DNA of 61,662 bases from a virus. The first letter of the stretch is position 1. Every line of letters begins with the position of its first letter. The translations under genes were made by a program, and so were the position numbers. The stretch covers positions 1 through 61,662 of the IMG/VR virus record IMGVR_UViG_3300042343_000382. The stretch is one strand, 5' to 3'. The notes under the pieces were generated by a model, which saw nothing but the letters and a program-made list of their open reading frames with translations, was not told where the DNA came from and made no database searches. This document shows positions 1-61,662 of the stretch, in pieces.

Positions 1-166
1 AGAAGATGTAGCAGCACCACCAGCAGAACCAGTAATCCAAGTTTTGTAACGACGATCTTCTGTTTCAGAAGCTCTGTAACGTACGTGTAAGAATGGTCTC
101 TTAGCGTTTTTACCTAATACTTGGTCGTAAACAGTTGTAGATCCAGCAGGAACTAACACACCATTG
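1..166. repeat. Terminal redundancy, left copy
   Basis: Bases 1-166 match 61497-61662 with one mismatch (127 G versus 61623 A). It lies within the capsid coding sequence. This is what a circularly permuted or circularised genome gives when a contig is opened arbitrarily; it is not a true terminal repeat with its own features. Confidence 0.95.
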
Positions 167-1320
167 ATAGCACCACCAACTACTCCACCACGTGTAGCAG
201 CATCGTTTAAGTATTTCCAGTCAGTTTTGTAGAAGTCGTAACCTCTTCTGAATCCTGTAAATCCTAAGTTCAAAGCCATATCCTTATCGTTATCGAATAA
301 ACCGTAAGATGTACCACCAGCTCCGTAAGAGTTTTGAGCAGCTAACATATCATCGATATCGAAAGAGAACTGACGGTTAACGAATAACACATTCTCTTGG
401 ATAGCACCTTGCTTATCAAGACGTTGGATAATAGTATCAAAGTCAGCTAATGTAGTTGGGTTACCACCACCCCATACGTTTCCTCTTTGAGAAACTGAGT
501 AGAATAAACCTTCAGAACCTTTGTTACCAACAACAGATTGGTTAGCAGCTCCTGAACCAGACTCAGCTGGTACAGCTTCGATCATAGCCAACTCTAAGTA
601 ATCCTCAAATCTCAAACGAGTTTCGTGCTCTGATTTGATGTACCATAAGTAACCTGTAGCTCCGTTCTCAGAAGTAACCTCAACCCATCCGATTTGAGCC
701 ATATCTGAACCAGATACTGCGTACTTATCTTTGATGATGATTGGGCTGTTCTCTAAGATCAAGTCATCAGCCTCTAAAGACTCAACCATTCCTTCAGTTC
801 CTTTTCTGAACTCAGAACCGTAAACGAATGCAGTTACTGTATCAGTAGTTGCAAATGTTTGACCACCACCTTCGTAGTAAGCTACGTCAAAAGTTCCAGC
901 AGCATAGTCAACATCAGTGATGATAGCCTTGTTAGATTTAGAAGCCTCGTTGTTATCTGATAAGATAACTGTTTGACCAATTCTAAATGCAATTCCTCCG
1001 TTACCTGGTACTAAAGTATCACTCACTGTAATAGTAGCTGTATCAGAAGCTGCAGCAGCGTCAGAAGCACAGTTAACATATTTAGTGTGTAAACGACCTT
1101 GCTCTGCCCATTTGATAAGGTCAGAAATAGATGGCATCTCAGCTCCAACTGATCTTAAGAAAGATGCAACTGAACGGTTACCATATCTTTCAAACTCTTT
1201 CTCGTAAGTATCTGGAAGATACTGATTCAAGAAGTCAAAGTTTGTGATGTAATTTGATGCAAGAGTTTTTCTCTCTGCTGAAGGCTGCAAATCAAAGCCT
1301 GGTGTAGATAATACTGACAT
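1..1320 (-). CDS. Major capsid protein, N-terminal 440 residues (split by window ends)
   Basis: The start codon is at 1320 and the frame runs open to base 1. It continues in the copy at the other end of the window (stop at 61407), giving 469 residues on the circular map. The gene lies directly after a charged scaffold-like gene and ends at a strong terminator, which is the usual place for the shell protein. The N-terminus (MSVLSTPGFDLQPSAERKTL) is followed by a mixed alpha/beta protein rich in Gly, Ala, Asp and Asn, with no catalytic motif, as expected for an HK97-fold capsid subunit. I assign the function mainly from context and crAss-like gene order; the fold itself is inferred. Confidence 0.75.
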   Translation of the reverse strand, partial: MSVLSTPGFDLQPSAERKTLASNYITNFDFLNQYLPDTYEKEFERYGNRSVASFLRSVGAEMPSISDLIKWAEQGRLHTKYVNCASDAAAASDTATITVSDTLVPGNGGIAFRIGQTVILSDNNEASKSNKAIITDVDYAAGTFDVAYYEGGGQTFATTDTVTAFVYGSEFRKGTEGMVESLEADDLILENSPIIIKDKYAVSGSDMAQIGWVEVTSENGATGYLWYIKSEHETRLRFEDYLELAMIEAVPAESGSGAANQSVVGNKGSEGLFYSVSQRGNVWGGGNPTTLADFDTIIQRLDKQGAIQENVLFVNRQFSFDIDDMLAAQNSYGAGGTSYGLFDNDKDMALNLGFTGFRRGYDFYKTDWKYLNDAATRGGVVGGAINGVLVPAGSTTVYDQVLGKNAKRPFLHVRYRASETEDRRYKTWITGSAGGAATSS

Positions 1321-1338
1321 TTTTTAATTTTTTAATTG

Positions 1339-2433
1339 TTATTTTATACTTTTAAACTTAAGTCCTCGACCACCACCATCGTCTATACTTTTCACTTTAA
1401 CTCCTGATGAGCTGATAGATTGAGGAGATGTTCTAACCTCCATATCTATATTCTTTGTTTGTTTGGCGGTATCTAATAACGCCTCAGCTTTACCTTGCTC
1501 ATAAAAGAACTTGGCAAATTTTTCAGGATTCATAGCTACAGATAAGGATCTGTGATAACCAACAGCGTCTGAAATTAACCCATCACTATCTAAATACTTA
1601 GATATATAATTTGTCAAATCAGATTGAGACTTCTTTAAGTCTGCTGGATCACCAGGTAAAAACTTTAAATCCTTGTCACCAATATTGAAATCAAAACCTT
1701 TGAAATCTTGGTTGAAAAGTTCCTCCGTCTTCTTCTGAAAATACTCAGACTTTTTGTGACTCTCTTGCTGCACGGTCTGTGCGTCTTGAACGTATTTCTT
1801 GTAAGCGTTGTAGCCTTCCTTATCCTCATCTGGAACTGAGCTACCCCTTGACTCAAGTGGTGACTTGTACTGCTCCTTCTGATCTTCAAAAAACTTCTTA
1901 GCTTTGGCAAGCTCTTTCTTCTTGGCAATTTCTTTTTTCTTAATTTCTTTCTCTTCGTCAAATTCAGAATCATACCCAAATTTATCTTCGATCATATAAT
2001 TAATATCCTCGTCATCCAAGTCTGACTCGGTAACTGAGTAATACTCAGCTAAAAGCTTCTCTGGAGATAGTTTACTGAAGTCCTTACTTAACTTCATAAA
2101 GTCATCAATACCTCTACCAGTCTCTTTCTTATACTTTAAGAATGCTGAAACGTCTGAAGGTAATTCCTCGTTAGCTTCTCTCTCCTTAAATAGTTCATCA
2201 ACAGAGTTGATTTCCTTGTTGTATCTTCCCTTAATATAGGACAATACATCCTCATCCTTTAACTCTGGAGTAGTTGTCTCTTGAACTACCTCTTCAGTTA
2301 CAACCTCTGTTGCAACCTCGTTCGTAGACTCATTATTAAACTTCTCCTCGTGCTTGTCTAATAACTCCTGTTCAATTTCTTGAATAGAGCGTTCCTCCCC
2401 TGCGCCAATATCGCGCACTGTAAAATTTTCCAT
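1339..2433 (-). CDS. Putative scaffolding / head assembly protein
   Basis: This 364-residue, highly charged protein lies immediately upstream of the capsid gene, 18 nt apart. Residues about 5-70 are rich in Glu and Thr. Residues about 145-205 form a Lys/Glu-rich probable coiled coil, and the C-terminus is basic (ends KFKSIK). A charged helical protein directly before the shell gene is the classic scaffold position. There is no protease motif. The function is inferred from position and composition. Confidence 0.55.
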   Translation of the reverse strand: MENFTVRDIGAGEERSIQEIEQELLDKHEEKFNNESTNEVATEVVTEEVVQETTTPELKDEDVLSYIKGRYNKEINSVDELFKEREANEELPSDVSAFLKYKKETGRGIDDFMKLSKDFSKLSPEKLLAEYYSVTESDLDDEDINYMIEDKFGYDSEFDEEKEIKKKEIAKKKELAKAKKFFEDQKEQYKSPLESRGSSVPDEDKEGYNAYKKYVQDAQTVQQESHKKSEYFQKKTEELFNQDFKGFDFNIGDKDLKFLPGDPADLKKSQSDLTNYISKYLDSDGLISDAVGYHRSLSVAMNPEKFAKFFYEQGKAEALLDTAKQTKNIDMEVRTSPQSISSSGVKVKSIDDGGGRGLKFKSIK

Positions 2434-2455
2434 TTGATTTGATTTATTAAATTAT

Positions 2456-2480
2456 TGGCACTAATTTAATATTAGTGCCA
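2456..2480 (-). terminator. Hairpin between Dps-like gene and scaffold gene
   Basis: A perfect 10-bp stem, TGGCACTAAT / ATTAGTGCCA with a 5-nt loop, sits in the 57-nt gap between the minus-strand genes ending at 2491 and starting at 2433. There is no clear U-run after it, so it may be a weak terminator or an RNA-processing/stability hairpin that raises capsid expression relative to upstream genes. Confidence 0.45.
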
Positions 2481-2490
2481 TTTTATAGTT

Positions 2491-2853
2491 TTATGACAGA
2501 GTCAATAAATATTTTAGCTTTGCCGCCTCACCCGAAAGTGATTGAGCTATATTACAGATATCTGGATATCTATTAGCCTCACCATAAGCCTCAAGCTCGT
2601 TGGCGAACATTAGCACCTGATCAGTAAGCTCCATAGCATCTTGTCCTGTTTTCATAGGTTCAATTCGCATTCCCTTGATTCTCTTTCCGCTATACCCCAT
2701 CAACTTCTCAACGACCTCATCCTTGAAGTCTTGCAAGAACTCATAGAACGCACCTGTTGCCTTGTGCTCTGCAAAACTTCTTGTCTCCCAGTGAATCATA
2801 TGGAACTGCTCGTGAAACGTAGCTAATCTCCCTGCGATATCTTCTGTTGTCAT
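2491..2853 (-). CDS. Dps/ferritin-like small helical protein in the head module
   Basis: This is a 120-residue, all-helical protein. Near residues 13-40 it has a Dps-like pattern: FHEQFHMIHWE, then a second His (EHK), then a Tyr-Glu and an Asp-Glu pair (KDEVVEKL). Dps and bacterioferritin-like proteins place their iron-binding His/Asp/Glu residues in such a HW..H..D..E arrangement. It lies between the head fibre and scaffold genes in the late operon, so it may be a virion or assembly protein. Similar small proteins of unknown function occur in other phages. The fold call is inferred. Confidence 0.4.
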   Translation of the reverse strand: MTTEDIAGRLATFHEQFHMIHWETRSFAEHKATGAFYEFLQDFKDEVVEKLMGYSGKRIKGMRIEPMKTGQDAMELTDQVLMFANELEAYGEANRYPDICNIAQSLSGEAAKLKYLLTLS

Positions 2854-2863
2854 ATTGTTTTAT

Positions 2864-3919
2864 TTATGTTAATCTAATTTTTACTACACCTGCTGTATGA
2901 TACATTCCGCCAACAAGCACTCCTCCAGCTGCTGCTGCTGCATCATTAAGGTAGTCACCTGCTACATTTGGAAGTTGACTCGTCAAAGCAACAGTTCCGT
3001 CTGCGTCTGGTAACTTAATTGTTCTACTCGCTGTTTGAGTATCCGCTGACGTTAAAATTACTGTCTTACCAGAAGAAGAAGGTAATCCTATTCTTAAATA
3101 AGGATTAGCGCCAGCCGTAGATACTAACTCTATTTTTCCACCAAGAAAATCGTTTGTTTTTATAGAATCAGCTAATACTGTCATTGTTGTTACACCATCT
3201 GTAATGGTGTTACCTCCAGTTATTGCTTTCTGCAATGTAACATCACTTGTCAAAGCAACAGTTCCCGTTGCGTCTGGCAATGTAATATTTCTGTTTGCTG
3301 TAGGAGTAACTGCCTGTAATATATTAGTAGTCTTTAAACCAGATGCATTTTTAGTAAATGTAATTTTAGTTGTTTCTAAAGTTGTTTTACTAAGTGTCGA
3401 TGTATTTTCAACAGAAACACCATTAGTTAAATCAAATATACCTGTTTTAAAATTACCAGAAACCATAGTGTTTCCGTTATTATATGCTTGCTGTAATGTT
3501 CCAGCTCCTCCAGAGGGTCCTTGTGGTCCTGTAGGTCCTTGTGCACCTGCAGGTCCTACAGCTCCTTGCGAAGCTAATAGTGCCCAGTGTGTTGAATCAA
3601 CATCAGGAGCAGTTGTTCCTGAAGTAGCTAATATACAGAACCAAGACGCACCATCATATCCTACAGCATCGTCTGCTACGTAAGATGTTCCAGACACCCA
3701 AGATCCCTGCCACTCTAATCCTGCTGGTCCTACTGGTCCTGGAGGCCCTGCTGGCCCTTCAACTCCTTGAGGTCCTTCAGCTCCTACACCAACTGTAGCA
3801 GCTAGGTCTTCTATTGTATACGGTTGTGTTTCTGCGTTTAAAGTTGCAGATTTTCTTTCTGTAAGATTTACGTTTTCAGATATTCCTATAAACCTTGTTC
3901 CTGATGGTACTGTTGACAT
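2864..3919 (-). CDS. Collagen-like head fibre / capsid decoration protein
   Basis: This 351-residue fibre protein has Gly-Pro-X collagen-like runs at about residues 50-68 and 117-137. A repeated strand pattern (RTIKLPDADGTVALT and relatives, three copies) follows. The C-terminus is a small Ala/Gly domain, AAAAAGGVLVGGMYHTAG then VVKIRLT. That end resembles the phage head fibre domain typified by phi29 gp8.5, and the gene sits between portal and scaffold. A capsid-attached trimeric fibre is likely; the receptor or ligand is unknown. Confidence 0.6.
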   Translation of the reverse strand: MSTVPSGTRFIGISENVNLTERKSATLNAETQPYTIEDLAATVGVGAEGPQGVEGPAGPPGPVGPAGLEWQGSWVSGTSYVADDAVGYDGASWFCILATSGTTAPDVDSTHWALLASQGAVGPAGAQGPTGPQGPSGGAGTLQQAYNNGNTMVSGNFKTGIFDLTNGVSVENTSTLSKTTLETTKITFTKNASGLKTTNILQAVTPTANRNITLPDATGTVALTSDVTLQKAITGGNTITDGVTTMTVLADSIKTNDFLGGKIELVSTAGANPYLRIGLPSSSGKTVILTSADTQTASRTIKLPDADGTVALTSQLPNVAGDYLNDAAAAAGGVLVGGMYHTAGVVKIRLT

Positions 3920-3935
3920 ATTATTTATTTTTTTG

Positions 3936-3943
3936 CAAAGTTA
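3936..3943 (-). promoter_or_regulatory. Candidate late promoter -7 box (TAACTTTG)
   Basis: On the minus strand this reads TAACTTTG, matching the Bacteroidota -7 consensus TAnnTTTG, 17 nt upstream of the head fibre start. It belongs to a family of similar boxes before late genes. No TTG -33 element is visible. Confidence 0.4.
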
Positions 3944-3960
3944 GTAATTATTTTCTTATA

Positions 3961-6396
3961 TTATCTCGGCTCAAACTCAGCGAATGAAAAATCATCAAGC
4001 GAATCCTCGTTTGATTCGAAGTCAACAGGAGGCAAGTTATTCTTACGCTGCTCAATTAATTTAGATTGAGTTGTTGCCTGCTTCAATATTCTATTGTCCT
4101 TAGCCTTCTCCTTCATCTCGTCCTTCATAGTTATAGCCTGAGCCTCAACACCCCTAAGCTGCATATTCATCTGGAACTCAACATTCATCAACTCAACCTT
4201 TAACTGAGCCTCTGACTTCATCTTTTCTATCTCGTATCCAATCTCTGCCTGCTTGATCATCATCTTAGACTGAGTCTCTGCCTGAATTTGTTGCATAGCG
4301 TTCTGAGCAGCCATCTGCTGAGACTGAGCATTAATCTGAGCTTGCATCTGTTGAGCTTGCATAGCGTTCTGCTGATCCTGCTCCTGCTTCTTACGTCTCT
4401 TAAGTTTAAGCAACTGATTAGCAAGCTTAATGTTATTTATCTCTCTAATATCTATAGCGTCCTCAAGTGTAATCGCATCTCTTGAAAGTGCAACCTGAAT
4501 GTTCTGCTCTAGCTTAGTCTTCTCCTCCTCGTCTGGAGACATCTCTATAAATATACCGAAGTCGTATATGTATATCTCCTTAATCTCTTCAAGAAGGCTT
4601 ACATTGTACTTACCGATCTGCATAGCAAATGTCTCTGCAAAGTCAGAGTACTCTAGTATATCAGCAACCCTATAAGATATAGCCTCAGCTAATCCCTTAG
4701 TTATGCTTAGACTTCCGTCTAGTATGTGTCTTGTGGCTGTGTTTGAGTTTGCCGCTGCAAGCTTCTGTAGACCAACTAAAGAGTTAGGATCTGGCATACT
4801 ACCATCCCTAGCCTCGTTCAATCCTGTCACATCTCTAATCATACTTAGGTAGTGGTTATAACTTCCAATTAACGAAGCTATCTTACCCTGACCGCTGTTA
4901 GAGTTAAGCTCCTGGATAGGAACCCTTGCGTTATTAAACTCACCATCCTGAGTGTAGCTTCTACCGATAACACTACCAGTCTGGAAGTATAATCTAAGCG
5001 CGTCCTCTGGATTGTATGCTGCCCCGTTACCCAAGTCAACCTCGTTAAGTCCATCGGCATCGATGAACACACCGTCAGGTACAACCCTAGAAATAACCTG
5101 CTGTAGCTTTAAGTGAGTAACCTGAATCAAGTCAGCAAATGGTATCATACGTCTAACCAAAGACTCTATGTTACCCTTATACATTCTTGGAGCCACTGCT
5201 ATATAGTTTGGAAGCGCGTGCTGAGATGATGACTTAGGTCTAACCATATTCTTGGAAAGCTCCCACTTCAACATAATGTTAGTACCCATCACCATAATAC
5301 CATCGTACCACACGTCGATAGTCTTCTCTACCTTCTCGAACTTACCGTCCTCCATCATCTCGTTAGGAGGATTAAACGTATCATCCTTCTGAATCATTCT
5401 AACACCGCCTGTGTCTAGTACCTTTTTCTTATAGACAAACTTCTTTGTTGTCTTGTAATTAACATAAAGAAGCGTGGCAGAGTCTCTACTAAACAAGCTG
5501 TTCTGATAGAACTGTGCGTTGTTGTAGTAGTTGTACCAAGACTGGCTGTACTTTGAAATCTCTTCAAGCTGCTCGTTTGTAAGTGTAGGATCTATCTTAA
5601 GTAGTTCAGTAATAGCTACAGTCTTAATCTCTCCCCAGTAGAAGCAATCTCTAAAGTGCGGATCCTCTGTGTAGCTGTGAACGATATTGGCAGGATCTAC
5701 GTAGTCAATCTGAACGCCACTTCCTGGTAGGAACTGGTGCTTAACTAATCCCTTACCAAGTACGGCTAGGTCGTAGTCAACTCTGCTCCTTATGTCTGAG
5801 TACTTGTTGTCCTCTAGTATTGTGTTAATTGCAGTCTCCTCAGCGATTTCTATTGCTGGCTTGTAGTTGATCTGCATAAATAAATTAAGCTCCTCTGAAT
5901 CCTGAGGCAGCTGATCGGCATTTGTATCAAACGCATCAACCCCGAAACTATCCTTTATCTGATTCAGAATATCCTTAGACACCATATCGGTCTCTATCAT
6001 ATCCTGATACTTGCTACGTCTCTCGGCAGATACTGCATCCTGAGCGTAAGCCTTAACTCTAAAAAGTCTGTCAGACATACCGTTAACAACGATATCGACA
6101 AACTTTGGTATAATTGGAATCGGTGTCCAATCTAAATTTAAATGAGAAAGGTCACCATCTACTGATAACTCGTTCTTATATTTAGCAACTGATTGTTCTC
6201 CCCTTGCGTATAACCGAAGACGATGAAACTCACCCCACTGATTATAGAATTTACAAGTTCCACTATCTCGTCTGAACCACTCATATTGCACAGACTGGCA
6301 AATCTGAAGACCGTATTCGTATGTTGCTTTTTCTTTATCAGAAGCAAATTGACTTGGGAAACCTGCAGGATTAATGTTAATGGTTACATCCTTCAT
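3961..6396 (-). CDS. Portal protein
   Basis: This 811-residue protein directly follows the large terminase gene (stop and start adjacent). It resembles crAss-like portals: an N-terminal YEYGLQICQSVQYEWFRRDS region, a conserved core (WTPIPIIPKFVDIVVNGMSD) and a long helical C-terminus. Residues about 680-740 are Gln/Met-rich and probably coiled coil. The portal would form the dodecameric DNA gate at the capsid vertex and dock the terminase. Its length is in the range for crAss-like phages. Identification rests on family resemblance plus gene order. Confidence 0.85.
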   Translation of the reverse strand: MKDVTININPAGFPSQFASDKEKATYEYGLQICQSVQYEWFRRDSGTCKFYNQWGEFHRLRLYARGEQSVAKYKNELSVDGDLSHLNLDWTPIPIIPKFVDIVVNGMSDRLFRVKAYAQDAVSAERRSKYQDMIETDMVSKDILNQIKDSFGVDAFDTNADQLPQDSEELNLFMQINYKPAIEIAEETAINTILEDNKYSDIRSRVDYDLAVLGKGLVKHQFLPGSGVQIDYVDPANIVHSYTEDPHFRDCFYWGEIKTVAITELLKIDPTLTNEQLEEISKYSQSWYNYYNNAQFYQNSLFSRDSATLLYVNYKTTKKFVYKKKVLDTGGVRMIQKDDTFNPPNEMMEDGKFEKVEKTIDVWYDGIMVMGTNIMLKWELSKNMVRPKSSSQHALPNYIAVAPRMYKGNIESLVRRMIPFADLIQVTHLKLQQVISRVVPDGVFIDADGLNEVDLGNGAAYNPEDALRLYFQTGSVIGRSYTQDGEFNNARVPIQELNSNSGQGKIASLIGSYNHYLSMIRDVTGLNEARDGSMPDPNSLVGLQKLAAANSNTATRHILDGSLSITKGLAEAISYRVADILEYSDFAETFAMQIGKYNVSLLEEIKEIYIYDFGIFIEMSPDEEEKTKLEQNIQVALSRDAITLEDAIDIREINNIKLANQLLKLKRRKKQEQDQQNAMQAQQMQAQINAQSQQMAAQNAMQQIQAETQSKMMIKQAEIGYEIEKMKSEAQLKVELMNVEFQMNMQLRGVEAQAITMKDEMKEKAKDNRILKQATTQSKLIEQRKNNLPPVDFESNEDSLDDFSFAEFEPR

Positions 6397-8673
6397 TTAC
6401 TTTATTATTTCGCTATATCTTCCGTTGTTATTATATCTTGCAAATTTAATACTTATTTTCGAATCTTTTTTAACTGCTTGAAACGTGGATCTTTGCGTTG
6501 CCATTATGGCTAACCCTGAGCTAATTGCGGCATCAAACTTGGTCCTGTCGTTTATATCAAACTTAGCCCAGTCCTCCAATGTCTTTGTAAAATACATAGA
6601 GCCCATCTCATCTGGATCCCTGTACGTACCCTCTAGATCTAATCCTACGTACTTCTCTATGTACGACTCAATTCCAGACGCGTGAGCGTGTTTAACATCT
6701 TCAGACGAGTTAGGAATACCCCCTAGCTCTTTCTCTGTCTTAGAGAGCTTGTGAGAGGGTTTGTCAGGTCTGTTTAAAGAGAACGCTCTGTAGCCCCTTG
6801 TCTTGAAGTGATACAGTAGCCTCTGCTTGTTGTTCTCTATAAGCACTGGCATACCATAAAACACACACGCCATAAGAACGTCCTCAAAGAATATCTCTGC
6901 AGTCTGTGGTCTGGCTATGTACTCAAGGAAGAACTCGTTGCTTGGCGCGTTGTCCATATTAAACTTGGTAAGTCCGTGAAGTGCACCCTTAGATCCTCCA
7001 CCACCTACCGTTCCAGATATGTCGTACGGATCACATCCAAAGGCACCAATGTGCTCGTTGCCAGGCTGCTTGTTTCCGTTCCTTGTGATGACGTTATTCA
7101 TAAGCTGATTCGATGGTATCCAAGACACTAAGAACCTACCCCTTACGTCTGGAGTCCAGACAACCGTGCTATCTTCCTTGCCATCCTTCCAGTGGAACGA
7201 GCCCCTTGTAAGAACCCTATCCTTTATAAGTGAATCATTGTAGTCTATCTGCTGGTATATCTTTGTAAGATTAAATATCGATGCCTTGCTCTCGTCTCTA
7301 AACGCGTGACTCTCTGTCCTTGGGAACTGACGATAGAACTCGTTCAGCGCGTCAGGATCATTCTTTAAGGAATCAACCTCATTCTCCCAGAAGTCGATAG
7401 CTCCTATCTTTATAGGTCTTCCATCCACACCCTCTACTGGTGAATTAGGCTGTCTAAAAACAGGCATACCATACCTATCAATATAACCCTCAAAATTCCA
7501 CTCCATAGGAATAAACAGAGCGTATAGTCCTGTCTTTGTTTGTCCATTCGCGTTTCTTGTTGTTATCTTAGAGTCTTCGTATAATTTTTTAAAGTTTCCA
7601 CCCCCCTTTTCCAACGCGTTAACTGTAGATCCCATAAGGCACTTTCCAATGATCTTGCTACCTAACCTTAGACAGGTCTTACGAACCCTCCAACCATTTA
7701 GTATATTGTTTGGTTTTTCTAACTTTCCAGACTCGTCCTCTATAAGTAGCTTTAGTTTTTCACCGTCATACGAGTTGTCAGACGTGTTACTCCAGTCGAT
7801 AGACGTATCCAACCCCTCAAGGTTTGAGTTGTCGCTCTCGTACATATTTTTCTTGGTAATCTTAGACGCTGGCACTCTATAGGCTAGCTCTGTCTTAGGC
7901 TTATCCATACCGTCCATAATAGGCTTGAAGAAGAATGGATAGTTGCTCGATATTGGCACGACCTTATCGGTAAACATCGCCTTAGCATCTCCTCCAGTCT
8001 TTGAGCATATCCCTATCCTAGCATTCTTTGCAAGTGTCGCCACATTTACAGACTCTGACGATGCCATAAACGAAAACCCAGAACGTCTGATCTTTAGATA
8101 TGTCATACCGAAGCATCTATCATCAGCCTTGCAAGCCTCCCAGAATATAAAGAATATCCTGTTAGCCTCTCGGAAGTCAGGGTGACCTACGTCAATCTTT
8201 GTCCACTGAAGGTACATATAATGACTACCTGTTATGTATGTAGGCACACCGTTGTTCATAAAGAACATACCGTCCTCGCGCCTAACGAACTCGTTCTCTA
8301 TGTAGTCAACCCACTTAGCCTTGAAGTCCTTCTGCATTGTGTGCCACTGGAATATAGACTTTATATTGTGCAGCTCCTTTGGATAATCTGCCGCCTCCCA
8401 GTACTGCTTCTCCTTCTTCTCGTCCCTTTTATGTACTATATTTGGGACAAGAGGTAGTGCAATATTAAGTCCGTTTATGTTGTATACCTCACCAATGGTA
8501 CCGTCCTTAGAGATCACGACTATGTCGTACTTCTCATTGTACCCGTACTCCCAAGACCTCTTATTATTCCCACCAGTAAGAATACCTGCAGGAATTAGGT
8601 TATGGATGACGTTACTTAGACCTTCCCTCTGCGAATCCTTTGATTGTAGGTTCTTTTGTTTTTGACTCTCCAT
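6397..8673 (-). CDS. terL: Terminase large subunit
   Basis: This 758-residue packaging motor has an N-terminal ATPase and a C-terminal RNase H-like nuclease. A Walker A-like segment with KIRRSGFSF occurs near residue 190 and a Walker B-like LKLLIEDES near 310. The nuclease domain has the acidic motif IGAFGCDPYD near 540 and later acidic residues. It is longer than typical terminases, as in crAss-like phages. It overlaps the small upstream gene by 62 nt and is followed directly by the portal, the classical packaging order. Confidence 0.88.
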   Translation of the reverse strand: MESQKQKNLQSKDSQREGLSNVIHNLIPAGILTGGNNKRSWEYGYNEKYDIVVISKDGTIGEVYNINGLNIALPLVPNIVHKRDEKKEKQYWEAADYPKELHNIKSIFQWHTMQKDFKAKWVDYIENEFVRREDGMFFMNNGVPTYITGSHYMYLQWTKIDVGHPDFREANRIFFIFWEACKADDRCFGMTYLKIRRSGFSFMASSESVNVATLAKNARIGICSKTGGDAKAMFTDKVVPISSNYPFFFKPIMDGMDKPKTELAYRVPASKITKKNMYESDNSNLEGLDTSIDWSNTSDNSYDGEKLKLLIEDESGKLEKPNNILNGWRVRKTCLRLGSKIIGKCLMGSTVNALEKGGGNFKKLYEDSKITTRNANGQTKTGLYALFIPMEWNFEGYIDRYGMPVFRQPNSPVEGVDGRPIKIGAIDFWENEVDSLKNDPDALNEFYRQFPRTESHAFRDESKASIFNLTKIYQQIDYNDSLIKDRVLTRGSFHWKDGKEDSTVVWTPDVRGRFLVSWIPSNQLMNNVITRNGNKQPGNEHIGAFGCDPYDISGTVGGGGSKGALHGLTKFNMDNAPSNEFFLEYIARPQTAEIFFEDVLMACVFYGMPVLIENNKQRLLYHFKTRGYRAFSLNRPDKPSHKLSKTEKELGGIPNSSEDVKHAHASGIESYIEKYVGLDLEGTYRDPDEMGSMYFTKTLEDWAKFDINDRTKFDAAISSGLAIMATQRSTFQAVKKDSKISIKFARYNNNGRYSEIIK

Positions 8674-8884
8674 TGATTAACTCCTTCTCTAATTCGATTC
8701 GATTAAGTATAGCGAAGGCATCTTCTATTGCTAAACGTTTTGAAGATGCAGCTGTCTTTAATTTGTCAGCAGACAAATCGGTATCATCACCAGTGATAAT
8801 CTTATCCTCGGCAACCTTTATAAGTTCTTCTACAGCCTTGTATCCAGCCTCAATGATTCTCTTCTTTATATCTGTTAGTTCCAT
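8612..8884 (-). CDS. Candidate small terminase subunit
   Basis: This 90-residue helical protein is encoded just upstream of and overlapping the large terminase. Small terminase subunits recognise viral DNA and are usually short helical proteins in this position. No clear helix-turn-helix signature is visible, so the call rests on position and size. Confidence 0.45.
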   Translation of the reverse strand: MELTDIKKRIIEAGYKAVEELIKVAEDKIITGDDTDLSADKLKTAASSKRLAIEDAFAILNRIELEKELINGESKTKEPTIKGFAEGRSK

Positions 8885-9441
8885 TTGATTGTAATATTTT
8901 TAGTGAACATCCTGTACAGCTTTTCTCCGTCAATGTTAAACTCGTACTCGCTATCTGGCTCGAACGAAACCTCATCACCCTCTACAACTCCTAAATCTCT
9001 AAGCTCATCGTTTGAGTACTTAACAACTCCAATAAGCGGTTCAAATACTCCTCCCTTGCTTATGTATGACTCACGAGTCTTCACTGGCTTTATAAAGCAG
9101 TATTTAGAGTGTGTCCTCCACTTTCCGTTATGATTATACATAAAGTACTGGTCCTCATCAACAAAGAAGAGGTCATCCTTCAAGAAGCTTGTTCCGCTCC
9201 TTTCTTGACCTTTCATATCGTAGTAAATCTTAAACGTGTTGTGGTGAACTAGAAGTATGTCACCGACACAGATGTCGCCAACATAGTTGTTAGGGACTGA
9301 CACAACCTCAGCAAACCTGTTTGTTGCCGTGTGGTCCTCCTGAGATACACTGGTTATAAAGTTGATATCGCCTATCTTCTTTATATTGTCGTACCTCCTA
9401 CCGTTTGTAGGTCTAACGACAAAGTAAAATGGCGATTTCAT
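8875..9441 (-). CDS. Phage beta-barrel protein, possibly GroES-fold
   Basis: This 188-residue protein is predicted to be mostly beta. Two segments resemble the barrel core of GroES-type proteins: VGDILLVHHNTFKIYY near residue 58 and VVEGDEVSFEPDSEYEFNID near 152, both with the GD-hydrophobic turn of co-chaperonins. Proteins with the VHHN core are found in other phages next to packaging genes. It overlaps its neighbours by a few bases. The co-chaperonin link is only a pattern-based guess; a genuine GroES is encoded elsewhere at 21148. Confidence 0.35.
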   Translation of the reverse strand: MKSPFYFVVRPTNGRRYDNIKKIGDINFITSVSQEDHTATNRFAEVVSVPNNYVGDICVGDILLVHHNTFKIYYDMKGQERSGTSFLKDDLFFVDEDQYFMYNHNGKWRTHSKYCFIKPVKTRESYISKGGVFEPLIGVVKYSNDELRDLGVVEGDEVSFEPDSEYEFNIDGEKLYRMFTKNITIKWN

Positions 9442-9668
9442 TAGAAGTCAATATTATTCTCTGTAGATATAGGCATATTAGCGTTAAACTTCTTCCACTT
9501 CTTAATCTCGTCATCCTTCTCGATCCAGATCTCAAAATCTCCAGTGCTTTCATTTATTCCGATATGATTTATCCTATGGCTACCACTAAGAACATCCTGA
9601 CCTACTATGTAGTGCATAGCGCCATTCTTATAGTCAGCGCCAACTGATATCTTTCTTATTATATCCAT
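9441..9668 (-). CDS. Small conserved phage protein, unknown function
   Basis: 75 residues, acidic and lysine-rich, with Trp residues in the C-terminal half (WIEKDDEIKKWKKF). It overlaps the stop/start region of the beta-barrel gene by one base. No family was recognised. It is probably co-transcribed with the packaging genes. Confidence 0.6.
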   Translation of the reverse strand: MDIIRKISVGADYKNGAMHYIVGQDVLSGSHRINHIGINESTGDFEIWIEKDDEIKKWKKFNANMPISTENNIDF

Positions 9669-9688
9669 TCGATTTAATTTTAAATTGT

Positions 9689-10177
9689 TTAATTGTAAAC
9701 TCTTATCTCTACCTGAACAACAACATTAGAACCTACCCCTTCTTTATAAACAGCACGAACAGTATCTGAATTTAATCTGCCTAAACTTATTAAAGAGTTA
9801 TAATCATCAGTACCTGAAGTAATTATACAAAATGTTTTTTCTTCTAAAAAAGCTCCGTCTAATGTACAGTCAAAAGTATCAGTTAAAAATCTTGTCCAAA
9901 TAGGTGTTCCTTGCAATGTATTCTCTAATACAGTAGCTACAGGATCATCATATCCTGCTTGTGTTAATAAAGCTGTATATACTTTATATGAAACTTCCGC
10001 TGGAGGTCCTGGAGGTCCTGGAGGTCCTGGAGGTCCTTGGTTTATATCGCCTACTAAATTAATAATACTCGCGATACTAAAATTTCTAGTCTCATCAGAG
10101 CTGTTTACATCTGTACCAATTAATATATCATCCTCTGTAGGATTTGAAAGTGTAGGGTATTGACTAATTTTTGTCAT
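9689..10177 (-). CDS. Short collagen-like fibre protein with shared N-terminal adaptor
   Basis: 162 residues. The N-terminus MTKISQYPTLSNPTEDDILI is closely similar to that of the long tail fibre at 14270-16429 (MTKISQYSTD), which suggests a common virion-docking segment. A short collagen stretch with four GPP repeats follows at about residues 48-60, then a compact beta-rich head with no recognised family. This is the normal build of a short trimeric fibre. Confidence 0.6.
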   Translation of the reverse strand: MTKISQYPTLSNPTEDDILIGTDVNSSDETRNFSIASIINLVGDINQGPPGPPGPPGPPAEVSYKVYTALLTQAGYDDPVATVLENTLQGTPIWTRFLTDTFDCTLDGAFLEEKTFCIITSGTDDYNSLISLGRLNSDTVRAVYKEGVGSNVVVQVEIRVYN

Positions 10178-10412
10178 CTGTTATTTCTCCTGTTTCTAAG
10201 TTTATCTTTACGTTACCGTACTTCTCTAATAAGTCAGCCTCTATTGATTTAAATTCAGATGATAACTTATCTAAGTCATTAAATACTAAGTTCTTCTGAG
10301 ATTGGATATTGCGATTTGCAATCTCTAAATCTGCCAACTTTGCTCTAAGATCTACGAAGCTCTTGTTTAAATCTCTTAATGTCTCTAACTCTTGTTTTTC
10401 TATTGCTTTCAT
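10164..10412 (-). CDS. Coiled-coil protein, unknown function
   Basis: 82 residues, mostly one long helix with heptad-like spacing of Leu and Ile from about residue 5 to 65, ending in a short acidic tail. It overlaps the next gene by 14 nt and has a TATCTTTG box 17 nt upstream, so it probably opens a transcript. It may be a virion or chaperone component of the fibre cluster. Confidence 0.6.
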   Translation of the reverse strand: MKAIEKQELETLRDLNKSFVDLRAKLADLEIANRNIQSQKNLVFNDLDKLSSEFKSIEADLLEKYGNVKINLETGEITDDKN

Positions 10413-10428
10413 TTTATTAAATTTTTTA

Positions 10429-10436
10429 CAAAGATA
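10429..10436 (-). promoter_or_regulatory. Candidate late promoter box (TATCTTTG)
   Basis: The minus strand reads TATCTTTGTAAAAAATT, the same extended sequence found before the genes starting at 20405 and 60181 and, slightly shorter, 52007. It matches the Bacteroidota -7 element TAnnTTTG and sits 17 nt before the coiled-coil gene. Confidence 0.5.
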
Positions 10437-10446
10437 TAAAATTATA

Positions 10447-10794
10447 TTATCTTTTCTTCAGAAAATATTTCATATCATTTAATACTAGAAGCATTGATAT
10501 AACACAGGTGCTAATCATTAGCCACTTTATATCTGGAAGCCAAAGACTAAACAGTCCTCCTGCAAATGTGCCTACAGCGGTCCTTACTATATCCATAACG
10601 TCAAAGTAAGACTTTATGATTACCGCCTGAGCCCACTCCCAAAAGAATCCTATCATCCCACCTATAAACGCAGAAACTAAAGGCACTCCAATAATTTTTC
10701 CGTCAAGTGTGTACTCTGCGAAATCTGTAACGCTGCCAATTAAATACATAATGGCAAACCCGATAAAAATGTGGAAGCTGTCCCTTAATTTCAT
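10447..10794 (-). CDS. Multi-pass small membrane protein, holin candidate
   Basis: 115 residues with three to four hydrophobic segments (about 7-24, 38-58, 72-90 and 90-107) and a basic C-terminus. Such a small integral membrane protein in a late operon could be a holin or a superinfection/envelope protein. A separate holin candidate lies within the lysis cassette at 17770, so the role stays open. Confidence 0.5.
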   Translation of the reverse strand: MKLRDSFHIFIGFAIMYLIGSVTDFAEYTLDGKIIGVPLVSAFIGGMIGFFWEWAQAVIIKSYFDVMDIVRTAVGTFAGGLFSLWLPDIKWLMISTCVISMLLVLNDMKYFLKKR

Positions 10795-10796
10795 AG

Positions 10797-12062
10797 TTAA
10801 ATATTATATGATGCTATTTGCCCACCAGTTGTTGCTACTGTACTAGCATTTTGTAATCTGTCTCCAATACTATTAGCAGTAAATCCACTTGCAATTAAAT
10901 AGTTCCAAAAATCTGCTGGTGTCATAAGTAAAGTTCCCGTTGTTGCATCTGTTCCAACACCTTGTAATACATTAGAAGGAGATGGTACAATTAAAGTTCC
11001 TGTAAGTTCACTTGAAGCACCATAAGTAGTTCCAAATCTTACATTGCTTGTTGCAGGATTACCTAAAGCTACACCTGCTGCATATAATGTTCTATTACCA
11101 CCTGTTGAGATTTGAAATAACCAACTTGATGTAGCAGTATCTATTGTAATTCTTGGTGCTATAATAGCCATTAAACCATTTGCATTTACAGGATTACCAC
11201 TAATCTTTACAAGTGTTCCAGATGCAGCAGCTGTGGTATAAGCAATAGAAACATTTATTGCAGGTTGCGTTGCACTTGATGTAGCAACTCCTGTTAATGA
11301 TATAGTAGCAGCACCTGTATTATTTAATAACCCCGAAACTGAAGTACCTCCTGTTATACTACCTATTATATTAACAGTAGAACCTATTGTATATATTCCT
11401 AAAGTAGCTCCACCTGTAATATTTCCTGTAACATTTAAAGTTGAATTTGAATTACAAATTACGGTAGCTGAACCACCTGCGTTAATTACACCTGAACTTG
11501 CTGTAATATCTCCTGTTACATTTACAGTGGCATTTGCATCTATTCTTAAAGTATTAGCAGCACCTGCTGCACTTGAAATAGTACTTGATAAATTACCAAT
11601 TACATTTAAAGTTCCTGTTGATGTAACATATATAATTTGTTTTGTAGCTGAACCATTATCTACTGTATAATTTCCTGTACAAGTTAATGTTCCTGTACCT
11701 GATAATTTTATAGCATTATAGTTGTTTGTATTTGTAAGTGTTAAAACAGAACCATTAAATATTGCAGTATTAGGACTTGCTAAAGTCATTTCTAATGTTG
11801 GAGTAGTTGAACCAACATAAATAGCTTGTGTAGCAGTACAAGTTAAATTACCACCATTAGCAAATCTAAATTGACCTCCAGCTAAAATAGTAGGTAATGC
11901 TGCATTTAATGTATTTCTAATTGATAAAACTGTAAATGTTCCATCAATAGTTACAGTAAAGTTATTTGAGAACACATCGTCTGCTGCTGTTGGCAGTGTA
12001 CCCCCATCCCAAGTTGCTGTATTGCTCCAGTTACCAGTTGCTACTGCATATCTTAAAGCCAT
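10797..12062 (-). CDS. Beta-helical tail fibre / receptor-binding protein
   Basis: 421 residues, very rich in Thr, Ser, Asn, Ala and Gly and almost free of charged residues. The N-terminus (NWSNTATWDGGTLPTAADDVF) is like the opening of G8-type beta-helix proteins. Repeated short strands (NVTGNITGG, NIIGSITGG and similar) follow. The C-terminus FWNYLIASGFTANSIGDRLQ resembles the trimerising ends of phage adhesins. It is probably a solenoid adhesin. Confidence 0.6.
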   Translation of the reverse strand: MALRYAVATGNWSNTATWDGGTLPTAADDVFSNNFTVTIDGTFTVLSIRNTLNAALPTILAGGQFRFANGGNLTCTATQAIYVGSTTPTLEMTLASPNTAIFNGSVLTLTNTNNYNAIKLSGTGTLTCTGNYTVDNGSATKQIIYVTSTGTLNVIGNLSSTISSAAGAANTLRIDANATVNVTGDITASSGVINAGGSATVICNSNSTLNVTGNITGGATLGIYTIGSTVNIIGSITGGTSVSGLLNNTGAATISLTGVATSSATQPAINVSIAYTTAAASGTLVKISGNPVNANGLMAIIAPRITIDTATSSWLFQISTGGNRTLYAAGVALGNPATSNVRFGTTYGASSELTGTLIVPSPSNVLQGVGTDATTGTLLMTPADFWNYLIASGFTANSIGDRLQNASTVATTGGQIASYNI

Positions 12063-12064
12063 AA

Positions 12065-12355
12065 TTAAAGATTTTTATCATTAATAAATGTCTGCAAAGC
12101 GCCCATTATTGTTGCTGCTGCATTTATAGCGTCTGCATCTCCACTTTCAAAAACATCCATATAAGTTATAGGAATAGAATTGTCAGGTAAACTTACTGAA
12201 CTTCCATCTTCTAAAACTCTATAAGGAGTTAATCTCATAGCTACGCTACCACCTATATCAGTTGGTTTAACTAATGGTGATATTGCTAAATTAACCATAA
12301 AATATGGATACTCTATTCCGTCTACTTCTATTGGGTTTGTACTTGTAATTGGCAT
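12065..12355 (-). CDS. Fibre-cluster protein, unknown function
   Basis: 96 residues, with no recognised family. It lies two bases after the adhesin gene in a tightly packed fibre cluster, so it is probably a virion component or fibre-assembly helper. The sequence looks like a small beta domain (DIGGSVAMRLTPYRVLEDG) followed by a C-terminal helix. Confidence 0.55.
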   Translation of the reverse strand: MPITSTNPIEVDGIEYPYFMVNLAISPLVKPTDIGGSVAMRLTPYRVLEDGSSVSLPDNSIPITYMDVFESGDADAINAAATIMGALQTFINDKNL

Positions 12356-12360
12356 AATTT

Positions 12361-12690
12361 TTATGTATATATTGTTGTTTCTCTATCTGTCCAAGCTACG
12401 TTTGTAGCAGTTGCTACTGTGATTGAACCGCTTGTTAATATTGTTAATCTTGTTATAGTCCATACTGTTGCACTTTCACTTACACCTGTTCCTAAAGCCA
12501 CCCCACAATAGTTTATACTACTATTAGTAGAGTTGTTTGCATTTCTTCTTGTAGATGCATCTTGTTTATTAACAAGACCATTGTCAATATATGCTTTTAC
12601 AGCTTTCTGTGAAGGTACTAATAGATCACTATCTGCTGCTAACAGTGGATCTATATCTATTGGTACTCCTCTTGTTGTTCCTTGTGCCAT
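12361..12690 (-). CDS. Small tail fibre protein
   Basis: 109 residues. LLVPSQKAVKAYIDNGL near residue 22 is a common phage tail fibre motif (SQKAVKAYID). The rest is Thr/Ser-rich beta. It is packed between other fibre genes with gaps of 2-5 nt. Confidence 0.6.
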   Translation of the reverse strand: MAQGTTRGVPIDIDPLLAADSDLLVPSQKAVKAYIDNGLVNKQDASTRRNANNSTNSSINYCGVALGTGVSESATVWTITRLTILTSGSITVATATNVAWTDRETTIYT

Positions 12691-12692
12691 AA

Positions 12693-13934
12693 TTATCTAC
12701 TTATTTCCTCCCAATCTAATGATGCAACAACTGTATCACTTGCACTATCAGAAGCAATTACAAGTGTAAGTTCAAAAGGCGTTGCTGTTAATCCATTTCT
12801 TTCTAACTGAAACTTAAATAACGCTTCTTTTAAAAGGTCAATCTGACTTGAACCTTGGTTTGTTGCATTAAAAAATCCACTTGCAAGTATTCTACCTCCC
12901 GCAAAAGTAGTTCCTGTTATATTGTATTCTAGAGAAGAGTTTGTTCCTGCACTAACCCAAGTTCCACCTGTTGTGGTTCCTGTTGCTATAAGTTGCCAAT
13001 TATACTTACCTGTAGTAATTGGCATTGCAGAAAGAGCTGAAAGTATTGCAATACCATCTAATCTTGTTGTTTTTAATCGTAAGCTTATTACAGGATAGAA
13101 TGTTCCTGCAGTTCCTAATGTTCTTGGAGAATTAATAGGAATACCAACTGCTTGTTGTAATCCATTAAGTTGGTAGCCACCCTCAGATAGCACAGTAGAG
13201 CATATCTGTTTTAATCTACTTGAACTAGCTGTAGCAGCTGTATTGGTTATTTCATATCGCAGTGGTAATGAAGCTGTTGTAATATATGTAGATGTAATTA
13301 GATTAGCATGCTGAAACTTATGACAAACATGAAAGTTACCATCTATAACAAACCCTATTCTAACTGTACCTACGCCTAACCACTCCAAATCCATAAATAG
13401 AATTTGAGCTTTTGTTAAATCAAGTGTTATTCCACTTGGACCTAAACCATTTAATGGATCAACATTCCAATTTGCTTGAGCAACAGGTGTATTTACTAAT
13501 GAACCTGAAACAGAACTTCTTTCAACAAAAGTTACTGCGCTGTCATTCTGTTCTAAATAATAACCATTAGCTGCCCCATAATAACCTACTCTTTGTCTAA
13601 GTCCTGTCTTAACAGCATTCATTACAAATGTAGATAATACAAGAAGACTTTTACCAGGTTGATATGAAAATACTTTTGTAGTTTCTCTAACTACCTCAGA
13701 ACCTGATGCTGCTGTTACACCTAAGTTAATTAGTCCTTCATTAGCATCAAATGTAGCAGATCCACTTACAGCAGTAGCTGTTGACCATAGTTCATTATCA
13801 TTAAATCTATGACTTGAATCAAATAGTGTAAATGGTTCACTAACTCTTAGTCTACCAAATGCATCCATATTTGGAGAGTTTGCATATGATATTGCTGGAC
13901 TTATTATACTGTAACCTGAATAGTTCTGTGCCAT
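12693..13934 (-). CDS. Virion surface protein of the FGRLRVSEP family
   Basis: 413 residues. Near residue 26 it carries FGRLRVSEPFTLFDS, a motif that recurs at the N-terminus of structural proteins in many aquatic phages. The rest is a long beta-rich, Thr/Ala-rich protein, probably a large jelly-roll or sandwich domain on the virion. It is encoded directly with a small partner (13937-14266). Confidence 0.6.
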   Translation of the reverse strand: MAQNYSGYSIISPAISYANSPNMDAFGRLRVSEPFTLFDSSHRFNDNELWSTATAVSGSATFDANEGLINLGVTAASGSEVVRETTKVFSYQPGKSLLVLSTFVMNAVKTGLRQRVGYYGAANGYYLEQNDSAVTFVERSSVSGSLVNTPVAQANWNVDPLNGLGPSGITLDLTKAQILFMDLEWLGVGTVRIGFVIDGNFHVCHKFQHANLITSTYITTASLPLRYEITNTAATASSSRLKQICSTVLSEGGYQLNGLQQAVGIPINSPRTLGTAGTFYPVISLRLKTTRLDGIAILSALSAMPITTGKYNWQLIATGTTTGGTWVSAGTNSSLEYNITGTTFAGGRILASGFFNATNQGSSQIDLLKEALFKFQLERNGLTATPFELTLVIASDSASDTVVASLDWEEISR

Positions 13935-13936
13935 AG

Positions 13937-14266
13937 TTATGATATTTCAGTACCCCACACCTGAAAGGCTAGACTACTATTTCCTGAATAAACTCTTATT
14001 TTATCTGTTGCTGCTAATGTAACACCTATTGTCGCAATAAATGTATCATTACCTGCAAGAAGTATATCGTAGTAAAGATAGTCTTTATTTGTTGTTGCTG
14101 CACCTCCTTGAGATATACTAACTCTAAATGAAGTTTGTGTAGCTGCTAAGTTGCATATTGATATAGAACTGCACACAGTAGACGTTGCCGCTGGTACAGT
14201 ATATAAATCTGTAGGTGTTGTTGCTGAAGGACTTACCTGCCCTAATATTTTGTATACGTTTGCCAT
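13937..14266 (-). CDS. Small virion beta-sandwich protein
   Basis: 109 residues. The alternating beta pattern (SSISICNLAATQTSFRVSIS and later LLAGNDTFIATIGVTLAATD) is typical of small phage decoration or fibre proteins found beside FGRLRVSEP-type genes. No enzymatic motif is visible. Confidence 0.55.
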   Translation of the reverse strand: MANVYKILGQVSPSATTPTDLYTVPAATSTVCSSISICNLAATQTSFRVSISQGGAATTNKDYLYYDILLAGNDTFIATIGVTLAATDKIRVYSGNSSLAFQVWGTEIS

Positions 14267-14269
14267 AAT

Positions 14270-16429
14270 TTACGATCCCATTAATAAAAAATTTTGTTCA
14301 AATCCAACTGATTGTGCTGTAGCATTTAATGTTCCTCCTGATAAAGAAAGTCCTGTTCCTACAGTTATTTCTTCCATAACACCTGTACCTGCTGTACTTC
14401 TACCAATAAGTTTATTAGTAGCCATAGATGTAGATATATCAGGAGTAGATCCTCCTGATGATGTTATAGGACTTGTTGCGCTTACTGAAGTAACACCTGA
14501 AGTAATAAGACCATCAACATACTCTTTATCTACTAAACTTCTATTAGAATATAAGGCTGAATAGTCTGCAGCGTATTCTATTTTTACATCACTCTCCCAT
14601 TTAACACCTGATATTCCTTTGAGATAATGACTTACCGCTGGGTTTAAATATGATGTTAATGTTTTATTATTACTTAAAACAATATTTCCTGTTGAATAAA
14701 TATCAATAATAGATAAATTACCTCCTTGTATATTGCTTCCAGAGTCTACAAAAAAACCATTGTTATTAGCTGATATTCTTTTAATATTAGACCCTGCACT
14801 TTCAGAATGAAAAGTTAATACTTCATTACCCAATGGATCAAAAAATGACATTGATTTTGTAATACCTGCTATAGATTTTACTTTAATATCTCCCCTTGTC
14901 GCATCTAATATAATTGTAGCGTCAGTAGAGTTATTGTATGCATTTTGCAGTGTTAAATTTGCTGTGGTTACATATGTATTACCTGCTATTTGTTTTACAT
15001 TACCCGAAGTATCTCTCATTAAGAGAAAATCAGATGTTGTTCCTGTATCAGGTGTTTGTGTAAACTTTAACTTTCCTGTAGAAAAAACTCTTAATCCTTC
15101 ATTTACATAAGTAGCTCCTGTTTTAATTGCAAACTCTCCTTTTGATTGTATTTCAAATCCATCTGTTTGATTATCAGAAACTATAAATGATGGTTGCGAA
15201 AACCCTGGGTTTCCCAATATAAAATCAATTTGTGATTGTGCTCTTTGTAAAGAGAACATTGTATTACCATTTATATAAGGTCTTGCAAAATCATTAATAA
15301 CAACAACATTACTTCTTTGAGAAACTTTTGAATTACCAATGGTTGTTGGAGAATTCCATATAGGCAAACGATTAGTAGTACCTACTCCTGTAATACCTGT
15401 AACAGTAGGAGATGATAAAACATACGCTGATCCATTCCAAGAGTAAAAAAATCCTGTATCAAGTGCTATATATATAGTTCCTATAACTCCTGTTACAGGG
15501 AAAGACGCTAAGTCAGGATACTCAACTACGTTATCTTGTGTTAAAAAAGGAACGTCATTAGTAAGCTGCGATGTAAGCGTTGGAATTGTAGGTTTATTAA
15601 GTATCTGATTGTTACCACTTGTTGCATTCCAATCTGCTGGTTGTTGAACAAGCGGATAACCTGCACCTAAATTAGTCCAATATAAAGCATTAGTTGGCAG
15701 CAATGAGTCATTACTGGCTATACATCTGTATACATTACCAAGATACCAAACTACATCTCCTACTACATATTGGTTGTTTGTTATAGCTAAATGGTCTGTT
15801 GTAAATGGTAACGCTACAAGCGTTGGAGCAATTATCTGAGACGATATATAATTTATCAAATCTGTCTGATCCTCTATATCTCCAGTTATACTTCCCCACA
15901 CTGGCGGTGGAATATCCTGAACCTTATCGACCAAGCTAACTAGGTAGTCAAGATCCTCAGATATGAATCCGTTACCAGCCAAGAAATCAACCGTAACAAC
16001 AAAGAAGTTTGTGTTAGGTATCCAAGGCTCTATACTTGTTATCTTGTAGTATCCAAATATGTTTATGTTGCTAGCCTTAGACAGCAAGACCTTCCCGTCT
16101 ACCAAGAAGTCTAGATACTGAGTCACCGTGTTGCCCTTCAGCGTGTTCTTGGCTATAAGAAATGTTGTGATTGCAGAGAAGTTAACCTGAGGTCCTATCT
16201 CTGTCTCGAAAGATATAGTGCCCTGCTCCCTAGCCTCTCCAGGCAGTAGCGTCTGGTACCTGTAACGTATAGACGTTCCAATATCTATAACGTTGTTTTC
16301 GTTAAAGAAGATGGCTAAATTGTTTGGCGTGAAGTTCTTTGTTATCAGAAAGTTCTGAGCATCAGATCCTATCCACTTGTCGTTACCAGTTATGTTAACG
16401 TCCGTACTATACTGACTTATCTTTGTCAT
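14270..16429 (-). CDS. Long tail fibre with MTKISQY adaptor
   Basis: 719 residues. The N-terminal about 40 residues (MTKISQYSTDVNITGNDKWI) match the short collagen-like fibre at 9689, suggesting the same docking site. The central part is repetitive beta. The C-terminal part has SLVDKEYVDGLI and then TNKLIGRSTAGTGVMEEI, motifs common in phage fibres. Codon use shifts within the gene: the last third of the coordinates (the N-terminus) is richer in G/C than the rest, as in a mosaic fibre whose distal part has been exchanged. Confidence 0.65.
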   Translation of the reverse strand: MTKISQYSTDVNITGNDKWIGSDAQNFLITKNFTPNNLAIFFNENNVIDIGTSIRYRYQTLLPGEAREQGTISFETEIGPQVNFSAITTFLIAKNTLKGNTVTQYLDFLVDGKVLLSKASNINIFGYYKITSIEPWIPNTNFFVVTVDFLAGNGFISEDLDYLVSLVDKVQDIPPPVWGSITGDIEDQTDLINYISSQIIAPTLVALPFTTDHLAITNNQYVVGDVVWYLGNVYRCIASNDSLLPTNALYWTNLGAGYPLVQQPADWNATSGNNQILNKPTIPTLTSQLTNDVPFLTQDNVVEYPDLASFPVTGVIGTIYIALDTGFFYSWNGSAYVLSSPTVTGITGVGTTNRLPIWNSPTTIGNSKVSQRSNVVVINDFARPYINGNTMFSLQRAQSQIDFILGNPGFSQPSFIVSDNQTDGFEIQSKGEFAIKTGATYVNEGLRVFSTGKLKFTQTPDTGTTSDFLLMRDTSGNVKQIAGNTYVTTANLTLQNAYNNSTDATIILDATRGDIKVKSIAGITKSMSFFDPLGNEVLTFHSESAGSNIKRISANNNGFFVDSGSNIQGGNLSIIDIYSTGNIVLSNNKTLTSYLNPAVSHYLKGISGVKWESDVKIEYAADYSALYSNRSLVDKEYVDGLITSGVTSVSATSPITSSGGSTPDISTSMATNKLIGRSTAGTGVMEEITVGTGLSLSGGTLNATAQSVGFEQNFLLMGS

Positions 16430-17002
16430 TTATTTTTTTAAATTTATCTTCCAATACGTACCCAAACCGTAAGTAAGTGTACCATCAAAATTAACTCCAA
16501 CATTCAACTGATATACTCTGTCCTTCCTGTCCTTGTACAATAACCCAGGGGTTATTATCTGTAGGGATCTCCTGTCACCAAACAAGTTACCTCCTATGTA
16601 AAGCTGTCTGTTTGGTTGTTGTGCTTTAATAATCGTACTTGTCTTGGTAACAAGAGGTATTTTGTAATCCTTGAATATAGTTCTCTTTCCTAACCTATTC
16701 TGAAACACTGTATCTATAATGGTTAAACTTCCTATGGTATCTATACTTATTGTATCTCTATACACAGTCTGCCTGTTGTACTCCTTGTTACATGTGTCCA
16801 CGCTTGTAAATATAGTCTCCTTTACTGGAATATACTTAATGCTGACAACCTTTACATTTTTTGTAATAGTATCCTTAGTTTCCTTCCAAATTGTGTCAGT
16901 CTTTACGTACGTTGTCTCCTTGCTATCAACATTACAGCAGCTACGCATTAAGATTATAACAACTACTAACGCGACTATTACTATGTATGGTATCTTATTC
17001 AT
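16430..17002 (-). CDS. Membrane-anchored periplasmic protein, inner-membrane spanin candidate
   Basis: 190 residues with one N-terminal membrane anchor (about residues 5-21), followed by two Cys and a long Thr/Asp/Lys-rich extracytoplasmic stretch. It directly follows the endolysin gene, where Bacteroidota phages often place anchored proteins thought to act in outer-membrane disruption. The spanin role is inferred from position and topology. Confidence 0.5.
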   Translation of the reverse strand: MNKIPYIVIVALVVVIILMRSCCNVDSKETTYVKTDTIWKETKDTITKNVKVVSIKYIPVKETIFTSVDTCNKEYNRQTVYRDTISIDTIGSLTIIDTVFQNRLGKRTIFKDYKIPLVTKTSTIIKAQQPNRQLYIGGNLFGDRRSLQIITPGLLYKDRKDRVYQLNVGVNFDGTLTYGLGTYWKINLKK

Positions 17003-17493
17003 TATTTAAAAAATAAGTCCGACTCTGTCTTTCTCCTTCTAACTAAACCATTCAGCCTTACTCCGTTTGCTGTTATATACTTTGTCTCGAACCACTTCCT
17101 TATCTGCTCCTCTGGAGCTTTCTTATTTATCAACTTAAAAAGTGTGTCAGATCCTCCAGTGTTGTACGTATGGCTTACTAGGGAATCGTACTGATTCTGT
17201 GTTAGCAATATTTTTATCTTAGATGAAACTATCCTTTCAAAGACTCTTAAGTCTTCAATAAGCGCCTGATCAGCCTCTTGTTTATTATTTATTGTAATGC
17301 TAGCGTAAGCCTCTTTTTTATCTTTAGTTCCCTTTAAAAACACACCATCTTTATTTCTCATAGCCCTTCCATACCCCTCTGTCCAAACTTTAGCTGGACA
17401 CATCTTAGGTTGTAGCCCTATCGTTGACAGGTCGCCATCGTGCAGCGATTCAAACTCCTTGATAAGGTTGATACCTACTATACTGGTCCTCAT
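17002..17493 (-). CDS. Endolysin, T4-type lysozyme (GH24)
   Basis: 163 residues, the normal size for a GH24 muramidase that cuts peptidoglycan glycan chains. Conserved elements are an N-terminal catalytic Glu (KEFES, E15), a CPAKVWTEGYG segment (Cys32 and Thr38 in the E-(D/C)-T triad) and NQYDSLVSHTYNTG near residue 100. Cys replaces the usual Asp, as in some phage endolysins. There is no signal peptide, so it needs a holin. It overlaps both neighbours by a few bases within the lysis cassette. Confidence 0.85.
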   Translation of the reverse strand: MRTSIVGINLIKEFESLHDGDLSTIGLQPKMCPAKVWTEGYGRAMRNKDGVFLKGTKDKKEAYASITINNKQEADQALIEDLRVFERIVSSKIKILLTQNQYDSLVSHTYNTGGSDTLFKLINKKAPEEQIRKWFETKYITANGVRLNGLVRRRKTESDLFFK

Positions 17494-17789
17494 TTTAAAG
17501 AGAATAACTTAAGTATAAGGGTAACTAAAGCACCGAATATAATGACAAACGCCACCTTGAACTGGTTAACGTATACAGATATCTCTCCCTTGAATGTCTC
17601 AAGGTCCTCAACCCTCTCGTCTATATCGTTGATCTGCTTGACTATGCCCTTGTTTCCATTAAGTGCACTTCCAGTCAGGGCGTTCTGTATATTTAAAAGA
17701 ACAGTGGTCTTGTCTATATCGCTATCCTTTAGTAGCCTAAGGTGCTGCTCGATCCTGTCGAGGCGCTCACTATATTCCTTGTCCGTCAT
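17490..17789 (-). CDS. XhlA-like membrane protein of the lysis cassette
   Basis: 99 residues using the internal ATG at 17789 (MTDKEYS). An upstream ATG at 17819 would add ten residues and a deeper overlap. The N-terminal two thirds are coiled coil (ERLDRIEQHLRLL and DIDERVEDLETF) and the C-terminus is a single membrane segment, the build of XhlA/haemolysin-type lysis proteins. It is encoded between holin and endolysin. Confidence 0.6.
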   Translation of the reverse strand: MTDKEYSERLDRIEQHLRLLKDSDIDKTTVLLNIQNALTGSALNGNKGIVKQINDIDERVEDLETFKGEISVYVNQFKVAFVIIFGALVTLILKLFSLK

Positions 17790-17982
17790 TATTATTTCTT
17801 GATTTATTGTATGCAACAACTGAATCTAATACGGTCTGACTTCCAAGGTAAGCCACTGCTATAAGCGTCCAGTCTGATGACTCAAGGTCAGCAAGCCAGA
17901 GCAGTAGCGTGGCGGTAAGGAATACAAAAAGCTTCCTGCTTATCCACTTGTTGATCAGCGTGTCTAGGTTCTTTCTACTCAT
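17770..17982 (-). CDS. Probable holin
   Basis: 70 residues with a basic N-terminus, two hydrophobic segments (about 17-31 and 38-54) and a hydrophilic C-terminus. Its size, topology and position, first in a run of holin, XhlA-like, endolysin and anchored protein, fit a small holin. It overlaps the next gene by 20 nt. Confidence 0.6.
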   Translation of the reverse strand: MSRKNLDTLINKWISRKLFVFLTATLLLWLADLESSDWTLIAVAYLGSQTVLDSVVAYNKSRNNNDGQGI

Positions 17983-17983
17983 C

Positions 17984-18463
17984 TTACCAGAGTGCTACTA
18001 GGTCTGTTAAACTAGTTCCAGTTTTAATTACTCTCAACACATTTACAGGAAGTATTGTGCTTGCATTTGCATCACCACATTCAGTAAAAGTAATAATATC
18101 ACCACCTACTGTTAAAACTTTTAAATCATTTGGTTCTTGTGCAGGAATATACAACGCACAACCTTGGTTATTATCTGAGTTGTAGATGGCATATCCTTCT
18201 CCAGAAACGAACTTGTCTGAATCTAAAACCAATGTTCCAGAATTTACAAAACCGATAACATTAGCATTAGTGTTATCTGTAGTGTTCACAACAATAGCAC
18301 CTAATAGGTTAGTTGTAAAGTTAGCTGTTGAATCAATTAATTGAAATGTATCAGTTCCATCAGCAGTTCCTGTCATACCAAGCCCTGCTGGATTATGAAT
18401 GTTTACTGTGTCGCTTTGAATTACGTTGATCGCTCTCCCGTAGTGTGTCTTTAAAAACTTCAT
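17984..18463 (-). CDS. Virion beta-domain protein
   Basis: 159 residues. The middle (DSTANFTTNLLGAIVVNTTD through FVSGEGYAIYN) is the same repeat unit that occurs twice in the neck/ring protein at 59015-60181. The repeat runs D-x-A-x-F, then V-V-N-T-T, then a G-x-G-Y end. It therefore looks like a virion protein sharing a beta domain with the neck. The gene lies just before the lysis cassette. Confidence 0.55.
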   Translation of the reverse strand: MKFLKTHYGRAINVIQSDTVNIHNPAGLGMTGTADGTDTFQLIDSTANFTTNLLGAIVVNTTDNTNANVIGFVNSGTLVLDSDKFVSGEGYAIYNSDNNQGCALYIPAQEPNDLKVLTVGGDIITFTECGDANASTILPVNVLRVIKTGTSLTDLVALW

Positions 18464-18612
18464 TTTTTATATAGTATTTTGTTAATTTTTAGTGATGGGT
18501 TGTTAAGCTTTTCTTTTCTAGCTCCGCATCCGCATTTCCCCTTTGTAGCCTTATCGACAAGGGATTTAATACCTGTCAACTTTGTGATCTTCTCGATGTC
18601 GTCTCCTAACAT
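18460..18612 (-). CDS. Small basic CxC protein
   Basis: 50 residues (MLGDDIEKITKLTGIKSLVD at the start). A CGCGARKEKLN segment in the middle could bind a metal. The stop overlaps the start of the next gene (ATGA). Short proteins with the same Cys-x-Cys-x-x-Arg-Lys pattern occur in other Bacteroidota phages. Function unknown. Confidence 0.6.
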   Translation of the reverse strand: MLGDDIEKITKLTGIKSLVDKATKGKCGCGARKEKLNNPSLKINKILYKK

Positions 18613-18722
18613 ATCTTCTTATTTTTAGTTACCTTACCAACGTTGCCCTTTAGGTACTTCATCTTACCATCAAGTGAAGCCTTTGACTCGTACTGCCTTG
18701 CCTTTGCTATTATTTTTTTCAT
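18606..18722 (-). CDS. Very small basic protein
   Basis: 38 residues, Lys-rich (MKKIIAKARQYESKASLDGK at the start). It overlaps its neighbours by 4-7 nt at each end, as expected for translationally coupled genes. Function unknown, possibly nucleic-acid binding. Confidence 0.5.
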   Translation of the reverse strand: MKKIIAKARQYESKASLDGKMKYLKGNVGKVTKNKKIC

Positions 18723-19054
18723 ACCTTAGATACTCTTTTACCCATCCCTACCTTAGACTTCTCAGTCTTTTTTTGTTTTAACTGACTAGAACTCATCTCA
18801 GACCTTGTCTTTGGAGTCTCACTCGAAACCCTCTTAGTTGGTCTGCAGTACTCGTTCTTTCCTCCTGCACCACACGCCTTGTTTGTTCTTGTGTCAACCC
18901 ACTTCTCGCTCTCCCATCTCTTTAAGTCCTTACCAGCCTCTGTCTTCTTTACGTTCCCAGATGCCTTCCTGCACTTGGCTATAGCCTGAGATGCCCTTGC
19001 GGATGGGAACACATCGTAGCTAGACTTTACCTTCTTGTAGCATGCGTCCTTCAT
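18719..19054 (-). CDS. Basic Cys-containing protein with CRPTKRVSSETP motif
   Basis: 111 residues, strongly basic. The stretch EKWVDTRTNKACG then YCRPTKRVSSETP is a motif shared by small proteins of large phages and giant viruses (DUF5872-like). It overlaps the next gene by 4 nt. With the two following genes it forms a block of basic proteins, possibly DNA-associated virion proteins. The exact role is unknown. Confidence 0.6.
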   Translation of the reverse strand: MKDACYKKVKSSYDVFPSARASQAIAKCRKASGNVKKTEAGKDLKRWESEKWVDTRTNKACGAGGKNEYCRPTKRVSSETPKTRSEMSSSQLKQKKTEKSKVGMGKRVSKV

Positions 19055-19344
19055 TAGTACTTACCTCTTTTACTTTTTGGACTTGGCGTGGTGTTTCCAC
19101 CCTTGCCTCCCCATAAATCCTTACACGCCCAGTGCCTTGCTGTTAACTTACTGTCCGCAGTGTCACACTTATGCCTTGCCTTGAATGACTTACGAGCAGC
19201 GTCAGAGTAATTATTTCCGTACCCAGACGCTCCGTAGTGAATGAGTTTCTCCTGCCCGTTCTCACAAGCCTTGACCATTCTCTTCTTCCCTGCTCTGTCG
19301 CTCTTCTGAGGAGCGTTGCACTTCATCTTACTTTTTTCCGCCAT
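19054..19344 (-). CDS. Basic conserved phage protein (GASGYGNNYSDAARKSF motif)
   Basis: 96 residues, very basic, with conserved Cys/His-containing segments: KMKCNAPQKS, KACENGQEKLIHYGA, GNNYSDAARKSFKARHKCD and RHWACKDLW. The same pattern recurs in other large phages. It may bind metal or DNA. The start overlaps the preceding gene by 17 nt. Confidence 0.6.
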   Translation of the reverse strand: MAEKSKMKCNAPQKSDRAGKKRMVKACENGQEKLIHYGASGYGNNYSDAARKSFKARHKCDTADSKLTARHWACKDLWGGKGGNTTPSPKSKRGKY

Positions 19345-19606
19345 TCCCTCTTGCTCTTTTGTCTCCAGGCATTGCAGTTCGCGAACCGCGATTTACTGAA
19401 GCCTTCTGTAATTTTATTCCTGACTTGGTATGAGCAACGTCCTTACCATCACCGTTCCCATACGTCCCACGCTTGCGGTTCTCAGCATTGAGTTCAACAC
19501 GCTTCTTAACCTCACGGTCCTGCTTGTTGTACTCAGCCTGGTAGGCAAGTCTTTTCTTCCTTGAGTCGGGGTTATCCTTATAAAATTTGGCTGTCCTACC
19601 TGGCAT
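19328..19606 (-). CDS. Basic conserved phage protein (MPGRTAKFYKDNP motif)
   Basis: 92 residues, extremely Lys/Arg-rich. It opens with MPGRTAKFYKDNPDSRKKRL and ends with a GDKRARGNGGKK tail, with a GTYGNGDGKDVAH segment in the middle. This family occurs across large phages and some giant viruses. Its charge suggests DNA binding in the virion. Function unproven. Confidence 0.6.
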   Translation of the reverse strand: MPGRTAKFYKDNPDSRKKRLAYQAEYNKQDREVKKRVELNAENRKRGTYGNGDGKDVAHTKSGIKLQKASVNRGSRTAMPGDKRARGNGGKK

Positions 19607-19608
19607 TG

Positions 19609-19719
19609 TTACTTTTTCTTTTTAGCCATCATCATCTTCTCCTTCATCATCGCCATCTTGTCATTCTTCATACCTTTAGATTTCTCTACTACTACTTTTT
19701 TTGTAACTTTTGCTTTCAT
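19609..19719 (-). CDS. Tiny Lys/Met-rich protein
   Basis: 36 residues, almost entirely Lys, Met and Val (MKAKVTKKVVVEKSKGMKND at the start). It follows the run of basic small proteins with short spacing. Composition suggests nucleic-acid contact. Coding status is plausible from position but not certain. Confidence 0.4.
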   Translation of the reverse strand: MKAKVTKKVVVEKSKGMKNDKMAMMKEKMMMAKKKK

Positions 19720-19725
19720 AATTAT

Positions 19726-19854
19726 TTATTTTTTTTGTTTTTTACTGCATTTAGATAAAGCAATTGCTACAGCTTGCTTCTGTGGCTTGCCAGATTTCAT
19801 CTCTGTTCTTATGTTTGAGCTTATCGTTTTAGATGAGCAACCTTTTTTTAACAT
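19726..19854 (-). CDS. Small DUF6496-like protein
   Basis: 42 residues. The core TEMKSGKPQKQAVAIALSK is like a short motif (GKPQKQAVAIAL) common in phage and bacterial proteins of unknown role. It is basic with two or three Cys, and overlaps the end of the HNH gene by 7 nt. Confidence 0.55.
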   Translation of the reverse strand: MLKKGCSSKTISSNIRTEMKSGKPQKQAVAIALSKCSKKQKK

Positions 19855-20405
19855 AGCTTATTAAAATTATATATTCTTCTTATATGTTCTATGAATTCAT
19901 CTTTAGTTAAAGAGCTTTTCATAATATTACACACTTTACAACAAGGAACGCAATTATCTAAAAAATATCCTTTGCTACTATCTACTCTGTCAACTCCATT
20001 TGAAACAAATAATCCGTTTTCACTTCTTTTAGTATGATGTAATTTACCTTCTAAATTACAGTAATTACATTTTTTAATGATAATACCTCTAAACTCATCT
20101 TTTGTTAAACAAAAATCTATATTTCTATTTTTAGCAGAATGTTTATACGATATATATTTATAATTAAAATTTGCTTCTCCAAATTCTATTTTACGTAATC
20201 CTTCTTTTCTTTTTTTATTAAATACACATCCGCAAGATATTGTACCGTTTGTCAGTGTACCTGTTGACATTTTCTTTTTAACTCCACATTCACATAAAAC
20301 ATCCCACATTGCTCTTTTTTGTCCAGATGGCTGAATATGTGAATGACTATAATTTAAAACTGTAAGAATACCTATTTTTTTATTAACTAAATCTAATCTT
20401 TTCAT
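19848..20405 (-). CDS. HNH homing endonuclease 1
   Basis: 185 residues. The N-terminal part has a zinc-binding CECG ... SCGC arrangement near residues 38-60. Two later Cys pairs and the HNH core GVDRVDSSKGYFLDNCVPCC then CNIMKSSLTKDEF follow at about residues 138-170. It is very A/T-rich, unlike its neighbours, which suggests it arrived as a free-standing homing nuclease. It now sits first in the late region, right after a TATCTTTG box. Confidence 0.8.
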   Translation of the reverse strand: MKRLDLVNKKIGILTVLNYSHSHIQPSGQKRAMWDVLCECGVKKKMSTGTLTNGTISCGCVFNKKRKEGLRKIEFGEANFNYKYISYKHSAKNRNIDFCLTKDEFRGIIIKKCNYCNLEGKLHHTKRSENGLFVSNGVDRVDSSKGYFLDNCVPCCKVCNIMKSSLTKDEFIEHIRRIYNFNKLC

Positions 20406-20416
20406 TGTTTTTTTTA

Positions 20417-20424
20417 CAAAGATA
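20417..20424 (-). promoter_or_regulatory. Candidate promoter box for the late region (TATCTTTG)
   Basis: The minus strand reads TATCTTTGTAAAAAAAA, 12 nt before the HNH start. It is the same extended box as at 10429 and 60197. It is a good candidate start for the long leftward late transcript. Confidence 0.5.
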
Positions 20425-20531
20425 AGATATTATTATTAAATTATTTTAACTATTCTTTTCTTTAGTGATATGTTTATTATTTTTTTTTAAATTATATACC
20501 ACATAATTTAGTGGCATAATATTAAATGTTT

Positions 20532-20547
20532 TATCTTTGCAAAGATA
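20532..20547. promoter_or_regulatory. Palindromic TATCTTTG/CAAAGATA promoter-operator
   Basis: TATCTTTGCAAAGATA is a perfect 16-bp palindrome, so it presents a TATCTTTG box on both strands. The plus-strand box lies 23 nt before the winged-helix regulator at 20562. The regulator may act here on its own gene and the divergent late genes; that is inference. Confidence 0.45.
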
Positions 20548-20561
20548 ATAATTAAATCAAA

Positions 20562-21038
20562 ATGAAATTAAGAAAGAAAATAATCATTAAGAACTACCAA
20601 CGCGTTGAGCCGAAGCATGACTGGCTTAAGTACTGGCGCGTTGTAAGGTATTGGGTGTCAGAGTCTTATGGGCTATCCTACCCAGATCTAGAGATGCTCC
20701 TCTTTTTATACTCCGAGGACCTCTTTTCGGAGCACGACTTCGAGAAGTTTGAGAGAATTATGTCATGGGATACGCACAGGTTTAAGAGGCTGGTCGAGGG
20801 AGACTGGATCGTACCCTGGCGTGAGAAGAATGGAAACGAGAAGGCACTCTACACGCTGTCCTTCAAGGGCAAGAGGCTGATAAACGCTGTCTACAAGAAG
20901 CTTAGCGGTGAGGAGGGCATCACCACACACCCAACCAAGAACCCAATCTTTAGAAAGGACGCTGGATACATCGCGCGCGGGTACCGAAAGATGATTCTAG
21001 AGATGAATGAGGCGATACAGAGGGCTAAGCAGTATTAG
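20562..21038 (+). CDS. Winged-helix DNA-binding regulator
   Basis: 158 residues, basic. Residues about 38-105 match a MarR-like winged helix: helices YPDLEMLLFLYSEDLF and FERIMSWDTHRFKRLVEGDW, then a wing (EKALYTLSFKGKRLIN). It is the only plus-strand gene in this part of the map and is transcribed divergently from the late region across a 156-nt spacer with a palindromic promoter. It is also convergent with groES. It is a good candidate for the early-to-late switch. Confidence 0.65.
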   Translation: MKLRKKIIIKNYQRVEPKHDWLKYWRVVRYWVSESYGLSYPDLEMLLFLYSEDLFSEHDFEKFERIMSWDTHRFKRLVEGDWIVPWREKNGNEKALYTLSFKGKRLINAVYKKLSGEEGITTHPTKNPIFRKDAGYIARGYRKMILEMNEAIQRAKQY

Positions 21039-21052
21039 CTAATATGTTGTAT
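21036..21052. repeat. 17-bp direct repeat, copy A
   Basis: TAGCTAATATGTTGTAT, repeated exactly at 21077. The two copies, 41 bp apart, lie between the regulator stop and the groES terminator with an AT-rich inverted repeat between them. Possibly protein-binding sites. Confidence 0.7.
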
Positions 21053-21076
21053 AATGTATCATATTATGCGCGATAA

Positions 21077-21093
21077 TAGCTAATATGTTGTAT
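21077..21093. repeat. 17-bp direct repeat, copy B
   Basis: Exact second copy of TAGCTAATATGTTGTAT, 41 bp after the first. Confidence 0.7.
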
Positions 21094-21116
21094 ATAACGG
21101 ACATTATCAAATAAAA

Positions 21117-21140
21117 AACCACCGAGGTTAGTCGGTGGTT
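21117..21140 (-). terminator. Terminator of the groEL-groES operon
   Basis: A 9-bp stem (AACCACCGA / TCGGTGGTT, 6-nt loop) is followed on the minus strand by a run of T. It starts 8 nt after the groES stop. It also lies between the two convergent genes, so the groEL operon is closed off from the late region. Confidence 0.85.
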
Positions 21141-21147
21141 ATTAGTA

Positions 21148-21405
21148 TTAAATCACAACGATCACGTCCCTCTCCATTATCACAGTGTAGGTCTTGTCGC
21201 CTATCATCATACTGTAGCCAGCGTTCTTGTCGTAGTAGACGATGTCTCCGTCATTAATTGACTGCACGTCCGTCCCCTTCTTTACTATCTCTGCCTTCTT
21301 GTAACGCATCTTAGACGTGTCACTCCCAGACATTATCAGACCGATGTCAGACTTGACCTGCTCATCGATCTGGTTGATCACTATATATTTTCCAAGTGGC
21401 TTCAT
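21148..21405 (-). CDS. groES: Co-chaperonin GroES
   Basis: 85 residues, slightly shorter than bacterial GroES (about 95). MKPLGKYIVINQIDEQVKSD is the first strand and start of the mobile loop. The loop has IGLIMSG in place of the GIVL(T/P) anchor. The barrel motif DGDIVYYDKNAG and the C-terminal MERDVIVVI strand are kept. It would cap the GroEL ring. It is encoded directly after groEL with a 1-nt gap, the reverse of the usual groES-groEL order, and is followed by a terminator. Confidence 0.88.
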   Translation of the reverse strand: MKPLGKYIVINQIDEQVKSDIGLIMSGSDTSKMRYKKAEIVKKGTDVQSINDGDIVYYDKNAGYSMMIGDKTYTVIMERDVIVVI

Positions 21406-21406
21406 A

Positions 21407-22990
21407 TTACGCTCGTGTTAAGGTTATAATCGCGTTGGTGCTTAGTATCGTGGTGGCTACACTGACCGCGTTCTTCAGCGCGTTCTTCGTCACCTTCAGC
21501 GGATCTATTATCCCCATCCCGAACATATCACCGTAGCACTCATTCTTCACGTCGTAACCGTGCCCATGATCGTTCACGCTCGACATCACCTCGTAGCCGT
21601 CCTTACCCGCGTTGTCCATTATCTGCAGCAGCGGTGACTGTATCGCCCAGCCAACGATCTGCATCGCGGTGTACTGGTCGTGGCTTATGTGCTCCATATT
21701 TTCATCCGCGTACTCAATAATATCAGACGCTATATTAAACAGCGCCACACCACCACCTGGTAGTATGCCCTCCTCTAGTGCCGACCTTACAGCACAGACA
21801 GCGTCATCAACCCTGTCGTACCTCTCCTTCTGCTCCACGTCCGAGCCACCTCCAACGTATATAACTCCAACACCACCTGTAAGTGACGCTATACGCTCCT
21901 TTAGGGCGTCCCTCTCGTTCTTCCTCGTTGAGTTGTTGTGCTGTATCCATAATTGTTCTACACGCTCTCTAATCGCCTCATTTGAGGTCTCGCTTCGAAC
22001 TAAGACTGTGCTGTCCCTTCCGACGATCACCCTGTCTGCCTTCCCGAGGTGGTCTATTGTGATTAGACTCAGGTCATCACCAGTCTGCTCGCTGAAGTAC
22101 TTAGCACCAACCGCAAGCGCGATGTCCTGCATCAGCTCCTGCTGCTTGTAGCCAAACTGTGGCGGCTGAATGTTACAGAACTTCAGGTTGTTATGAGCCA
22201 CGTTTGCAGCCAGCGTGTTGATCACGTTGCCAGTACACGGTCCAATTATCAATAGCTTCTTCTGCCCGTTTATGATCGGCTTCAGCACGTTCTCTATAGA
22301 CAGTATGTTACTTATCTCCTGGTCGGTCACCATAATGTACACGTCCTCCATTATGCACTCCTCCTTCTTCATGTCATTCACGAACAGCCTGCTCGTGTAA
22401 CCACGTCCTATCTTTATACCATTAGTCACCTCGCTGTAGGTCTTATCCGTCTGCGAGTTCTCCACTGTAACGATGCCCTCCTTACCGACCTTGTTGTACG
22501 CGTCAGCGATAATAGCACCCAGCTCCCTGTCGTTATTAGCAGATATAGAGGCTACGTCCTTGAGCGTCTTACCACTCACCTTCTTGCTCATCTTCTCCAG
22601 GCTCTTTACAACACCATCGACAACAGTGTTCACGTTACGAAGCACCTCCGTCGGGTTGTTCCTCTCCGTGATGAACTCGTTGCCCCTTGTGACCATAGCC
22701 TCAGTCAGCACAATCGCTGTGGTTGTACCGTCACCTGCGCTGGTTGCAGTCCTGTCGGCCGCCTCCTTCATCATACGCACCGCAAGGTTCTCAACTGGAT
22801 CCTTTAGGTTTATAGATTTAGCAACCGTGACACCGTCCTTTGTAATAGTTATACCGTTAGTGTGGTTCTGTGATTCAATTAGCACCGTCTTACCTCTCGG
22901 TCCTAACGTGCTCTTTACCGCCTTGCTGATCGTGGTTATACCATTTACCAGCTTGTCTCTTCCTTCCTTGTCAAATACTAAGTCGTTCAT
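21407..22990 (-). CDS. groEL: Chaperonin GroEL
   Basis: 527 residues, close to the full bacterial length. Key elements are present: the nucleotide-binding LGPRGKTVLI (about 29-38) and GDGTTTAIVL (about 85-94), GGGVALF near 405, and the catalytic Asp region VDDAVCAVRSALEEG near 390. The apical domain with GRGYTSRLFVND near 195 is complete. The C-terminal Gly-Gly-Met tail is absent (ends STNAIITLTRA). The gene is relatively GC-rich compared with its surroundings. It probably folds capsid or tail proteins with the phage GroES. Confidence 0.95.
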   Translation of the reverse strand: MNDLVFDKEGRDKLVNGITTISKAVKSTLGPRGKTVLIESQNHTNGITITKDGVTVAKSINLKDPVENLAVRMMKEAADRTATSAGDGTTTAIVLTEAMVTRGNEFITERNNPTEVLRNVNTVVDGVVKSLEKMSKKVSGKTLKDVASISANNDRELGAIIADAYNKVGKEGIVTVENSQTDKTYSEVTNGIKIGRGYTSRLFVNDMKKEECIMEDVYIMVTDQEISNILSIENVLKPIINGQKKLLIIGPCTGNVINTLAANVAHNNLKFCNIQPPQFGYKQQELMQDIALAVGAKYFSEQTGDDLSLITIDHLGKADRVIVGRDSTVLVRSETSNEAIRERVEQLWIQHNNSTRKNERDALKERIASLTGGVGVIYVGGGSDVEQKERYDRVDDAVCAVRSALEEGILPGGGVALFNIASDIIEYADENMEHISHDQYTAMQIVGWAIQSPLLQIMDNAGKDGYEVMSSVNDHGHGYDVKNECYGDMFGMGIIDPLKVTKNALKNAVSVATTILSTNAIITLTRA

Positions 22991-22993
22991 AGA

Positions 22994-23119
22994 TTAAAAT
23001 GTAAATTGAATGTGTATACACAGGATGTAGATGTTTAACTCTGAGTAGTCAAAGTCTTCGTCCTTGGCGAACCAAGATAAACCAAACATAAGATAGTTTG
23101 GTGCAATTGTAATTTCCAT
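22994..23119 (-). CDS. Small protein encoded ahead of groEL
   Basis: 41 residues (starts MEITIAPNYLMFGLSWFAKD, ends IHIQFTF). It is the first gene after the candidate promoter and ends 3 nt before the groEL start. It is aromatic-rich and probably a small beta protein. It may be a co-regulated partner or simply a leader-proximal gene. Function unknown. Confidence 0.6.
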   Translation of the reverse strand: MEITIAPNYLMFGLSWFAKDEDFDYSELNIYILCIHIQFTF

Positions 23120-23146
23120 ATAAAATAAAATTAGATTATTATGATG

Positions 23147-23154
23147 CAAATATA
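23147..23154 (-). promoter_or_regulatory. Candidate promoter box of the groEL operon (TATATTTG)
   Basis: The minus strand reads TATATTTGCATC, a match to the Bacteroidota -7 element, 27 nt before the 41-residue gene. It lies just downstream (in the minus direction) of the 104-bp element at 23197-23300. Confidence 0.4.
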
Positions 23155-23196
23155 TACAAAATAAGTATACGGATTTAATACTATTTAAAAATAGTC

Positions 23197-23300
23197 TTAT
23201 GTCAGAAATGACGTTTTACTTCTCCCTATTCTCTTATATATATATTTTATATATATTTTATTTTTTTTTCTGTAGAAATAGGAAAAAAATCAGAATACTA
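23197..23300 (-). repeat. Outward-facing inverted regulatory repeat, left copy
   Basis: Read on the minus strand this is an imperfect copy of 26067-26169. Shared blocks include TAGTATTCTGATTTTTT, TATATATAAGAGAATAG, and CTGACATAA at the end, in the same order and nearly the same spacing. It ends 78 nt before the start of the groEL operon. The matching copy lies 52 nt before a rightward gene start. The conserved polarity towards the downstream gene suggests a duplicated promoter/activator element. Confidence 0.75.
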
Positions 23301-24317
23301 ACATAGAGGTAGTTAAAGTATTAATAATCAAGAGGTTATCTCATGACAAACTTTTTTAAAATCGTCAGGAGACGTCATTTTTAGATAAAAAACGTCGTAC
23401 GTCAATGGTAGCAAGGGATGAGGTAAAAAAAATAGGTTAGAAATGTGTGGTATTTGGGTTATATATAGGATTTGCGTGACGATTCGCTGTAGGAAAGCGA
23501 CTACAATTTCGACACGGGGGTTCCGATTTCAGAATTTTCCTACAGAATTTTCAGGTTTTTGTGGGACGGTACCTTCCTGCAGGGTGACCTACATTTTACG
23601 TCCCTATGGTTACTTCTTATGTATGGTATCTTACTATACATACTACATATATTTGTAGGGTGAACCTTACATTTATTTTGTAGGAAAGAAACTAAACTTA
23701 TCCGACAACAAACGGTTACAAACGACAACAAACGTCTTACTAATTGCCACAACATAAACCCTAACTCTTAAGGTTTATCTTACAATGAAAGGTAACGATA
23801 AAGTTTATCAATTGGCTTATAGAAATAATCTATGATAGGTTTTATCTATGGTAAAAGACATTTCGATAGGCAATTACCTTCATCGCTATGCACACGCGCG
23901 CACGCAATACTATATATACAAATTACCTAAACAACATAACTAACTGATTTACAGTAAATTAAAATAGTAAGAATTAAACTTGTAGGAAAGTACTGCATTT
24001 GTAATCCTTGCGAAGCCCCGTAAACACTAGGAAAGTGAAAATAATTTAAAAAAACTTCAAAAAAAATTTGGTAGTTTAATTGTTGTCGCCGTATGTTTGC
24101 AATGTCAAAACGAAACAACTAGTAATTTTGACAAGCAAAGTTTAATTGCTTCAACCTAAAACCGTCGGGACTACAGACGTACAAAGTAGCGGGAGTCAAT
24201 AAAGACTATAAAATTGGCTGTAGTTAGTCTGAAATAAGAGGTCAAAGTAATCCTTGAAGTTCGAAACTACGATACTACTAAGAAGGTCAACTTGTTTGGC
24301 TACATAAGTAAAAGGTC
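23301..24317. other. About 1 kb non-coding region with short repeats
   Basis: I see no convincing gene here on either strand. It contains a perfect 10-bp inverted repeat (CTGTAGGAAA at 23487, TTTCCTACAG at 23536), GTAGGAAAG at 23489, 23680 and 23982, two GGGTGA(A)CC(T)TACATTT repeats, and GTAATCCTTG at 24001 and 24247. It also contains an alternating CACACGCGCGCACGC tract near 23890. This composition, between outward and rightward operons, would fit an origin or a long untranslated leader. Confidence 0.5.
23579..23675. repeat. Pair of related 18-21-bp repeats
   Basis: GCAGGGTGACCTACATTT at 23579-23596 and GTAGGGTGAACCTTACATTT at 23655-23674 are near-identical direct repeats 76 bp apart within the non-coding region. 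They may be protein-binding sites or RNA stem halves. Confidence 0.55.
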
Positions 24318-24375
24318 GTTAACCGTAGCAAAGTGAGTGCTTTGCCTGAAGAGTCGAAAACGACGAAACGGTAAC
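24318..24375 (+). ncRNA. Type III hammerhead self-cleaving ribozyme
   Basis: All core elements are present in order. Stem III 5' strand ends CCGT at 24326 with cleavage base A24327. Stem I is GCAAAG / CTTTGC with loop TGAGTG (24328-24345). The catalytic core CTGAAGA is at 24346-24352. Stem II is GTCG-AAAA-CGAC (24353-24364), GAAA is at 24365-24368, and the stem III 3' strand ACGGTAAC ends at 24375. Stem III pairs over 5 bp, then a bulged A, then 3 bp. G10.1-C11.1 is conserved. Cleavage would fall 65 nt before the start at 24393, in the leader of the first rightward gene. Confidence 0.85.
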
Positions 24376-24392
24376 TTTAAAACTTTATTAAA

Positions 24393-24506
24393 ATGAAACA
24401 ATTTATTAAAAGAAACGAGGGTGAAATTTATTTTACCATTACAGTAATGGCGTTCGCCATATTATTAATAGTACTAGACTTAAATAACATTATTAAAATC
24501 AACTAA
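24393..24506 (+). CDS. Small single-pass membrane protein
   Basis: 37 residues with one hydrophobic segment (about 13-29, ITVMAFAILLIVLDL) after a charged N-terminus. It is the first gene after the hammerhead ribozyme and ends 1 nt before the next start. Possibly an early protein acting at the host membrane. Confidence 0.55.
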   Translation: MKQFIKRNEGEIYFTITVMAFAILLIVLDLNNIIKIN

Positions 24507-24507
24507 G

Positions 24508-25086
24508 ATGAGAAAGTTAACTAAATATCAACTACAAAAAATATCTAGAAACCTTGATAAATATTTCAATCTAGCAAGTGAAGACGATATAAAAAATGGC
24601 TTGCTTTGGTACCAACAAGCCAACGACATTTGCAAAGATATAGCGCAAAAATACGGGACGAGTACATTTATTGCTTCAGGCGTTATCAGCGCGCTTAGTC
24701 CTAGAAACAAATGGGCAAAAAATATACAGGACGCGTATACAGTTTTCGAGGCCGTACAAAATAACGTCGAAGCCGTTGACACAAAAGTGAGTACGTTTCA
24801 CACGAACAAGTTCAAAGCCTTTGCTATAGCGCAGGGCAAGGTAACGATAACGAGCGAAAGCAATAAGACCTTCGCGTTTTGTGAGAATATAGCGCACTTA
24901 AACGAGGACTTTGTAACGGTTGACGTTTGGCACCTTAGGGCTTGTTTCGACATGACAATGGGCTCAATCGGGGACTTGGCCTATAAACAACTGCAAAGCA
25001 TAACACTAAGCAAGGCTAAGAAGTTAGGTATAAGAGGCTTCGAATATCAGGCAATAATTTGGAACTCAGTTCAAAACAATTTTTAA
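24508..25086 (+). CDS. HhH-GPD-like phage protein
   Basis: 192 residues. GVISALSPRNKWAKNIQDAY near residue 58 and FAFCENI with VTVDVWHLRA near residue 145 resemble a family of phage proteins proposed to have a DNA-glycosylase (HhH-GPD) fold, including the conserved Asp before the WH pair. It may act in DNA base processing or as a non-catalytic DNA binder. Family known, function not. Confidence 0.5.
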   Translation: MRKLTKYQLQKISRNLDKYFNLASEDDIKNGLLWYQQANDICKDIAQKYGTSTFIASGVISALSPRNKWAKNIQDAYTVFEAVQNNVEAVDTKVSTFHTNKFKAFAIAQGKVTITSESNKTFAFCENIAHLNEDFVTVDVWHLRACFDMTMGSIGDLAYKQLQSITLSKAKKLGIRGFEYQAIIWNSVQNNF

Positions 25087-25087
25087 T

Positions 25088-25246
25088 ATGAACTACGAAA
25101 CATACGAACAAAAGTACAAGGGCACGACAAGGACTATCTTTCGTGCCTATATAGGTAAAGGCTTCATAGAAGCGCAAAGCCTCGAAAGATTAAACGAACT
25201 AATTAATAACCACGCCCCAATAAAAGAGGGTACATTTAAAGACTAA
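25088..25246 (+). CDS. Small protein, unknown function
   Basis: 52 residues (MNYETYEQKYKGTTRTIFRA at the start), one helix-turn-helix-sized unit without a recognised family. It starts 1 nt after the preceding stop, so it is probably translated from the same message. Confidence 0.5.
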   Translation: MNYETYEQKYKGTTRTIFRAYIGKGFIEAQSLERLNELINNHAPIKEGTFKD

Positions 25247-25251
25247 ACACA

Positions 25252-25437
25252 ATGGACAAATCGTATTCAATTTTTTGCATAGCAAGTCAGTTACTAGAGG
25301 GTAACGAGAGAGAACTAGACGTAGTTTGGGAAACGGCAACCAAACTATATGACGAATTTTTAGAGAGTGAGTTCAACGATTATAATCAATCGGAACTAGA
25401 CTGCATTAATGAATTTTTAACAACTAAAAACAAATGA
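25252..25437 (+). CDS. Small acidic protein, unknown function
   Basis: 61 residues, acidic and helical, ending TTKNK. It overlaps the next gene by 4 nt (ATGA). Small acidic early proteins of phages often inhibit host enzymes, but nothing here identifies a target. Confidence 0.55.
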   Translation: MDKSYSIFCIASQLLEGNERELDVVWETATKLYDEFLESEFNDYNQSELDCINEFLTTKNK

Positions 25438-25775
25438 AAACATTACAGATTAACATCGGACTAAACAACAACACAATGACTGCAGAACAAGTCGTAGACT
25501 ATATCGCAAGCAATAAAGAGTATCGACTTATGGCTTATCAGATAGTTGATGCAGAGTTTAACGGAAACGTCGAGCCTACCTTTGTAGGACTTATGGAGTA
25601 CAACTATTCAAGGCAGTCAAAGATACTGCAGGACTTCGAGAATATAGCCTCAGTCATGACTCAAGAAAGCATAGCTATTAAAACAGACAAAATGCAGGTC
25701 TTAGCATTCAATCCTAGTTACAATGGTGACGGGTACCAATTCGACGAACAATACTTTAAAAGCATTAAACTATGA
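25434..25775 (+). CDS. Early protein, unknown function
   Basis: 113 residues with no recognised domain. It overlaps both neighbours by 4 nt, which indicates translational coupling in the early cluster. Confidence 0.55.
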   Translation: MKTLQINIGLNNNTMTAEQVVDYIASNKEYRLMAYQIVDAEFNGNVEPTFVGLMEYNYSRQSKILQDFENIASVMTQESIAIKTDKMQVLAFNPSYNGDGYQFDEQYFKSIKL

Positions 25776-25969
25776 ACATAAACATAAACATACTAGAGGT
25801 AGCCTCAGAGCTAGCGCATAAGAAAATAGAAGAGCACTTCGAGTTTGAGGCCAAGAAAATATATGAGTGGGTTTCAGATGAAGAGAGCAGGTACACGGAA
25901 GAGGCGCAAGAATTATTCAACGAGTGGTACGACTACTACTACGATTTTTTACTTAAACTTAAAGAATAG
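25772..25969 (+). CDS. Small acidic helical protein, unknown function
   Basis: 65 residues, Glu- and Tyr-rich (EEAQELFNEWYDYYYDFL near the C-terminus), probably all helix. It is the last gene before a 251-nt non-coding stretch that has several hairpins and the second regulatory repeat. Confidence 0.55.
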   Translation: MNININILEVASELAHKKIEEHFEFEAKKIYEWVSDEESRYTEEAQELFNEWYDYYYDFLLKLKE

Positions 25970-26066
25970 TAAAGTTATGCTAGAAAATCTAGCATGGAAT
26001 GACGCGAGAAAATAAAATCGTCATAGCCTTGAGGTCAATGGAATCAAGACTTAACGTTTTATATGC

Positions 26067-26169
26067 TAGTATTCTGATTTTTTCTTTACTTTCTAGGTAA
26101 AAAAAATAAATAAATAAATAAAAATATATATAAGAGAATAGAGAGAATAAAATCGACATTCTGACATAA
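26067..26169 (+). repeat. Outward-facing inverted regulatory repeat, right copy
   Basis: On the plus strand it starts TAGTATTCTGATTTTTT, has an A/T tract and TATATATAAGAGAATAG, and ends CTGACATAA. It is an inverted imperfect copy of 23197-23300 and lies 52 nt before the gene at 26221. The non-coding DNA before it (25970-26066) holds hairpins ATGCTAG/CTAGCAT, ATGACG/CGTCAT and CTTGA/TCAAG. Confidence 0.75.
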
Positions 26170-26220
26170 CAATTTAAACTAATTACAAACGATAAACTAT
26201 CGTTTAAAAAAAGAAAAACA

Positions 26221-26385
26221 ATGATAACAATAAACAACAAAACTTGGACGGAGCAGGAACTTATTCAATTAATAGATGACGCTCAACTTATCGCAGAATT
26301 TATTCGTATGGACTTAAGTACAATAGAAGACAACGAAGACGTAATGGCTTTAGAAACCTATACTAACTTTTCAAACAAATACTAA
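26221..26385 (+). CDS. Small acidic protein, unknown function
   Basis: 54 residues, acidic, helical (MITINNKTWTEQELIQLIDD at the start). It is the first gene downstream of the right regulatory repeat and ends 1 nt before the next gene. Confidence 0.55.
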   Translation: MITINNKTWTEQELIQLIDDAQLIAEFIRMDLSTIEDNEDVMALETYTNFSNKY

Positions 26386-26386
26386 T

Positions 26387-26650
26387 ATGCAAGTAATTAT
26401 AACACGAGGAAGCTACGGCTTCGGTCACGAGTGGACGCTAGAGGCGTACGGAAAGCAATACTACCTAGGGCAGGACGTAAAGTTCTGTTCAAGGGTGTTA
26501 GGTCTTGAACCTAGCACTATTGTCTCAGAGATAGGCAGTCCCGAAATAGAGGTGCCTGCAGTGAACAATCGCCTAGCGAAGTTCATATGTAATGAACTAG
26601 GCATAACAAGAAAAACAAATATTAACGCGTGGGACTTATGCGCCCAGTAA
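26387..26650 (+). CDS. Early protein, unknown function
   Basis: 87 residues with a beta-rich first half (ITRGSYGFGHEWTLEAYGKQ) and a helical second half with two Cys. No family was recognised. Confidence 0.55.
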   Translation: MQVIITRGSYGFGHEWTLEAYGKQYYLGQDVKFCSRVLGLEPSTIVSEIGSPEIEVPAVNNRLAKFICNELGITRKTNINAWDLCAQ

Positions 26651-26661
26651 TACTAAACACA

Positions 26662-27024
26662 ATGGAAGAAAATAAATTAATACTAGAGTTTTTAAACACG
26701 GACGTAAACAATGACGGGACGTATGAGTTACCAAAGTTTGGTACTATAAGACCTAACGGGGACTTCAAGACGAGTTTCACTGCAGAGCAAACTAAGTTTC
26801 ACAAGGATTGGAACTGGATTATGGAAGCGGTTGATAAGATTGAGAGTATAGGAGACGAAGAAAATAATGGTGAGTACTTCTTCGAGATATATAAGTTTGG
26901 TGTTACAATATTTAGCAACGGGGTATATGTTAATGAAATAGTAAACACTTCAGGCAAAACAAAACTAGAGGCTACCTACAAGGCAATAGTAGAATTTATT
27001 AATTATTATAACGCAATAAAATGA
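26662..27024 (+). CDS. Early protein, unknown function
   Basis: 120 residues when started at the ATG at 26662 (MEENKLILEF). An upstream in-frame ATG at 26629 would overlap the preceding gene. The pattern (FHKDWNWIMEAVDKIES then VVEFINYYNAIK-like end) is similar to small unknown proteins of Bacteroides phages. It overlaps the next gene by 4 nt. Confidence 0.6.
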   Translation: MEENKLILEFLNTDVNNDGTYELPKFGTIRPNGDFKTSFTAEQTKFHKDWNWIMEAVDKIESIGDEENNGEYFFEIYKFGVTIFSNGVYVNEIVNTSGKTKLEATYKAIVEFINYYNAIK

Positions 27025-27200
27025 AACAACGAGTTTGGGAGCTATGGTTCCTAGTATCAGTAATAGTATTCGGTGCCTTCTTCTTCGTGGGCACCATAGA
27101 GGGGAGCCAAGAGGCCTTCCCTAACTTATTTTGGGGATTCGTCCCTGCATTGTTTAACCTAGCCGTGTGTTCATACTACGGCACAAAACCAACCAAGTAA
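27021..27200 (+). CDS. Small membrane protein
   Basis: 59 residues with two hydrophobic segments (about 9-24 and 35-50) joined by a polar loop. It overlaps the preceding gene by 4 nt, and its stop overlaps the next start by one base (TAATG). Membrane-located, role unknown. Confidence 0.55.
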   Translation: MKQRVWELWFLVSVIVFGAFFFVGTIEGSQEAFPNLFWGFVPALFNLAVCSYYGTKPTK

Positions 27201-27712
27201 TGGAAAATTTTAGAGTAACGAGAGAACAGATTTTGAAGTACAATATGCAGGACGAGTTTCCTGAGGTGTTTAAACTAGAGACGCACAGGTGGTACATAGT
27301 GAGCCACCCGTATTATATTCAGGACGCAATTATCTTTATTCAGGAGGAAGGTATGCCTCACACTTTTGGATTCAATCACGAGGGTGATTGGACTGAAATT
27401 TACAATAACGAACACCTGCATAGCAAGTATCGTAAAGACATCGTAAGACCTGCGACTAACGAAGAGGTAAAGAACGCGCTTATTGACGAGGCTACAAGAC
27501 GTGGCGTGTGGGACAGACCTATGGTCTCTGCGGTTAGTGGAAACATAAACACAGACGGTTCATACTCCGAGGCATTTGAGGCTGTTAACAACGTCCTATG
27601 GTCAAGATACGGCAGGGTGTTCGACAATGGTGAGTGGGCGACTGCGCTAGAACTTACAACTGAGGAGAGGTTAGAGAGAATCGAAAAGCATTTAGGACTA
27701 TGGAGACAGTAG
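27200..27712 (+). CDS. Early protein, unknown function
   Basis: 170 residues when started at the TAATG junction (MENFRVTREQ). An upstream ATG at 27167 would overlap a membrane protein gene. The C-terminus TEERLERIEKHLGLW is a short coiled coil. No family was recognised. Confidence 0.6.
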   Translation: MENFRVTREQILKYNMQDEFPEVFKLETHRWYIVSHPYYIQDAIIFIQEEGMPHTFGFNHEGDWTEIYNNEHLHSKYRKDIVRPATNEEVKNALIDEATRRGVWDRPMVSAVSGNINTDGSYSEAFEAVNNVLWSRYGRVFDNGEWATALELTTEERLERIEKHLGLWRQ

Positions 27713-27849
27713 AGAGACAGGTAAGAGACATCTTCGCGAAGAGGAGCATAACCGACAGGGACGTAAGAAAAGCCAACGAACTTATAAGGGTGTGGAAGTA
27801 TTGGCACAAGTGGAAGGAAGCCACGAGTAACCCTATTAAAGCCTACTAG
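27700..27849 (+). CDS. Small basic protein, unknown function
   Basis: 49 residues, basic and Trp-containing (KANELIRVWKYWHKWKEATS). It overlaps the end of the preceding gene by 13 nt and is followed after 1 nt by the next. Possibly nucleic-acid binding. Confidence 0.5.
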   Translation: METVERQVRDIFAKRSITDRDVRKANELIRVWKYWHKWKEATSNPIKAY

Positions 27850-27850
27850 T

Positions 27851-28075
27851 ATGAGTGTGATATTAAGAAGGCACGAGGCTCAAACAAACGACAACTACAT
27901 AGCGCTCAGGAACGCAGACAATGTTTTTATTATGCCAAAGTTCAGTCACGTTATGATGGACAACAGGCTCGTAGAGGTAAACATACCTGAGAGTTACTAC
28001 AAGATAAACAGAGAGGCTATAGATTCTATGGCAAGGAACACGCAGGCGTTCATACAAAACTTAAGAGAGATATGA
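27851..28075 (+). CDS. Small protein, unknown function
   Basis: 74 residues. The middle is rich in Met (MPKFSHVMMDNRLVE). No family was recognised. It overlaps the next gene by 4 nt. Confidence 0.5.
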   Translation: MSVILRRHEAQTNDNYIALRNADNVFIMPKFSHVMMDNRLVEVNIPESYYKINREAIDSMARNTQAFIQNLREI

Positions 28076-28221
28076 AGAACAAGAAAGCAGAGAAGGAGAT
28101 GCACCGCTTCGATAAGTGGATGCGCACAAGGGTAAAGAGTATACACTACGCAGACAACAAGCGTATGTCAGAGGCGTTCGAGAGGGTGTACAATAATATA
28201 AACGGTACCACCATAAAGTAA
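28072..28221 (+). CDS. Small basic protein, unknown function
   Basis: 49 residues, strongly basic and helical (MKNKKAEKEMHRFDKWMRTR at the start). It ends in a GTAATCCTTG box that begins a structured non-coding leader. Confidence 0.5.
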   Translation: MKNKKAEKEMHRFDKWMRTRVKSIHYADNKRMSEAFERVYNNINGTTIK

Positions 28222-28369
28222 TCCTTGTAAACGCTACAATGTAGGCCGAGGTGATGGTCGTGTCGCTGTGTGTGGGTGGTGCCAATGTTTTCATGACACA
28301 CACAAATCACCTTATGCGTGACTGCTCGGAGAGACGGGCTTAATTATTAACTTTAAAAAACAAAATAAA
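28218..28369 (+). ncRNA. Structured leader RNA of unknown class
   Basis: 152 nt between two genes. It opens with GTAATCCTTG and ends with TAACTTTAAAA shortly before the start codon. The leader holding the hammerhead (24247-24392) has the same two end signatures and a similar length. Internal pairing is extensive: CTAC/GTAG, CCGAG/CTCGG (28246, 28325), AGGTGAT/ATCACCT (28249, 28306) and TGTGTGTG/CACACACA (28267, 28297). CCGAG and AGGTGAT share two bases, so they may be alternative. No hammerhead core is present; it may be another ribozyme, a switch or an attenuator. Confidence 0.45.
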
Positions 28370-28771
28370 ATGGGAAGCGTAATTGACTATATAGAATGTC
28401 CTAACTGCAAACAAGAAGCATTTAGTGATTACTATTACAAAACAGATGAAGAATATATTAACTGCAATAGTTGTGGTTATCATTACTCTTTTATTATCAA
28501 AAGAGATGACGAGGGTAAAATGATAAAAATAGATGAGAGTAAGGACTTTGCTATTGATAATGTAGTAAGAGAAACAAATGAACTTAAAGAACCTTACGGT
28601 GCATATAGAATTAAACACTATGATTCCTTGGCAACACAATGTGGTTCATTATCTAACAAGTCAGAGTTTAATGATTTAGTTCATCACGTCATAGACAATG
28701 ATAAAAATATTGAATACGCATCGGTATCAAAACTTATAAACGAAAACATAATAACAGAAACATTAAAATAA
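28370..28771 (+). CDS. Zinc-ribbon protein
   Basis: 133 residues with a clear N-terminal zinc ribbon: ECPNC at about residues 9-13 and CNSCG at about 32-36. The C-terminal half is acidic and without a recognised fold. It may act in transcription or DNA binding. It is the first gene after the structured leader. Confidence 0.6.
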   Translation: MGSVIDYIECPNCKQEAFSDYYYKTDEEYINCNSCGYHYSFIIKRDDEGKMIKIDESKDFAIDNVVRETNELKEPYGAYRIKHYDSLATQCGSLSNKSEFNDLVHHVIDNDKNIEYASVSKLINENIITETLK

Positions 28772-28772
28772 A

Positions 28773-29153
28773 ATGGAACAAGTATTTAAACAGGCTAGCA
28801 GGGATGGTATATCGACAAGGCTAACGACTCCAGTATCGGAGTCATACATCTACAAGGGTGTAAAGATAATAAAGGATGAGGACGGGATCCGCGTGCTGAA
28901 CACAAAGTTTAACGGGGACTACTACCAAGAGGTGACGGATGAGGAGTACGTGATATTCGAGAAGAACGGATGGAGAACTGGGTGCTACCTAGTAGCCACG
29001 AGTAATAACCGCAAGGCTCTGAACATAATCTCTGAGAAGATACAGGAGGAGATTAAGACAATGAAGAACCTGAAGAGGTACCATATGCTGGTGAGGTACA
29101 GGGACGTTGTCATACACAGGTTCGTAACAACCTTAGAACTATTGAGACAATGA
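28773..29153 (+). CDS. Early protein, unknown function
   Basis: 126 residues, mixed alpha/beta, with a basic C-terminal third (KTMKNLKRYHMLVRYRDVVI). It overlaps the following gene by 4 nt. Confidence 0.55.
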   Translation: MEQVFKQASRDGISTRLTTPVSESYIYKGVKIIKDEDGIRVLNTKFNGDYYQEVTDEEYVIFEKNGWRTGCYLVATSNNRKALNIISEKIQEEIKTMKNLKRYHMLVRYRDVVIHRFVTTLELLRQ

Positions 29154-29419
29154 GAAAAGAAGACATTAAAATATTTATCGACGGCATAGAGAACCCTGCT
29201 GAACCGAACCAAGCGCTTAAGGATGCTGCTGAAAGATATATAGCAGGAGATAATTATAACAGGTACTATGATGATTTTATTGAAGGTGCTAAATGGCAAT
29301 CAGAAAGAAGTTATAGTGAGGAAGAAGTGATAGAATTTGGAGAGTTTATATTTAAACATACTCTATTAGCACATTCCAAAGGAGTTAAAAATTTATTTGA
29401 ACAATTTAAAAACAAATAA
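29150..29419 (+). CDS. YSEEEV-type small phage protein, copy 1
   Basis: 89 residues. RSYSEEEVIEFGEFIF in the middle and FEQFKNK at the end are shared with the next gene, so the two look like diverged neighbours of a family common in Bacteroidota phages. Function unknown. Confidence 0.6.
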   Translation: MRKEDIKIFIDGIENPAEPNQALKDAAERYIAGDNYNRYYDDFIEGAKWQSERSYSEEEVIEFGEFIFKHTLLAHSKGVKNLFEQFKNK

Positions 29420-29420
29420 G

Positions 29421-29660
29421 ATGACAGCAAAAGAACTAATTTTATCTATGGGATGGGACTACGAGAACACAGAGATGTCTGCTAGGTTTGTGGCAGAGCA
29501 CGCAGTAAAGACTATGTATAGTGAGGAAGAAGTTATTGAACTATTACAAAAAGCACTCACACATAAAGATGATGGGGAAACAGGTAGTTTAGTTACAGCA
29601 CAAGGGGAAATAAGAACAGCTAACTTTTTTAGTTGGTTTAACAAATTTAAAAACAAATAA
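29421..29660 (+). CDS. YSEEEV-type small phage protein, copy 2
   Basis: 79 residues when started at the ATG at 29421 (MTAKELILSM). An earlier ATG at 29397 overlaps the previous gene. MYSEEEVIELLQKAL and the end NKFKNK match the preceding gene. Function unknown. Confidence 0.6.
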   Translation: MTAKELILSMGWDYENTEMSARFVAEHAVKTMYSEEEVIELLQKALTHKDDGETGSLVTAQGEIRTANFFSWFNKFKNK

Positions 29661-29661
29661 T

Positions 29662-29862
29662 ATGGAGACAAATAAGTCTGGACTTGAGTACCTGATCAGT
29701 GAGATACTGCACGAGCAAGAAACTTACCTTGACGACGAAGGAGATCTGACCGACACTCCACGTGTTCAGTATATGAATAGCTTCAAGTCACACGTCGACC
29801 TGACAAAGTATGTTGAGAAGGCTAGGGAGATTGATAAAAAAAATAACAAAAAATTAGTATAA
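29662..29862 (+). CDS. Small acidic protein, unknown function
   Basis: 66 residues, acidic first half and basic end (KKNNKKLV). It is the last small gene before the recombination module, from which it is separated by 27 A/T-rich bases. Confidence 0.5.
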   Translation: METNKSGLEYLISEILHEQETYLDDEGDLTDTPRVQYMNSFKSHVDLTKYVEKAREIDKKNNKKLV

Positions 29863-29889
29863 TTAAATAATAATTAATATATTCGCAGA

Positions 29890-30468
29890 ATGGAAAATGT
29901 ATTTAAAAAGTTGTCAGAGATAAATATCTCAGATAAAATCGAGAAGAAAGGTAACCAAGATTACCTAAGTTGGTCAAACGCGTGGGCTATTGTTAAGTCA
30001 ATATACCCAGACGTAAAGAGAACAGTGTATGAGGACTATCATACAGGAGTAAACTACTTCAACGATGGTCGCTCAGCCTACGTGAAGGTTGGTATTACAA
30101 TTAACGATCAGGAGTACATCGACTACTTGCCAGTGATGAGTTATAACAACAAGTCTATACCTTTAGAGCAAGTAACCTCTATGGATGTGAACAAGACAAT
30201 TCAGAGAGCCACAGTTAAAGCATTGGCGTATCATGGATTAGGATTGAAACTTTGGAGTGGAGAAGATCTAATTGACTCAGTAAAGACAGCCAAAACTACA
30301 TCCACAAAGATCGATCTGGCTGTGAATGATACGAACTGGGCAGGTGTTGTTAACTACATTACAGCCAATAAAACAAAGCTTGACTTAGCTACTATAGTTA
30401 AGAACCTTAGTGTAAAGTATAATTTGAGCACCGCAGTTAAGAAGGCGCTCGGTGATTTAATGAAATAA
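29890..30468 (+). CDS. Single-strand annealing protein, Sak/DUF1071 type
   Basis: 192 residues. It keeps the family core DYLSWSNAWAIVKSIYP near residue 25, YLPVMSYNNKSI near 80, and MDVNKTIQRATVKALAYHGLGL with GEDL near 100-125. Such Rad52-like proteins coat and anneal single strands in phage recombination. The C-terminal part is a helical extension. It is followed after 1 nt by a PD-(D/E)XK exonuclease, the usual annealase-nuclease pair. Confidence 0.85.
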   Translation: MENVFKKLSEINISDKIEKKGNQDYLSWSNAWAIVKSIYPDVKRTVYEDYHTGVNYFNDGRSAYVKVGITINDQEYIDYLPVMSYNNKSIPLEQVTSMDVNKTIQRATVKALAYHGLGLKLWSGEDLIDSVKTAKTTSTKIDLAVNDTNWAGVVNYITANKTKLDLATIVKNLSVKYNLSTAVKKALGDLMK

Positions 30469-30469
30469 T

Positions 30470-31201
30470 ATGAGCAAAGTAATAGAACAACTAAGAAATG
30501 ACGCTGACTACTATGGCGACTACGGTTCTAAATACCTGTCTAACAGTTCAGTAGGAGTTCTGCTGTCAAACCCAAAACTATTTGGAGTTAAACAACCTCC
30601 TACAGTTCCAATGCTTAGAGGAAGTTATTTTCATACAGCTATATTAGAGCCACACAAGTTAGATAGCTTTGAAATTGTTGAGGCATCAACAAGGTCAACA
30701 AATATATACAAGGACGCTGTATCACACTCATCATCAGAAATTTTGTTGTTAAAAAATGAGGTAGAAGATTTAGAGGAAATGATAAAAACAATAAAATCTA
30801 ATTTTTATTTTTATGAAAATATATACAGAGAGGGTAATATATTTGAAGAACCAGCAGTCGGAGAAATTTTTGGATTGCCTTTTAAAGGTAAGGCAGATAT
30901 AGTGAGTGAAGATATTCTTATAGATATAAAAACAACATCAAGCGTTAGAGATTTTCGTTACTCAGCTAAGAAATATAACTACGATAGTCAATGTTATATA
31001 TACAGTCAACTATTTGGAAAGCCATTAGTGTTTTATGTTATAGACAGCGCGACTAAAGAATTAGCTGTATACGAGCCTAGTGAAGACTTTATATTAGGTG
31101 GTCGTGACAAGGTGATGAGAGCCATCGAGGTGTACAAGAAGTTCTTTAGCAAGGACGCGACTGAGGATATTAACAACTACTTTATACAGGATACATTATG
31201 A
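30470..31201 (+). CDS. PD-(D/E)XK recombination exonuclease
   Basis: 243 residues. The nuclease core is LPFKGKADIV then ILIDIKTTSS (Asp ... Asp-x-Lys) near residues 143-160. An N-terminal LSNSSVGVLLSNP and RGSYFHTAILEP segment is typical of PDDEXK_1-type phage exonucleases, as is the later YNYDSQCYIYSQLFGK. It would resect ends for the upstream annealing protein. It overlaps the next gene by 4 nt. Confidence 0.8.
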   Translation: MSKVIEQLRNDADYYGDYGSKYLSNSSVGVLLSNPKLFGVKQPPTVPMLRGSYFHTAILEPHKLDSFEIVEASTRSTNIYKDAVSHSSSEILLLKNEVEDLEEMIKTIKSNFYFYENIYREGNIFEEPAVGEIFGLPFKGKADIVSEDILIDIKTTSSVRDFRYSAKKYNYDSQCYIYSQLFGKPLVFYVIDSATKELAVYEPSEDFILGGRDKVMRAIEVYKKFFSKDATEDINNYFIQDTL

Positions 31202-31461
31202 GTTCTGAGCAGATAGTTAAGGAGTTGGTTGATAAGTTTAACGAGACCTCTGCAAATAATAAGAAATTTTATTTTACATTTGTGCAGAAGGAGGAGTATA
31301 TGAACATAGAGTTCGGCATCTCTGAGGAGAACTGCTTCGTATTCAAGGAGTACATAAAGAAGAACGCGGACGCAGACGCACTTAGGGAGAAGTTATTCAC
31401 GAGGTTTATAAACGACGTGTTTACTAGGATGTTTGATCTGATAAAGAGGAATAAATTTTAA
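31198..31461 (+). CDS. Small protein after the exonuclease, unknown function
   Basis: 87 residues, rich in Phe, Lys and Glu, probably helical. It overlaps the exonuclease gene by 4 nt and ends 7 nt before the first tRNA-like gene. Confidence 0.5.
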   Translation: MSSEQIVKELVDKFNETSANNKKFYFTFVQKEEYMNIEFGISEENCFVFKEYIKKNADADALREKLFTRFINDVFTRMFDLIKRNKF

Positions 31462-31468
31462 AATAAAA

Positions 31469-31567
31469 GTGTAGTGTGGCGGAATGGTAAACGCTAAGCG
31501 TAGTAAGGTAAGCTGACAGACGACGTAAAACAACTTGCCGTGCAGGTTCGAATCCTGCCACTACACC
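31469..31567 (+). tRNA. tRNA-like gene 1 with abnormal anticodon region
   Basis: A 7-8-bp acceptor stem (GTGTAGTG / CACTACAC), a Leu-like D arm (TGGCGGAATGGTAAACGC) and a perfect T arm (GCAGG-TTCGAAT-CCTGC) are present. The 47 nt between D and T arms contain no 5-bp/7-nt anticodon arm; the one strong stem is GGTAAG/CTTGCC with a 21-nt loop. I cannot assign an anticodon. It may be a degenerate or specialised tRNA. There is no encoded CCA beyond CC-A after the stem. Confidence 0.5.
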
Positions 31568-31642
31568 AAAAAAATCGTCTTGGTAAAACAAGTTAAGTGA
31601 TGCACGTAAGTCATAGCAGGTTAAGCGATATCCTGCAAATTG

Positions 31643-32002
31643 GGGGGTGACTGGTTTTGACAGGTTACCAATAATTAATACAATCAGCCAGAGAGACAAC
31701 TGTAAACTAAGGTGAATTTTTTAAATGGCAATACAAACACTCGTGTAGTATCTCTAGGAGACAACGCACAAATTGAAGCTAACATGAACAAAGTATTCTC
31801 TTTATTGAGAGAAGAAGTTGGTGTAGCAGCCTAAACATTCAAAGGATTTCTCTGTTAGATTAAACAGAGTGGTGGTTTCGCTGACTTAATTGTCGGCCCT
31901 AGAGTGCGCCTGTAGACTCTTTAAATAAGTATAGGGACAAAAGCTGTATAAATTGTATTAATGAACGTAGTTTGGACGTGGGTTCGACTCCCACCACCTC
32001 CA
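31643..32002 (+). ncRNA. ssrA: tmRNA (ribosome rescue RNA)
   Basis: The 5' end GGGGGTGACTGGTTTTGACA and the 3' end with T arm GTGGG-TTCGACT-CCCAC and CACCTCC are classic tmRNA halves that pair over 7 bp. The central reading frame runs to TAA at 31832-31834 and ends EEVGVAA, a typical degradation-tag tail. If the resume codon is GGA at 31757, the tag has 25 residues beginning GDNAQIEA; a start at 31751 is also possible. The tag frame contains a TTCTCT/AGAGAA hairpin. CCA is not encoded. No smpB was found, so host SmpB would be used. Confidence 0.93.
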
Positions 32003-32127
32003 CTAATGCAGTTCAATTCTGCTCGGTTACTGAGAATTGGTATCTAAATGAGGCTCGAAACCTCCTCGTATGTCGAGATTAGTAGCGCTAGGTGGCGTCA
32101 GTATGACAGCTTGGAAAGACAAGCAAA

Positions 32128-32234
32128 AGTCAAGTGGTGTAAGTGGGAATGAATACCACCTAGGGATAACATAGTGACTGAGATAGCATCTCTTAATTTG
32201 TCACTGGATGAAGGTTCGAATCCTTTCTTGACTA
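32128..32234 (+). tRNA. tRNA-like gene 2 with abnormal anticodon region
   Basis: It has a perfect acceptor stem (AGTCAAG / CTTGACT) followed by A, and a T arm (GAAGG-TTCGAAT-CCTTT). A D-like hairpin (GTGGTG / TACCAC) follows the acceptor. The central stem is AGTGAC/GTCACT with a 21-nt loop that itself contains GAGAT-AGC-ATCTC. At 107 nt it is too long for a normal tRNA, and no standard anticodon loop can be drawn. The 32005-32127 spacer holds two orphan T-arm-like hairpins. Confidence 0.5.
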
Positions 32235-32259
32235 CTATTAATATTTAAATTTAATTACA

Positions 32260-32523
32260 ATGGAAAAAATTTTTGCAGATGGTTTCGTATTCAAGAGAAA
32301 CGAAAAGGCACCAGACTTCGTGGTGGGAAACATCAGTGTTAAGGTTGAGGAGGCTGTAGCCTTCTTGAAGCAACACACTAAGAACGGATGGGTTAACCTA
32401 CAGGTTAAGAACTCTCAAGGTGGTAAGTACTACATCGAGTTGGACACGTTCGAGCCTAAGGCACAACAGCAGGCTCCTGCTCAACAGCCAGAGCCAGTGA
32501 ATGATGGTACGCTACCATTCTAA
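32260..32523 (+). CDS. Single-stranded DNA-binding protein candidate
   Basis: 87 residues: a small beta-rich domain (FVVGNISVKVEEAVAFLKQH then GKYYIELDTFEP) followed by a Gln/Pro linker. The end NDGTLPF is like the C-terminal tip that SSB proteins use to bind partners. It lies among replication and recombination genes and has its own terminator. The family was not recognised directly; the call rests on build and tail. Confidence 0.6.
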   Translation: MEKIFADGFVFKRNEKAPDFVVGNISVKVEEAVAFLKQHTKNGWVNLQVKNSQGGKYYIELDTFEPKAQQQAPAQQPEPVNDGTLPF

Positions 32524-32530
32524 ATTAACC

Positions 32531-32556
32531 AAGCCCCTTTCACTAGGGGCTTTTTA
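32531..32556 (+). terminator. Terminator after the SSB-like gene
   Basis: AAGCCCC / GGGGCTT with an 8-nt loop followed by TTTTT, 8 nt after the stop codon. A strong intrinsic terminator on the plus strand. Confidence 0.9.
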
Positions 32557-32569
32557 AACCTTTATTATT

Positions 32570-32785
32570 ATGACACTAAAAGAAAAGTTTGAAACAAAAT
32601 CTTCAATAGACACTACAAAAGAAGCTAAAGTATTTGCAAAAGAATGCGAACTAATAGCAGATGAATTTGCTATTGGATTTGCAGAGTGGTTTTTAAATTT
32701 ATCTAAATCAGATGATTGGGAAAAATTTGATTATAATACCACAGAAAAACTATTAGAAATTTATAAAAAAGAAAATAAGTTATGA
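32570..32785 (+). CDS. Small acidic protein, FA-W motif, copy 1
   Basis: 71 residues. FAIGFAEWFLNL and LLEIYKKENKL are shared with the next gene (FAIRFASWCV, LLEIYKQEIEKL). This is a pair of related small proteins seen in Bacteroidota phages. Function unknown. Confidence 0.6.
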   Translation: MTLKEKFETKSSIDTTKEAKVFAKECELIADEFAIGFAEWFLNLSKSDDWEKFDYNTTEKLLEIYKKENKL

Positions 32786-33036
32786 GAGCACAGGACTTTT
32801 TAGATGGAGCATTAAAGGATTTAAAATTTAGAGTTTCATTTCCTGGAGAGTTAGTTACTACACAGGAAAATGTAAATAACTTTGCTATTAGATTTGCATC
32901 GTGGTGTGTTAAAAAAAGAATAGACTTCTTTGATAGCACAGAAATTGGAGAGACGTATACTATTGACGGCAATGTCAGTAAATATAAAATGAATGAACTA
33001 CTAGAAATCTATAAACAAGAAATAGAGAAACTATGA
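32782..33036 (+). CDS. Small protein, FA-W motif, copy 2
   Basis: 84 residues, related to the preceding gene by the FAIRFASW and LLEIYKQE segments. It overlaps both neighbours by 4 nt. Function unknown. Confidence 0.6.
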   Translation: MRAQDFLDGALKDLKFRVSFPGELVTTQENVNNFAIRFASWCVKKRIDFFDSTEIGETYTIDGNVSKYKMNELLEIYKQEIEKL

Positions 33037-33374
33037 ACAAAAATAAAATGAAGGCAATATCGGAGGCTTACGATAGGATTCGAGCGATAGAGAACGACAT
33101 ACGGATCATACAGGCTACAGCCGAGAAGGTGCTTGACAAGAACACCGTCTCCTGGCTGTCACTAGACTTTGAGGACGACCTCCTTAATAGTATGCAGACG
33201 CAGACCTGGACTACTCAAACTACAACAGGATCGTTCTTTATGTCTAGTGAGGTGAAGCCTGAGGAGGACAACGGATTTAGTATGGACATACCCGACACGG
33301 TTACCCTTGAAATTCTTGGGGTTATATTAAGATACAAACAACAACTTATTCAAAATGAAAATAACAATATTTAA
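33033..33374 (+). CDS. Protein ahead of primase-helicase, unknown function
   Basis: 113 residues with an N-terminal helix (AISEAYDRIRAIENDIRIIQ) and a Thr-rich middle. It overlaps the primase-helicase start by 20 nt, so the two are probably translationally coupled. Confidence 0.55.
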   Translation: MNKNKMKAISEAYDRIRAIENDIRIIQATAEKVLDKNTVSWLSLDFEDDLLNSMQTQTWTTQTTTGSFFMSSEVKPEEDNGFSMDIPDTVTLEILGVILRYKQQLIQNENNNI

Positions 33375-35757
33375 GGACATCCGAAGCACCTCAACACCGT
33401 TCTATAGACACATAGACGTGGTGCTTGAGAGGATAAGAACAGGCTCAAGCAGGGAGCTTATCGAGAGCATACAGCAGGAGCAGGACAAGTCAACCCGTAA
33501 CGAGTTGAAGAAGTCACTCCCAGCGATATGCTTCTCGGGTATATTCACCAAGCGTGCCGATAACTCAATAACTGAGCACAGCGGACTGATCTGTCTAGAC
33601 TTTGATGGATATGCCAGTAAGAAGGAGATGATGGCTGAGAAGCGCTCTATTGCGTCAGACGAGTATGTTATGTCTGTCTTCGTGTCTCCGTCTGGGGATG
33701 GACTGAAGGTTCTTGTTAAGATACCACAGGACATAGACAACCACGTGAGGTACTTCAACGCGCTTGAGAGGCACTTCAACTCACAATACTTCGACACCAC
33801 GTCCAAGAACATATCGAGGGTGTGCTACGAGTCGTACGACGAGGAGGTATACATCAACAAGGAGTCTAAGGTCTGGGAGCAGATGCACGAGGACGAGTTC
33901 GTTGAGATCCAGAAGGCATCGAGCGCACCAACTATTCCGATTACCAACGAGAACAAGATCGTCGACATACTCATAAAGTGGTGGACATCTAAGTACGGTA
34001 TGGTGGACGGTGAGCGTAACCACAACGTGTACATACTGGCTGCAGCCTTCAACGACTACGGGATAAACAAGTCGCTGGCTGAGTACATAATAGGTCAGTT
34101 CGAGCAGACCGACTTCCCTATGTCTGAGATTAAGATGACCATAAACTCAGCCTACAGCCACACCAATAAGTTTGGCACGAAGTACTACGAGGACACGGCA
34201 CGTGTGTCTCAGCTTAAGAAGAAGGTGAAGGACGGGGCGACAGCCAAGCAGATTAAGTCTGAGATGACTGACATTGAGGAGGGTGTCATCGACGCGGTCT
34301 TGGATAAGATTGATAGCGACACAAAGCGTTTCTGGACCAAGAATGACAAGGGTGCTGTGAGCATTATTCACTTCCTATTCAAGGAGTTCTTGGAGGATAA
34401 CGGGTTCTATAAGTTCTACCCTGAGAACACCAAGACGTTTGTCTTTGTAAAGGTCACAAACAACCTGATAGACAACACGTCGGAGGATGAGATCAAGGAC
34501 TTCGTTCTTGCGTACCTTGAGAATATGGACGACCTGTCGGTGTACAACTACTTCGCGGACAAGACTAGGTTCTTTAAGGAGGACTTCCTGTCACTGCTTG
34601 GTTCGGTGGACGTATACTTCGTGGAGGACACGGCAGACACGGCTCACCTGTACTACAACAACTGCGCGGTCAAGGTGACCAAGGATAAGGTGGACATAAT
34701 AGACTACATAGACCTTGAGGGTTACATATGGATGGACCAGGTGATAGACAGAGACTTCGCGATATGTGAGGTCACCGAGTGCGACTTCAAGACCTTCGTC
34801 TCCAACATAGCGGGTGATGACTCCCAGAGGGTTAGCTCGATGGAGAGCACGATAGGGTTCCTGATGCACGGCTACAAGAACCCGTCATACTGCCCAGCGA
34901 TCATCCTGAACGATGAGGTTATATCTGATAATCCTGAGGGTGGTACGGGTAAGGGGCTGTTTGTCAACGCGTTGTCTAAGATCAAGAAGACGGTCACCAT
35001 AGATGGTAAGTCGTTTAACTTTGACAAGTCGTTCGCCTATCAGACAGTCAACGTAGGTACACAGGTGCTGTGTTTTGATGACGTTAAGAAGCACTTCGAC
35101 TTCGAGCGTCTGTTCAGCGTTGTTACTGAGGGGCTTACGGTTGAGAAGAAGAACAAGGACGCGATCAAGCTGCCTTTCAACCGCTCACCTAAGATTATGA
35201 TCACCACTAACTACGCCATCAAGGGCAAGGGGAACTCGTTCGAGAGGCGGAAGTGGGAGCTAGAGTTCAGGCAGTTCTACAGCAAGGAGTTCACACCATT
35301 CGTTGAGTTTGGACGTATGCTGTTCAACGACTGGGACGAGGAGGAGTGGTGCAAGTTCGACAACTATATGATAAATAATTTGAAGTCATATCTAGATACT
35401 GGACTAATAAAGAGTACATTTGTAAACCTTAAGGTTCGTAAGTTGTCGGCAGAGACCTGTCACGAGTTCATCGACTGGTGTGGTATGATAGACGGTAACT
35501 CTCACAACGACAAGATGCGATTGGATGAGCTGTTATATAAACAAGACCTTTACCTGGACTTCATTATGGACAACCCAGACTTTGCACCAAAGGCTAAGAT
35601 GACCATCAGTAGGACTCTGTTTTACAAGTGGTTAGTATCTTACGGACTGTATGTGACTGGCGTTACTCCACTTGAGGGTAGGGATGCCAACGGCAGGTGG
35701 ATTAAGTTCATCACTAAGGATGGAGACACGCATAACACTGAAGAGTTTAAGTTTTGA
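33355..35757 (+). CDS. Primase-helicase (VirE N-terminal/BT4734-type plus D5-like ATPase)
   Basis: 800 residues. Residues about 1-175 match the VirE/BT4734-type primase-like domain (SGLICLDFDGY, then VFVSPSGDGLKVLVKI). A primase C-terminal helical part follows near 220-275. The D5-like helicase ATPase has Walker A NPEGGTGKGLF near 526, Walker B VLCFDDVKKHF near 571 and the KIMITTNY sensor near 612. It would open and prime the replication fork. No DNA polymerase is encoded, so it probably recruits the host replisome. Confidence 0.85.
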   Translation: MKITIFKDIRSTSTPFYRHIDVVLERIRTGSSRELIESIQQEQDKSTRNELKKSLPAICFSGIFTKRADNSITEHSGLICLDFDGYASKKEMMAEKRSIASDEYVMSVFVSPSGDGLKVLVKIPQDIDNHVRYFNALERHFNSQYFDTTSKNISRVCYESYDEEVYINKESKVWEQMHEDEFVEIQKASSAPTIPITNENKIVDILIKWWTSKYGMVDGERNHNVYILAAAFNDYGINKSLAEYIIGQFEQTDFPMSEIKMTINSAYSHTNKFGTKYYEDTARVSQLKKKVKDGATAKQIKSEMTDIEEGVIDAVLDKIDSDTKRFWTKNDKGAVSIIHFLFKEFLEDNGFYKFYPENTKTFVFVKVTNNLIDNTSEDEIKDFVLAYLENMDDLSVYNYFADKTRFFKEDFLSLLGSVDVYFVEDTADTAHLYYNNCAVKVTKDKVDIIDYIDLEGYIWMDQVIDRDFAICEVTECDFKTFVSNIAGDDSQRVSSMESTIGFLMHGYKNPSYCPAIILNDEVISDNPEGGTGKGLFVNALSKIKKTVTIDGKSFNFDKSFAYQTVNVGTQVLCFDDVKKHFDFERLFSVVTEGLTVEKKNKDAIKLPFNRSPKIMITTNYAIKGKGNSFERRKWELEFRQFYSKEFTPFVEFGRMLFNDWDEEEWCKFDNYMINNLKSYLDTGLIKSTFVNLKVRKLSAETCHEFIDWCGMIDGNSHNDKMRLDELLYKQDLYLDFIMDNPDFAPKAKMTISRTLFYKWLVSYGLYVTGVTPLEGRDANGRWIKFITKDGDTHNTEEFKF

Positions 35758-36020
35758 TAGATCCAGATGACTTCAGGTGGGCGATACAGAATGACTGGCA
35801 GGTGTACGTCAAGCCCTACGGAGGTGGGGCGTACATAGCCGTCAGGAAGGGAGGCATAACCGCGTGTGGTAAGGACTACCACTACGACAGGGAGACAGGA
35901 TTGGAGTACTACTCCAAAGAAAATTTAGGTAAGGTGTATTATAAAAAAATAGAGATGGCGATGGATGTATTGCCAAAGGTATATAAATTTTTAAGATATG
36001 GAACAGATAATAATAGATAA
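35754..36020 (+). CDS. Small protein with TTG start
   Basis: 88 residues. The best start is TTG at 35754, overlapping the primase-helicase stop (TTGA); no ATG gives the conserved N-terminus. The sequence (WQVYVKPYGGGAYIAVRKGG) suggests a small beta domain. Function unknown. Confidence 0.55.
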   Translation: MIDPDDFRWAIQNDWQVYVKPYGGGAYIAVRKGGITACGKDYHYDRETGLEYYSKENLGKVYYKKIEMAMDVLPKVYKFLRYGTDNNR

Positions 36021-36270
36021 CAAACACGAGTACGATTACAAGTTAGATAACACAAGACACGAGTTGCACTTCTCGGATAATGATGAGTGGACACGTCCAG
36101 GTGATGTAGGGTTGGAGATATTTGATGACGGAGACGGATTAGACGTGCGAACAGATGATGGTTCATTAGTCTACCTAGACTACCACACAGCAGAGATGTT
36201 GCTTGTGTTACTAAAGTTAGTGAACAGAAAAATAACTTACGAGGTAGTAACTAAAAAAGAGAGGCTATGA
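35998..36270 (+). CDS. Small acidic protein, unknown function
   Basis: 90 residues, Asp/Glu-rich, beta strands then a helix. It overlaps the previous gene by 23 nt and the next by 4 nt. No family was recognised. Confidence 0.5.
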   Translation: MEQIIIDNKHEYDYKLDNTRHELHFSDNDEWTRPGDVGLEIFDDGDGLDVRTDDGSLVYLDYHTAEMLLVLLKLVNRKITYEVVTKKERL

Positions 36271-36425
36271 AAATAATAATTGAAGATAAATTCGAGATAT
36301 ACTCTACCGAGTTTACTAATATGGATGTGTCTATGGAGCAGATTGTAAATTCTTTCAAGGGAATGCTTATGAATTACGGGTTTCATATAGACACTATTAA
36401 CGAATATTTTAAGACAGATGACTAA
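36267..36425 (+). CDS. Small protein, unknown function
   Basis: 52 residues (MKIIIEDKFEIYSTEFTNMD at the start). It is coupled to both neighbours by 4-8-nt overlaps. No family was recognised. Confidence 0.5.
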   Translation: MKIIIEDKFEIYSTEFTNMDVSMEQIVNSFKGMLMNYGFHIDTINEYFKTDD

Positions 36426-36693
36426 TTTAAAGAACATCCGTCAGATGACACTGCCGTTATTAGTAGAAGACAAGGCGAATCATTTAATTTATGGAATAGC
36501 TATATATATGCTTTCCTATATTTTTTTAGATAGGTTCTATGCTATGATTCCAGTTATAATTATAGGTGCCCTAAAGGAAGTTTTTGATCACTATTCAGAA
36601 AAAAACAACGCGGATATTTTTGATTTTATCTGGACTGTTGTTGGTGGGTTAATATGTGAGTTAATAATAATAATAAATTTAAATAAGCTATGA
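36418..36693 (+). CDS. Small multi-pass membrane protein
   Basis: 91 residues with hydrophobic segments at about 22-37, 41-53 and 67-87. The first is preceded by EDKANHLIYG, a His-containing motif seen in some VanZ-like and phage membrane proteins. Its role is unknown; a place in host-envelope modification is possible. Confidence 0.5.
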   Translation: MTNLKNIRQMTLPLLVEDKANHLIYGIAIYMLSYIFLDRFYAMIPVIIIGALKEVFDHYSEKNNADIFDFIWTVVGGLICELIIIINLNKL

Positions 36694-37217
36694 GAGAATA
36701 TAAAAACAGGTACGGTGATGTGTTCACATTTAGAGAGGATGACCACCAGGACATTTTATGGGAGGGTAACTTTGAGTACTGCAGGTTCGGTATGCCGAAT
36801 GACTACACAATGGCTTACGAGGCTTATCTAAAGGATAACGAGCACGTTCAGTCCTTGATGCCACTTAAACAGTTTAAGGAAGCCGTTCACGAGTATGATG
36901 ACGAGACTCATCAGTACATATACGACAAGTACGTCAGGATGGTTGGCTCACTGGTTAATGAGATTGAGATGGTGGATCCGAGTGGTGGTCCTTACATCAC
37001 TAGAGGTATGCCATTGGACAGCTTTGGGTTCAAGGACTATATAGTCAAGGACTTCAAGCGTATTGATACTGGATACAAGATCATCACAGAGAAGTGTGAC
37101 TACTGCGGTCTTGCAGGTAAGAAACATAAGATGGGATGCGAGACACGTAAGGTGACTATATTCTACGAACAGATGGAGAAGGAGGTGCACCAGAACAGGA
37201 GTAACCTAAACGAGTAA
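36690..37217 (+). CDS. Protein with C-terminal Cys cluster, unknown function
   Basis: 175 residues. Near residue 138 it has CDYCGLAGKKHKMGC, a likely zinc-binding knuckle with three Cys and a His. The N-terminal part is acidic. It overlaps the membrane protein gene by 4 nt. No family was recognised. Confidence 0.6.
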   Translation: MREYKNRYGDVFTFREDDHQDILWEGNFEYCRFGMPNDYTMAYEAYLKDNEHVQSLMPLKQFKEAVHEYDDETHQYIYDKYVRMVGSLVNEIEMVDPSGGPYITRGMPLDSFGFKDYIVKDFKRIDTGYKIITEKCDYCGLAGKKHKMGCETRKVTIFYEQMEKEVHQNRSNLNE

Positions 37218-37219
37218 GA

Positions 37220-37277
37220 TTGTATATTATATTATACAAAAACACTGAAAAGTGTATAAAATGTATACTATATTGTA
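37220..37277. promoter_or_regulatory. Cluster of AT-rich inverted repeats (operator candidate)
   Basis: Within 90 nt before the next gene lie TTGTATA/TATACAA (37220-37239), the hairpin ACACT-GAAA-AGTGT (37242-37255) and further TGTATAC-type half-sites. This dense dyad symmetry looks like a repressor operator or promoter region. Confidence 0.4.
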
Positions 37278-37307
37278 CGAATAAATGTAACTTAAACGAT
37301 TAAACTT

Positions 37308-37901
37308 ATGAGACTAAAGTATTTTATAAACGACTTTTATTTTTTGAGAGTATATAACTCTCCATTTAAACCTTTAAAACTTAAGTTTTATTGCGGTAAG
37401 ATTGCATTAGGTACACCATATTTTTATCCACGCAAATGGGTAAAGGGTACGCCTAAGTTAATTAATGATTCTGTTTTAAAGCATATAGAGAGAGAAAAAA
37501 GATATAATGAACTCAATCCTAATCACGCAAGAACTATAAAATCTTATGATGAAATATACGAGGAAAAGAAAAGTTATTCCTACGCTGTTCCTAAAAAGAT
37601 AGGATTTGATTTTGTTAGACTGGGTTGGAAGACTAAATATGATGACTACAGATTTGAATGGAGTCCTATGATTTCTTTTGTATTCTTTAAATGGCAGATA
37701 GCTGTAACATTTGTTGCACCACATTTAGACCATTACTGGGAAAGTTGGTTGTATTATACAAGAGAAACTAAAGGCACTACAGCAGAAAGAATAGCTCAGT
37801 GTAGGAAAGAAGCACCACAAACTTGGACAAGTCATAACAGTGATGGTACAAAAGAAACAATAGATTATTATAATTTAATCTTAAAAAAGAAATGGTTATG
37901 A
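37308..37901 (+). CDS. Conserved phage protein, unknown function
   Basis: 197 residues, basic, with many Tyr and Trp (FVRLGWKTKYDDYRFEWSPM and FVFFKWQIAVTFVAP). No recognised domain. It overlaps the helicase start by 4 nt, so it may work with it. It is more A/T-rich than the genes around it. Confidence 0.55.
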   Translation: MRLKYFINDFYFLRVYNSPFKPLKLKFYCGKIALGTPYFYPRKWVKGTPKLINDSVLKHIEREKRYNELNPNHARTIKSYDEIYEEKKSYSYAVPKKIGFDFVRLGWKTKYDDYRFEWSPMISFVFFKWQIAVTFVAPHLDHYWESWLYYTRETKGTTAERIAQCRKEAPQTWTSHNSDGTKETIDYYNLILKKKWL

Positions 37902-39118
37902 AATTACGTGAGTATCAAGTAGATATAGCCAACAAAGGTGTTAACGTACTTAAGTCAAAAGGAATAGTTTACTACGCACTAGAAGTTCGTGTAGGTAAAA
38001 CTTTGATATCCCTTGAGACAGCAAAGTTGTTTGGAGCTAAGAAAATGTTATTCCTTACCAAAAAGAAGGCTATATCATCTATCGAGTCTGACTACATTAA
38101 CTTTGGCTACGACAAGCACTTCGAATTGTTTGTGCACAATGACGAGTCTATGCACAAGATCGATGGTAAGTTTGACTTAGTTGTCCACGACGAGCACCAC
38201 CGCTTCGGATCATTTCCAAAGCCAAGCCTTGGAGCTAAGACCTTCAAGAAGATGTTCGGTCACCTTCCTGCTATATTCCTATCAGGCACGCCTAGTCCTG
38301 AGAACTATTCTCAGTTCTATCACCAGTTCTGGTGCAGTCTATTCTCACCATTCAAGGAGATAAACTTCTACAAGTGGGCTGCTAACTACGTGAATATCAA
38401 GATGAAACACCTAGGTTACGCTCAGGTTAAAGACTACACCGACGCTGACATCAACAAGATTATGAGTGTGATAAAGCTGTACATCATAACTTTTACGCAG
38501 GAGCAGGCTGGCTTTACGTCTGAAATTGAGGAGGAGGTTCTAAAGGTGAAGATGAAGAACTCTACGTATGAAATGTGCGACAGACTACGTAAGGATCTTG
38601 TGATAGAGGGTAAGAACCAGGTAATACTAGCAGACACGTCGGTAAAGTTACAGCAGAAGCTACACCAGATGTACTCAGGCACCATTAAGTTCGAGAGCGG
38701 TGATTCTATGGTTATAGATCTAAGCAAGGCTGAGTTTATACACTCTTACTTCAAGAATAAAAAAATTGGGATATTCTACAAGTTTGTGGAGGAACTTAAC
38801 GCATTAAAGACTATCTTTGGCGACAGGTTGACTACAGATCTTGATGAGTTTAATGATACCAATAAGTCTATAGCACTTCAGATTGTATCTGGACGTGAGG
38901 GGATCTCACTTAAGAATGCTGATTTTTTAGTGTTCTACAACATAGACTTCTCAGCCACAAGCTATTGGCAGGCTAGGGATCGAATGCTTACAAAAGATAG
39001 GTTAAACAATAAAGTCTACTGGATATTCTCCGACGGAGGTATCGAGGAGAAGATCTATAAGTCGGTCATTAAAAAGAAATCATACACAACCAACCACTTT
39101 AAAAAGGATTACCTATGA
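37898..39118 (+). CDS. SF2 (SNF2-like) helicase
   Basis: 406 residues when started at the ATG at 37898, which overlaps the previous stop; an ATG two codons earlier is also possible. Helicase motifs in order: I LEVRVGKT (about 26), II VVHDEHHRFG (about 95), III LSGTPSPE (about 130), and late motifs VSGREGISLKNADF and YWQARDRM (about 350). Compact SF2 proteins of this type act in DNA unwinding or branch remodelling during phage replication. Confidence 0.82.
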   Translation: MKLREYQVDIANKGVNVLKSKGIVYYALEVRVGKTLISLETAKLFGAKKMLFLTKKKAISSIESDYINFGYDKHFELFVHNDESMHKIDGKFDLVVHDEHHRFGSFPKPSLGAKTFKKMFGHLPAIFLSGTPSPENYSQFYHQFWCSLFSPFKEINFYKWAANYVNIKMKHLGYAQVKDYTDADINKIMSVIKLYIITFTQEQAGFTSEIEEEVLKVKMKNSTYEMCDRLRKDLVIEGKNQVILADTSVKLQQKLHQMYSGTIKFESGDSMVIDLSKAEFIHSYFKNKKIGIFYKFVEELNALKTIFGDRLTTDLDEFNDTNKSIALQIVSGREGISLKNADFLVFYNIDFSATSYWQARDRMLTKDRLNNKVYWIFSDGGIEEKIYKSVIKKKSYTTNHFKKDYL

Positions 39119-39525
39119 CACAGCAAGAAGAAGTTATGGAGTTGATTTCAACTCATCCTATTAAGAAATCAGATCTAGGTTTTCACGGTAACTTATTTGG
39201 AGGAAAGTTACTAGCCTGGATGGATGCCTCAGCCGCTGCCTTTGCGATGCAGGTCTGTGATACTCCAAGAATGGTCACCGTGATGATTGATCAGTGTTCA
39301 TTTAAAAAACCTGCAAAGGAGGGGCAATTGATTAAGATTTATGGTAGAGTCTCTAAGATAGGGAACACGTCCATAACAATTTATATGGAAGCTCGCTCAC
39401 ACAGTGTTTATTCTGGACAACAAAACACAATACTAGATACAAATATGAAGTTTGTAAGGATAGATGAAGGCGGAGACGCGATACCAATTTCAGGGAAAGT
39501 AAAACAAATATATAATAACCTATGA
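39115..39525 (+). CDS. Acyl-CoA thioesterase (hotdog fold, YciA-like)
   Basis: 136 residues, the normal size. HGNLFGGKLLAWMDASAAAF near residue 25 is the hotdog helix with the catalytic Asp. MVTVMIDQCSFKKPAKEGQL and SITIYMEARS are the following strands. These enzymes cleave acyl-CoA to fatty acid and CoA. A lipid-metabolism enzyme is out of place among replication genes and may be an auxiliary metabolic gene affecting host membrane lipids or CoA pools. It overlaps both neighbours by 4 nt. Confidence 0.85.
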   Translation: MTQQEEVMELISTHPIKKSDLGFHGNLFGGKLLAWMDASAAAFAMQVCDTPRMVTVMIDQCSFKKPAKEGQLIKIYGRVSKIGNTSITIYMEARSHSVYSGQQNTILDTNMKFVRIDEGGDAIPISGKVKQIYNNL

Positions 39526-39743
39526 AAGAAAAGTATATAAAAATGAGAAACAGTGGTAAGTATGACCTTCAGTGGTTCTACGACTATTACAGACAGAACA
39601 GCGGTGATAGTATAGACATCAACACGTTTGGTATGGTGTTTAACTCAGTTAATCTTGATAGCATACTAGAGCACATCGACAGGAAGTTTGGACTGACAAG
39701 GATTTACGATAAGAACAATAACTTTATAAAGGCGTATGACTGA
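39522..39743 (+). CDS. Small protein, unknown function
   Basis: 73 residues (starts MKEKYIKMRNSGKYDLQWFY). It overlaps the thioesterase by 4 nt and the VRR-NUC gene by 8 nt. No family was recognised. Confidence 0.55.
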   Translation: MKEKYIKMRNSGKYDLQWFYDYYRQNSGDSIDINTFGMVFNSVNLDSILEHIDRKFGLTRIYDKNNNFIKAYD

Positions 39744-39975
39744 GCAACAAATACAATCCAAGAGAATTAAACAGCTCGAGGCAGAGGGATACTACGTCTT
39801 GAAGCTCCAGAAGACAAACAAGAACGGCATACCTGACATCATAGCTTTAAAGGAAAACGAGATACTATTCTCGGAGATTAAGACACCTAAGGGCAAGCTG
39901 TCTGAGATACAGAAATACAGAATGAAAGAATTAGAGAGTTACGGATTTAAAACAGAACTATACAATGGAGAATAG
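39736..39975 (+). CDS. VRR-NUC nuclease
   Basis: 79 residues, a minimal stand-alone VRR-NUC domain. The core is GIPDIIALKENEILFSEIKT (PD ... ExK) followed by LSEIQKYRMKELESYG. Such nucleases are linked to Holliday junction or flap cleavage. It overlaps the next gene by 11 nt. Confidence 0.85.
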   Translation: MTEQQIQSKRIKQLEAEGYYVLKLQKTNKNGIPDIIALKENEILFSEIKTPKGKLSEIQKYRMKELESYGFKTELYNGE

Positions 39976-40429
39976 AGTAGAGAATTTATTAAACATCATA
40001 TCTAGTGAGTATGGTGTAGACATTTTTAGTAGTAGCAGGGAGAGGGACTGTGTTGAGGCGAGGGCGATATTTTCAAAGATCCTTTACTCGCACAACCACC
40101 TTGGGTATACAAAGATCGGTAGGTTGCTTGGTAAGAACCACGCGACTATCTATCACTACATCAAGAACTTTGATACCTGGAGTAAGTACGACGATAGGTT
40201 AAAATCAAAGTACCTTAACATCTTAAGCGTATTCTCAAGGGATATGGAGATAGGAAGCGTTGAGGATACTAGAAAGATATGGTACGAGAATATCATACTA
40301 TCAACAAAAATTGAAAAGCTAGAGGCTAAGCTGTCAAGTGAACTATACGCTTTACTTGACAAGGTTCCAGAGAACAAGGCGTTCCTAGTTTACGAGAGAC
40401 TTGAATCAATAATCAAGATGAACTGTTGA
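39965..40429 (+). CDS. DnaA domain IV-like DNA-binding protein
   Basis: 154 residues. Residues about 23-75 match the DnaA C-terminal helix-turn-helix: SRERDCVEARAIFSKIL, then YTKIGRLLGKNHATIYHYIK, equivalent to the DnaA-box recognition signature. The rest is helical, and no ATPase domain is present. It could recruit host replication proteins to a phage origin or compete with host DnaA. Confidence 0.75.
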   Translation: MENRVENLLNIISSEYGVDIFSSSRERDCVEARAIFSKILYSHNHLGYTKIGRLLGKNHATIYHYIKNFDTWSKYDDRLKSKYLNILSVFSRDMEIGSVEDTRKIWYENIILSTKIEKLEAKLSSELYALLDKVPENKAFLVYERLESIIKMNC

Positions 40430-40440
40430 TAACTTTTTAC

Positions 40441-40460
40441 GTCATAAATTAATTTATGAC
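40441..40460. promoter_or_regulatory. Perfect 20-bp palindrome (operator candidate)
   Basis: GTCATAAATTAATTTATGAC is a perfect palindrome in the 57-nt gap between the DnaA-like gene and the next gene. No T-run follows, so it is more like an operator than a terminator. Confidence 0.5.
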
Positions 40461-40486
40461 ATAAATTGCAATAAAAAACACACAAA

Positions 40487-40654
40487 ATGAGTAATACAGC
40501 CCACGTTAATTCGGTTATGAAGTCAATAAATTTGTACACCGACAACATCTATGAGAGCCTTATGGATGGAGATAGAGATGAATTGAACAGAAGTATCTAC
40601 CTACTAACAGCTCTGCTTAAGGAAATACAGCAGACATTTAAAGAAGAAATATAA
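40487..40654 (+). CDS. Small helical protein, unknown function
   Basis: 55 residues (MSNTAHVNSVMKSINLYTDN at the start), one helical hairpin. Its stop overlaps the start of the metallophosphoesterase gene (TAATG). No family was recognised. Confidence 0.55.
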   Translation: MSNTAHVNSVMKSINLYTDNIYESLMDGDRDELNRSIYLLTALLKEIQQTFKEEI

Positions 40655-41943
40655 TGAAACACAACTATCCATTTGAGATGCAGGAGAGGGTTCTCTCTCT
40701 TGTGTCCGAGGGGTTATCTATAACTGCTGCCTCAAAGGAGGCGTGCAAGGAGTATGGATACCCCTACGAAGACTCTATTAGGAGACACTTCTCAAACCAC
40801 ATAAACAAGGTGAACGAGACTACAGAGAACATCACCTACACCGACACTAATACCAATCAATACACATCAGAATTATCTAATATGCCATCAGCTTGGTCAT
40901 ATAAAGATAATAGATTTTATTCTATTGAAGAATATTGTGATGTATATGGTTTAGATAAAAAATCAGTTAAGAGTTCTAAGTTAGTTAGTCATAATGCTTC
41001 GCATATGGTATATAATATAGCATTCTTTACAGATGAAGAAGAAGCAGTTATAGAAGTAGATAATCATTTAGAAGATATTATTCAAAAATATATAAAGCCA
41101 ATCGAAGTAAAAACTCAGAAAAGAATAATTTCAGAATATTTTGATAGACTTGTTTATACCGATGTTCATATAGCTATGAATGTTCAAGGTAAAGATGGAG
41201 ATCCTTTATATGATGGAAAGTGGGATGAAGAAGAAATATTAAGTAGATTAGAACGTATGATAGATCACGTTAAAAGATTTAAATCTTCTGACATACTTAT
41301 CATTGATGATTTAGGTGATTTTATGGATGGACTAGGAGGTCAAACAACTAGAAAAGGACACGAGCTGCCTCAAAATATGAATGATAAAGAAGCTTTTGAT
41401 TTAGCCTTGCGTTTTAAACTTACTTTAGTTGATGCTTTAGTTTTAGAGTATGATAAAATAATATGTAATAATGTTACTAATGATAATCACAGTGGAGTAT
41501 TCTCTTATTTTGTTTCATCTGCTGTTAAAGGAATTTTAGAACAAAGATATCCTGGATTAGTTAAGGTTAATTCTTTTAAAAGATTTATGCATCACTATTC
41601 TATTAACAATCATACATTTGTAATATCTCACGGTAAAGATATTGGAGAGAATAAATTTGGGTTTAAACCAAAATTAGATGCTATACAAGCTGAAAAGATT
41701 GATCAGTATTGTAAAGAACATAAGTTATACAACGGAAACTTTATAGAGTTCTCTAAAGGAGATAGTCATCAAGCAATTTATGATGACACAACAAGTAATG
41801 ATTTTAGTTACTATAACTACCCTGCGTTTTCACCCCCGTCTAATTGGGTTAAAACAAATTTTAAAAACAGTAAATCAGGATTTAACTTTTTTAATATTCA
41901 AAAAGATAGTAATATAAAAGTATCAATACCATATTGGTTTTAA
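40654..41943 (+). CDS. Metallophosphoesterase (Mre11/SbcD-like) with N-terminal HTH-like region
   Basis: 429 residues. Residues about 1-50 resemble a helix-turn-helix (VLSLVSEGLSITAASKEACK). The calcineurin-like metal-binding motifs follow: YTDVHI near 172, IDDLGDFMDG near 222, NNVTNDNH near 276 and SHGKD near 330. It probably processes DNA ends. Codon use changes abruptly near 40850, from G/C-richer to very A/T-rich, which suggests a recent fusion or exchange between the two parts. Confidence 0.75.
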   Translation: MKHNYPFEMQERVLSLVSEGLSITAASKEACKEYGYPYEDSIRRHFSNHINKVNETTENITYTDTNTNQYTSELSNMPSAWSYKDNRFYSIEEYCDVYGLDKKSVKSSKLVSHNASHMVYNIAFFTDEEEAVIEVDNHLEDIIQKYIKPIEVKTQKRIISEYFDRLVYTDVHIAMNVQGKDGDPLYDGKWDEEEILSRLERMIDHVKRFKSSDILIIDDLGDFMDGLGGQTTRKGHELPQNMNDKEAFDLALRFKLTLVDALVLEYDKIICNNVTNDNHSGVFSYFVSSAVKGILEQRYPGLVKVNSFKRFMHHYSINNHTFVISHGKDIGENKFGFKPKLDAIQAEKIDQYCKEHKLYNGNFIEFSKGDSHQAIYDDTTSNDFSYYNYPAFSPPSNWVKTNFKNSKSGFNFFNIQKDSNIKVSIPYWF

Positions 41944-42019
41944 TTTGGCATAATTCTTGATATAATAAATATTAAGTTATTGAGATGAAGACTTTAACTT
42001 ATTATAAAATATTTTAAAT

Positions 42020-42071
42020 CCCGAATTATGAAGAGCTTCATCCTCTGATTAGTTCGGGTATTTTTATTTTA
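42020..42071 (+). terminator. Hairpin terminator before HNH gene 2
   Basis: CCCGAA (42020) pairs with TTCGGG (42053), with an inner ATGAAGAGCTTCAT palindrome, followed by a T-rich tract (TATTTTTATTTT). It ends the message from the metallophosphoesterase. Confidence 0.6.
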
Positions 42072-42074
42072 ATT

Positions 42075-42803
42075 ATGAATCAAACTAAAAAATGTAGCAC
42101 TTGCAAAACTGAAAAAACTTTAGATAATTTTTATTTAAATTCAAAATTGTCTTATGGAGTTCATTCAGTTTGTAAAAAATGTAGTGTTTATAAAGCTGGA
42201 ATTTGGGCAAAAAACAACCCTAAAAAAATGGCTGCAAACGGTAAAAAATATAGAGATTCAAATTTAGAAAAAGAACGATTAAGATCTAAAAAGTATAGCA
42301 ATAATAATAAAGAATCTATACAAATATATAGATTAAACTATAAACAAAAAAACAAAGATAAAATAAATGAATATGAAAGAAATAGAAGAAAAAAAGATAA
42401 TTTATTTAGAATAAAGGGAGTAACAAGATGTCTATTAAAAGACGCTTTCACTAGAGCTTGCGATGGTAAGTTTCCTAAAAAAAATAAAAGAAGTGAAGAT
42501 ATTATAGGGTGTAAGTTTGAATATCTTCTTGAAAACCTACAGAAACAATTTATAAATTGGATGAGTTGGGATAATCAAGGATATTGTAAAAATTTAAATT
42601 ATAATTGTGCTTGGCACATAGATCATATAATACCTGTATCATATGCAAAAACAGAAGAAGAGATATATTTATTAAATCACTGGTCTAACTTACAACCATT
42701 ATGTGGTAAAATAAATTTACAAAAGCAAAATACTGTTTATCCTTGCACTAATTTAGAATTGAAAATTACCTTTTGGAAAACACATTACGAAACAATACAA
42801 TAA
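42075..42803 (+). CDS. HNH homing endonuclease 2
   Basis: 242 residues, very Lys/Asn-rich. The N-terminal zinc finger has CSTCKTEK and CKKCS (residues about 8-37). The middle is a basic helix and the C-terminal HNH core is WHIDHIIPVSYA near 178, then NHWSNLQPLCGKINLQKQ. It is strongly A/T-rich and lies just behind a terminator, as expected for a free-standing homing nuclease inserted in an intergenic gap. Confidence 0.8.
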   Translation: MNQTKKCSTCKTEKTLDNFYLNSKLSYGVHSVCKKCSVYKAGIWAKNNPKKMAANGKKYRDSNLEKERLRSKKYSNNNKESIQIYRLNYKQKNKDKINEYERNRRKKDNLFRIKGVTRCLLKDAFTRACDGKFPKKNKRSEDIIGCKFEYLLENLQKQFINWMSWDNQGYCKNLNYNCAWHIDHIIPVSYAKTEEEIYLLNHWSNLQPLCGKINLQKQNTVYPCTNLELKITFWKTHYETIQ

Positions 42804-42815
42804 ACAAATTTAATT

Positions 42816-43076
42816 ATGACATATTTAGACGAACACATTATAGATATAGTGGTGAACGAGCCACAAGTATTAGAGTTTCCTAAGCTAACTGGAGACTCTA
42901 TAGTAAACAACGTCATAGAAAGCTTTATAGAGCGTTCTAACGTAGGATTTGCTAAGTATGGAACCAACTTAGATAGAAAGGATTTAAGCTTCTTAGATTG
43001 GCTGAATCACGCCCAACAGGAAGCAATGGATTTTGTACTATATTTAGAGAAACTAAAACAGGAACACAATGGGTAG
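42816..43076 (+). CDS. MazG-like nucleotide pyrophosphohydrolase domain protein
   Basis: 86 residues. The pattern GFAKYGTNLDRKDLSFLDWL then HAQQEAMDFVLYLEKL matches a small phage family with an E-x-x-D helix, related to MazG-type nucleotide hydrolases. It could adjust nucleotide pools. It overlaps the last gene of the region by 8 nt. Confidence 0.55.
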   Translation: MTYLDEHIIDIVVNEPQVLEFPKLTGDSIVNNVIESFIERSNVGFAKYGTNLDRKDLSFLDWLNHAQQEAMDFVLYLEKLKQEHNG

Positions 43077-43212
43077 AAAGTCACAAACAATAACGCCAAT
43101 GCAGAGGATAAAGATAGTGATGAACTACCTTCACCTTAGGGGCGGAAATTCAGAAAGGGTAAACAATGTTTATAGAAAGATTGTTGAAGAGAAATTTAAG
43201 GGAGCTAATTAG
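43069..43212 (+). CDS. Small basic protein ending in the convergent terminator
   Basis: 47 residues, basic (MGRKSQTITPMQRIKIVMNY at the start). Its last codons (AAG GGA GCT AAT TAG) lie in the terminator palindrome, so it ends KGAN, the same as the opposing 2126-residue protein. Confidence 0.6.
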   Translation: MGRKSQTITPMQRIKIVMNYLHLRGGNSERVNNVYRKIVEEKFKGAN

Positions 43213-43219
43213 CTCCCTT
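43198..43219. terminator. Bidirectional palindromic terminator shared by two converging genes
   Basis: An 11-bp perfect dyad (AAGGGAGCTAA on each strand), flanked by A/T-rich DNA that extends the symmetry (AAATTT ... AAATTT). The stops of the plus gene (43210-43212) and the minus gene (43205-43207) both lie inside. It ends the early and late regions against each other. Confidence 0.8.
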
Positions 43220-46200
43220 TATAAATTTAATGTATTCTTTCTTAGTCATATCACCTGGTTTGACTTCTTGAACTCCTTTATATTTTTTTATTTTATATTG
43301 ACCTTCCATAACATTTTTATACATTTGCCTAGCGTCTTGTGTATCTAATGCTTGAGATTTCACAGCTTCCTTTAATTGTTTTGTGAATTTAGTAATCTCT
43401 TCTTTAGTTAATTGGTCTATAGAACTTCTTTCAAAAGTCTCATATACATATTGTAATTGTTTTTTTTCTGGTTTACTTCCAAAGAACGCCTTTACAAAAG
43501 GTAATCTTCTCAAAGAAAACTCATCCTTATCTTTCATTTCTTTCCCGTGTACAGATTCTACAACTTCTTTAGCAGCTATCTTACCAGTGTATCCTACGTC
43601 AGATATAAACTTACCAGTTCCTCCTCCAAGCGCATCGTAATAGTGATCTAATATCTCTGGACTAATATCTATATATCCTTTCTCCATAGCACTTCCGCCA
43701 GTCCACTCGTTTAATTTTTTAGCAGTCCATAAAGATCCTGGCCTAACTGATTCAAAATACAAGTCACTTTCTTTTTTCTTAGCTCCAAATTTAGGTTGTT
43801 CAGGTTTAATTGGAGCCCCAAAGAAATTTTTATTCTCAGATTGCTGAACAAAAGGATCAAATGCTGTCGGAGCTACTGCCTGTGACAACGTAGGCCCTTG
43901 CAATGGAGATATCTGATTGTATATAGTCATAAACATTTTTGATGTTGCCTCAGTAGCATCTTTTCTTCCAGTAGCTACATCATATGTTAAATTACCTGCA
44001 TACTTAAATACATTTAATCCATAAGCCATTGGAAGTAGTAATGGTTCTTGTTTAGAATCTTTTGGATTTACTAATACAAAATTTCTTTCTTTTATACCAT
44101 CATCTATCTTTTCATCGTCGTCATCATCTCCTCCTAAATGAGAGTTAAGCGCTGCCTCTAAAATACCATAAGCAAACATACCTCCAGCTATAGTTCTAGC
44201 TGTTTTAGATTTAGATAATGATGTCGCCATTCTTACCGTACCACTAAGTCCAGCGGTAGCAAATAAATACAGACTATCCATTAATCCTCCCCACGTACCT
44301 TTATTCTCAAAGTTTACTGTTATATTCTTAGCGGCTCTTGCTGCTTCTTCAGTAGATACTCCTGCATCTTTTAACGCCTTAAATGTACTAAGCCTTACTG
44401 ACTGTTCTACTACAGACTGAGCAAGCATAAGCGTGTTACCTAACTTATTTAAAGCTGCAGTATACATCTTCTCTCCCTTGTTTATTTTATTAATATCTTT
44501 TCTCAAGCTATCAACATACTCCTCAAGTGTTTCTTTTTGAAACCAAGAAACCTTACCACCACTATCTCTATATTCTTTAGCTAATTTAGCCCACTCAGAA
44601 TCATATTTGCCTTTTGAGTCTTGTATAATACCTTGACCTGCAGACTTTAAATTTTTAGGATTAGCTATTTGTCCTGTAACATTTTTTATATCCAAGTCTT
44701 TTATCTCTGACTGTATATTTATAAGTGCTGACTGGTAATCTCTTAAGAAGTTAGTAATCAAAAAGTTAGGGTTCATTAAAGTAGCAGTGGATCTTATCCA
44801 ACTATTTACTATATAAAGACCTCTTATACCTCTTTGAATACCTTGACTTTGAAGAGCGTCTCTCATAGCCTTATCTTTAATTTCTACATAAACTGGCTTA
44901 CCATCTACCTTTAACTCTACAGAATCATTAATTAGTTTTTGTGATGTGGTTGGTAACATATATTTTATATCGCCATTAGAATCTAAAATAGCTGTATATT
45001 TAGGTTTATGCACCTCAAATACTTCGTTATTTTTATCAAGTTCGGCAAGATTTATTAACGCTTGTGCCGCTTGGTTTCTTTCTCCTCTTGCTACTGTATT
45101 TTGATACTCAAACATAGAAGAAAATATAGGATTATATCTGTCTGTATATTTATATAAATCACTACCCTTAGCCTTAAATATATCTCTACCTTTAACACTT
45201 GCTCCTGCTCCTGCTCCTCCAGCTCTTTTTGTCATAGCCTTTTCAACTACTTGAAGAGGAACATAGTTCTTATATTGAGTCTGTAATTTATCGTATAACT
45301 CTTGATCTATAAGACCATACTTTAATTTATCGTCAAGAGAAGGTTTAATTACATTATCTCTAAACTCTTTTGCGTACTTATCAAATAATTCTTTTTTACC
45401 AGACTTCTCTACATTATCTATAATTTCTTGAGCCTGTTCGTTTGTCATACCACTACCAGCTTCTTTAAGCAATTTAACCTTTCCTTGTCCAGATATTAAT
45501 TTCTTTAACTCATTCTCGTATCTCGTTTTTAATGATTGAGTTTCAGCATTCTTTATCTTTTCATTTAAAGCGTCTACTTCTTTTTTAAAGTTTTCTTCTC
45601 TTTCAGTGGCGTTAGCTAAATTTCTTTCTTCAGCGTGCAATGCATACATATAAGTACCTAACTGGTCAATATCTACACCGTCTTTTTTAGCTCTATTAGC
45701 CCAAGACTCTTTATTACTTTTATCAAAAATTTCTTTTTGTTTATCCTCTATAATGTTTATAGTCTTTCCAACTAACAACTCAAACTTCAAGGCAACATTA
45801 GCTTCCTTAAGTATCTTTATACCTAAAGCGCCTTCCATTTGCTCTTGAACATCTTTGACTCTTATCATCTTATTTTGAAAAGCCTGTATAAATTTCTTAA
45901 GCCAGTTTTGATCTTTTAGGTCTATTAACTTAGGAGCCTGTGCTGCTTGATCAATAGCCTGAGATGTTGAGTACTTACTAACAGAATTATAGTATAGGTC
46001 TTTCTTTTGTTCTTCAGTTAAAGAATTGAAATCATTATCTTTAGACATTTCATTAAAGAAGTCATCCATATTGGCAATGCCTTTAGATATTACATCTAAT
46101 CCTTTTGCTTCCATTTCTAATGGCTTCTGAGTAGACTGATAATAATTAGCAAAATCTTTTTCTATTGAGGCTCTTTTATCTTCACCTAATAAATTAACCA

Positions 46201-49200
46201 TATCATTAATAGCTTCCTTAACAGCTTCAGCAAACTCAATGCCTTTATCCATTAACTCACCTGTCTTTTCGATAGCCTTGGCTAATGCTTCTTTCATAGT
46301 ATCAGCATCAACACCTTGTTTTTTACCACCCTCAATATTAGCCTTAAGCCAATCAGGTAAATCTAAACTTCTTACTTTATCAGCTAACTCTTTTGCTTTC
46401 TCTGTATTTTTTTTAGTTGGCTCCGTAGGTTTAGTTTCAGAAGGAATTATTTTAGATGTTGGAGCTTCAGTTCTTCTTTGTTCGGGCTCATATGCAACTG
46501 CCTCAGCATAAGCATCTTTTAATTCTTGAGATATATCAGATTCCTCAATCATTGTTGTTATCTCGTCCTGAGATAACTTAGGAAAATCTTCTCTAAGACT
46601 GTAAAGTTTGTCATAATTATTCTGAGTATTTCTCTCTTTATTTATATTATCGTAAACCTCTTTTAATTTAACATCTTTAGATTCAGGTATAATAGACTTA
46701 AACCCTTTATCTTTATTACTTACAAAATCTTCTTTGAAAGGTTTAATAATTTTATTACCTTCCATCTCCTTAACATCAATTGGTTTTAACGGCTCTGTAG
46801 TTTGCGCTCTTGTTGTATCCTTCCATTCACCTACAACCATCTTAAAACCCTTATCACCTGCAATTTTTGTAACTTGAGCAAACTGGTCATTAGGCGTAAA
46901 CGCCTGTCCTGGAAACTCTTTCTCAAACTTAGATCTAGCCTCTTCAATAAGATTTAATGGATCTGCATTAAAATCATAAACTTCAGATTCTGGAATTTTA
47001 ACCATATGAGTATTTCCAGACACTATACTCTCAGCTATATTTTCAGCTGGATAATACATAGATACTCCATTCACTCTACCAATAGCAGTTTTTTCTTCAG
47101 CTGATGTTACGTTTCTAGGATTTGTACCGTACTTATTAGGCTCAATAGTTTCTAGTGTAGTAGGTGATGTATGATAAAACACATAATTACCTTCATTGTC
47201 TTGAGTAAGGTTAGCCACATTTGAAGATGTTTCTGGAGATATGCCTTTAACTTCAACAGGCTTAATCTCCTCTACCTTAACCTCGGCAGGAGCGTTCACA
47301 CTCATCTCTTCAGCTGTAGTTTTACTACTAAGTATGTTTACTCGCTCATCCTCAACTAACTTGAATTGAGACTTTAAACTGTTTAATAAATCTTTCTTTG
47401 TATTTACATCAATAGTTTTATCATCTGTTATTTCAGAAGCCTTAGCTCTTAATTCTGACTGCTCCTTCTCTATTTTTGCAATCCTACTCTTACCAGCATC
47501 AGACATACTTTCTATAGAAGAAACAACCTTATTTACTATAGCTCCGCTCTCAGCATTTAATCCAGCTATTTTATTTTTAGCCACAGACTTTACCTCCTCA
47601 GAAACATTTTTATCACCTATTAATTTATTAAGGTTTAATATTTGTTTTGAGTTGTTATCTAGTGTGTTAGTGTATTCTGGTATAGCAAATGGTTTTATAA
47701 CTGCGCCAGCTATATGAGGAGATGACTGAAGCATTGAAGTCATTAGGAATGTATCCTTTAGTATATCTTCTGAGTTATCAAAAATACCTACTTCATTTTT
47801 TCCTAAAAAATATTTATTTAATGCGTTTTGTGAAACATTAGTAAACAACTCTCCAGCATTTTCTTTAAATTGATCCTTAGAGTAATCCTTACCAGTCCTT
47901 AAAAAGTTATTAAATGTAGAATTCGTTAATTCTCTCTTTAATACATCATCAGCATTTATTGCAGATGTAGCTAACCCTGCCTTCTTTAATATACCTACGG
48001 TAGGTATTTCAGACACTACCTCTGCAGCACCCCATAACAATGGTATAGAAACCATCTGTAGGTCATCATATTTAGCTGTCCCATTAAGGACCTCTTGCTT
48101 CATATCAAACCTTTTTTGTGCCATACTAGTAGCGCCCATAACTGCTAATCCTGGATTTCCAGTAGATGCAGCAACAAGATTAGGAACCTGAACAGCAAAA
48201 ACATCTGAAGACCAGTTAATAAAATCATTTACATTGTTTACGTCCTTTATGTCTTTTCTAAATGTATCACTTAATCCGCTTATATTATTTACTGTTTCTG
48301 TAACTAACTCGTCCTTAGATTTTTTTAATCTATTTATGTATTCAGGATTGTTTTCAGATTCAGGAAGTATAAAGTCAGCTATCATATCTCCAGTAGTTAC
48401 CAAGGCATTTAAAGTTCCCTGAGTAACCCTTCCAGATATGTTATACAACATATCGTAGTTTCTCTTTAACAATTCAACTTCTTCTTCAGCACTTCCGTGC
48501 TCTCTATCTAATCCATATATAGACTTATCTAACTTTTTAATATATTCAGTGTTAGATTTTATTCTATTCTCTACATTATCTATTTCATTTTGATCCTGAT
48601 TAGCTTGTTGTAATTGGTATAATCTTATGTAGTCGTTCTCTAATGATGCTAAATAAGAGTCTCTAACCTTTACTACCTTCTTAGTATTATCTTCAATAGT
48701 TTTAAGGTCATCTACCTTATTAAATTGTAGATTATTTTTTACATCCTCAGGTATAGATTCTAAGTAGTCATCAGTTTGAGAGTTTCTAAGACTCTTAGCT
48801 TTATTTTCTATAGCTAACTGATAAGCCTTAAAGTTTACCTCTTCTTCTGTTAATTTTGAATTCTTAGGGTCTGATTTAACCTCTGAAATTTCTTTAACTA
48901 TTGGATTTTTTTCTATTTGAACTGCACTTATATCTTGAGGAGTTAAGTCCGCTAGTTTACCTATGCCAGATACAACAGTATTATATGCAGATGATAGCCC
49001 AGATTTTATAACATTTAAAAATCCAGTGTTATTAACCTCTGCATCTACTTCTTCTTTTGCTTTTGATGTATAATTATTTAAGTCTCTTACACTATTGAAC
49101 TGATATGTAAATACATCATCAACAGGTTCTTCTATAGGGGTCTTCTTTTTAAGAGCTTTAAGACGTTCAAGTTCCTTTCTGTTTCTCTCCTGCTCCTCTA

Positions 49201-49585
49201 CATTAAACTTCTGACCTAACTTTAAATTTGTTTTCTTTTCAAGATACTTTATAGATTGCTCTGTATCAATAGGAGTAGATGGAGGAACGAACGCTTCTGA
49301 TTTAAGTCCGTCTCCATACATAATAGATGTAGGTCTTTGTTGTTGCTCCTGTCCGAATAGCTTAGTTGGACCACCTAAAGCAACCGAAGCCTGCGCTCTT
49401 GTTGGTGGCTCTGTATCCGATGAAGTACCTTGCTGAATAGGTCTCGTAGGAGATACCCCAGCTTTTTCTTGTGGAGTGGATTCTGAAGATCCTTTTTTTT
49501 TTATAGGTATACCAAACTCATCAACAGATTTTTTGGCAACAGCGGGCTTTTTAATTGGAATTCCGAATTCGTCAACTTCGTCCAT
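43205..49585 (-). CDS. Giant polyvalent virion protein (ejected), with ART-like and PLxRFG-type regions
   Basis: 2126 residues. The N-terminus carries two copies of VDEFGIPIKK and a GVSPTRPI motif. The region about 780-935 (FYHTSPTTLETIEPNKYGTN, VYDFNADPLNLIEEA) resembles toxin-like domains, possibly ADP-ribosyltransferase-like, in large phage polyvalent proteins. The C-terminal third has the MNPNFLITNFLRDYQSAL segment typical of PLxRFG-type proteins, then a hydrophobic helix (TARTIAGGMFAYGILEAAL). It probably is packaged and injected with DNA. Confidence 0.6.
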   Translation of the reverse strand: MDEVDEFGIPIKKPAVAKKSVDEFGIPIKKKGSSESTPQEKAGVSPTRPIQQGTSSDTEPPTRAQASVALGGPTKLFGQEQQQRPTSIMYGDGLKSEAFVPPSTPIDTEQSIKYLEKKTNLKLGQKFNVEEQERNRKELERLKALKKKTPIEEPVDDVFTYQFNSVRDLNNYTSKAKEEVDAEVNNTGFLNVIKSGLSSAYNTVVSGIGKLADLTPQDISAVQIEKNPIVKEISEVKSDPKNSKLTEEEVNFKAYQLAIENKAKSLRNSQTDDYLESIPEDVKNNLQFNKVDDLKTIEDNTKKVVKVRDSYLASLENDYIRLYQLQQANQDQNEIDNVENRIKSNTEYIKKLDKSIYGLDREHGSAEEEVELLKRNYDMLYNISGRVTQGTLNALVTTGDMIADFILPESENNPEYINRLKKSKDELVTETVNNISGLSDTFRKDIKDVNNVNDFINWSSDVFAVQVPNLVAASTGNPGLAVMGATSMAQKRFDMKQEVLNGTAKYDDLQMVSIPLLWGAAEVVSEIPTVGILKKAGLATSAINADDVLKRELTNSTFNNFLRTGKDYSKDQFKENAGELFTNVSQNALNKYFLGKNEVGIFDNSEDILKDTFLMTSMLQSSPHIAGAVIKPFAIPEYTNTLDNNSKQILNLNKLIGDKNVSEEVKSVAKNKIAGLNAESGAIVNKVVSSIESMSDAGKSRIAKIEKEQSELRAKASEITDDKTIDVNTKKDLLNSLKSQFKLVEDERVNILSSKTTAEEMSVNAPAEVKVEEIKPVEVKGISPETSSNVANLTQDNEGNYVFYHTSPTTLETIEPNKYGTNPRNVTSAEEKTAIGRVNGVSMYYPAENIAESIVSGNTHMVKIPESEVYDFNADPLNLIEEARSKFEKEFPGQAFTPNDQFAQVTKIAGDKGFKMVVGEWKDTTRAQTTEPLKPIDVKEMEGNKIIKPFKEDFVSNKDKGFKSIIPESKDVKLKEVYDNINKERNTQNNYDKLYSLREDFPKLSQDEITTMIEESDISQELKDAYAEAVAYEPEQRRTEAPTSKIIPSETKPTEPTKKNTEKAKELADKVRSLDLPDWLKANIEGGKKQGVDADTMKEALAKAIEKTGELMDKGIEFAEAVKEAINDMVNLLGEDKRASIEKDFANYYQSTQKPLEMEAKGLDVISKGIANMDDFFNEMSKDNDFNSLTEEQKKDLYYNSVSKYSTSQAIDQAAQAPKLIDLKDQNWLKKFIQAFQNKMIRVKDVQEQMEGALGIKILKEANVALKFELLVGKTINIIEDKQKEIFDKSNKESWANRAKKDGVDIDQLGTYMYALHAEERNLANATEREENFKKEVDALNEKIKNAETQSLKTRYENELKKLISGQGKVKLLKEAGSGMTNEQAQEIIDNVEKSGKKELFDKYAKEFRDNVIKPSLDDKLKYGLIDQELYDKLQTQYKNYVPLQVVEKAMTKRAGGAGAGASVKGRDIFKAKGSDLYKYTDRYNPIFSSMFEYQNTVARGERNQAAQALINLAELDKNNEVFEVHKPKYTAILDSNGDIKYMLPTTSQKLINDSVELKVDGKPVYVEIKDKAMRDALQSQGIQRGIRGLYIVNSWIRSTATLMNPNFLITNFLRDYQSALINIQSEIKDLDIKNVTGQIANPKNLKSAGQGIIQDSKGKYDSEWAKLAKEYRDSGGKVSWFQKETLEEYVDSLRKDINKINKGEKMYTAALNKLGNTLMLAQSVVEQSVRLSTFKALKDAGVSTEEAARAAKNITVNFENKGTWGGLMDSLYLFATAGLSGTVRMATSLSKSKTARTIAGGMFAYGILEAALNSHLGGDDDDDEKIDDGIKERNFVLVNPKDSKQEPLLLPMAYGLNVFKYAGNLTYDVATGRKDATEATSKMFMTIYNQISPLQGPTLSQAVAPTAFDPFVQQSENKNFFGAPIKPEQPKFGAKKKESDLYFESVRPGSLWTAKKLNEWTGGSAMEKGYIDISPEILDHYYDALGGGTGKFISDVGYTGKIAAKEVVESVHGKEMKDKDEFSLRRLPFVKAFFGSKPEKKQLQYVYETFERSSIDQLTKEEITKFTKQLKEAVKSQALDTQDARQMYKNVMEGQYKIKKYKGVQEVKPGDMTKKEYIKFIKGAN

Positions 49586-49586
49586 A

Positions 49587-51182
49587 CTATTCTATTTTAA
49601 CTCCTTTTTGTTTTAATAATTTTTCGTATTCAATTGCAGAATATCCAGCTGCTGCAGCTTTTGCTGCTAAATCACTTCTCTTTATAACCGTTTTTGTTTG
49701 TGTTGCCTTACCGCCTTTTACAGGTCTTGTAGGACTCATTCCTTTTTGCTCTTCTATTAAAAATTCTCTAGCCTGATCTAAACTTTGAAAAGTTTCCCCT
49801 GGTCTACCTGGTATTGGAATACGAGTTATAATGTCCTCCATTTGAGCCCCGTTAACACTATCCCATAAACCTTCAGTTTTAATTCTTTTACCATTTATTA
49901 CTGGAGTACTTGTAAATTTAGTTCTTTTAGTTTCAGTAGCTGTTCCTTTTTCAAAATCTACACCTGAACCTGTAGTTTTACCAACAACATTGTATCCATT
50001 AATAACTAACTGACCATTTCTTAAAGCAACTGATTTTATTTCTTGCATAATTCCAGGACCTTGAGATATTCTTACATTACTAAGACTAAACGTTGGACCT
50101 GCTAATTTATTGGTTTTTTGACCATACATAGGCACTACTTTACCTACAGTTGGTATATCTTCTGGTTTAGGACCTTTATCCCCAGCAGGAGCTCTTTGAG
50201 GAGCGAATCTTTCCATTCCAGTCTCCTTAATTCCAGTCTGAGCGATAAGGTATTCTCTAACAACCTCTCTAGTTCTTTTTGTCATATTAGTGTCTATGAT
50301 AGGAATCATCTCACCAGCTCCGTTATTCTTAAGACCTATATTCTTACCACTAGAAGCACCCTCTCCTGTAATTTTATATGTTCCGTCAGTATCAGTCAAG
50401 ATACTAGCGTATCCCTTCTCATTCTTAGCGATAGCCTCTGTTATGTTGTTTACAAGATCATCAAATTCTTTGAAATTCTCTAACTGCTCTCTTGTCTCTA
50501 TCCTACCATCTCTGATCAATTGAACAAAAGGCTTCATTTTCTCAGCATACTTATTCGTCTCAGCTAAGACATCTATCTTTTTATCATCAAAGTTCTTAAC
50601 CTCTACAAGTGTAGACATAGGAACCATCCCAAGAGGACCTTCCTTAACTTTTCCCTTATCATCTAACTCAGCCACGTACAGTCTTCCGTCATTAGGGTTG
50701 TGTATCAGCTTCTTATCTTTAAAATTCTGAAATCCACCCTTCCACTTCTGCATAAAGTCTGCATAGGCAGATGTCTTTCCTTCCTGAACATCCTTTAGGT
50801 ACTTGTCATAGTCAGCACCGTAAGTCTTTGTAAACTGATTTAGTTGACCTATACTGGCTGATGTATTCTGGTTGGCTATAGTAAAGTCAGATCTTGATAT
50901 TTGACCAGACTCTAACTTCTTTTGTAATTCAAATACGTTTCTTTTAGTGTCATAACCCATATTGGTTATAAGTGCATTAAGATTAGGATCGCTTGTTAGA
51001 CTTACCTCGTTAGCCTTTGTAAGGATATCGTTAGTAAGCTTCTTATCAAACTCTCTATTCTCGTAACGCTGCTGCTCCTGATTCTGTAGGTTCTGGTTTA
51101 CGTTGCTGATTACAGTACCCCAATCAAGCGTTGGAGCTGCACCTATCTCTGATGGATTCTGATACTTATAGTAAGTAGCCAT
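49587..51182 (-). CDS. Putative internal virion / cargo protein
   Basis: 531 residues, largely helical and Lys/Glu-rich in the first two thirds. Near residue 488 it has GMSPTRPVKGG, close to GVSPTRPIQQG of the next giant protein. It is followed 1 nt later by that gene. The position after the tail and before the giant protein is that of ejected cargo proteins in podophages. No enzymatic motif was recognised. Confidence 0.5.
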   Translation of the reverse strand: MATYYKYQNPSEIGAAPTLDWGTVISNVNQNLQNQEQQRYENREFDKKLTNDILTKANEVSLTSDPNLNALITNMGYDTKRNVFELQKKLESGQISRSDFTIANQNTSASIGQLNQFTKTYGADYDKYLKDVQEGKTSAYADFMQKWKGGFQNFKDKKLIHNPNDGRLYVAELDDKGKVKEGPLGMVPMSTLVEVKNFDDKKIDVLAETNKYAEKMKPFVQLIRDGRIETREQLENFKEFDDLVNNITEAIAKNEKGYASILTDTDGTYKITGEGASSGKNIGLKNNGAGEMIPIIDTNMTKRTREVVREYLIAQTGIKETGMERFAPQRAPAGDKGPKPEDIPTVGKVVPMYGQKTNKLAGPTFSLSNVRISQGPGIMQEIKSVALRNGQLVINGYNVVGKTTGSGVDFEKGTATETKRTKFTSTPVINGKRIKTEGLWDSVNGAQMEDIITRIPIPGRPGETFQSLDQAREFLIEEQKGMSPTRPVKGGKATQTKTVIKRSDLAAKAAAAGYSAIEYEKLLKQKGVKIE

Positions 51183-51185
51183 TGA

Positions 51186-52007
51186 TTATACTGTATATGT
51201 TTTTAAAAACTGTGCAAATGCTTGCATCATCTTAGGATCCATTCCTTGTGTGTTTTGCGAGGCTGGCTTTGCAAAAGAAGTACCTCCTAATAAAGTTTGT
51301 AGTTGATCTCCTGCATTAGCAAGTCCTCCGTAAGTTCCAACCATTCCAGCTCCCTGAGTTATCATTCCTCCAATCCCTTGAAGTCCAGCTTGTTGTTGAG
51401 CTATCATAGCCTTCTCTGCAGCCATAGCAGCGATCTGAGCTCCTTGAGCCTCCTCTAAGTCTAATTTTGCTAGGTCTTGATTTATTGCCATTCCAGCCCC
51501 AGCCTTAGTCATAGCATCAGTATAAATTCTGTCGGCAAGAGCCTCTCTTGTCTTTGCTTGTCCTTCAATAGTTGCCTCCTGAACTCCCTGAATTCCTCCA
51601 ATCAGAATACGTGGATCCTGAGACAATGCCTCTACAGCCTGTGTATTAGCAGCAATACCCTCTCTAAATTGTCTGTCGTAAGCTTGTAATGGAACCTGTA
51701 CCGCTTCATATAAATTTTGTTCCTTTCTTCTTCTAGCGTCCTCAGCAAGTCTTTCAGCCTCTCTTTGAGCTCCTCTCATAGCTGCTTTCTGTTTACTAGC
51801 ATCTACAAAAGACATAATTGTTGAAGCAGCTGTAAGTCCTAAGCCTACAAAAGGCATAGCTGCTGCTAAACCTGACGCAGGGCCAGCTAAAGCTGCAGCA
51901 CCACCTAGCAATCCTTGAGCATTTCCTGCCATACTTTGAATAGTAGGAGTACCACCTACTCCAGCTGGTATAGCATTAGCGTATTGTGAAAAATTGTAAT
52001 CTGGCAT
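51186..52007 (-). CDS. Putative internal virion protein (ejection)
   Basis: 273 residues, Ala/Gly/Met-rich. A hydrophobic segment at about 33-67 (GLAAAMPFVGLGLTAASTIM) precedes an Arg/Glu coiled coil (AAMRGAQREAERLAEDARRR) and Ala/Gln-rich helices. This is like T7 gp14- or crAss-like cargo proteins that insert into the envelope during ejection. A TATCTTTG box lies 17 nt upstream. Confidence 0.55.
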   Translation of the reverse strand: MPDYNFSQYANAIPAGVGGTPTIQSMAGNAQGLLGGAAALAGPASGLAAAMPFVGLGLTAASTIMSFVDASKQKAAMRGAQREAERLAEDARRRKEQNLYEAVQVPLQAYDRQFREGIAANTQAVEALSQDPRILIGGIQGVQEATIEGQAKTREALADRIYTDAMTKAGAGMAINQDLAKLDLEEAQGAQIAAMAAEKAMIAQQQAGLQGIGGMITQGAGMVGTYGGLANAGDQLQTLLGGTSFAKPASQNTQGMDPKMMQAFAQFLKTYTV

Positions 52008-52023
52008 AATTCTATATATTTTA

Positions 52024-52031
52024 CAAAGATA
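52024..52031 (-). promoter_or_regulatory. Candidate late promoter box (TATCTTTG)
   Basis: The minus strand reads TATCTTTGTAAAAT, 17 nt before the internal virion protein gene. It matches the other late boxes over the first 13 nt. It would give a separate start for the cargo block. Confidence 0.5.
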
Positions 52032-52037
52032 ATAATT

Positions 52038-52835
52038 TTAAGGATAACTTTTAAATACATTTGATTTAACTGAGAATAATTCAACCCTATCTGTCGATCC
52101 ATTCTCTAGCTCGTACTGCATATAGTATCCACGTGCACCGTAAGACTCAGCCACGCTGTTCTTTATGTACAGTATGTAGTCTCCGTCATTCACTGCGTTA
52201 GCTAAAGGAGGCATGTTATTTATTGTTATAGACGTGTTTGTAAGTCCTGTAATATCACCTATAAACTCTATAACTCCAGCATCATTTCTGTATGCCAAGT
52301 CACCAATACTTACGATTGTTCCGATATTAAACGTGAAGTTTAATACGGTATCTTCAGTCCCTGGATTATCTACAGTGTCTACTGATCCTACGCCCTGAGC
52401 GGAGCGAAGTCTAAGATTATCATCGCCTGATAGGTTACGGATATACGCGAACCAGTTCCCCTCCTTCTCTACAAAGTATGTTGAGTCTATATCACCAGTA
52501 GACAAATCCGTTATAACAGAGCAGCTCCAGGGGCTATTTCCATAGGTGGCAATAGTCTTGAAGTTCTTTATAGTCAGCGGCTCCTTATTAAATACAGACG
52601 TTACCTTAGATGGTTCAAACGCATTTGGTGAAATGGCTGGAGGTGTTACGTTATCAACTCTATTCCACCAGTCCTGGTAGAATGTGTTCCTGTTTACATT
52701 GGTGTTGTGCTTGTAAAGCTCACCTCCCTTAAAGGAATAGAACGCTCCGTTCATACCGAGCATCATCTCTGGGTGGTACGAAAAGAATGATGTCCATCCC
52801 TCTACGTTCTTGTTGTATGTTAATGTGTACTTCAT
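52038..52835 (-). CDS. Tail-associated structural protein
   Basis: 265 residues. VEGWTSFFSYHPEMMLGMNG near the N-terminus, then FYSFKGGELYKHN, are conserved in structural proteins of large Bacteroidota podophages, next to the long tail protein. Mostly beta. It probably is part of the tail tip or muzzle assembly. Confidence 0.6.
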   Translation of the reverse strand: MKYTLTYNKNVEGWTSFFSYHPEMMLGMNGAFYSFKGGELYKHNTNVNRNTFYQDWWNRVDNVTPPAISPNAFEPSKVTSVFNKEPLTIKNFKTIATYGNSPWSCSVITDLSTGDIDSTYFVEKEGNWFAYIRNLSGDDNLRLRSAQGVGSVDTVDNPGTEDTVLNFTFNIGTIVSIGDLAYRNDAGVIEFIGDITGLTNTSITINNMPPLANAVNDGDYILYIKNSVAESYGARGYYMQYELENGSTDRVELFSVKSNVFKSYP

Positions 52836-52848
52836 AGTTTATTTTTTA

Positions 52849-55800
52849 TTATTCACATGAAAAACATAGACCCTCTAAAGGAGTAACATCACCATTTGAA
52901 GCAACTGCATTTGACGTGCATACTGAACTACCTGTAATTTTTATTTTATACTCACCAGTAGTTCCTGGAAATAGTACAGTACCACTAGGATTAAGATAAA
53001 CAACACTTGATGAAGTTGCTATTTCTTGCCCTGGTGTTGATGTATTAATATTTGATACCCAACAAGGAGTATCTAATGTTGCATCACAACCATCTGTAGG
53101 ATCTGGTGTTCCAGATATAAAAGAAGGAAAAAATGATACACAACAATTCACACCTGTTGTTGCGGCCCAAGTAGCACTTTCATCACCACCAGTTAATGTA
53201 ATAGTGCCTTCTTGTGCACAAACATCAAGAGAGGTTGGTGCAGATTCTCCATCTCCTACTTCAGAATTTACTAGAACACCTTCACAATTAAAATATGAAA
53301 ACTCTGTAATACCTGTAACAGCCCCAGATGGTTCAACATAAGTCACAGTGTAACATTCACAATCGATAATTCCGCAACAATCTATCTCAGACACATCTAT
53401 TGTTCCAGGATCTCCTGCACCTTCTGTTACACTACCTGTTTTAGCACAAATTTGTACTGGAGTTTCAGTAAACACTGTAATAGATGCAGGTTCATTTGTG
53501 AAACAATCTATATAGTCAAATTCTGTACTGCCTATAGAAGATAAAATATAACAAGTGCACCCGCATCCAGGACAAGGGGTAGGATCTAAAAGAACGCCAG
53601 ATAGAAGCTGTCTGTATGTACCGTCAAGTAAATATAGTCCGTCTGGAGCTAACTCTGTCTGTAGCTCGTCTAACCAAACACTTGTAGCGGAGTCGAACGA
53701 GTCTGAGTCTATATAATAGCTTCCAGTAGAGCACGCGTCACAGCATAATGATAAAGGATTGCTCTCGTGGTAGCATAGCTCTATCTCCAATAGACTTCTG
53801 TAATCCCATACTAAATACAAATAATTAAAACCCGTTAAAACAACCTTACTTATAACCGCCTGATATGTTCCAGTTGTAGGGATAATTTTTGTTAATAAAG
53901 GCAACAACTCACTTGGAGTATATAAGTTATTAGAAATTAAATACTTAAATGAGTTAAAAGCTGGATCAAAATTAAACGTATCACCAGCTCTCTTATCTGA
54001 AACTAGTGTTATATCACTTTCGTTTGCTGGTATTATACCTTGAGATAGTCCACCAGACTGACTTGCATATAACGAAACACCATCTTCTTCCATAATTATA
54101 AAGTCAGTACTTAAAGGACTGCTATAGCTTCCCAAACTCCACTTGTACTGGTTATGTATTGTCTGATCCTCATTACCAGGATTATTGTAAACAACTCTAT
54201 ATACGGTTATAGAATCAACTATATTTACGCACGAAGTGCTTGTAGAATAAGACGCATTGATAGATGTTATAGTAATTCTAATCACGTTAGGAAGAGCCTC
54301 TGTCTTTTGAAATACAAATGTATAGTCATCAGGCTCATCTAAATTGTCATTCCATATAACACCATCATCGTACTCAACCGTAATATCAACCTCTCCTTCA
54401 AACAACGTAAGGCTTACGGTAACCTCTCCTATCTCGTCCCCTATCTCTACATCAAACTCATACGTCCCGCTTACATTCTGTTTAGATATAGTAACACCAC
54501 ACCCGTAAACGTCTAGCTCTGTAGGCATAGCTGTCTCGGTAAGATGAAGTACGTACTCGTCCATATAAGGATCGTAACCACCTATCTTAAAGTAGTTCTG
54601 TGAGTTCTTGAACTCATCTCTGAACCAGTACTTCATACCCATGTCAGATACAACACTAAGCGCATCACTCTGAGCTGATCCACCTCTTAAGTTTAATACT
54701 GAGTTACGCTTAATATCTGTAAAGTAAACCTCACCACCAAACACAGCAAAGCTCTCTGGATTGTTACTAATTCCGTAGTCCTCAATCCTTGCGATCTGAG
54801 TACCTATAACCTCTGGTATAGACGCTATATTACCTCCACCAGCTGAATCAGAAAGCAAATTCTTTCCAGCTAACACATATGATATCTTATCCTCTTGAAG
54901 TACAAGTATATCTGTTCTTCTTGCGTACAGTCTGTTTATCGGTCCAAAAGACTTCTCTAAATCCTTAAAGTTTGCTAAGGAAAGATTAAACTCGTTTAAT
55001 TTATTAATATTTGTCTCAGCATTATATATTCCGCTATACGTTATAGTTGCATACCTGTCAGAGGACATATAGTCCTCCTGAGCCACAGCAGTTACACGCT
55101 CACCTAAATAAAAAGGGGCTCCAACTATAGAGTCATTTATCTTGTAAGACTCTACGCCATTTGCAAAACTAAAGCAGTCAAAGAAGTTAAGCGTAACAAT
55201 AGCAGGATCTGTAGATGTTTGATCTGTATCTCCAGGGGCATCGCCACTCATATGATAACCATTCACAATTGGAAAGCTGTCACTTCCCTCGTAGTATATC
55301 TCTCCGTCAGCATCAAGAGATTCTGTCTCAAAAACAAATAACCCTGTAGCCTTCTGTATTGTTATTGTTCCAAAAGTGTCCGATCCTTTATAGTCTGGAC
55401 CATCACAAGAAGGTGTACCTGATCTAGCTAAAAAAAACAATCCACCTGTTGGTACAGTTGGGGAATCTGGATTTAAATACTGCCTAAAAAACTGAAACTT
55501 ATTAACCGAAGCTTCTGCAGGGAATAAGGGATAAACAATAGGATTAATAGGTGATCCAGTCCCTGTTCTTTTATAAGGCACTGATAAGGATCTATCATAT
55601 TCATTAGTATTAACAGTATTGTCTCTTGACGTTACCACACCTTTTTCAAAATCAATACCCTCTCCCTGACAAAAAAGATAAAAGTTATCATAGTCCTGAC
55701 TAGCTACTATTGTTTTTTGAAACTTATACGTTCTACCACCACATTTAGAACCTCTGTGGTTTCTATTCATACCTATATCAAACTTTATAAGACTTCCAGC

Positions 55801-58089
55801 AGGTATGTTGTGAGGTATAAATTGTTGATTAGTTGAGCTAACTGGATTGGCTGGTATAAAATCAGGATTAACGTAACTTAAATTCCATCCTGCTGCTTGA
55901 TAATTACGAGGTGTTTTATTAGTACCTTCTATAGAAACAAACGATTCCTTTTCGTATATAGCCTCAAAATTACTAGCTCTAATCTTCATATATACTCCGC
56001 TAGGCTCGTTTATTATATTTGAAGTGTTTGGACCGCTAATAAAATTATTTGATTGAGCTTGTACGTCTAAAATATCTATCGTTGTTAAAACTTCAAGTGC
56101 TCCATTGGAGTCTCTCTTTACTACCAATCTTTCACCAACTCTTGCCTTGCTTATATTCTCTCCTTCTAATTTAAACCAACTAAAACCATTTCCATCTTGA
56201 AAGAATAAATTAGTGTATAAGGTTTCATATTTTGATCTTGATGGTTTAACAACAAATTTGTATCTCTCAGCCCAAGATGGCGCTAAATTATTTATTGTTG
56301 CTACTATATAATTTTTTTTATCAGAAGTAGACGCTGGAAAAAACACTGTATTGTTGTTACAAACAAGCGCTGTCGTGCTTCTTAAATACTTATCTTGATA
56401 AACAATACCTACCTCGTAATCTCTGTTACTATGTAAACTTCTTTTGCTATTTAATTTAGATAAAACAGCCGTAGTTCCAGTGTCACTTAAGTACTCATAA
56501 GCGTATAGCACTGGGTTTGGATCATCAGTTCCTGAGAACTTTATTGCTGGTATCTGTATTTTTATAATGTTTGGTTGAGATGGAGATGATATTATTGTAA
56601 ATCCTTGATCTATAGAGGTTATACCTGTGCCATTAACATCCCATTCTGGAGGTGAAGTCTGTATAGTAGTTAAAGAGCAATTAAAATCATCGGTTAATGA
56701 AAACCCTTCTGCACATTCAGTTATAGGTTTATGAACATAGATTTTCTCTATAAAAAATGGATCATTAGCTAACGCGTAAGCATTTGCATAGTCTTGAGTT
56801 ATATTAAAGTTAAATGTTTCTTCGTAAGAATTAAGTATGCCTGCGCTTTCATAAGTTGGATCCCCAGCAAAGTCATTGTGAAAAAGGCTGAATTGTATTG
56901 ATAGGATCGAACCATTTGTAATATCTACACCTGTAAAGTCTAACTCTATAATTGTATCAACGATAGTACGTGAGCCACCTAAGGTATACTGTCCAGGTAA
57001 AGGTCTTACCACAATCTCTTCCTCTAAATTATCTTCACTTTCAGCAGAAAGTGTATAATCTATAACGGTATCTATATCATAACCATCTACATAGTTTCCA
57101 TATATAAGCCTATTACCCATAGTGGTCTGAGACTTAGCTGTTAAAGGTACGTTATCAAAAAGTCTTGTAAGCTCTGAATTTGGAAGTACTGTGTATATTT
57201 TTTTATTATCGAACTGAATGCTCTTTATTTGGTTATCTTCCCATCCATTATCAAGCTTATCAAACTTCTCGATTATATTAACTATGCTTGAGTCTGAAAG
57301 CTTAAAGCAAACATCAATACCTACAACATTTTTTCCTCCAGTGTTAAACGATATATTATAACTATTAAACACATTCACCATAGATCCGTTAGTGTATGTT
57401 GTATAGTCAACAAAAAAACTTTCAGGCTCGAACGCTATATCACTAAACTGAGATAAAGCACTGTACTCTCCATCTCTATATTTATATCTATAAGAAAACG
57501 ATATAAACCTTTCACTCATATAGTTCTCATCTCCACTTATAATAAAAGGAGATATTTCTGGAGCCTCTATAGGAGGTTGAACTATAACTGATATATCATC
57601 ATCAGTTATGTTATCAATTCCAAGGGTTGGGTATAGGTATGGTATATTTACATTTATTTTTCTAGGTGGGTTATAGTTGTCTGTCCAAAATAACAGATTA
57701 TCTATAAGATCAATACCATTGATTAAAAATTCAGTACTAAAATTAAGAACTGTTGTAGATATAACGTGATAAATAAGTGTGCCTGTTCTTTCGTTGTAAG
57801 ACAGAACCATATCCACATTTCCTGGATCTGTTACGAACCAGTATATTGTCTCGTGCTGGCTATCCTCATACGCACCAATACATCTTGCGTCAGTAGAAAG
57901 TTCTTGACCTTCGTAAAGAATAGATACAATCTTAGTATTACCTAATGAATTCTCAATAGCACCAACGCTATTGTTTTCAGTAGATCCTATCCTTATATTT
58001 AACGCGTCAATATATTCTCCATCTGGAAGAACTCTCTCGTCAAGCGACTTATTCATTCTTCCCTTAAGGAACGTAGTATTTAAATCCAT
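52849..58089 (-). CDS. Long tail protein (crAss-like stabilisation/muzzle type) with Cys-rich C-terminal repeats
   Basis: 1746 residues. The N-terminus (MDLNTTFLKGRMNKSLDERV) and the following region are typical of the crAss-like tail stabilisation/muzzle protein. The last about 330 residues change character: Cys-rich repeats with patterns CTCYILSSIGSTEFDYIDC, CECYTVTYVEPSG and paired CC, about 65-75 residues per unit. These may be disulfide-stabilised receptor-binding domains. A and T are also higher in that part. It follows the ring proteins and is the likely tail tube/tip. Confidence 0.7.
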   Translation of the reverse strand: MDLNTTFLKGRMNKSLDERVLPDGEYIDALNIRIGSTENNSVGAIENSLGNTKIVSILYEGQELSTDARCIGAYEDSQHETIYWFVTDPGNVDMVLSYNERTGTLIYHVISTTVLNFSTEFLINGIDLIDNLLFWTDNYNPPRKINVNIPYLYPTLGIDNITDDDISVIVQPPIEAPEISPFIISGDENYMSERFISFSYRYKYRDGEYSALSQFSDIAFEPESFFVDYTTYTNGSMVNVFNSYNISFNTGGKNVVGIDVCFKLSDSSIVNIIEKFDKLDNGWEDNQIKSIQFDNKKIYTVLPNSELTRLFDNVPLTAKSQTTMGNRLIYGNYVDGYDIDTVIDYTLSAESEDNLEEEIVVRPLPGQYTLGGSRTIVDTIIELDFTGVDITNGSILSIQFSLFHNDFAGDPTYESAGILNSYEETFNFNITQDYANAYALANDPFFIEKIYVHKPITECAEGFSLTDDFNCSLTTIQTSPPEWDVNGTGITSIDQGFTIISSPSQPNIIKIQIPAIKFSGTDDPNPVLYAYEYLSDTGTTAVLSKLNSKRSLHSNRDYEVGIVYQDKYLRSTTALVCNNNTVFFPASTSDKKNYIVATINNLAPSWAERYKFVVKPSRSKYETLYTNLFFQDGNGFSWFKLEGENISKARVGERLVVKRDSNGALEVLTTIDILDVQAQSNNFISGPNTSNIINEPSGVYMKIRASNFEAIYEKESFVSIEGTNKTPRNYQAAGWNLSYVNPDFIPANPVSSTNQQFIPHNIPAGSLIKFDIGMNRNHRGSKCGGRTYKFQKTIVASQDYDNFYLFCQGEGIDFEKGVVTSRDNTVNTNEYDRSLSVPYKRTGTGSPINPIVYPLFPAEASVNKFQFFRQYLNPDSPTVPTGGLFFLARSGTPSCDGPDYKGSDTFGTITIQKATGLFVFETESLDADGEIYYEGSDSFPIVNGYHMSGDAPGDTDQTSTDPAIVTLNFFDCFSFANGVESYKINDSIVGAPFYLGERVTAVAQEDYMSSDRYATITYSGIYNAETNINKLNEFNLSLANFKDLEKSFGPINRLYARRTDILVLQEDKISYVLAGKNLLSDSAGGGNIASIPEVIGTQIARIEDYGISNNPESFAVFGGEVYFTDIKRNSVLNLRGGSAQSDALSVVSDMGMKYWFRDEFKNSQNYFKIGGYDPYMDEYVLHLTETAMPTELDVYGCGVTISKQNVSGTYEFDVEIGDEIGEVTVSLTLFEGEVDITVEYDDGVIWNDNLDEPDDYTFVFQKTEALPNVIRITITSINASYSTSTSCVNIVDSITVYRVVYNNPGNEDQTIHNQYKWSLGSYSSPLSTDFIIMEEDGVSLYASQSGGLSQGIIPANESDITLVSDKRAGDTFNFDPAFNSFKYLISNNLYTPSELLPLLTKIIPTTGTYQAVISKVVLTGFNYLYLVWDYRSLLEIELCYHESNPLSLCCDACSTGSYYIDSDSFDSATSVWLDELQTELAPDGLYLLDGTYRQLLSGVLLDPTPCPGCGCTCYILSSIGSTEFDYIDCFTNEPASITVFTETPVQICAKTGSVTEGAGDPGTIDVSEIDCCGIIDCECYTVTYVEPSGAVTGITEFSYFNCEGVLVNSEVGDGESAPTSLDVCAQEGTITLTGGDESATWAATTGVNCCVSFFPSFISGTPDPTDGCDATLDTPCWVSNINTSTPGQEIATSSSVVYLNPSGTVLFPGTTGEYKIKITGSSVCTSNAVASNGDVTPLEGLCFSCE

Positions 58090-58091
58090 AC

Positions 58092-59009
58092 TTATTTAAT
58101 CCACTTATCTTTGCCCCTCATATTCATCAATAATCTTCCAGGGTGTATGTTACTCAATCTTATTTTTGCGTTTCTTAGAAGGGCTGTTTTCTCCTTCTTA
58201 GCTCTTTCAATTACGTACTGCTGAACTCCATACTTATTTGTAAGAATAACATACTTAATGTACGCGTACAAGAACTCCTCAGCCATCTTATTTATAGTAA
58301 CCTCAGAGTCATCTCCACCCTCCATACCATCAGTAACATACTCAAGTATGCAAAGCTGACCAGCCATTCCTGATCCAAAATTTATAACGCCTGACTTCTT
58401 ATCTATTCTGTACGTAGGGTTTACGTTTGCAGTCTCTGTGTTCAGACCAAATCTTGCCCCGATAGTGTGGTTAAAGTACCACTTACCGTCAAGGTTGTAT
58501 CCTTCTAGCCCGTTAAACTTACCGTCACCTAGGTAGATGCTCTTGTTTAACTTATGTATTCTGTCGTAGTCTAATATAGACGTTCCCTCTAACACGTTAC
58601 CGTCCTGATCGAACAATACTCTACAACTGTTATCCTGTAGGTATGAGTTACTGTAGTTGGTCTGAATGTTCTCAGTCAGTGGTCTTAACACACCATCTTT
58701 ATACAAAGATATTCTTACGTAGTTAACGTAGTCTGGTGGCAGAACCAACTTAAGGTCGTCACATATACTAAGCTCCACGATCTTAATCTCCTTTAAGGCA
58801 TCGTAGTTTAACTCTTGAATACCCCTCTTAGCGTGAAACATAACCTCGTACTTATCAACGTTATTAATAAGTTTGTGGTTTCCAACATACATCAACATAA
58901 AGTTGTTAACTATATCCTTTAGTGATACATACTGGTACGTTCCCCAGTTCTCATTCTCTGGAGAGTTTCCAGCGTTCTCGTAGTATTGATAGCCAGTTAA
59001 GTATGCCAT
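58092..59009 (-). CDS. Ring/neck protein (crAss-like, tail tubular A-type)
   Basis: 305 residues. The pattern NVDKYEVMFHAKRGIQELNYDALKEIKIVEL, with LPPDYVNYVRISLYKDG near residue 95 and a helical C-terminus (YVIERAKKEKTALLRNAKIR), matches ring proteins of crAss-like phages that link portal and tail. It lies between the other neck protein and the tail protein with 2-5-nt gaps. Confidence 0.7.
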   Translation of the reverse strand: MAYLTGYQYYENAGNSPENENWGTYQYVSLKDIVNNFMLMYVGNHKLINNVDKYEVMFHAKRGIQELNYDALKEIKIVELSICDDLKLVLPPDYVNYVRISLYKDGVLRPLTENIQTNYSNSYLQDNSCRVLFDQDGNVLEGTSILDYDRIHKLNKSIYLGDGKFNGLEGYNLDGKWYFNHTIGARFGLNTETANVNPTYRIDKKSGVINFGSGMAGQLCILEYVTDGMEGGDDSEVTINKMAEEFLYAYIKYVILTNKYGVQQYVIERAKKEKTALLRNAKIRLSNIHPGRLLMNMRGKDKWIK

Positions 59010-59014
59010 AATTA

Positions 59015-60181
59015 TTATTGTTGACTAAATGTTGGTTGTTCGTGTTGTTCTTGACCTAATGCGTAAGCAGCAACCTCTTGCTCTCTTATAGATATTCCAG
59101 CGTACTGTAGTATCTTCATGACTAATTTATACTCATCCTCTAAAGGCAACTCAAAATCTTGATAATCTGGTTGAGACTGATCAAACATAGGCTCACCATT
59201 TGGAAATGTAAAGTACGTCCACTTAGGATCCTTTGGGTGTCTAAAATAAATACATTCAACTTTTCCTTTAGCATTTATGGTGTCTGGAAATAAATTAATT
59301 CTTTCTCCCTCAAAAGTGTATGACGGATAAAGATCATTTGGACTTGTCAGATTCGATGCGTTAAGCATTGTTATCTTTCCAACGCTAACTTTATCTGCCT
59401 CCTTTACTGCTTTAGAAATTATCATATATCCTTGACCGTCAATAAGAAATATGTTTGAAGTAAGCATTATGATACTATTTGAAACAACAGATAAAACATT
59501 TGACACATCTCCTGTTGTTGTATTTACAACAATATCTCCTTCAACTATTCCATATGATAAAAATGTTGCAGAAGAATCTTTAAGAATGTTTAATAATTCT
59601 TCAGAAATTATCATATAACCTTGACCAGAAATAGAAAATATGCTTGAAGTAAGTATTATGGTATTATTTGAAGCAACAGATAAAACATTTGATATATTTC
59701 CTGTTGTTGTATTTATAACAACATCCCCTTCAACTATTCCGTCTGATAAAAATGTTGCGGTAGCATCTTGAAAGCCGTTTGATACTACTGATGTAATATT
59801 TCCTGAAGCTTTTTCTTCTACTGTAGCATTTCCTGAAGTTATTTCTTTTGTATGACAAAGCATTTTTAAAATATAATAAGCAGTGTCTCCTGTTGTATTA
59901 AGTGATGGTACTAAATATTTATTAGAACCAAAATGTGATAAATAATTTGTAACCAAGAAAGACTCAAGAGTTTCAGCTATTGGCTGCTCAATATCAGCGT
60001 AGTCAGTACCTGACATACGAGCATTCTCCATATTGATGGTCTTGTTATAGGAAGAGTAGTACTCCTCATATATTTCCATCTGTGCCTGCTTGGCAAATAA
60101 ATTGAAATCAGCAGGTGTAATATAGCCGTAGTTATTCTTATTTATAACAGATAGAACTGTATTTCTAACTGAGTTTATCAT
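59015..60181 (-). CDS. Ring/neck protein with tandemly duplicated beta domain
   Basis: 388 residues. The N-terminus (NYGYITPADFNLFAKQAQME) is typical of a head-tail connector of crAss-like and Cellulophaga phages. Residues about 130-185 and 195-250 are two copies of the same unit: ATFLSDGIVEGDVVINTTTG ... GQGYMIIS and ATFLSYGIVEGDIVVNTTTG ... GQGYMIIS. A single copy is found in the protein at 17984-18463. The duplicated insertion is probably surface-exposed. It starts 16 nt after a TATCTTTG box. Confidence 0.7.
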   Translation of the reverse strand: MINSVRNTVLSVINKNNYGYITPADFNLFAKQAQMEIYEEYYSSYNKTINMENARMSGTDYADIEQPIAETLESFLVTNYLSHFGSNKYLVPSLNTTGDTAYYILKMLCHTKEITSGNATVEEKASGNITSVVSNGFQDATATFLSDGIVEGDVVINTTTGNISNVLSVASNNTIILTSSIFSISGQGYMIISEELLNILKDSSATFLSYGIVEGDIVVNTTTGDVSNVLSVVSNSIIMLTSNIFLIDGQGYMIISKAVKEADKVSVGKITMLNASNLTSPNDLYPSYTFEGERINLFPDTINAKGKVECIYFRHPKDPKWTYFTFPNGEPMFDQSQPDYQDFELPLEDEYKLVMKILQYAGISIREQEVAAYALGQEQHEQPTFSQQ

Positions 60182-60196
60182 ATTAAAAACTTTTTA

Positions 60197-60204
60197 CAAA
60201 GATA
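60197..60204 (-). promoter_or_regulatory. Candidate late promoter box (TATCTTTG)
   Basis: The minus strand reads TATCTTTGTAAAAAG, immediately downstream of a terminator and 16 nt before the neck protein gene. The terminator-promoter arrangement separates the head block from the neck/tail block. Confidence 0.55.
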
Positions 60205-60232
60205 ATAAAAAAAAGCACTCTGATTAGAGTGC
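60205..60232 (-). terminator. Terminator after the small head protein
   Basis: GCACTCT / AGAGTGC with a 4-nt loop followed on the minus strand by a run of eight T. It lies 28 nt after the stop of the 93-residue gene and is abutted by the next promoter box. Confidence 0.9.
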
Positions 60233-60260
60233 CTTTAGCTTTCCTTAAGAACAAAAACAA

Positions 60261-60542
60261 TTACGCAATAGCTATTCCAGAAACAGCGAATGGTAATAAT
60301 GTAACATCATAAGTTACTTTTGTCCATCCCTCACCTAAGGCTGCAACAACAGCCGCTTCAATAGCGTCTCTCTGTGTTTCAACACCAGCCCCAGCAGTAG
60401 CGTGAGTCATAGTAACAACTTTACCTCCACCGTAAGTGATGGTAACAGTAGTAGTTGATGCTTGCTCGATAAGTTTAATGTCTGTAGCAGATACAATTTG
60501 AAATTGCTCGTTAGTTACAGGGATACTTAAAAATTTTTCCAT
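60261..60542 (-). CDS. Small virion protein, head decoration candidate
   Basis: 93 residues, Ala/Thr/Val-rich and beta-like (TTTVTITYGGGKVVTMTHAT), with its own promoter box and terminator, which suggests a high-copy structural protein. It lies among head genes after the capsid, where decoration or cement proteins are common. No catalytic features. Confidence 0.5.
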   Translation of the reverse strand: MEKFLSIPVTNEQFQIVSATDIKLIEQASTTTVTITYGGGKVVTMTHATAGAGVETQRDAIEAAVVAALGEGWTKVTYDVTLLPFAVSGIAIA

Positions 60543-60574
60543 TTTTATCTTTTGTTTATGATTAATAATCCTTG

Positions 60575-60582
60575 CAAAGATA
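60575..60582 (-). promoter_or_regulatory. Candidate late promoter box (TATCTTTG)
   Basis: The minus strand reads TATCTTTGCAAGG, 32 nt before the 93-residue gene. It matches TAnnTTTG; the bases after the box differ from the TAAAA version. Confidence 0.5.
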
Positions 60583-60594
60583 CTAAAAATAATA

Positions 60595-61335
60595 CTAATC
60601 TAAATGGCTCTCAAGCAGTCTAAGTGTCTCAATTCCATCATCTGACTTCAAGTGTGATGCCAAGATAAATAAGTGATTCTCACCGTAAGGAACTGTTAAC
60701 AGCTTCTTCTTGTTTGTCTCAAGGTTGAAGTATACATCTCTACCTTTATTTTTAAGCCTCAGCACGTCCTGATCAAATAACTTAGCACAGGTGTTTTGAA
60801 GTTGTAGCATTGGATCGTTCAACATCTCCATAAATTTACTAGGGTATGTTCTTGCATAAACAAGCACATCTCTCTTTAATTCAGCGGTAGACATCTTATC
60901 TATCCTTCCTCCTAATACAACTCTAGCAACAGCCTCAAGCATATCAACCGAAAGGTCTCTTGCTGCTAACTGTGCATCCAACTCTGTAGTTAACTTGTCA
61001 AATTGCGAAGACGCATCCTTCTCTGTATTTACTTCCTCGAATATCATTCCATTACCTGGGTGATACTCTAAGAATTTTTGTAGCACTGGATTTGTTTTTA
61101 GAACGCTTAGCGAACCATCAACAAATACAATAGGCTCTAAAATAGCTGAACCATCCTGCTCATCCTCGAAAGGTGACTTCTGGTTTCTTGCATATCTAAG
61201 TGGTCTGTTTGATTTTCCGTCAAAGTAATACAACGGACTTCTTGAAGTGTTCTTCGATGTCAACATATATGACAGCGGAGTATTTCTTTTTTTTAATACG
61301 TAGATTCTATCTACTAATGCAGTTTCTTTGTTCAT
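60595..61335 (-). CDS. Conserved structural protein after the capsid
   Basis: 246 residues. The N-terminal half (TPLSYMLTSKNTSRSPLYYF) is rich in aromatic and basic residues and the C-terminal half is helical. It lies between the capsid terminator and the decoration candidate. Similar proteins follow the capsid gene in crAss-like phages. The exact role (head completion or capsid-associated) is unknown. Confidence 0.6.
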   Translation of the reverse strand: MNKETALVDRIYVLKKRNTPLSYMLTSKNTSRSPLYYFDGKSNRPLRYARNQKSPFEDEQDGSAILEPIVFVDGSLSVLKTNPVLQKFLEYHPGNGMIFEEVNTEKDASSQFDKLTTELDAQLAARDLSVDMLEAVARVVLGGRIDKMSTAELKRDVLVYARTYPSKFMEMLNDPMLQLQNTCAKLFDQDVLRLKNKGRDVYFNLETNKKKLLTVPYGENHLFILASHLKSDDGIETLRLLESHLD

Positions 61336-61362
61336 TTGATATAATTTAATTTGTTAAAAAAT

Positions 61363-61390
61363 AACAGGGAGAGTATCTCATCTCCCTGTT
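61363..61390 (-). terminator. Terminator of the capsid gene
   Basis: A 10-bp stem (AACAGGGAGA / TCTCCCTGTT, 8-nt loop) followed on the minus strand by ATTTTTT, 17 nt after the capsid stop. A strong terminator is common after highly expressed capsid genes. Confidence 0.9.
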
Positions 61391-61406
61391 AGGTATTTAT
61401 TTAATA

Positions 61407-61662
61407 CTAGCTATTAGCTTCGAATAAGAAGAAGTTGTTAGCACCTAAAGTACATAAAGCTCTTTCTGATAAGAAGTGTACTTCCATAGCATCTAAAGAA
61501 GATGTAGCAGCACCACCAGCAGAACCAGTAATCCAAGTTTTGTAACGACGATCTTCTGTTTCAGAAGCTCTGTAACGTACGTGTAAGAATGGTCTCTTAG
61601 CGTTTTTACCTAATACTTGGTCATAAACAGTTGTAGATCCAGCAGGAACTAACACACCATTG
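61407..61662 (-). CDS. Major capsid protein, C-terminal part (continuation of 1..1320)
   Basis: This is the C-terminal end of the capsid gene that starts at 1320. Bases 61497-61662 repeat bases 1-166, so the two pieces join into one 1410-nt gene. The end reads ANNFFLFEANS and stops at 61407, 17 nt before a strong hairpin terminator. The single difference from the other copy (base 61623 A versus base 127 G) changes a Tyr codon silently. Confidence 0.75.
   Translation of the reverse strand, partial: NGVLVPAGSTTVYDQVLGKNAKRPFLHVRYRASETEDRRYKTWITGSAGGAATSSLDAMEVHFLSERALCTLGANNFFLFEANS
61497..61662. repeat. Terminal redundancy, right copy
   Basis: Second copy of bases 1-166. It shows that the contig closes into a circle of about 61496 bp. 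Confidence 0.95.

Follow-up and report, generated by a model that had tools for sequence, protein, structure and literature searches.

A probable iteron-type replication origin near groEL, duplicated and inverted in one subclade of Elemovirus-related phages

Main finding

The 61,662 nucleotides analysed here (the window) represent a podovirus-like phage, kin to the Flavobacterium Elemovirus phages and with a match to a virion structural protein family. It carries two inverted copies of one element, copy A on the groEL side and copy B within the early operon, and we propose that this element is probably a replication origin, duplicated and inverted in the subclade of the window. The proposal draws on a repeat pair that is kept in constant orientation among relatives, on a module layout that persists whilst its iteron words turn over, and on the accompanying presence of a primase-helicase.

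The inverted repeat pair and its parts

The inverted repeat pair in the window is real. Local alignment of both flanks joined copies A and B (Table 1) in a block of 112 columns at ~83% identity with a score of 125, whilst 500 pairs of dinucleotide-preserving shuffles scored 39 at most and 23 on average. The initial annotation had placed the copies at 23197-23300 (minus) and 26067-26169 (plus), naming pairwise alignment as one check and a score no better than AT-matched random sequence as part of the evidence that would count against its reading, and the alignment bears both copies out. A repeat search also called the pair (arms 23207-23316 and 26051-26160, 74% identical without gaps), and copy A as query matched only itself and copy B in the whole record (84%, E 2e-24), no third copy being found. 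The similarity extends weakly upstream, as had been anticipated, but ends at both CATAA ends.

Two distances correct the suggestion that each copy stands 50-80 nt before the first gene of an outward operon: a 41-aa ORF (22993-23119) has its ATG 77 nt from copy A, and groEL (22990) is 207 nt away. Copy B lies 52 nt before the ATG at 26222 and is not the head of the early operon: ORFs on the same strand start upstream at 24394 and 24508, with a consensus promoter TTTG-N21-TATGTTTG upstream of them at 24067-24099. A conserved hammerhead-ribozyme motif is also present in the spacer (24316-24376).

Table 1. Coordinates of the module parts and of the genes discussed in the text
Feature	Position	Strand	Basis
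Copy A (set2 - AT-rich tract - inverted set3), groEL side	23197..23305	-	Alignment; nhmmer; kept in 11 relatives' loci
Copy B, within early operon	26062..26169	+	Alignment; found in 6/6 relatives holding the region
Copy A set2, degenerate tandem iteron pair TATGTTAG / TATTCTGAT	23289..23305	-	Visual match in position with relatives' TATGTCGATTATGTCGATTT
Copy A AT-rich tract, candidate unwinding element	23232..23271	.	AT-tract scan
Copy A set3, two inverted iterons (ATGTCAGAAATGACG, + strand)	23199..23213	.	PWM 10.0 for site at 23198
Palindrome-like core TTGATTATTAA between set1 and set2	23321..23331	-	Motif match; similar core in relatives with different iterons
Degenerate set1 region beyond copy A, CGTC/GACG-type sites	23340..23409	.	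Matches ATGTCGATTTT arrays of L014/L016 by homology; weak signal within the window
TATATTTG, Bacteroidetes-type -7 box for groEL operon	23147..23154	-	TAnnTTTG within 130 nt of 12/12 A copies
Copy B AT-rich tract	26097..26135	.	AT-tract scan
Copy B set3, two overlapping iterons AATGTCGATTTT and TATGTCAGAATG	26149..26168	-	PWM 15.2 and 9.3
Set1-like site TATGACGATTTT upstream of copy B	26014..26025	-	PWM 9.6; similar site in relatives' B copies
groEL	21407..22990	-	
Primase-helicase, proposed initiator: BT4734-like_N/PrimPol, PriCT_1 trace, DUF5906/P4-type helicase, C-terminal winged-helix-like domain	33355..35757	+	Domain searches; AlphaFold
Small protein with DnaA domain IV-like HTH, alternative site-binding candidate	39965..40429	+	PF08299 E 1.4e-8, above cut-off
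MarR-like winged-helix protein by groES, candidate binder of the palindromic core	20562..21038	+	AlphaFold pLDDT 82.5; Foldseek MarR/AbfR E 2.4e-3, probability 1.00

AT-rich tracts of at least 36 bp with no more than one G/C number only three in the 61,662 bases of the window, and the tracts of both copies are among them; they are similarly rare in G001 (3), G002 (3), G003 (4), G007 (3) and G008 (2), again with both copies' tracts included, which we count in favour of an origin. Copy B lacks the palindromic core and a full set1. The exact TGTCGATTT at 26150 is its single occurrence in the record, and the surrounding 26013-26182 is 84-96% identical to five relatives (L008, L010, L013, L014, L016). 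No Rfam family reached its gathering score near either copy.

Conservation among relatives

The inverted pair is kept in all six relatives that hold both flanks, with a spacer of 2.0-3.6 kb, and its orientation is the same in the window and in 6/6 relatives with both copies (7/7). In relatives, the module can be read as 9-bp iterons in tandem, followed by an AT-rich tract and then by iterons in inverted orientation. The layout iterons - core - iterons - AT tract - inverted iterons was seen in L003, L016, L021, L022 and L024, less regularly in L019, L020, L026, L027 and L028, and also in L017/L018 and L031/L035/L037. The iteron words vary by lineage under a layout that is kept, sometimes far from groEL: the distance is 1.7 kb in L017/L018 and 4.5-5.7 kb in L031/L035/L037, where the module lies in the early-gene region and none was seen near groEL. 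Most members of the family showed a single module, as a rule immediately before the groEL (late-operon) promoter, and copy B was found in no relatives outside the window subclade, where it accompanies copy A. Counts of modules exclude G011/L051, in which the repeats are not clear. The module was not seen in elemo (W02), where ~25 kb were covered by PWM and 1.4 kb by eye, nor in G016, examined via L066.

The iteron words were picked by eye from the region, which makes the clustering P values optimistic; on this basis, clustering within one 320-bp segment reached a corrected P <1e-3 in 14 of 20 records or loci and P 0.0098-0.043 in four (G002, G009, L026, L028), and was not significant in the window and L012. 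The window's own iterons are degenerate and without enrichment, which we count against an origin. The exact TGTCGATTT is nearly confined to the two modules of close relatives, for example in 5/5 matches in G001 and 6/6 in G007. An automatic scan of top 7-mers ranked the module segment first in L014, L017, L018, L020 and L027, and not first in the other 13 of the 18 loci; another, which looked for words recurring in inverted orientation on either side of AT tracts, was too strict for ranking modules but showed the rarity of the tracts. Mean identity is 0.88 among B copies versus 0.78 among A copies, and A-B identity is 0.756 within a genome versus 0.739 between genomes, giving little sign of concerted evolution of the two copies.

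Candidate binding proteins

The predicted fold of the primase-helicase matches AsfvPrimPol (E 1.5e-9) and the SaPI5 primase-helicase (E 4.4e-7), and a winged-helix-like fold is predicted by AlphaFold at its C terminus; its match to TIGR01613 (P4 family) is weak (E 7.6e-4, below cut-off). Complete or partial copies of the protein were identified in 15 of the 16 module-bearing records examined, the sixteenth (G013) being a 35.5-kb fragment. Neither the protein nor a module was found in elemo (W02) or G016. Copies B and A lie 7.2 kb and 10.0 kb upstream of its start, respectively. Covariation of its C terminus with iteron type was not observed, which we count against an origin: W01 shares ATGTCGATTT with the window clade, yet at this terminus is no closer to it than G010 or G012, which have other iterons.

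The small DnaA domain IV-like protein was demoted as a universal binder of the iterons, because in G012 and G014/G015 the corresponding gene position is occupied by HTH proteins unrelated to it; PF08299 was found in 12/19 records, and a phmmer search against PDB gave no match. The DnaA box, TGTGGATAA, differs from the iteron TGTCGATTT.

Proposed mechanism and alternatives

Among the readings of the initial annotation, a replicator fits best. We propose that each copy forms the core of an iteron-type replication origin, in which an AT-rich unwinding tract of ~40-65 bp would be bordered on one flank by tandem ~9-bp initiator sites arranged head-to-tail, and on the other by a further tandem pair that is inverted. 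The initiator is most likely the primase-helicase, which would bind via its C-terminal winged-helix domain, like SaPI/PICI Rep proteins. Its assembly on both iteron sets would open the AT tract and allow two helicase rings to be loaded, and replication would start at the module. In the window subclade, the module would have been duplicated as an inverted second copy in the early operon. The occurrence of the module away from groEL in some relatives, and of B copies without an adjacent promoter box, supports an origin; A copies, however, always adjoin a promoter, as a regulatory site would. GC skew was discarded as origin evidence, since it tracks the coding strand and shows no turn at the module in G014/G015. 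More tentatively, this phage family may possess a SaPI/PICI-type origin whose iteron words turn over under a constant layout, the two inverted copies of one subclade being a paired origin by the chaperonin/late operon that couples the start of replication to late transcription. No paper on the origins of these phages appeared in searches of open-licence PMC papers.

A variant of the origin reading, which we consider somewhat unlikely, is that only copy A serves as the origin, copy B being a second cis-acting site, for example an accessory site like P4 crr or a titration site. The missing core and incomplete set1 of copy B, its confinement to the window subclade alongside copy A, the closer likeness among B copies than among A copies (0.88 and 0.78) and the precedent of P4 ori/crr favour this variant, but the arrangement in L031/L035/L037 indicates that the early-region position apparently can serve alone.

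Control of transcription is an unlikely explanation. Here, a phage activator or repressor (DnaA-IV-like, MarR-like or other) on the iterons would control the groEL/late promoter, and copy B the early genes. The TAnnTTTG box (Bacteroidetes -7) was found near 12/12 A copies, 24-54 nt downstream of them, copy A precedes a leftward operon headed by groEL, a MarR-like gene adjoins groES and a DnaA-IV-like gene is present. Nevertheless, the box was found near just 1/7 B copies, its spacing varies, the module lies 1.7 kb or 4.5-5.7 kb from groEL in the relatives named above, and an operator needs no inverted sets around an AT-only tract. A palindrome would be expected for a MarR dimer, but the iterons are asymmetric. 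Judged from sequence, the element is not itself a promoter, because the -7 box follows only the groEL-side copy; at this box in the window no -33 TTTG was evident by eye. Of the duplicated early promoter or activator site first suggested, a duplicated cis-acting element with putative protein sites stands, whereas the early promoter does not: boxes occur neither within the repeat nor near both copies, and sigma-70-type matches are near background (17 versus 14.4 expected).

Recombination sites flanking an invertible 2.8-kb segment, also raised initially, or attP arms are very improbable: although the pair is inverted and has repeated sites that resemble arms, and inspection by eye showed an IHF-like sequence near copy A, the constant spacer orientation in 7/7 genomes speaks against inversion, the divergence of A from B shows few traces of exchange, and Pfam Phage_integrase (PF00589, tyrosine integrase) was found in 0/19 records searched.

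Comparison with known systems

Bacteroidetes TAnnTTTG promoters are represented here by a box immediately beyond copy A, outside the repeat, and absent after copy B. Iteron sets on both sides of an AT-rich stretch have until now been described for the DNA of parasitic phage satellites. In SaPI/PICI origins, two iteron sets flank an AT-rich region (PMC6092414, PMC7581432), as in the relatives studied here and, by homology alone, in the window; moreover, the primase-helicase of the phage belongs to the AEP-D5/SaPI5 type, a likeness of presence and family. Whereas in known SaPIs the origin is directly downstream of rep (PMC7581432), the module here is 7-10 kb upstream of the primase-helicase, and just upstream of groEL in many relatives. 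It is duplicated and inverted in the window subclade, its iteron words turn over among relatives, and its host is a phage without an integrase match, not a satellite; identity as a PICI (mobile island) was rejected on the lack of a PF00589 match and the presence of the virion structural protein match. A SaPI/PICI-type layout in autonomous phages would suggest either a source of satellite origins or a signature shared generally by primase-helicase initiators, and would provide a rule by which origins could be located from sequence in uncultured phages. The relatives with changed iterons offer a natural experiment on the evolution of initiator specificity, and the duplicated inverted pair allows a direct test of models with two origins or two sites.

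Satellite phage P4 uses the primase-helicase initiator alpha and two cis-acting iteron-bearing sites (ori and crr) kilobases apart. The proposed primase-helicase initiator and the two distant iteron-bearing sites of the window resemble this arrangement, but here the two copies are inverted relative to each other, with an AT tract in each; alpha and its ori site are mentioned in PMC6092414. By analogy, the inverted initiator sites by AT-rich DNA and the helicase initiator also recall the origins of papillomavirus and SV40. Origins of that type have inverted initiator sites beside AT-rich DNA and a helicase initiator. The analogy with these helicases has been drawn before (PMC7581432), and the recognition domain is N-terminal there, whereas a C-terminal winged-helix domain is proposed for the primase-helicase of these phages.

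Results

The inverted pair of the initial annotation is real, as copy A (groEL side) and copy B (early-operon side) align with a score of 125 against a maximum of 39 among 500 dinucleotide shuffles, far above chance, so that the pairwise alignment set as a check is clearly better than shuffled sequence. Searching the window's own record (61,662 bases) returned the pair at E 2e-24 and no third copy, and a separate repeat search recovered it independently. Placement of each copy before the first gene of an outward operon holds for copy A, after which come a 41-aa ORF and groEL, but not for copy B, which lies within the rightward early-gene block rather than at its head. The leftward block comprises groEL-groES, with more leftward genes after.

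Features of the window named in the text
Feature	Position	Strand	Remark
Copy A	23197-23305	minus	alignment with copy B
Copy B	26062-26169	plus	alignment with copy A
Leader	24067-24395	plus	precedes first early ORFs
Conserved noncoding stretch of spacer	24100-24395		71% identity with elemo DNA
Candidate hammerhead-ribozyme motif	24316-24376	plus	at 3' end of conserved noncoding leader
MarR-like protein	20562-21038		adjoins groES
Phage GroEL	21407-22990	minus	accompanied by groES
tRNA-like match	31470-31566		
tmRNA gene	31643-32005	plus	Rfam RF00023, 97.7 bits; tag peptide predicted
Primase-helicase	33355-35757	plus	BT4734-like_N and DUF5906 matches; PriCT_1 and P4-family matches weak
DnaA-domain-IV protein	39965-40429	plus	slot after 79-aa nuclease-like ORF

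The window also encodes a virion structural protein family, a Sak-like annealing protein and an exonuclease VIII-like protein. Its nearest annotated records are MW202828 (podovirus, Manatee Spring; GroEL 59%; locus L003) and Flavobacterium Elemovirus phages (elemo; GroEL about 39%). In the latter, groEL-groES lies elsewhere, among late genes and opposite in direction to its neighbours.

We collected 64 loci from IMG/VR via GroEL relatives and sought copies with an nhmmer profile built from two sequences. Both copies, inverted and outward-facing, occur in the six relatives holding both flanks (L008, L010, L013, L014, L016, L032), with A-to-B gaps of 2,017-3,649 bases (2,724 in the window; nhmmer bounds); one copy each was found in the incomplete contigs L007, L009, L012 and L015, and one weak copy in MW202828. 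Among 17 cropped copies (L003 and L009 excluded), the copies sort by identity into an A type and a B type, with means of 0.78 for A-A (n = 45 pairs), 0.88 for B-B (n = 21) and, for A-B, 0.756 within genomes (n = 7) and 0.739 between genomes (n = 63).

The shared ordered blocks of the initial annotation resolve, in the relatives L014, L015, L016 and L003, into an AT-rich tract with ATGTCGATTTT repeats in tandem to one side, spaced about 9-10 bp, and inverted copies of the CGACAT type to the other; in the window itself these iteron sites are degenerate, and the pattern would not have emerged from it alone. In whole-record scans, TGTCGATTT is nearly confined to these modules. Matches occur in 10 of 15 records and fall within modules in G001 (5/5), G007 (6/6), G008 (4/4), G003 and G002 (2/2 each), MW202828 (3/4), G004 (2/3), G006 (1/1) and the window (1/1, copy B); the sole match of G009 lies outside. 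Each record has 0-5 tracts of 36 bp containing no more than one G/C; two of those in the window, and two in each of five close relatives, are the modules. Upstream of groEL, MW202828 (L003, 13251-15751) carries eight or nine GTTAACGACA-type words, mostly outside the module.

More distant relatives (GroEL about 60%) keep the parts in the same order upstream of groEL with different words, both layout and words being assigned by eye: GTGTCGA (L021), AATGTC[GA]A (L022/L023), GTGTTGATT (L027), TTGAGCATA (L020), AAAATGTT (L026), TTATGTTA (L028) and ATTCCAG (L019). The layout recurs with TGTAGGTTTT about 1.7 kb from groEL in L017/L018, and with AATGTTA/ATGTTGATTTT among early genes, 4.5-5.7 kb from groEL, in L031/L035/L037. 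An exact-pattern search placed a core similar to CTGATTATCAG/TTGATTATTAA close to the module in 16 of 28 examined (window, L003, L010, L012-L019, L021, L022, L023, L027, L028) and was not found in L008, L020, L024, L025, L026, L029, L031, L032, L033, L035, L037 or L051. Of 20 records or loci tested for clustering of the lineage word in one 320-bp window, 14 gave corrected P < 1e-3, G009, G002, L028 and L026 gave 0.0098-0.043, and the window and L012 gave no significance; these values are optimistic since the words were chosen from the region tested. In G011 (about 22175-22210), an AT tract between inverted TAATGTTGA lies just upstream of the primase-helicase gene, possibly a relocated module.

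The spacer between the copies holds a leader that follows a consensus Bacteroidetes promoter, TTTG-N21-TATGTTTG. The consensus fold of its conserved stretch has 45 pairs, 13 changed on both sides, in six sequences that include three near-identical elemo rows; the folding energy of a single sequence does not stand out (z -0.42). Its 3' end carries what we take to be a full hammerhead core (GUA cleavage triplet, CUGANGA, GAAA, three stems), with stem I GCAAAG/CUUUGC, CUGAAGA, stem II GUCG/CGAC, GAAA and stem III. Rfam Hammerhead_1 scores 16.2 bits, under the 34-bit gathering score. A script over the loci collected found the motif in 10 distinct sequences, elemo phages included, at most once per locus, with compensatory changes in the stems.

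Discussion

We propose that the element is probably an origin of replication which, in the window's subclade, has been duplicated and inverted; this is the best-supported reading, and copy B may be either a second origin or an accessory site. Neither GC skew nor a covariation test on the primase-helicase C-terminus supported an origin. The main rival, a control array for the groEL/late promoter, is considerably less likely. In all 12 sequences TAnnTTTG, the Bacteroidetes -7 motif, follows copy A within 130 nt, but it follows copy B in one of seven (chance expectation about 0.11 per stretch), and it is absent from the repeated element itself. Therefore, a promoter-like box adjoins copy A and not copy B, and the duplicated early promoter first proposed was rejected. 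An invertible segment fares worst, as spacer genes are oriented as in the window in all six two-copy relatives, direct evidence against frequent inversion.

For the proposed origin, candidate binding proteins include the primase-helicase, present in 15 of 16 module-bearing records (window, W01, G001-G010, G012, G014, G015; only partial in G003 and G006) and not found in the other, G013, a 35.5-kb fragment. It was also not found in elemo or G016, with no module seen in the parts of these checked. AlphaFold models the primase-helicase poorly overall (pLDDT 62.8, pTM 0.36), so the low TM-scores of its best solved Foldseek matches, AsfvPrimPol and the SaPI5 primase-helicase, are expected; a C-terminal winged-helix-like domain (residues about 700-788) is modelled better (block pLDDT mostly 62-89). 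The DnaA-domain-IV protein, a second candidate, is present in many module carriers. Most records examined have an HTH protein in its slot, but the kinds are unrelated: DnaA-IV-like for the most part, a two-HTH protein in G012 and a different HTH in G014/G015. The third, the MarR-like protein (pLDDT 82.5), has MarR/AbfR matches from E 2.4e-3 upward, none below 1e-3.

PMC7581432 describes SaPI Rep as recognising an iteron origin through its C-terminal domain, and the SCCmec helicase Cch2 as binding its putative origin with the corresponding part of the protein, also C-terminal; the satellite PLE has an initiator of a different family (PMC7145576). If it is an origin, the phage module would work like that of a PICI. 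It is not itself a PICI, since the phage that carries it has virion genes and no integrase match, and the module is not downstream of rep and is duplicated.

Follow-up and report, generated by a model that had tools for sequence, protein, structure and literature searches.

Virus-borne ssrA genes have been reported before, from the mycobacteriophage Bxz1 group, Bacillus phage G and phages of Pelagibacter and OM43 (PMC4131195, PMC9004378), and one survey found a tmRNA in 402 of 18,146 phage genomes (PMC9004378). The published ideas on their role are upkeep of the hijacked translation machinery or tagging of host proteins for degradation (PMC9004378). According to a 2025 database paper, which contains little on phages, tags of 10 aa are the most frequent (PMC11915505). 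A tmRNA is also annotated in the phage Calle, whose tag is not discussed in the part of the text found. Phage tmRNAs as such are therefore already known. We found in the open-licence literature no description of a viral tmRNA lineage with long, motif-bearing tags, although the database (PMC11915505) may include some of the sequences, and judging from this absence a virus-only lineage of this kind appears to be undescribed.

Here we analysed a viral record of 61,662 nt (61.7 kb; IMGVR_UViG_3300042343_000382), referred to as the window. In the large terminase it shares 72% identity with the 60.9-kb podovirus MW202828 and 47% with Flavobacterium elemo phages, and on the basis of this likeness a flavobacterium is the most likely host. 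ARAGORN called a complete one-piece tmRNA at 31643-32003 on the plus strand, its sole tRNA or tmRNA call within the whole window, and a covariance search, which a first-pass annotation of this DNA had proposed, matched positions 31643-32005 to the full RF00023 model of Rfam with 97.7 bits (E 6e-37; cut-off 47). Pairing of the ends as a tRNA-like domain, likewise part of that annotation, was confirmed: the acceptor stem strand GGGGGTG (31643-31649) pairs with CACCTCC (31995-32001) and includes G3-U70, the alanine identity pair, which is present in 83 of 83 relatives having an intact acceptor stem, and the T-arm GTGGG-TTCGACT-CCCAC (31978-31994) is intact. Compensatory changes affect three stem pairs of the T-arm in a comparison of 10 relatives, and other pairs of the tRNA-like domain also vary in a compensatory way within the lineage. 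CCA is not encoded at the 3’ end, where the gene reads on ACTA. A permuted two-piece tmRNA was rejected as an alternative, since the RF04321 scores of 34.5 and 26.5 bits fell below the cut-off of 47 and the gene is collinear.

The pseudoknot-1 (PK1) region, AGAGAGACAACTGTAAACTAAGGTGAA (31690-31716), is conserved and constitutes the signature of the viral lineage. A hairpin with covarying pairs, CTCTGTT/AACAGAG (31850-31869), lies 3’ of the stop codon. The distance from the stop codon to the gene end has a median of 163 nt in the phage lineage versus about 270 nt in hosts. This shorter 3’ half suggests that one or more of the four pseudoknots typical of tmRNA are probably reduced.

Flavobacterial host tmRNAs carry TTTTAAAC followed by the resume codon GGC, about 95 nt from the 5’-end, and encode the tag GENNYALAA; the phage tmRNA reads TTTTTTAAAT-GGC at 31727, 85 nt from its 5’-end. 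Alignment to host ssrA, another comparison proposed at first pass, placed the host GGC at 31727 and upheld a long tag. In a tblastn search with the 35-residue tag, residues 1-35 were aligned at 74% identity in 29 Flavobacterium psychrophilum phage genomes. U85 and A86 set the tag frame in E. coli (PMC2481249). The equivalent bases of the phage gene, U(-5) and A(-4) at 31722-31723, are strongly conserved, with A at -4 in 89/89 and U at -5 in 88/89 distinct relatives among the matches listed. From the host alignment, the tblastn result and the conservation of these two bases we read the tag as GNTNTRVVSLGDNAQIEANMNKVFSLLREEVGVAA (35 aa), encoded on the plus strand from GGC to TAA (31727-31834).

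ARAGORN started the tag at GAC 31760 (24 aa), in the same frame as GGC 31727, and the first-pass annotation had started it at GGA 31757, giving about 25 codons. A resume codon at 31757/31760 is less likely, as members of the lineage without the inserted hairpin have none there, 7 of 30 relatives have lost U(-5) at that site whereas all 30 keep it at 31727, and the host resume codon aligns instead to 31727. It is a possible option under which frame and core would be identical. Thus the tag is unusually long as first described, its start being shifted to the homologous position, and all evidence puts the resume codon far upstream of the stop codon, contrary to the placement close to the stop that was named at first pass as a ground for refutation. 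The C-terminal part REEVGVAA (31808-31831), already read as EEVGVAA at first pass, has the degron-like -AA end found in 83/89 distinct tags among the matches listed; its last residues, GVAA, qualify by sequence as a putative hydrophobic C-terminal proteolysis signal.

A DNA pattern of the PK1 region, for which only exact matches were counted, identified at least 119 viral contigs and gave zero exact matches in the genomes of 84,980 prokaryote species. From the listed matches a set of 89 distinct genes was drawn. Among these, tags have 24 to 49 residues with a mode of 35. The initial statement that the tag is far longer than bacterial ones is therefore valid against the 9-aa tags of hosts, but its length is normal for the viral lineage. 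All but one of the 89 genes (88/89, among the matches listed) encode the motif Q[IV]xANMxxVx[SN][LI][LI] or a close variant, with the invariant Q three residues before ANM, V five residues after it in 87/88 and an end pair that is nearly always [LI][LI]. In the phage under study this core comprises tag residues 15-27, QIEANMNKVFSLL (31769-31807). The sole exception among the 89 is a 49-residue tag without ANM (L236), of which a truncated copy exists (L305). The core is located 2-14 residues from the tag start and 8-24 residues from the tag end.

A second scan with a tag pattern ignoring PK1, run to completion, yielded 56 matches. Of these, 28 loci were new; each reads as a tag of this type, and most have a recognisable PK1, whose stem varies compensatorily among them (CAG/CTG, CTG/CAG, AAG/CTT). 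An occurrence of the core elsewhere in phage genomes was rejected, since every match to it in the DNA examined was a tmRNA. The expanded tag had been proposed to be phage-specific, and this was borne out by the comparison: the motif recurs in well over 100 other viral tmRNAs and was absent from the bacterial genomes searched. A tree recovered the lineage as monophyletic with support of 100/99, to which we give little weight because the sequences were selected by PK1 and the grouping is partly built in.

Named members of the lineage are phi14:2 (Crassvirales), Calle_1 (Pervagoviridae) and FpV4 (Fipvunavirus), in addition to the elemo-like podovirus described here. The closest relatives of its tmRNA among the matches listed are 82-89% identical over the aligned parts and are located on other, mostly larger contigs. 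Several of these contigs encode distant homologues of phi14:2 proteins; the only phi14:2 homologue of the window in the same test is a 527-aa protein, its GroEL. Related tmRNAs on contigs with differing proteins would fit an exchange of the tmRNA between unrelated phages. The window encodes both GroES (PF00166; 21148-21405) and GroEL (phrog_5725; 21407-22990) on the minus strand, and phi14:2, with the same tmRNA type, likewise has an annotated GroEL. In the phi14:2 record (KC821624) a deposited hypothetical CDS at 4000-4101 covers the 5’ part of the tmRNA, and the tmRNA locus of FpV4 (KT876724, about 81938-82301) carries no annotation. One 105-kb phage contig (3300025853_000041) harbours two tmRNAs of the lineage with different tags (L574, L601).

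To function, a tmRNA of this kind would draw on partner proteins. Exactly one tmRNA was detected in 94 of 100 Flavobacteriaceae genomes at a stringent cut-off, and the sampled flavobacterial tags nearly all have 9 residues, mostly GENNYALAA. SmpB is encoded in 31/31 Flavobacteriaceae genomes; in the phage record a search for SmpB found none, in agreement with the first-pass annotation. ClpX was present in 20/21 and Lon in 21/21 Flavobacteriaceae genomes. SspB was detected in 0/31, in a search that was positive in the E. coli and Caulobacter controls.

We favour, with moderate confidence, the interpretation that the gene is a working, host-protein-dependent tmRNA of a flavobacterial phage whose tag combines a helical docking module with a ClpX-type degron. 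Host alanyl-tRNA synthetase would charge the phage tmRNA via G3-U70 and host SmpB would bring it into stalled ribosomes. Translation would then resume at GGC 31727, and the chain would gain alanine plus the 35-residue tag before its release at TAA 31832. The tag itself would have three parts: a leader doubling as an RNA hairpin, the helical module formed by the core, and the C-terminal -VAA as ClpX-type degron. We infer expression, tagging and degradation, and for the helix a role in docking a protease or adaptor. Proteins stalled during infection, whether on host mRNA that has been degraded or on phage mRNA that has been cut, would be cleared by a route chosen by the phage, besides the recycling of ribosomes. 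That the core lies at variable distances from the two tag ends suits a docking module that may be tethered to a degron.

Alternatively, the helical module could be an effector, with tagged fragments blocking or redirecting a host factor such as a protease, RNA polymerase or a defence protein, or with the tag shielding fragments from the host ssrA route. Conservation of the core far beyond the needs of a C-terminal ClpX signal, in hosts without an SspB adaptor to bind it, would be in line with such a function. However, retention of the -AA terminus in 83/89 distinct tags among the matches listed argues that the tagged product is destined for degradation. Moreover, a strict DNA pattern of the motif, which overlooks Ser TCA codons, gave 0 matches in 199 Flavobacteriaceae genomes, so that the core was rejected as a copy of a host protein and there is no obvious mimicry. 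We consider an effector function unlikely. A shared neighbour gene as the adaptor was rejected as well, since at most 28 of about 120 loci, which are partial, had any one protein family in common.

The tag frame is both open and under protein-level constraint. For the core, the tag frame gave a pN/pS of 0.39 and the two alternative frames gave 0.91 and 1.44. No distinct relative has a stop codon inside the tag frame, whereas stop codons interrupt both alternative frames of each tag; the invariant core residues Q, A and N are written with varying synonymous codons. AlphaFold predicted a helix over residues 10-34 of the tag, with a pLDDT of about 86 in the core, a prediction that carries little weight for a peptide modelled in isolation. 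Codons 1-11 of the 35-residue type showed a pN/pS of 0.98, that is no protein constraint.

An RNA hairpin of 10 pairs with the loop TAG, which the first-pass annotation had overlooked, occupies codons 6-15 of the tag frame (31743-31769). It is paired in 140/140 cells across 14 distinct sequences. In its two variable pairs both sides change each time (UA to GC; CG to UA and GC), and each double change also alters amino acids. None of 500 shuffles reached its covariation score or its paired fraction; measures counting pairs or types were reached by shuffles (74/500 and 66/500). This implies that selection on part of the extension acts on the RNA and not on the protein. The hairpin TTCTCT/AGAGAA that had been noted at first pass is real as well (31796-31813); restricted to a subset of the lineage, it is kept without change in 14 of the 26 distinct tags of 35 codons, and relatives show a compensatory change at one pair.

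These hairpins raise the question of whether RNA evolution produced the long tag as a side effect, by stretching the frame over structured RNA, so that nothing but the frame and the final residues would matter. The perfectly paired, covarying hairpin in codons 6-14, the lack of protein constraint on codons 1-11 and the overlap of the second hairpin with the core in a subset of members would all be expected. Nevertheless, members that have neither hairpin still carry the core motif, e.g. GKQIDANMAKVRSLITSEEVLMAA (L247), and its codons vary synonymously, and we regard this explanation as quite improbable.

It is also conceivable that the phage tmRNA merely supplements the host tmRNA in ribosome recycling, the identity of the tag being irrelevant. 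Consistent with this, tag function is dispensable in E. coli for the propagation of a tmRNA-dependent phage (PMC2481249). Rescue alone, however, leaves unexplained why unrelated phages have the same invariant motif inside the tag, which makes it a very unlikely account; the conserved motif rather favours retagging, in which proteins would receive a phage-specific peptide. A core that stays the same from one phage family to the next and is missing from the searched host genomes makes the degradation-tagging idea directly testable. Furthermore, the phage tag may yield a new degron for Bacteroidota, or point to a new protease adaptor in this group, in which SspB was not found.

The tmRNA is part of an RNA cassette (31469-32235) that is flanked by a gene with its end at 31461 and another that starts at 32260. 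Upstream of the tmRNA lies a tRNA-like gene with a good acceptor stem and T-arm but without a recognisable anticodon arm (31470-31566, plus strand; Rfam tRNA 39.4 bits, ARAGORN negative). Downstream follows, according to sequence and fold, a second tRNA-like element with the acceptor stem AGTCAAG/CTTGACT and a T-arm (32128-32234, plus strand), which has no normal D or anticodon arm, received no ARAGORN call and has a tRNA homologue at 5060-5157 of the related contig L126. At the cassette site L126 carries two tRNA-like genes (4811-4934, 5060-5158), likewise with good acceptor stems and T-arms, and no tmRNA. Two further relatives (L127, L129) have no RNA cassette there, their coding flanks almost abutting as clean empty sites, and MW202828 has just a short gap at the matching position. 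Absence of the whole cassette from the closest phage relatives implies that the tmRNA gene is dispensable. Positions 31977-32127 of the window, i.e. the tmRNA 3’ end and about 120 nt downstream, share 80% identity with the 3’ end of the phi19:3 tRNA-Cys and the sequence that follows it (L004, 3001-3152), which suggests that recombination at the T-arm may have linked the two. That the gene is a passenger, a functionless remnant of an attachment site or tRNA cassette, is extremely improbable despite its presence or absence among close relatives and the roughly 80% identity of its downstream flank to the region 3’ of the phi19:3 tRNA-Cys, as it is complete, its lineage is under purifying selection, the exact PK1 pattern revealed no host counterpart of the type, and no integrase was seen among the window ORFs searched.

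Among viral tmRNAs, those of the Bxz1 group, phage G and the Pelagibacter/OM43 phages represent other lineages, and many of the marine ones are two-piece. Some other viral contigs encode tags of 10-11 aa, e.g. ANTSAYALAA. Long tags unrelated to the one described here and with a core of their own, [FI]EDA[ML][SA]FV, occur at six loci (L469, L495, L501, L502, L511 and L533; e.g. ANVELSTWTFEDAMSFVSVDYAVAA), and six other viral tmRNAs (L476, L483, L489, L491, L497 and L506), of which at least three lie on contigs of about 270 kb, have the common tag GNTNFWSLVNESVNAPVTEELLAA. A tblastn search with two other long tags and a Bxz1 tag returned no match in the phage collection, and we claim no resemblance to the Bxz1 tag. 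More tentatively than for the mechanism proposed above, we suggest that the QxxANMxxVxxLL helix may be a virus-specific targeting module bound by a host or phage factor, that many unrelated Bacteroidota phages may attach it to each stalled protein and so have taken over the trans-translation tag as well as ribosome rescue, and that lineages of the TFEDAMSFVS and FWSLVNESVN types may have done likewise independently.

Tags directed to other proteolytic routes are known from bacteria. The Lon-directed ssrA tag of Mesoplasma florum (PMC8138137) is a precedent, unrelated in sequence to the phage tag; unlike in that case, the flavobacterial hosts have both ClpX and Lon. The E. coli ssrA tag with SspB (PMC8138137) resembles the phage tag in being bipartite, with an adaptor-binding part and a C-terminal ClpX part, but the phage module is longer and predicted to be helical, and its probable hosts belong to a family in which SspB was detected in 0/31 genomes. 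The tmRNAs of phi14:2, Calle_1/phi38:1 and FpV4 and its kin belong to one lineage with that of the window and share one motif, although they come from other phage families and their tags, of 38, 30 and 35 aa, diverge outside the core. With Flavobacteriaceae ssrA (RF00023) the phage gene has in common the tRNA-like domain, G3-U70, GGN after U(A)A, the -AA tag end and the lack of an encoded CCA. In contrast to the host gene, it has a 3’ half about 100 nt shorter, a different, fixed PK1 sequence and a tag of 35 instead of 9 aa.
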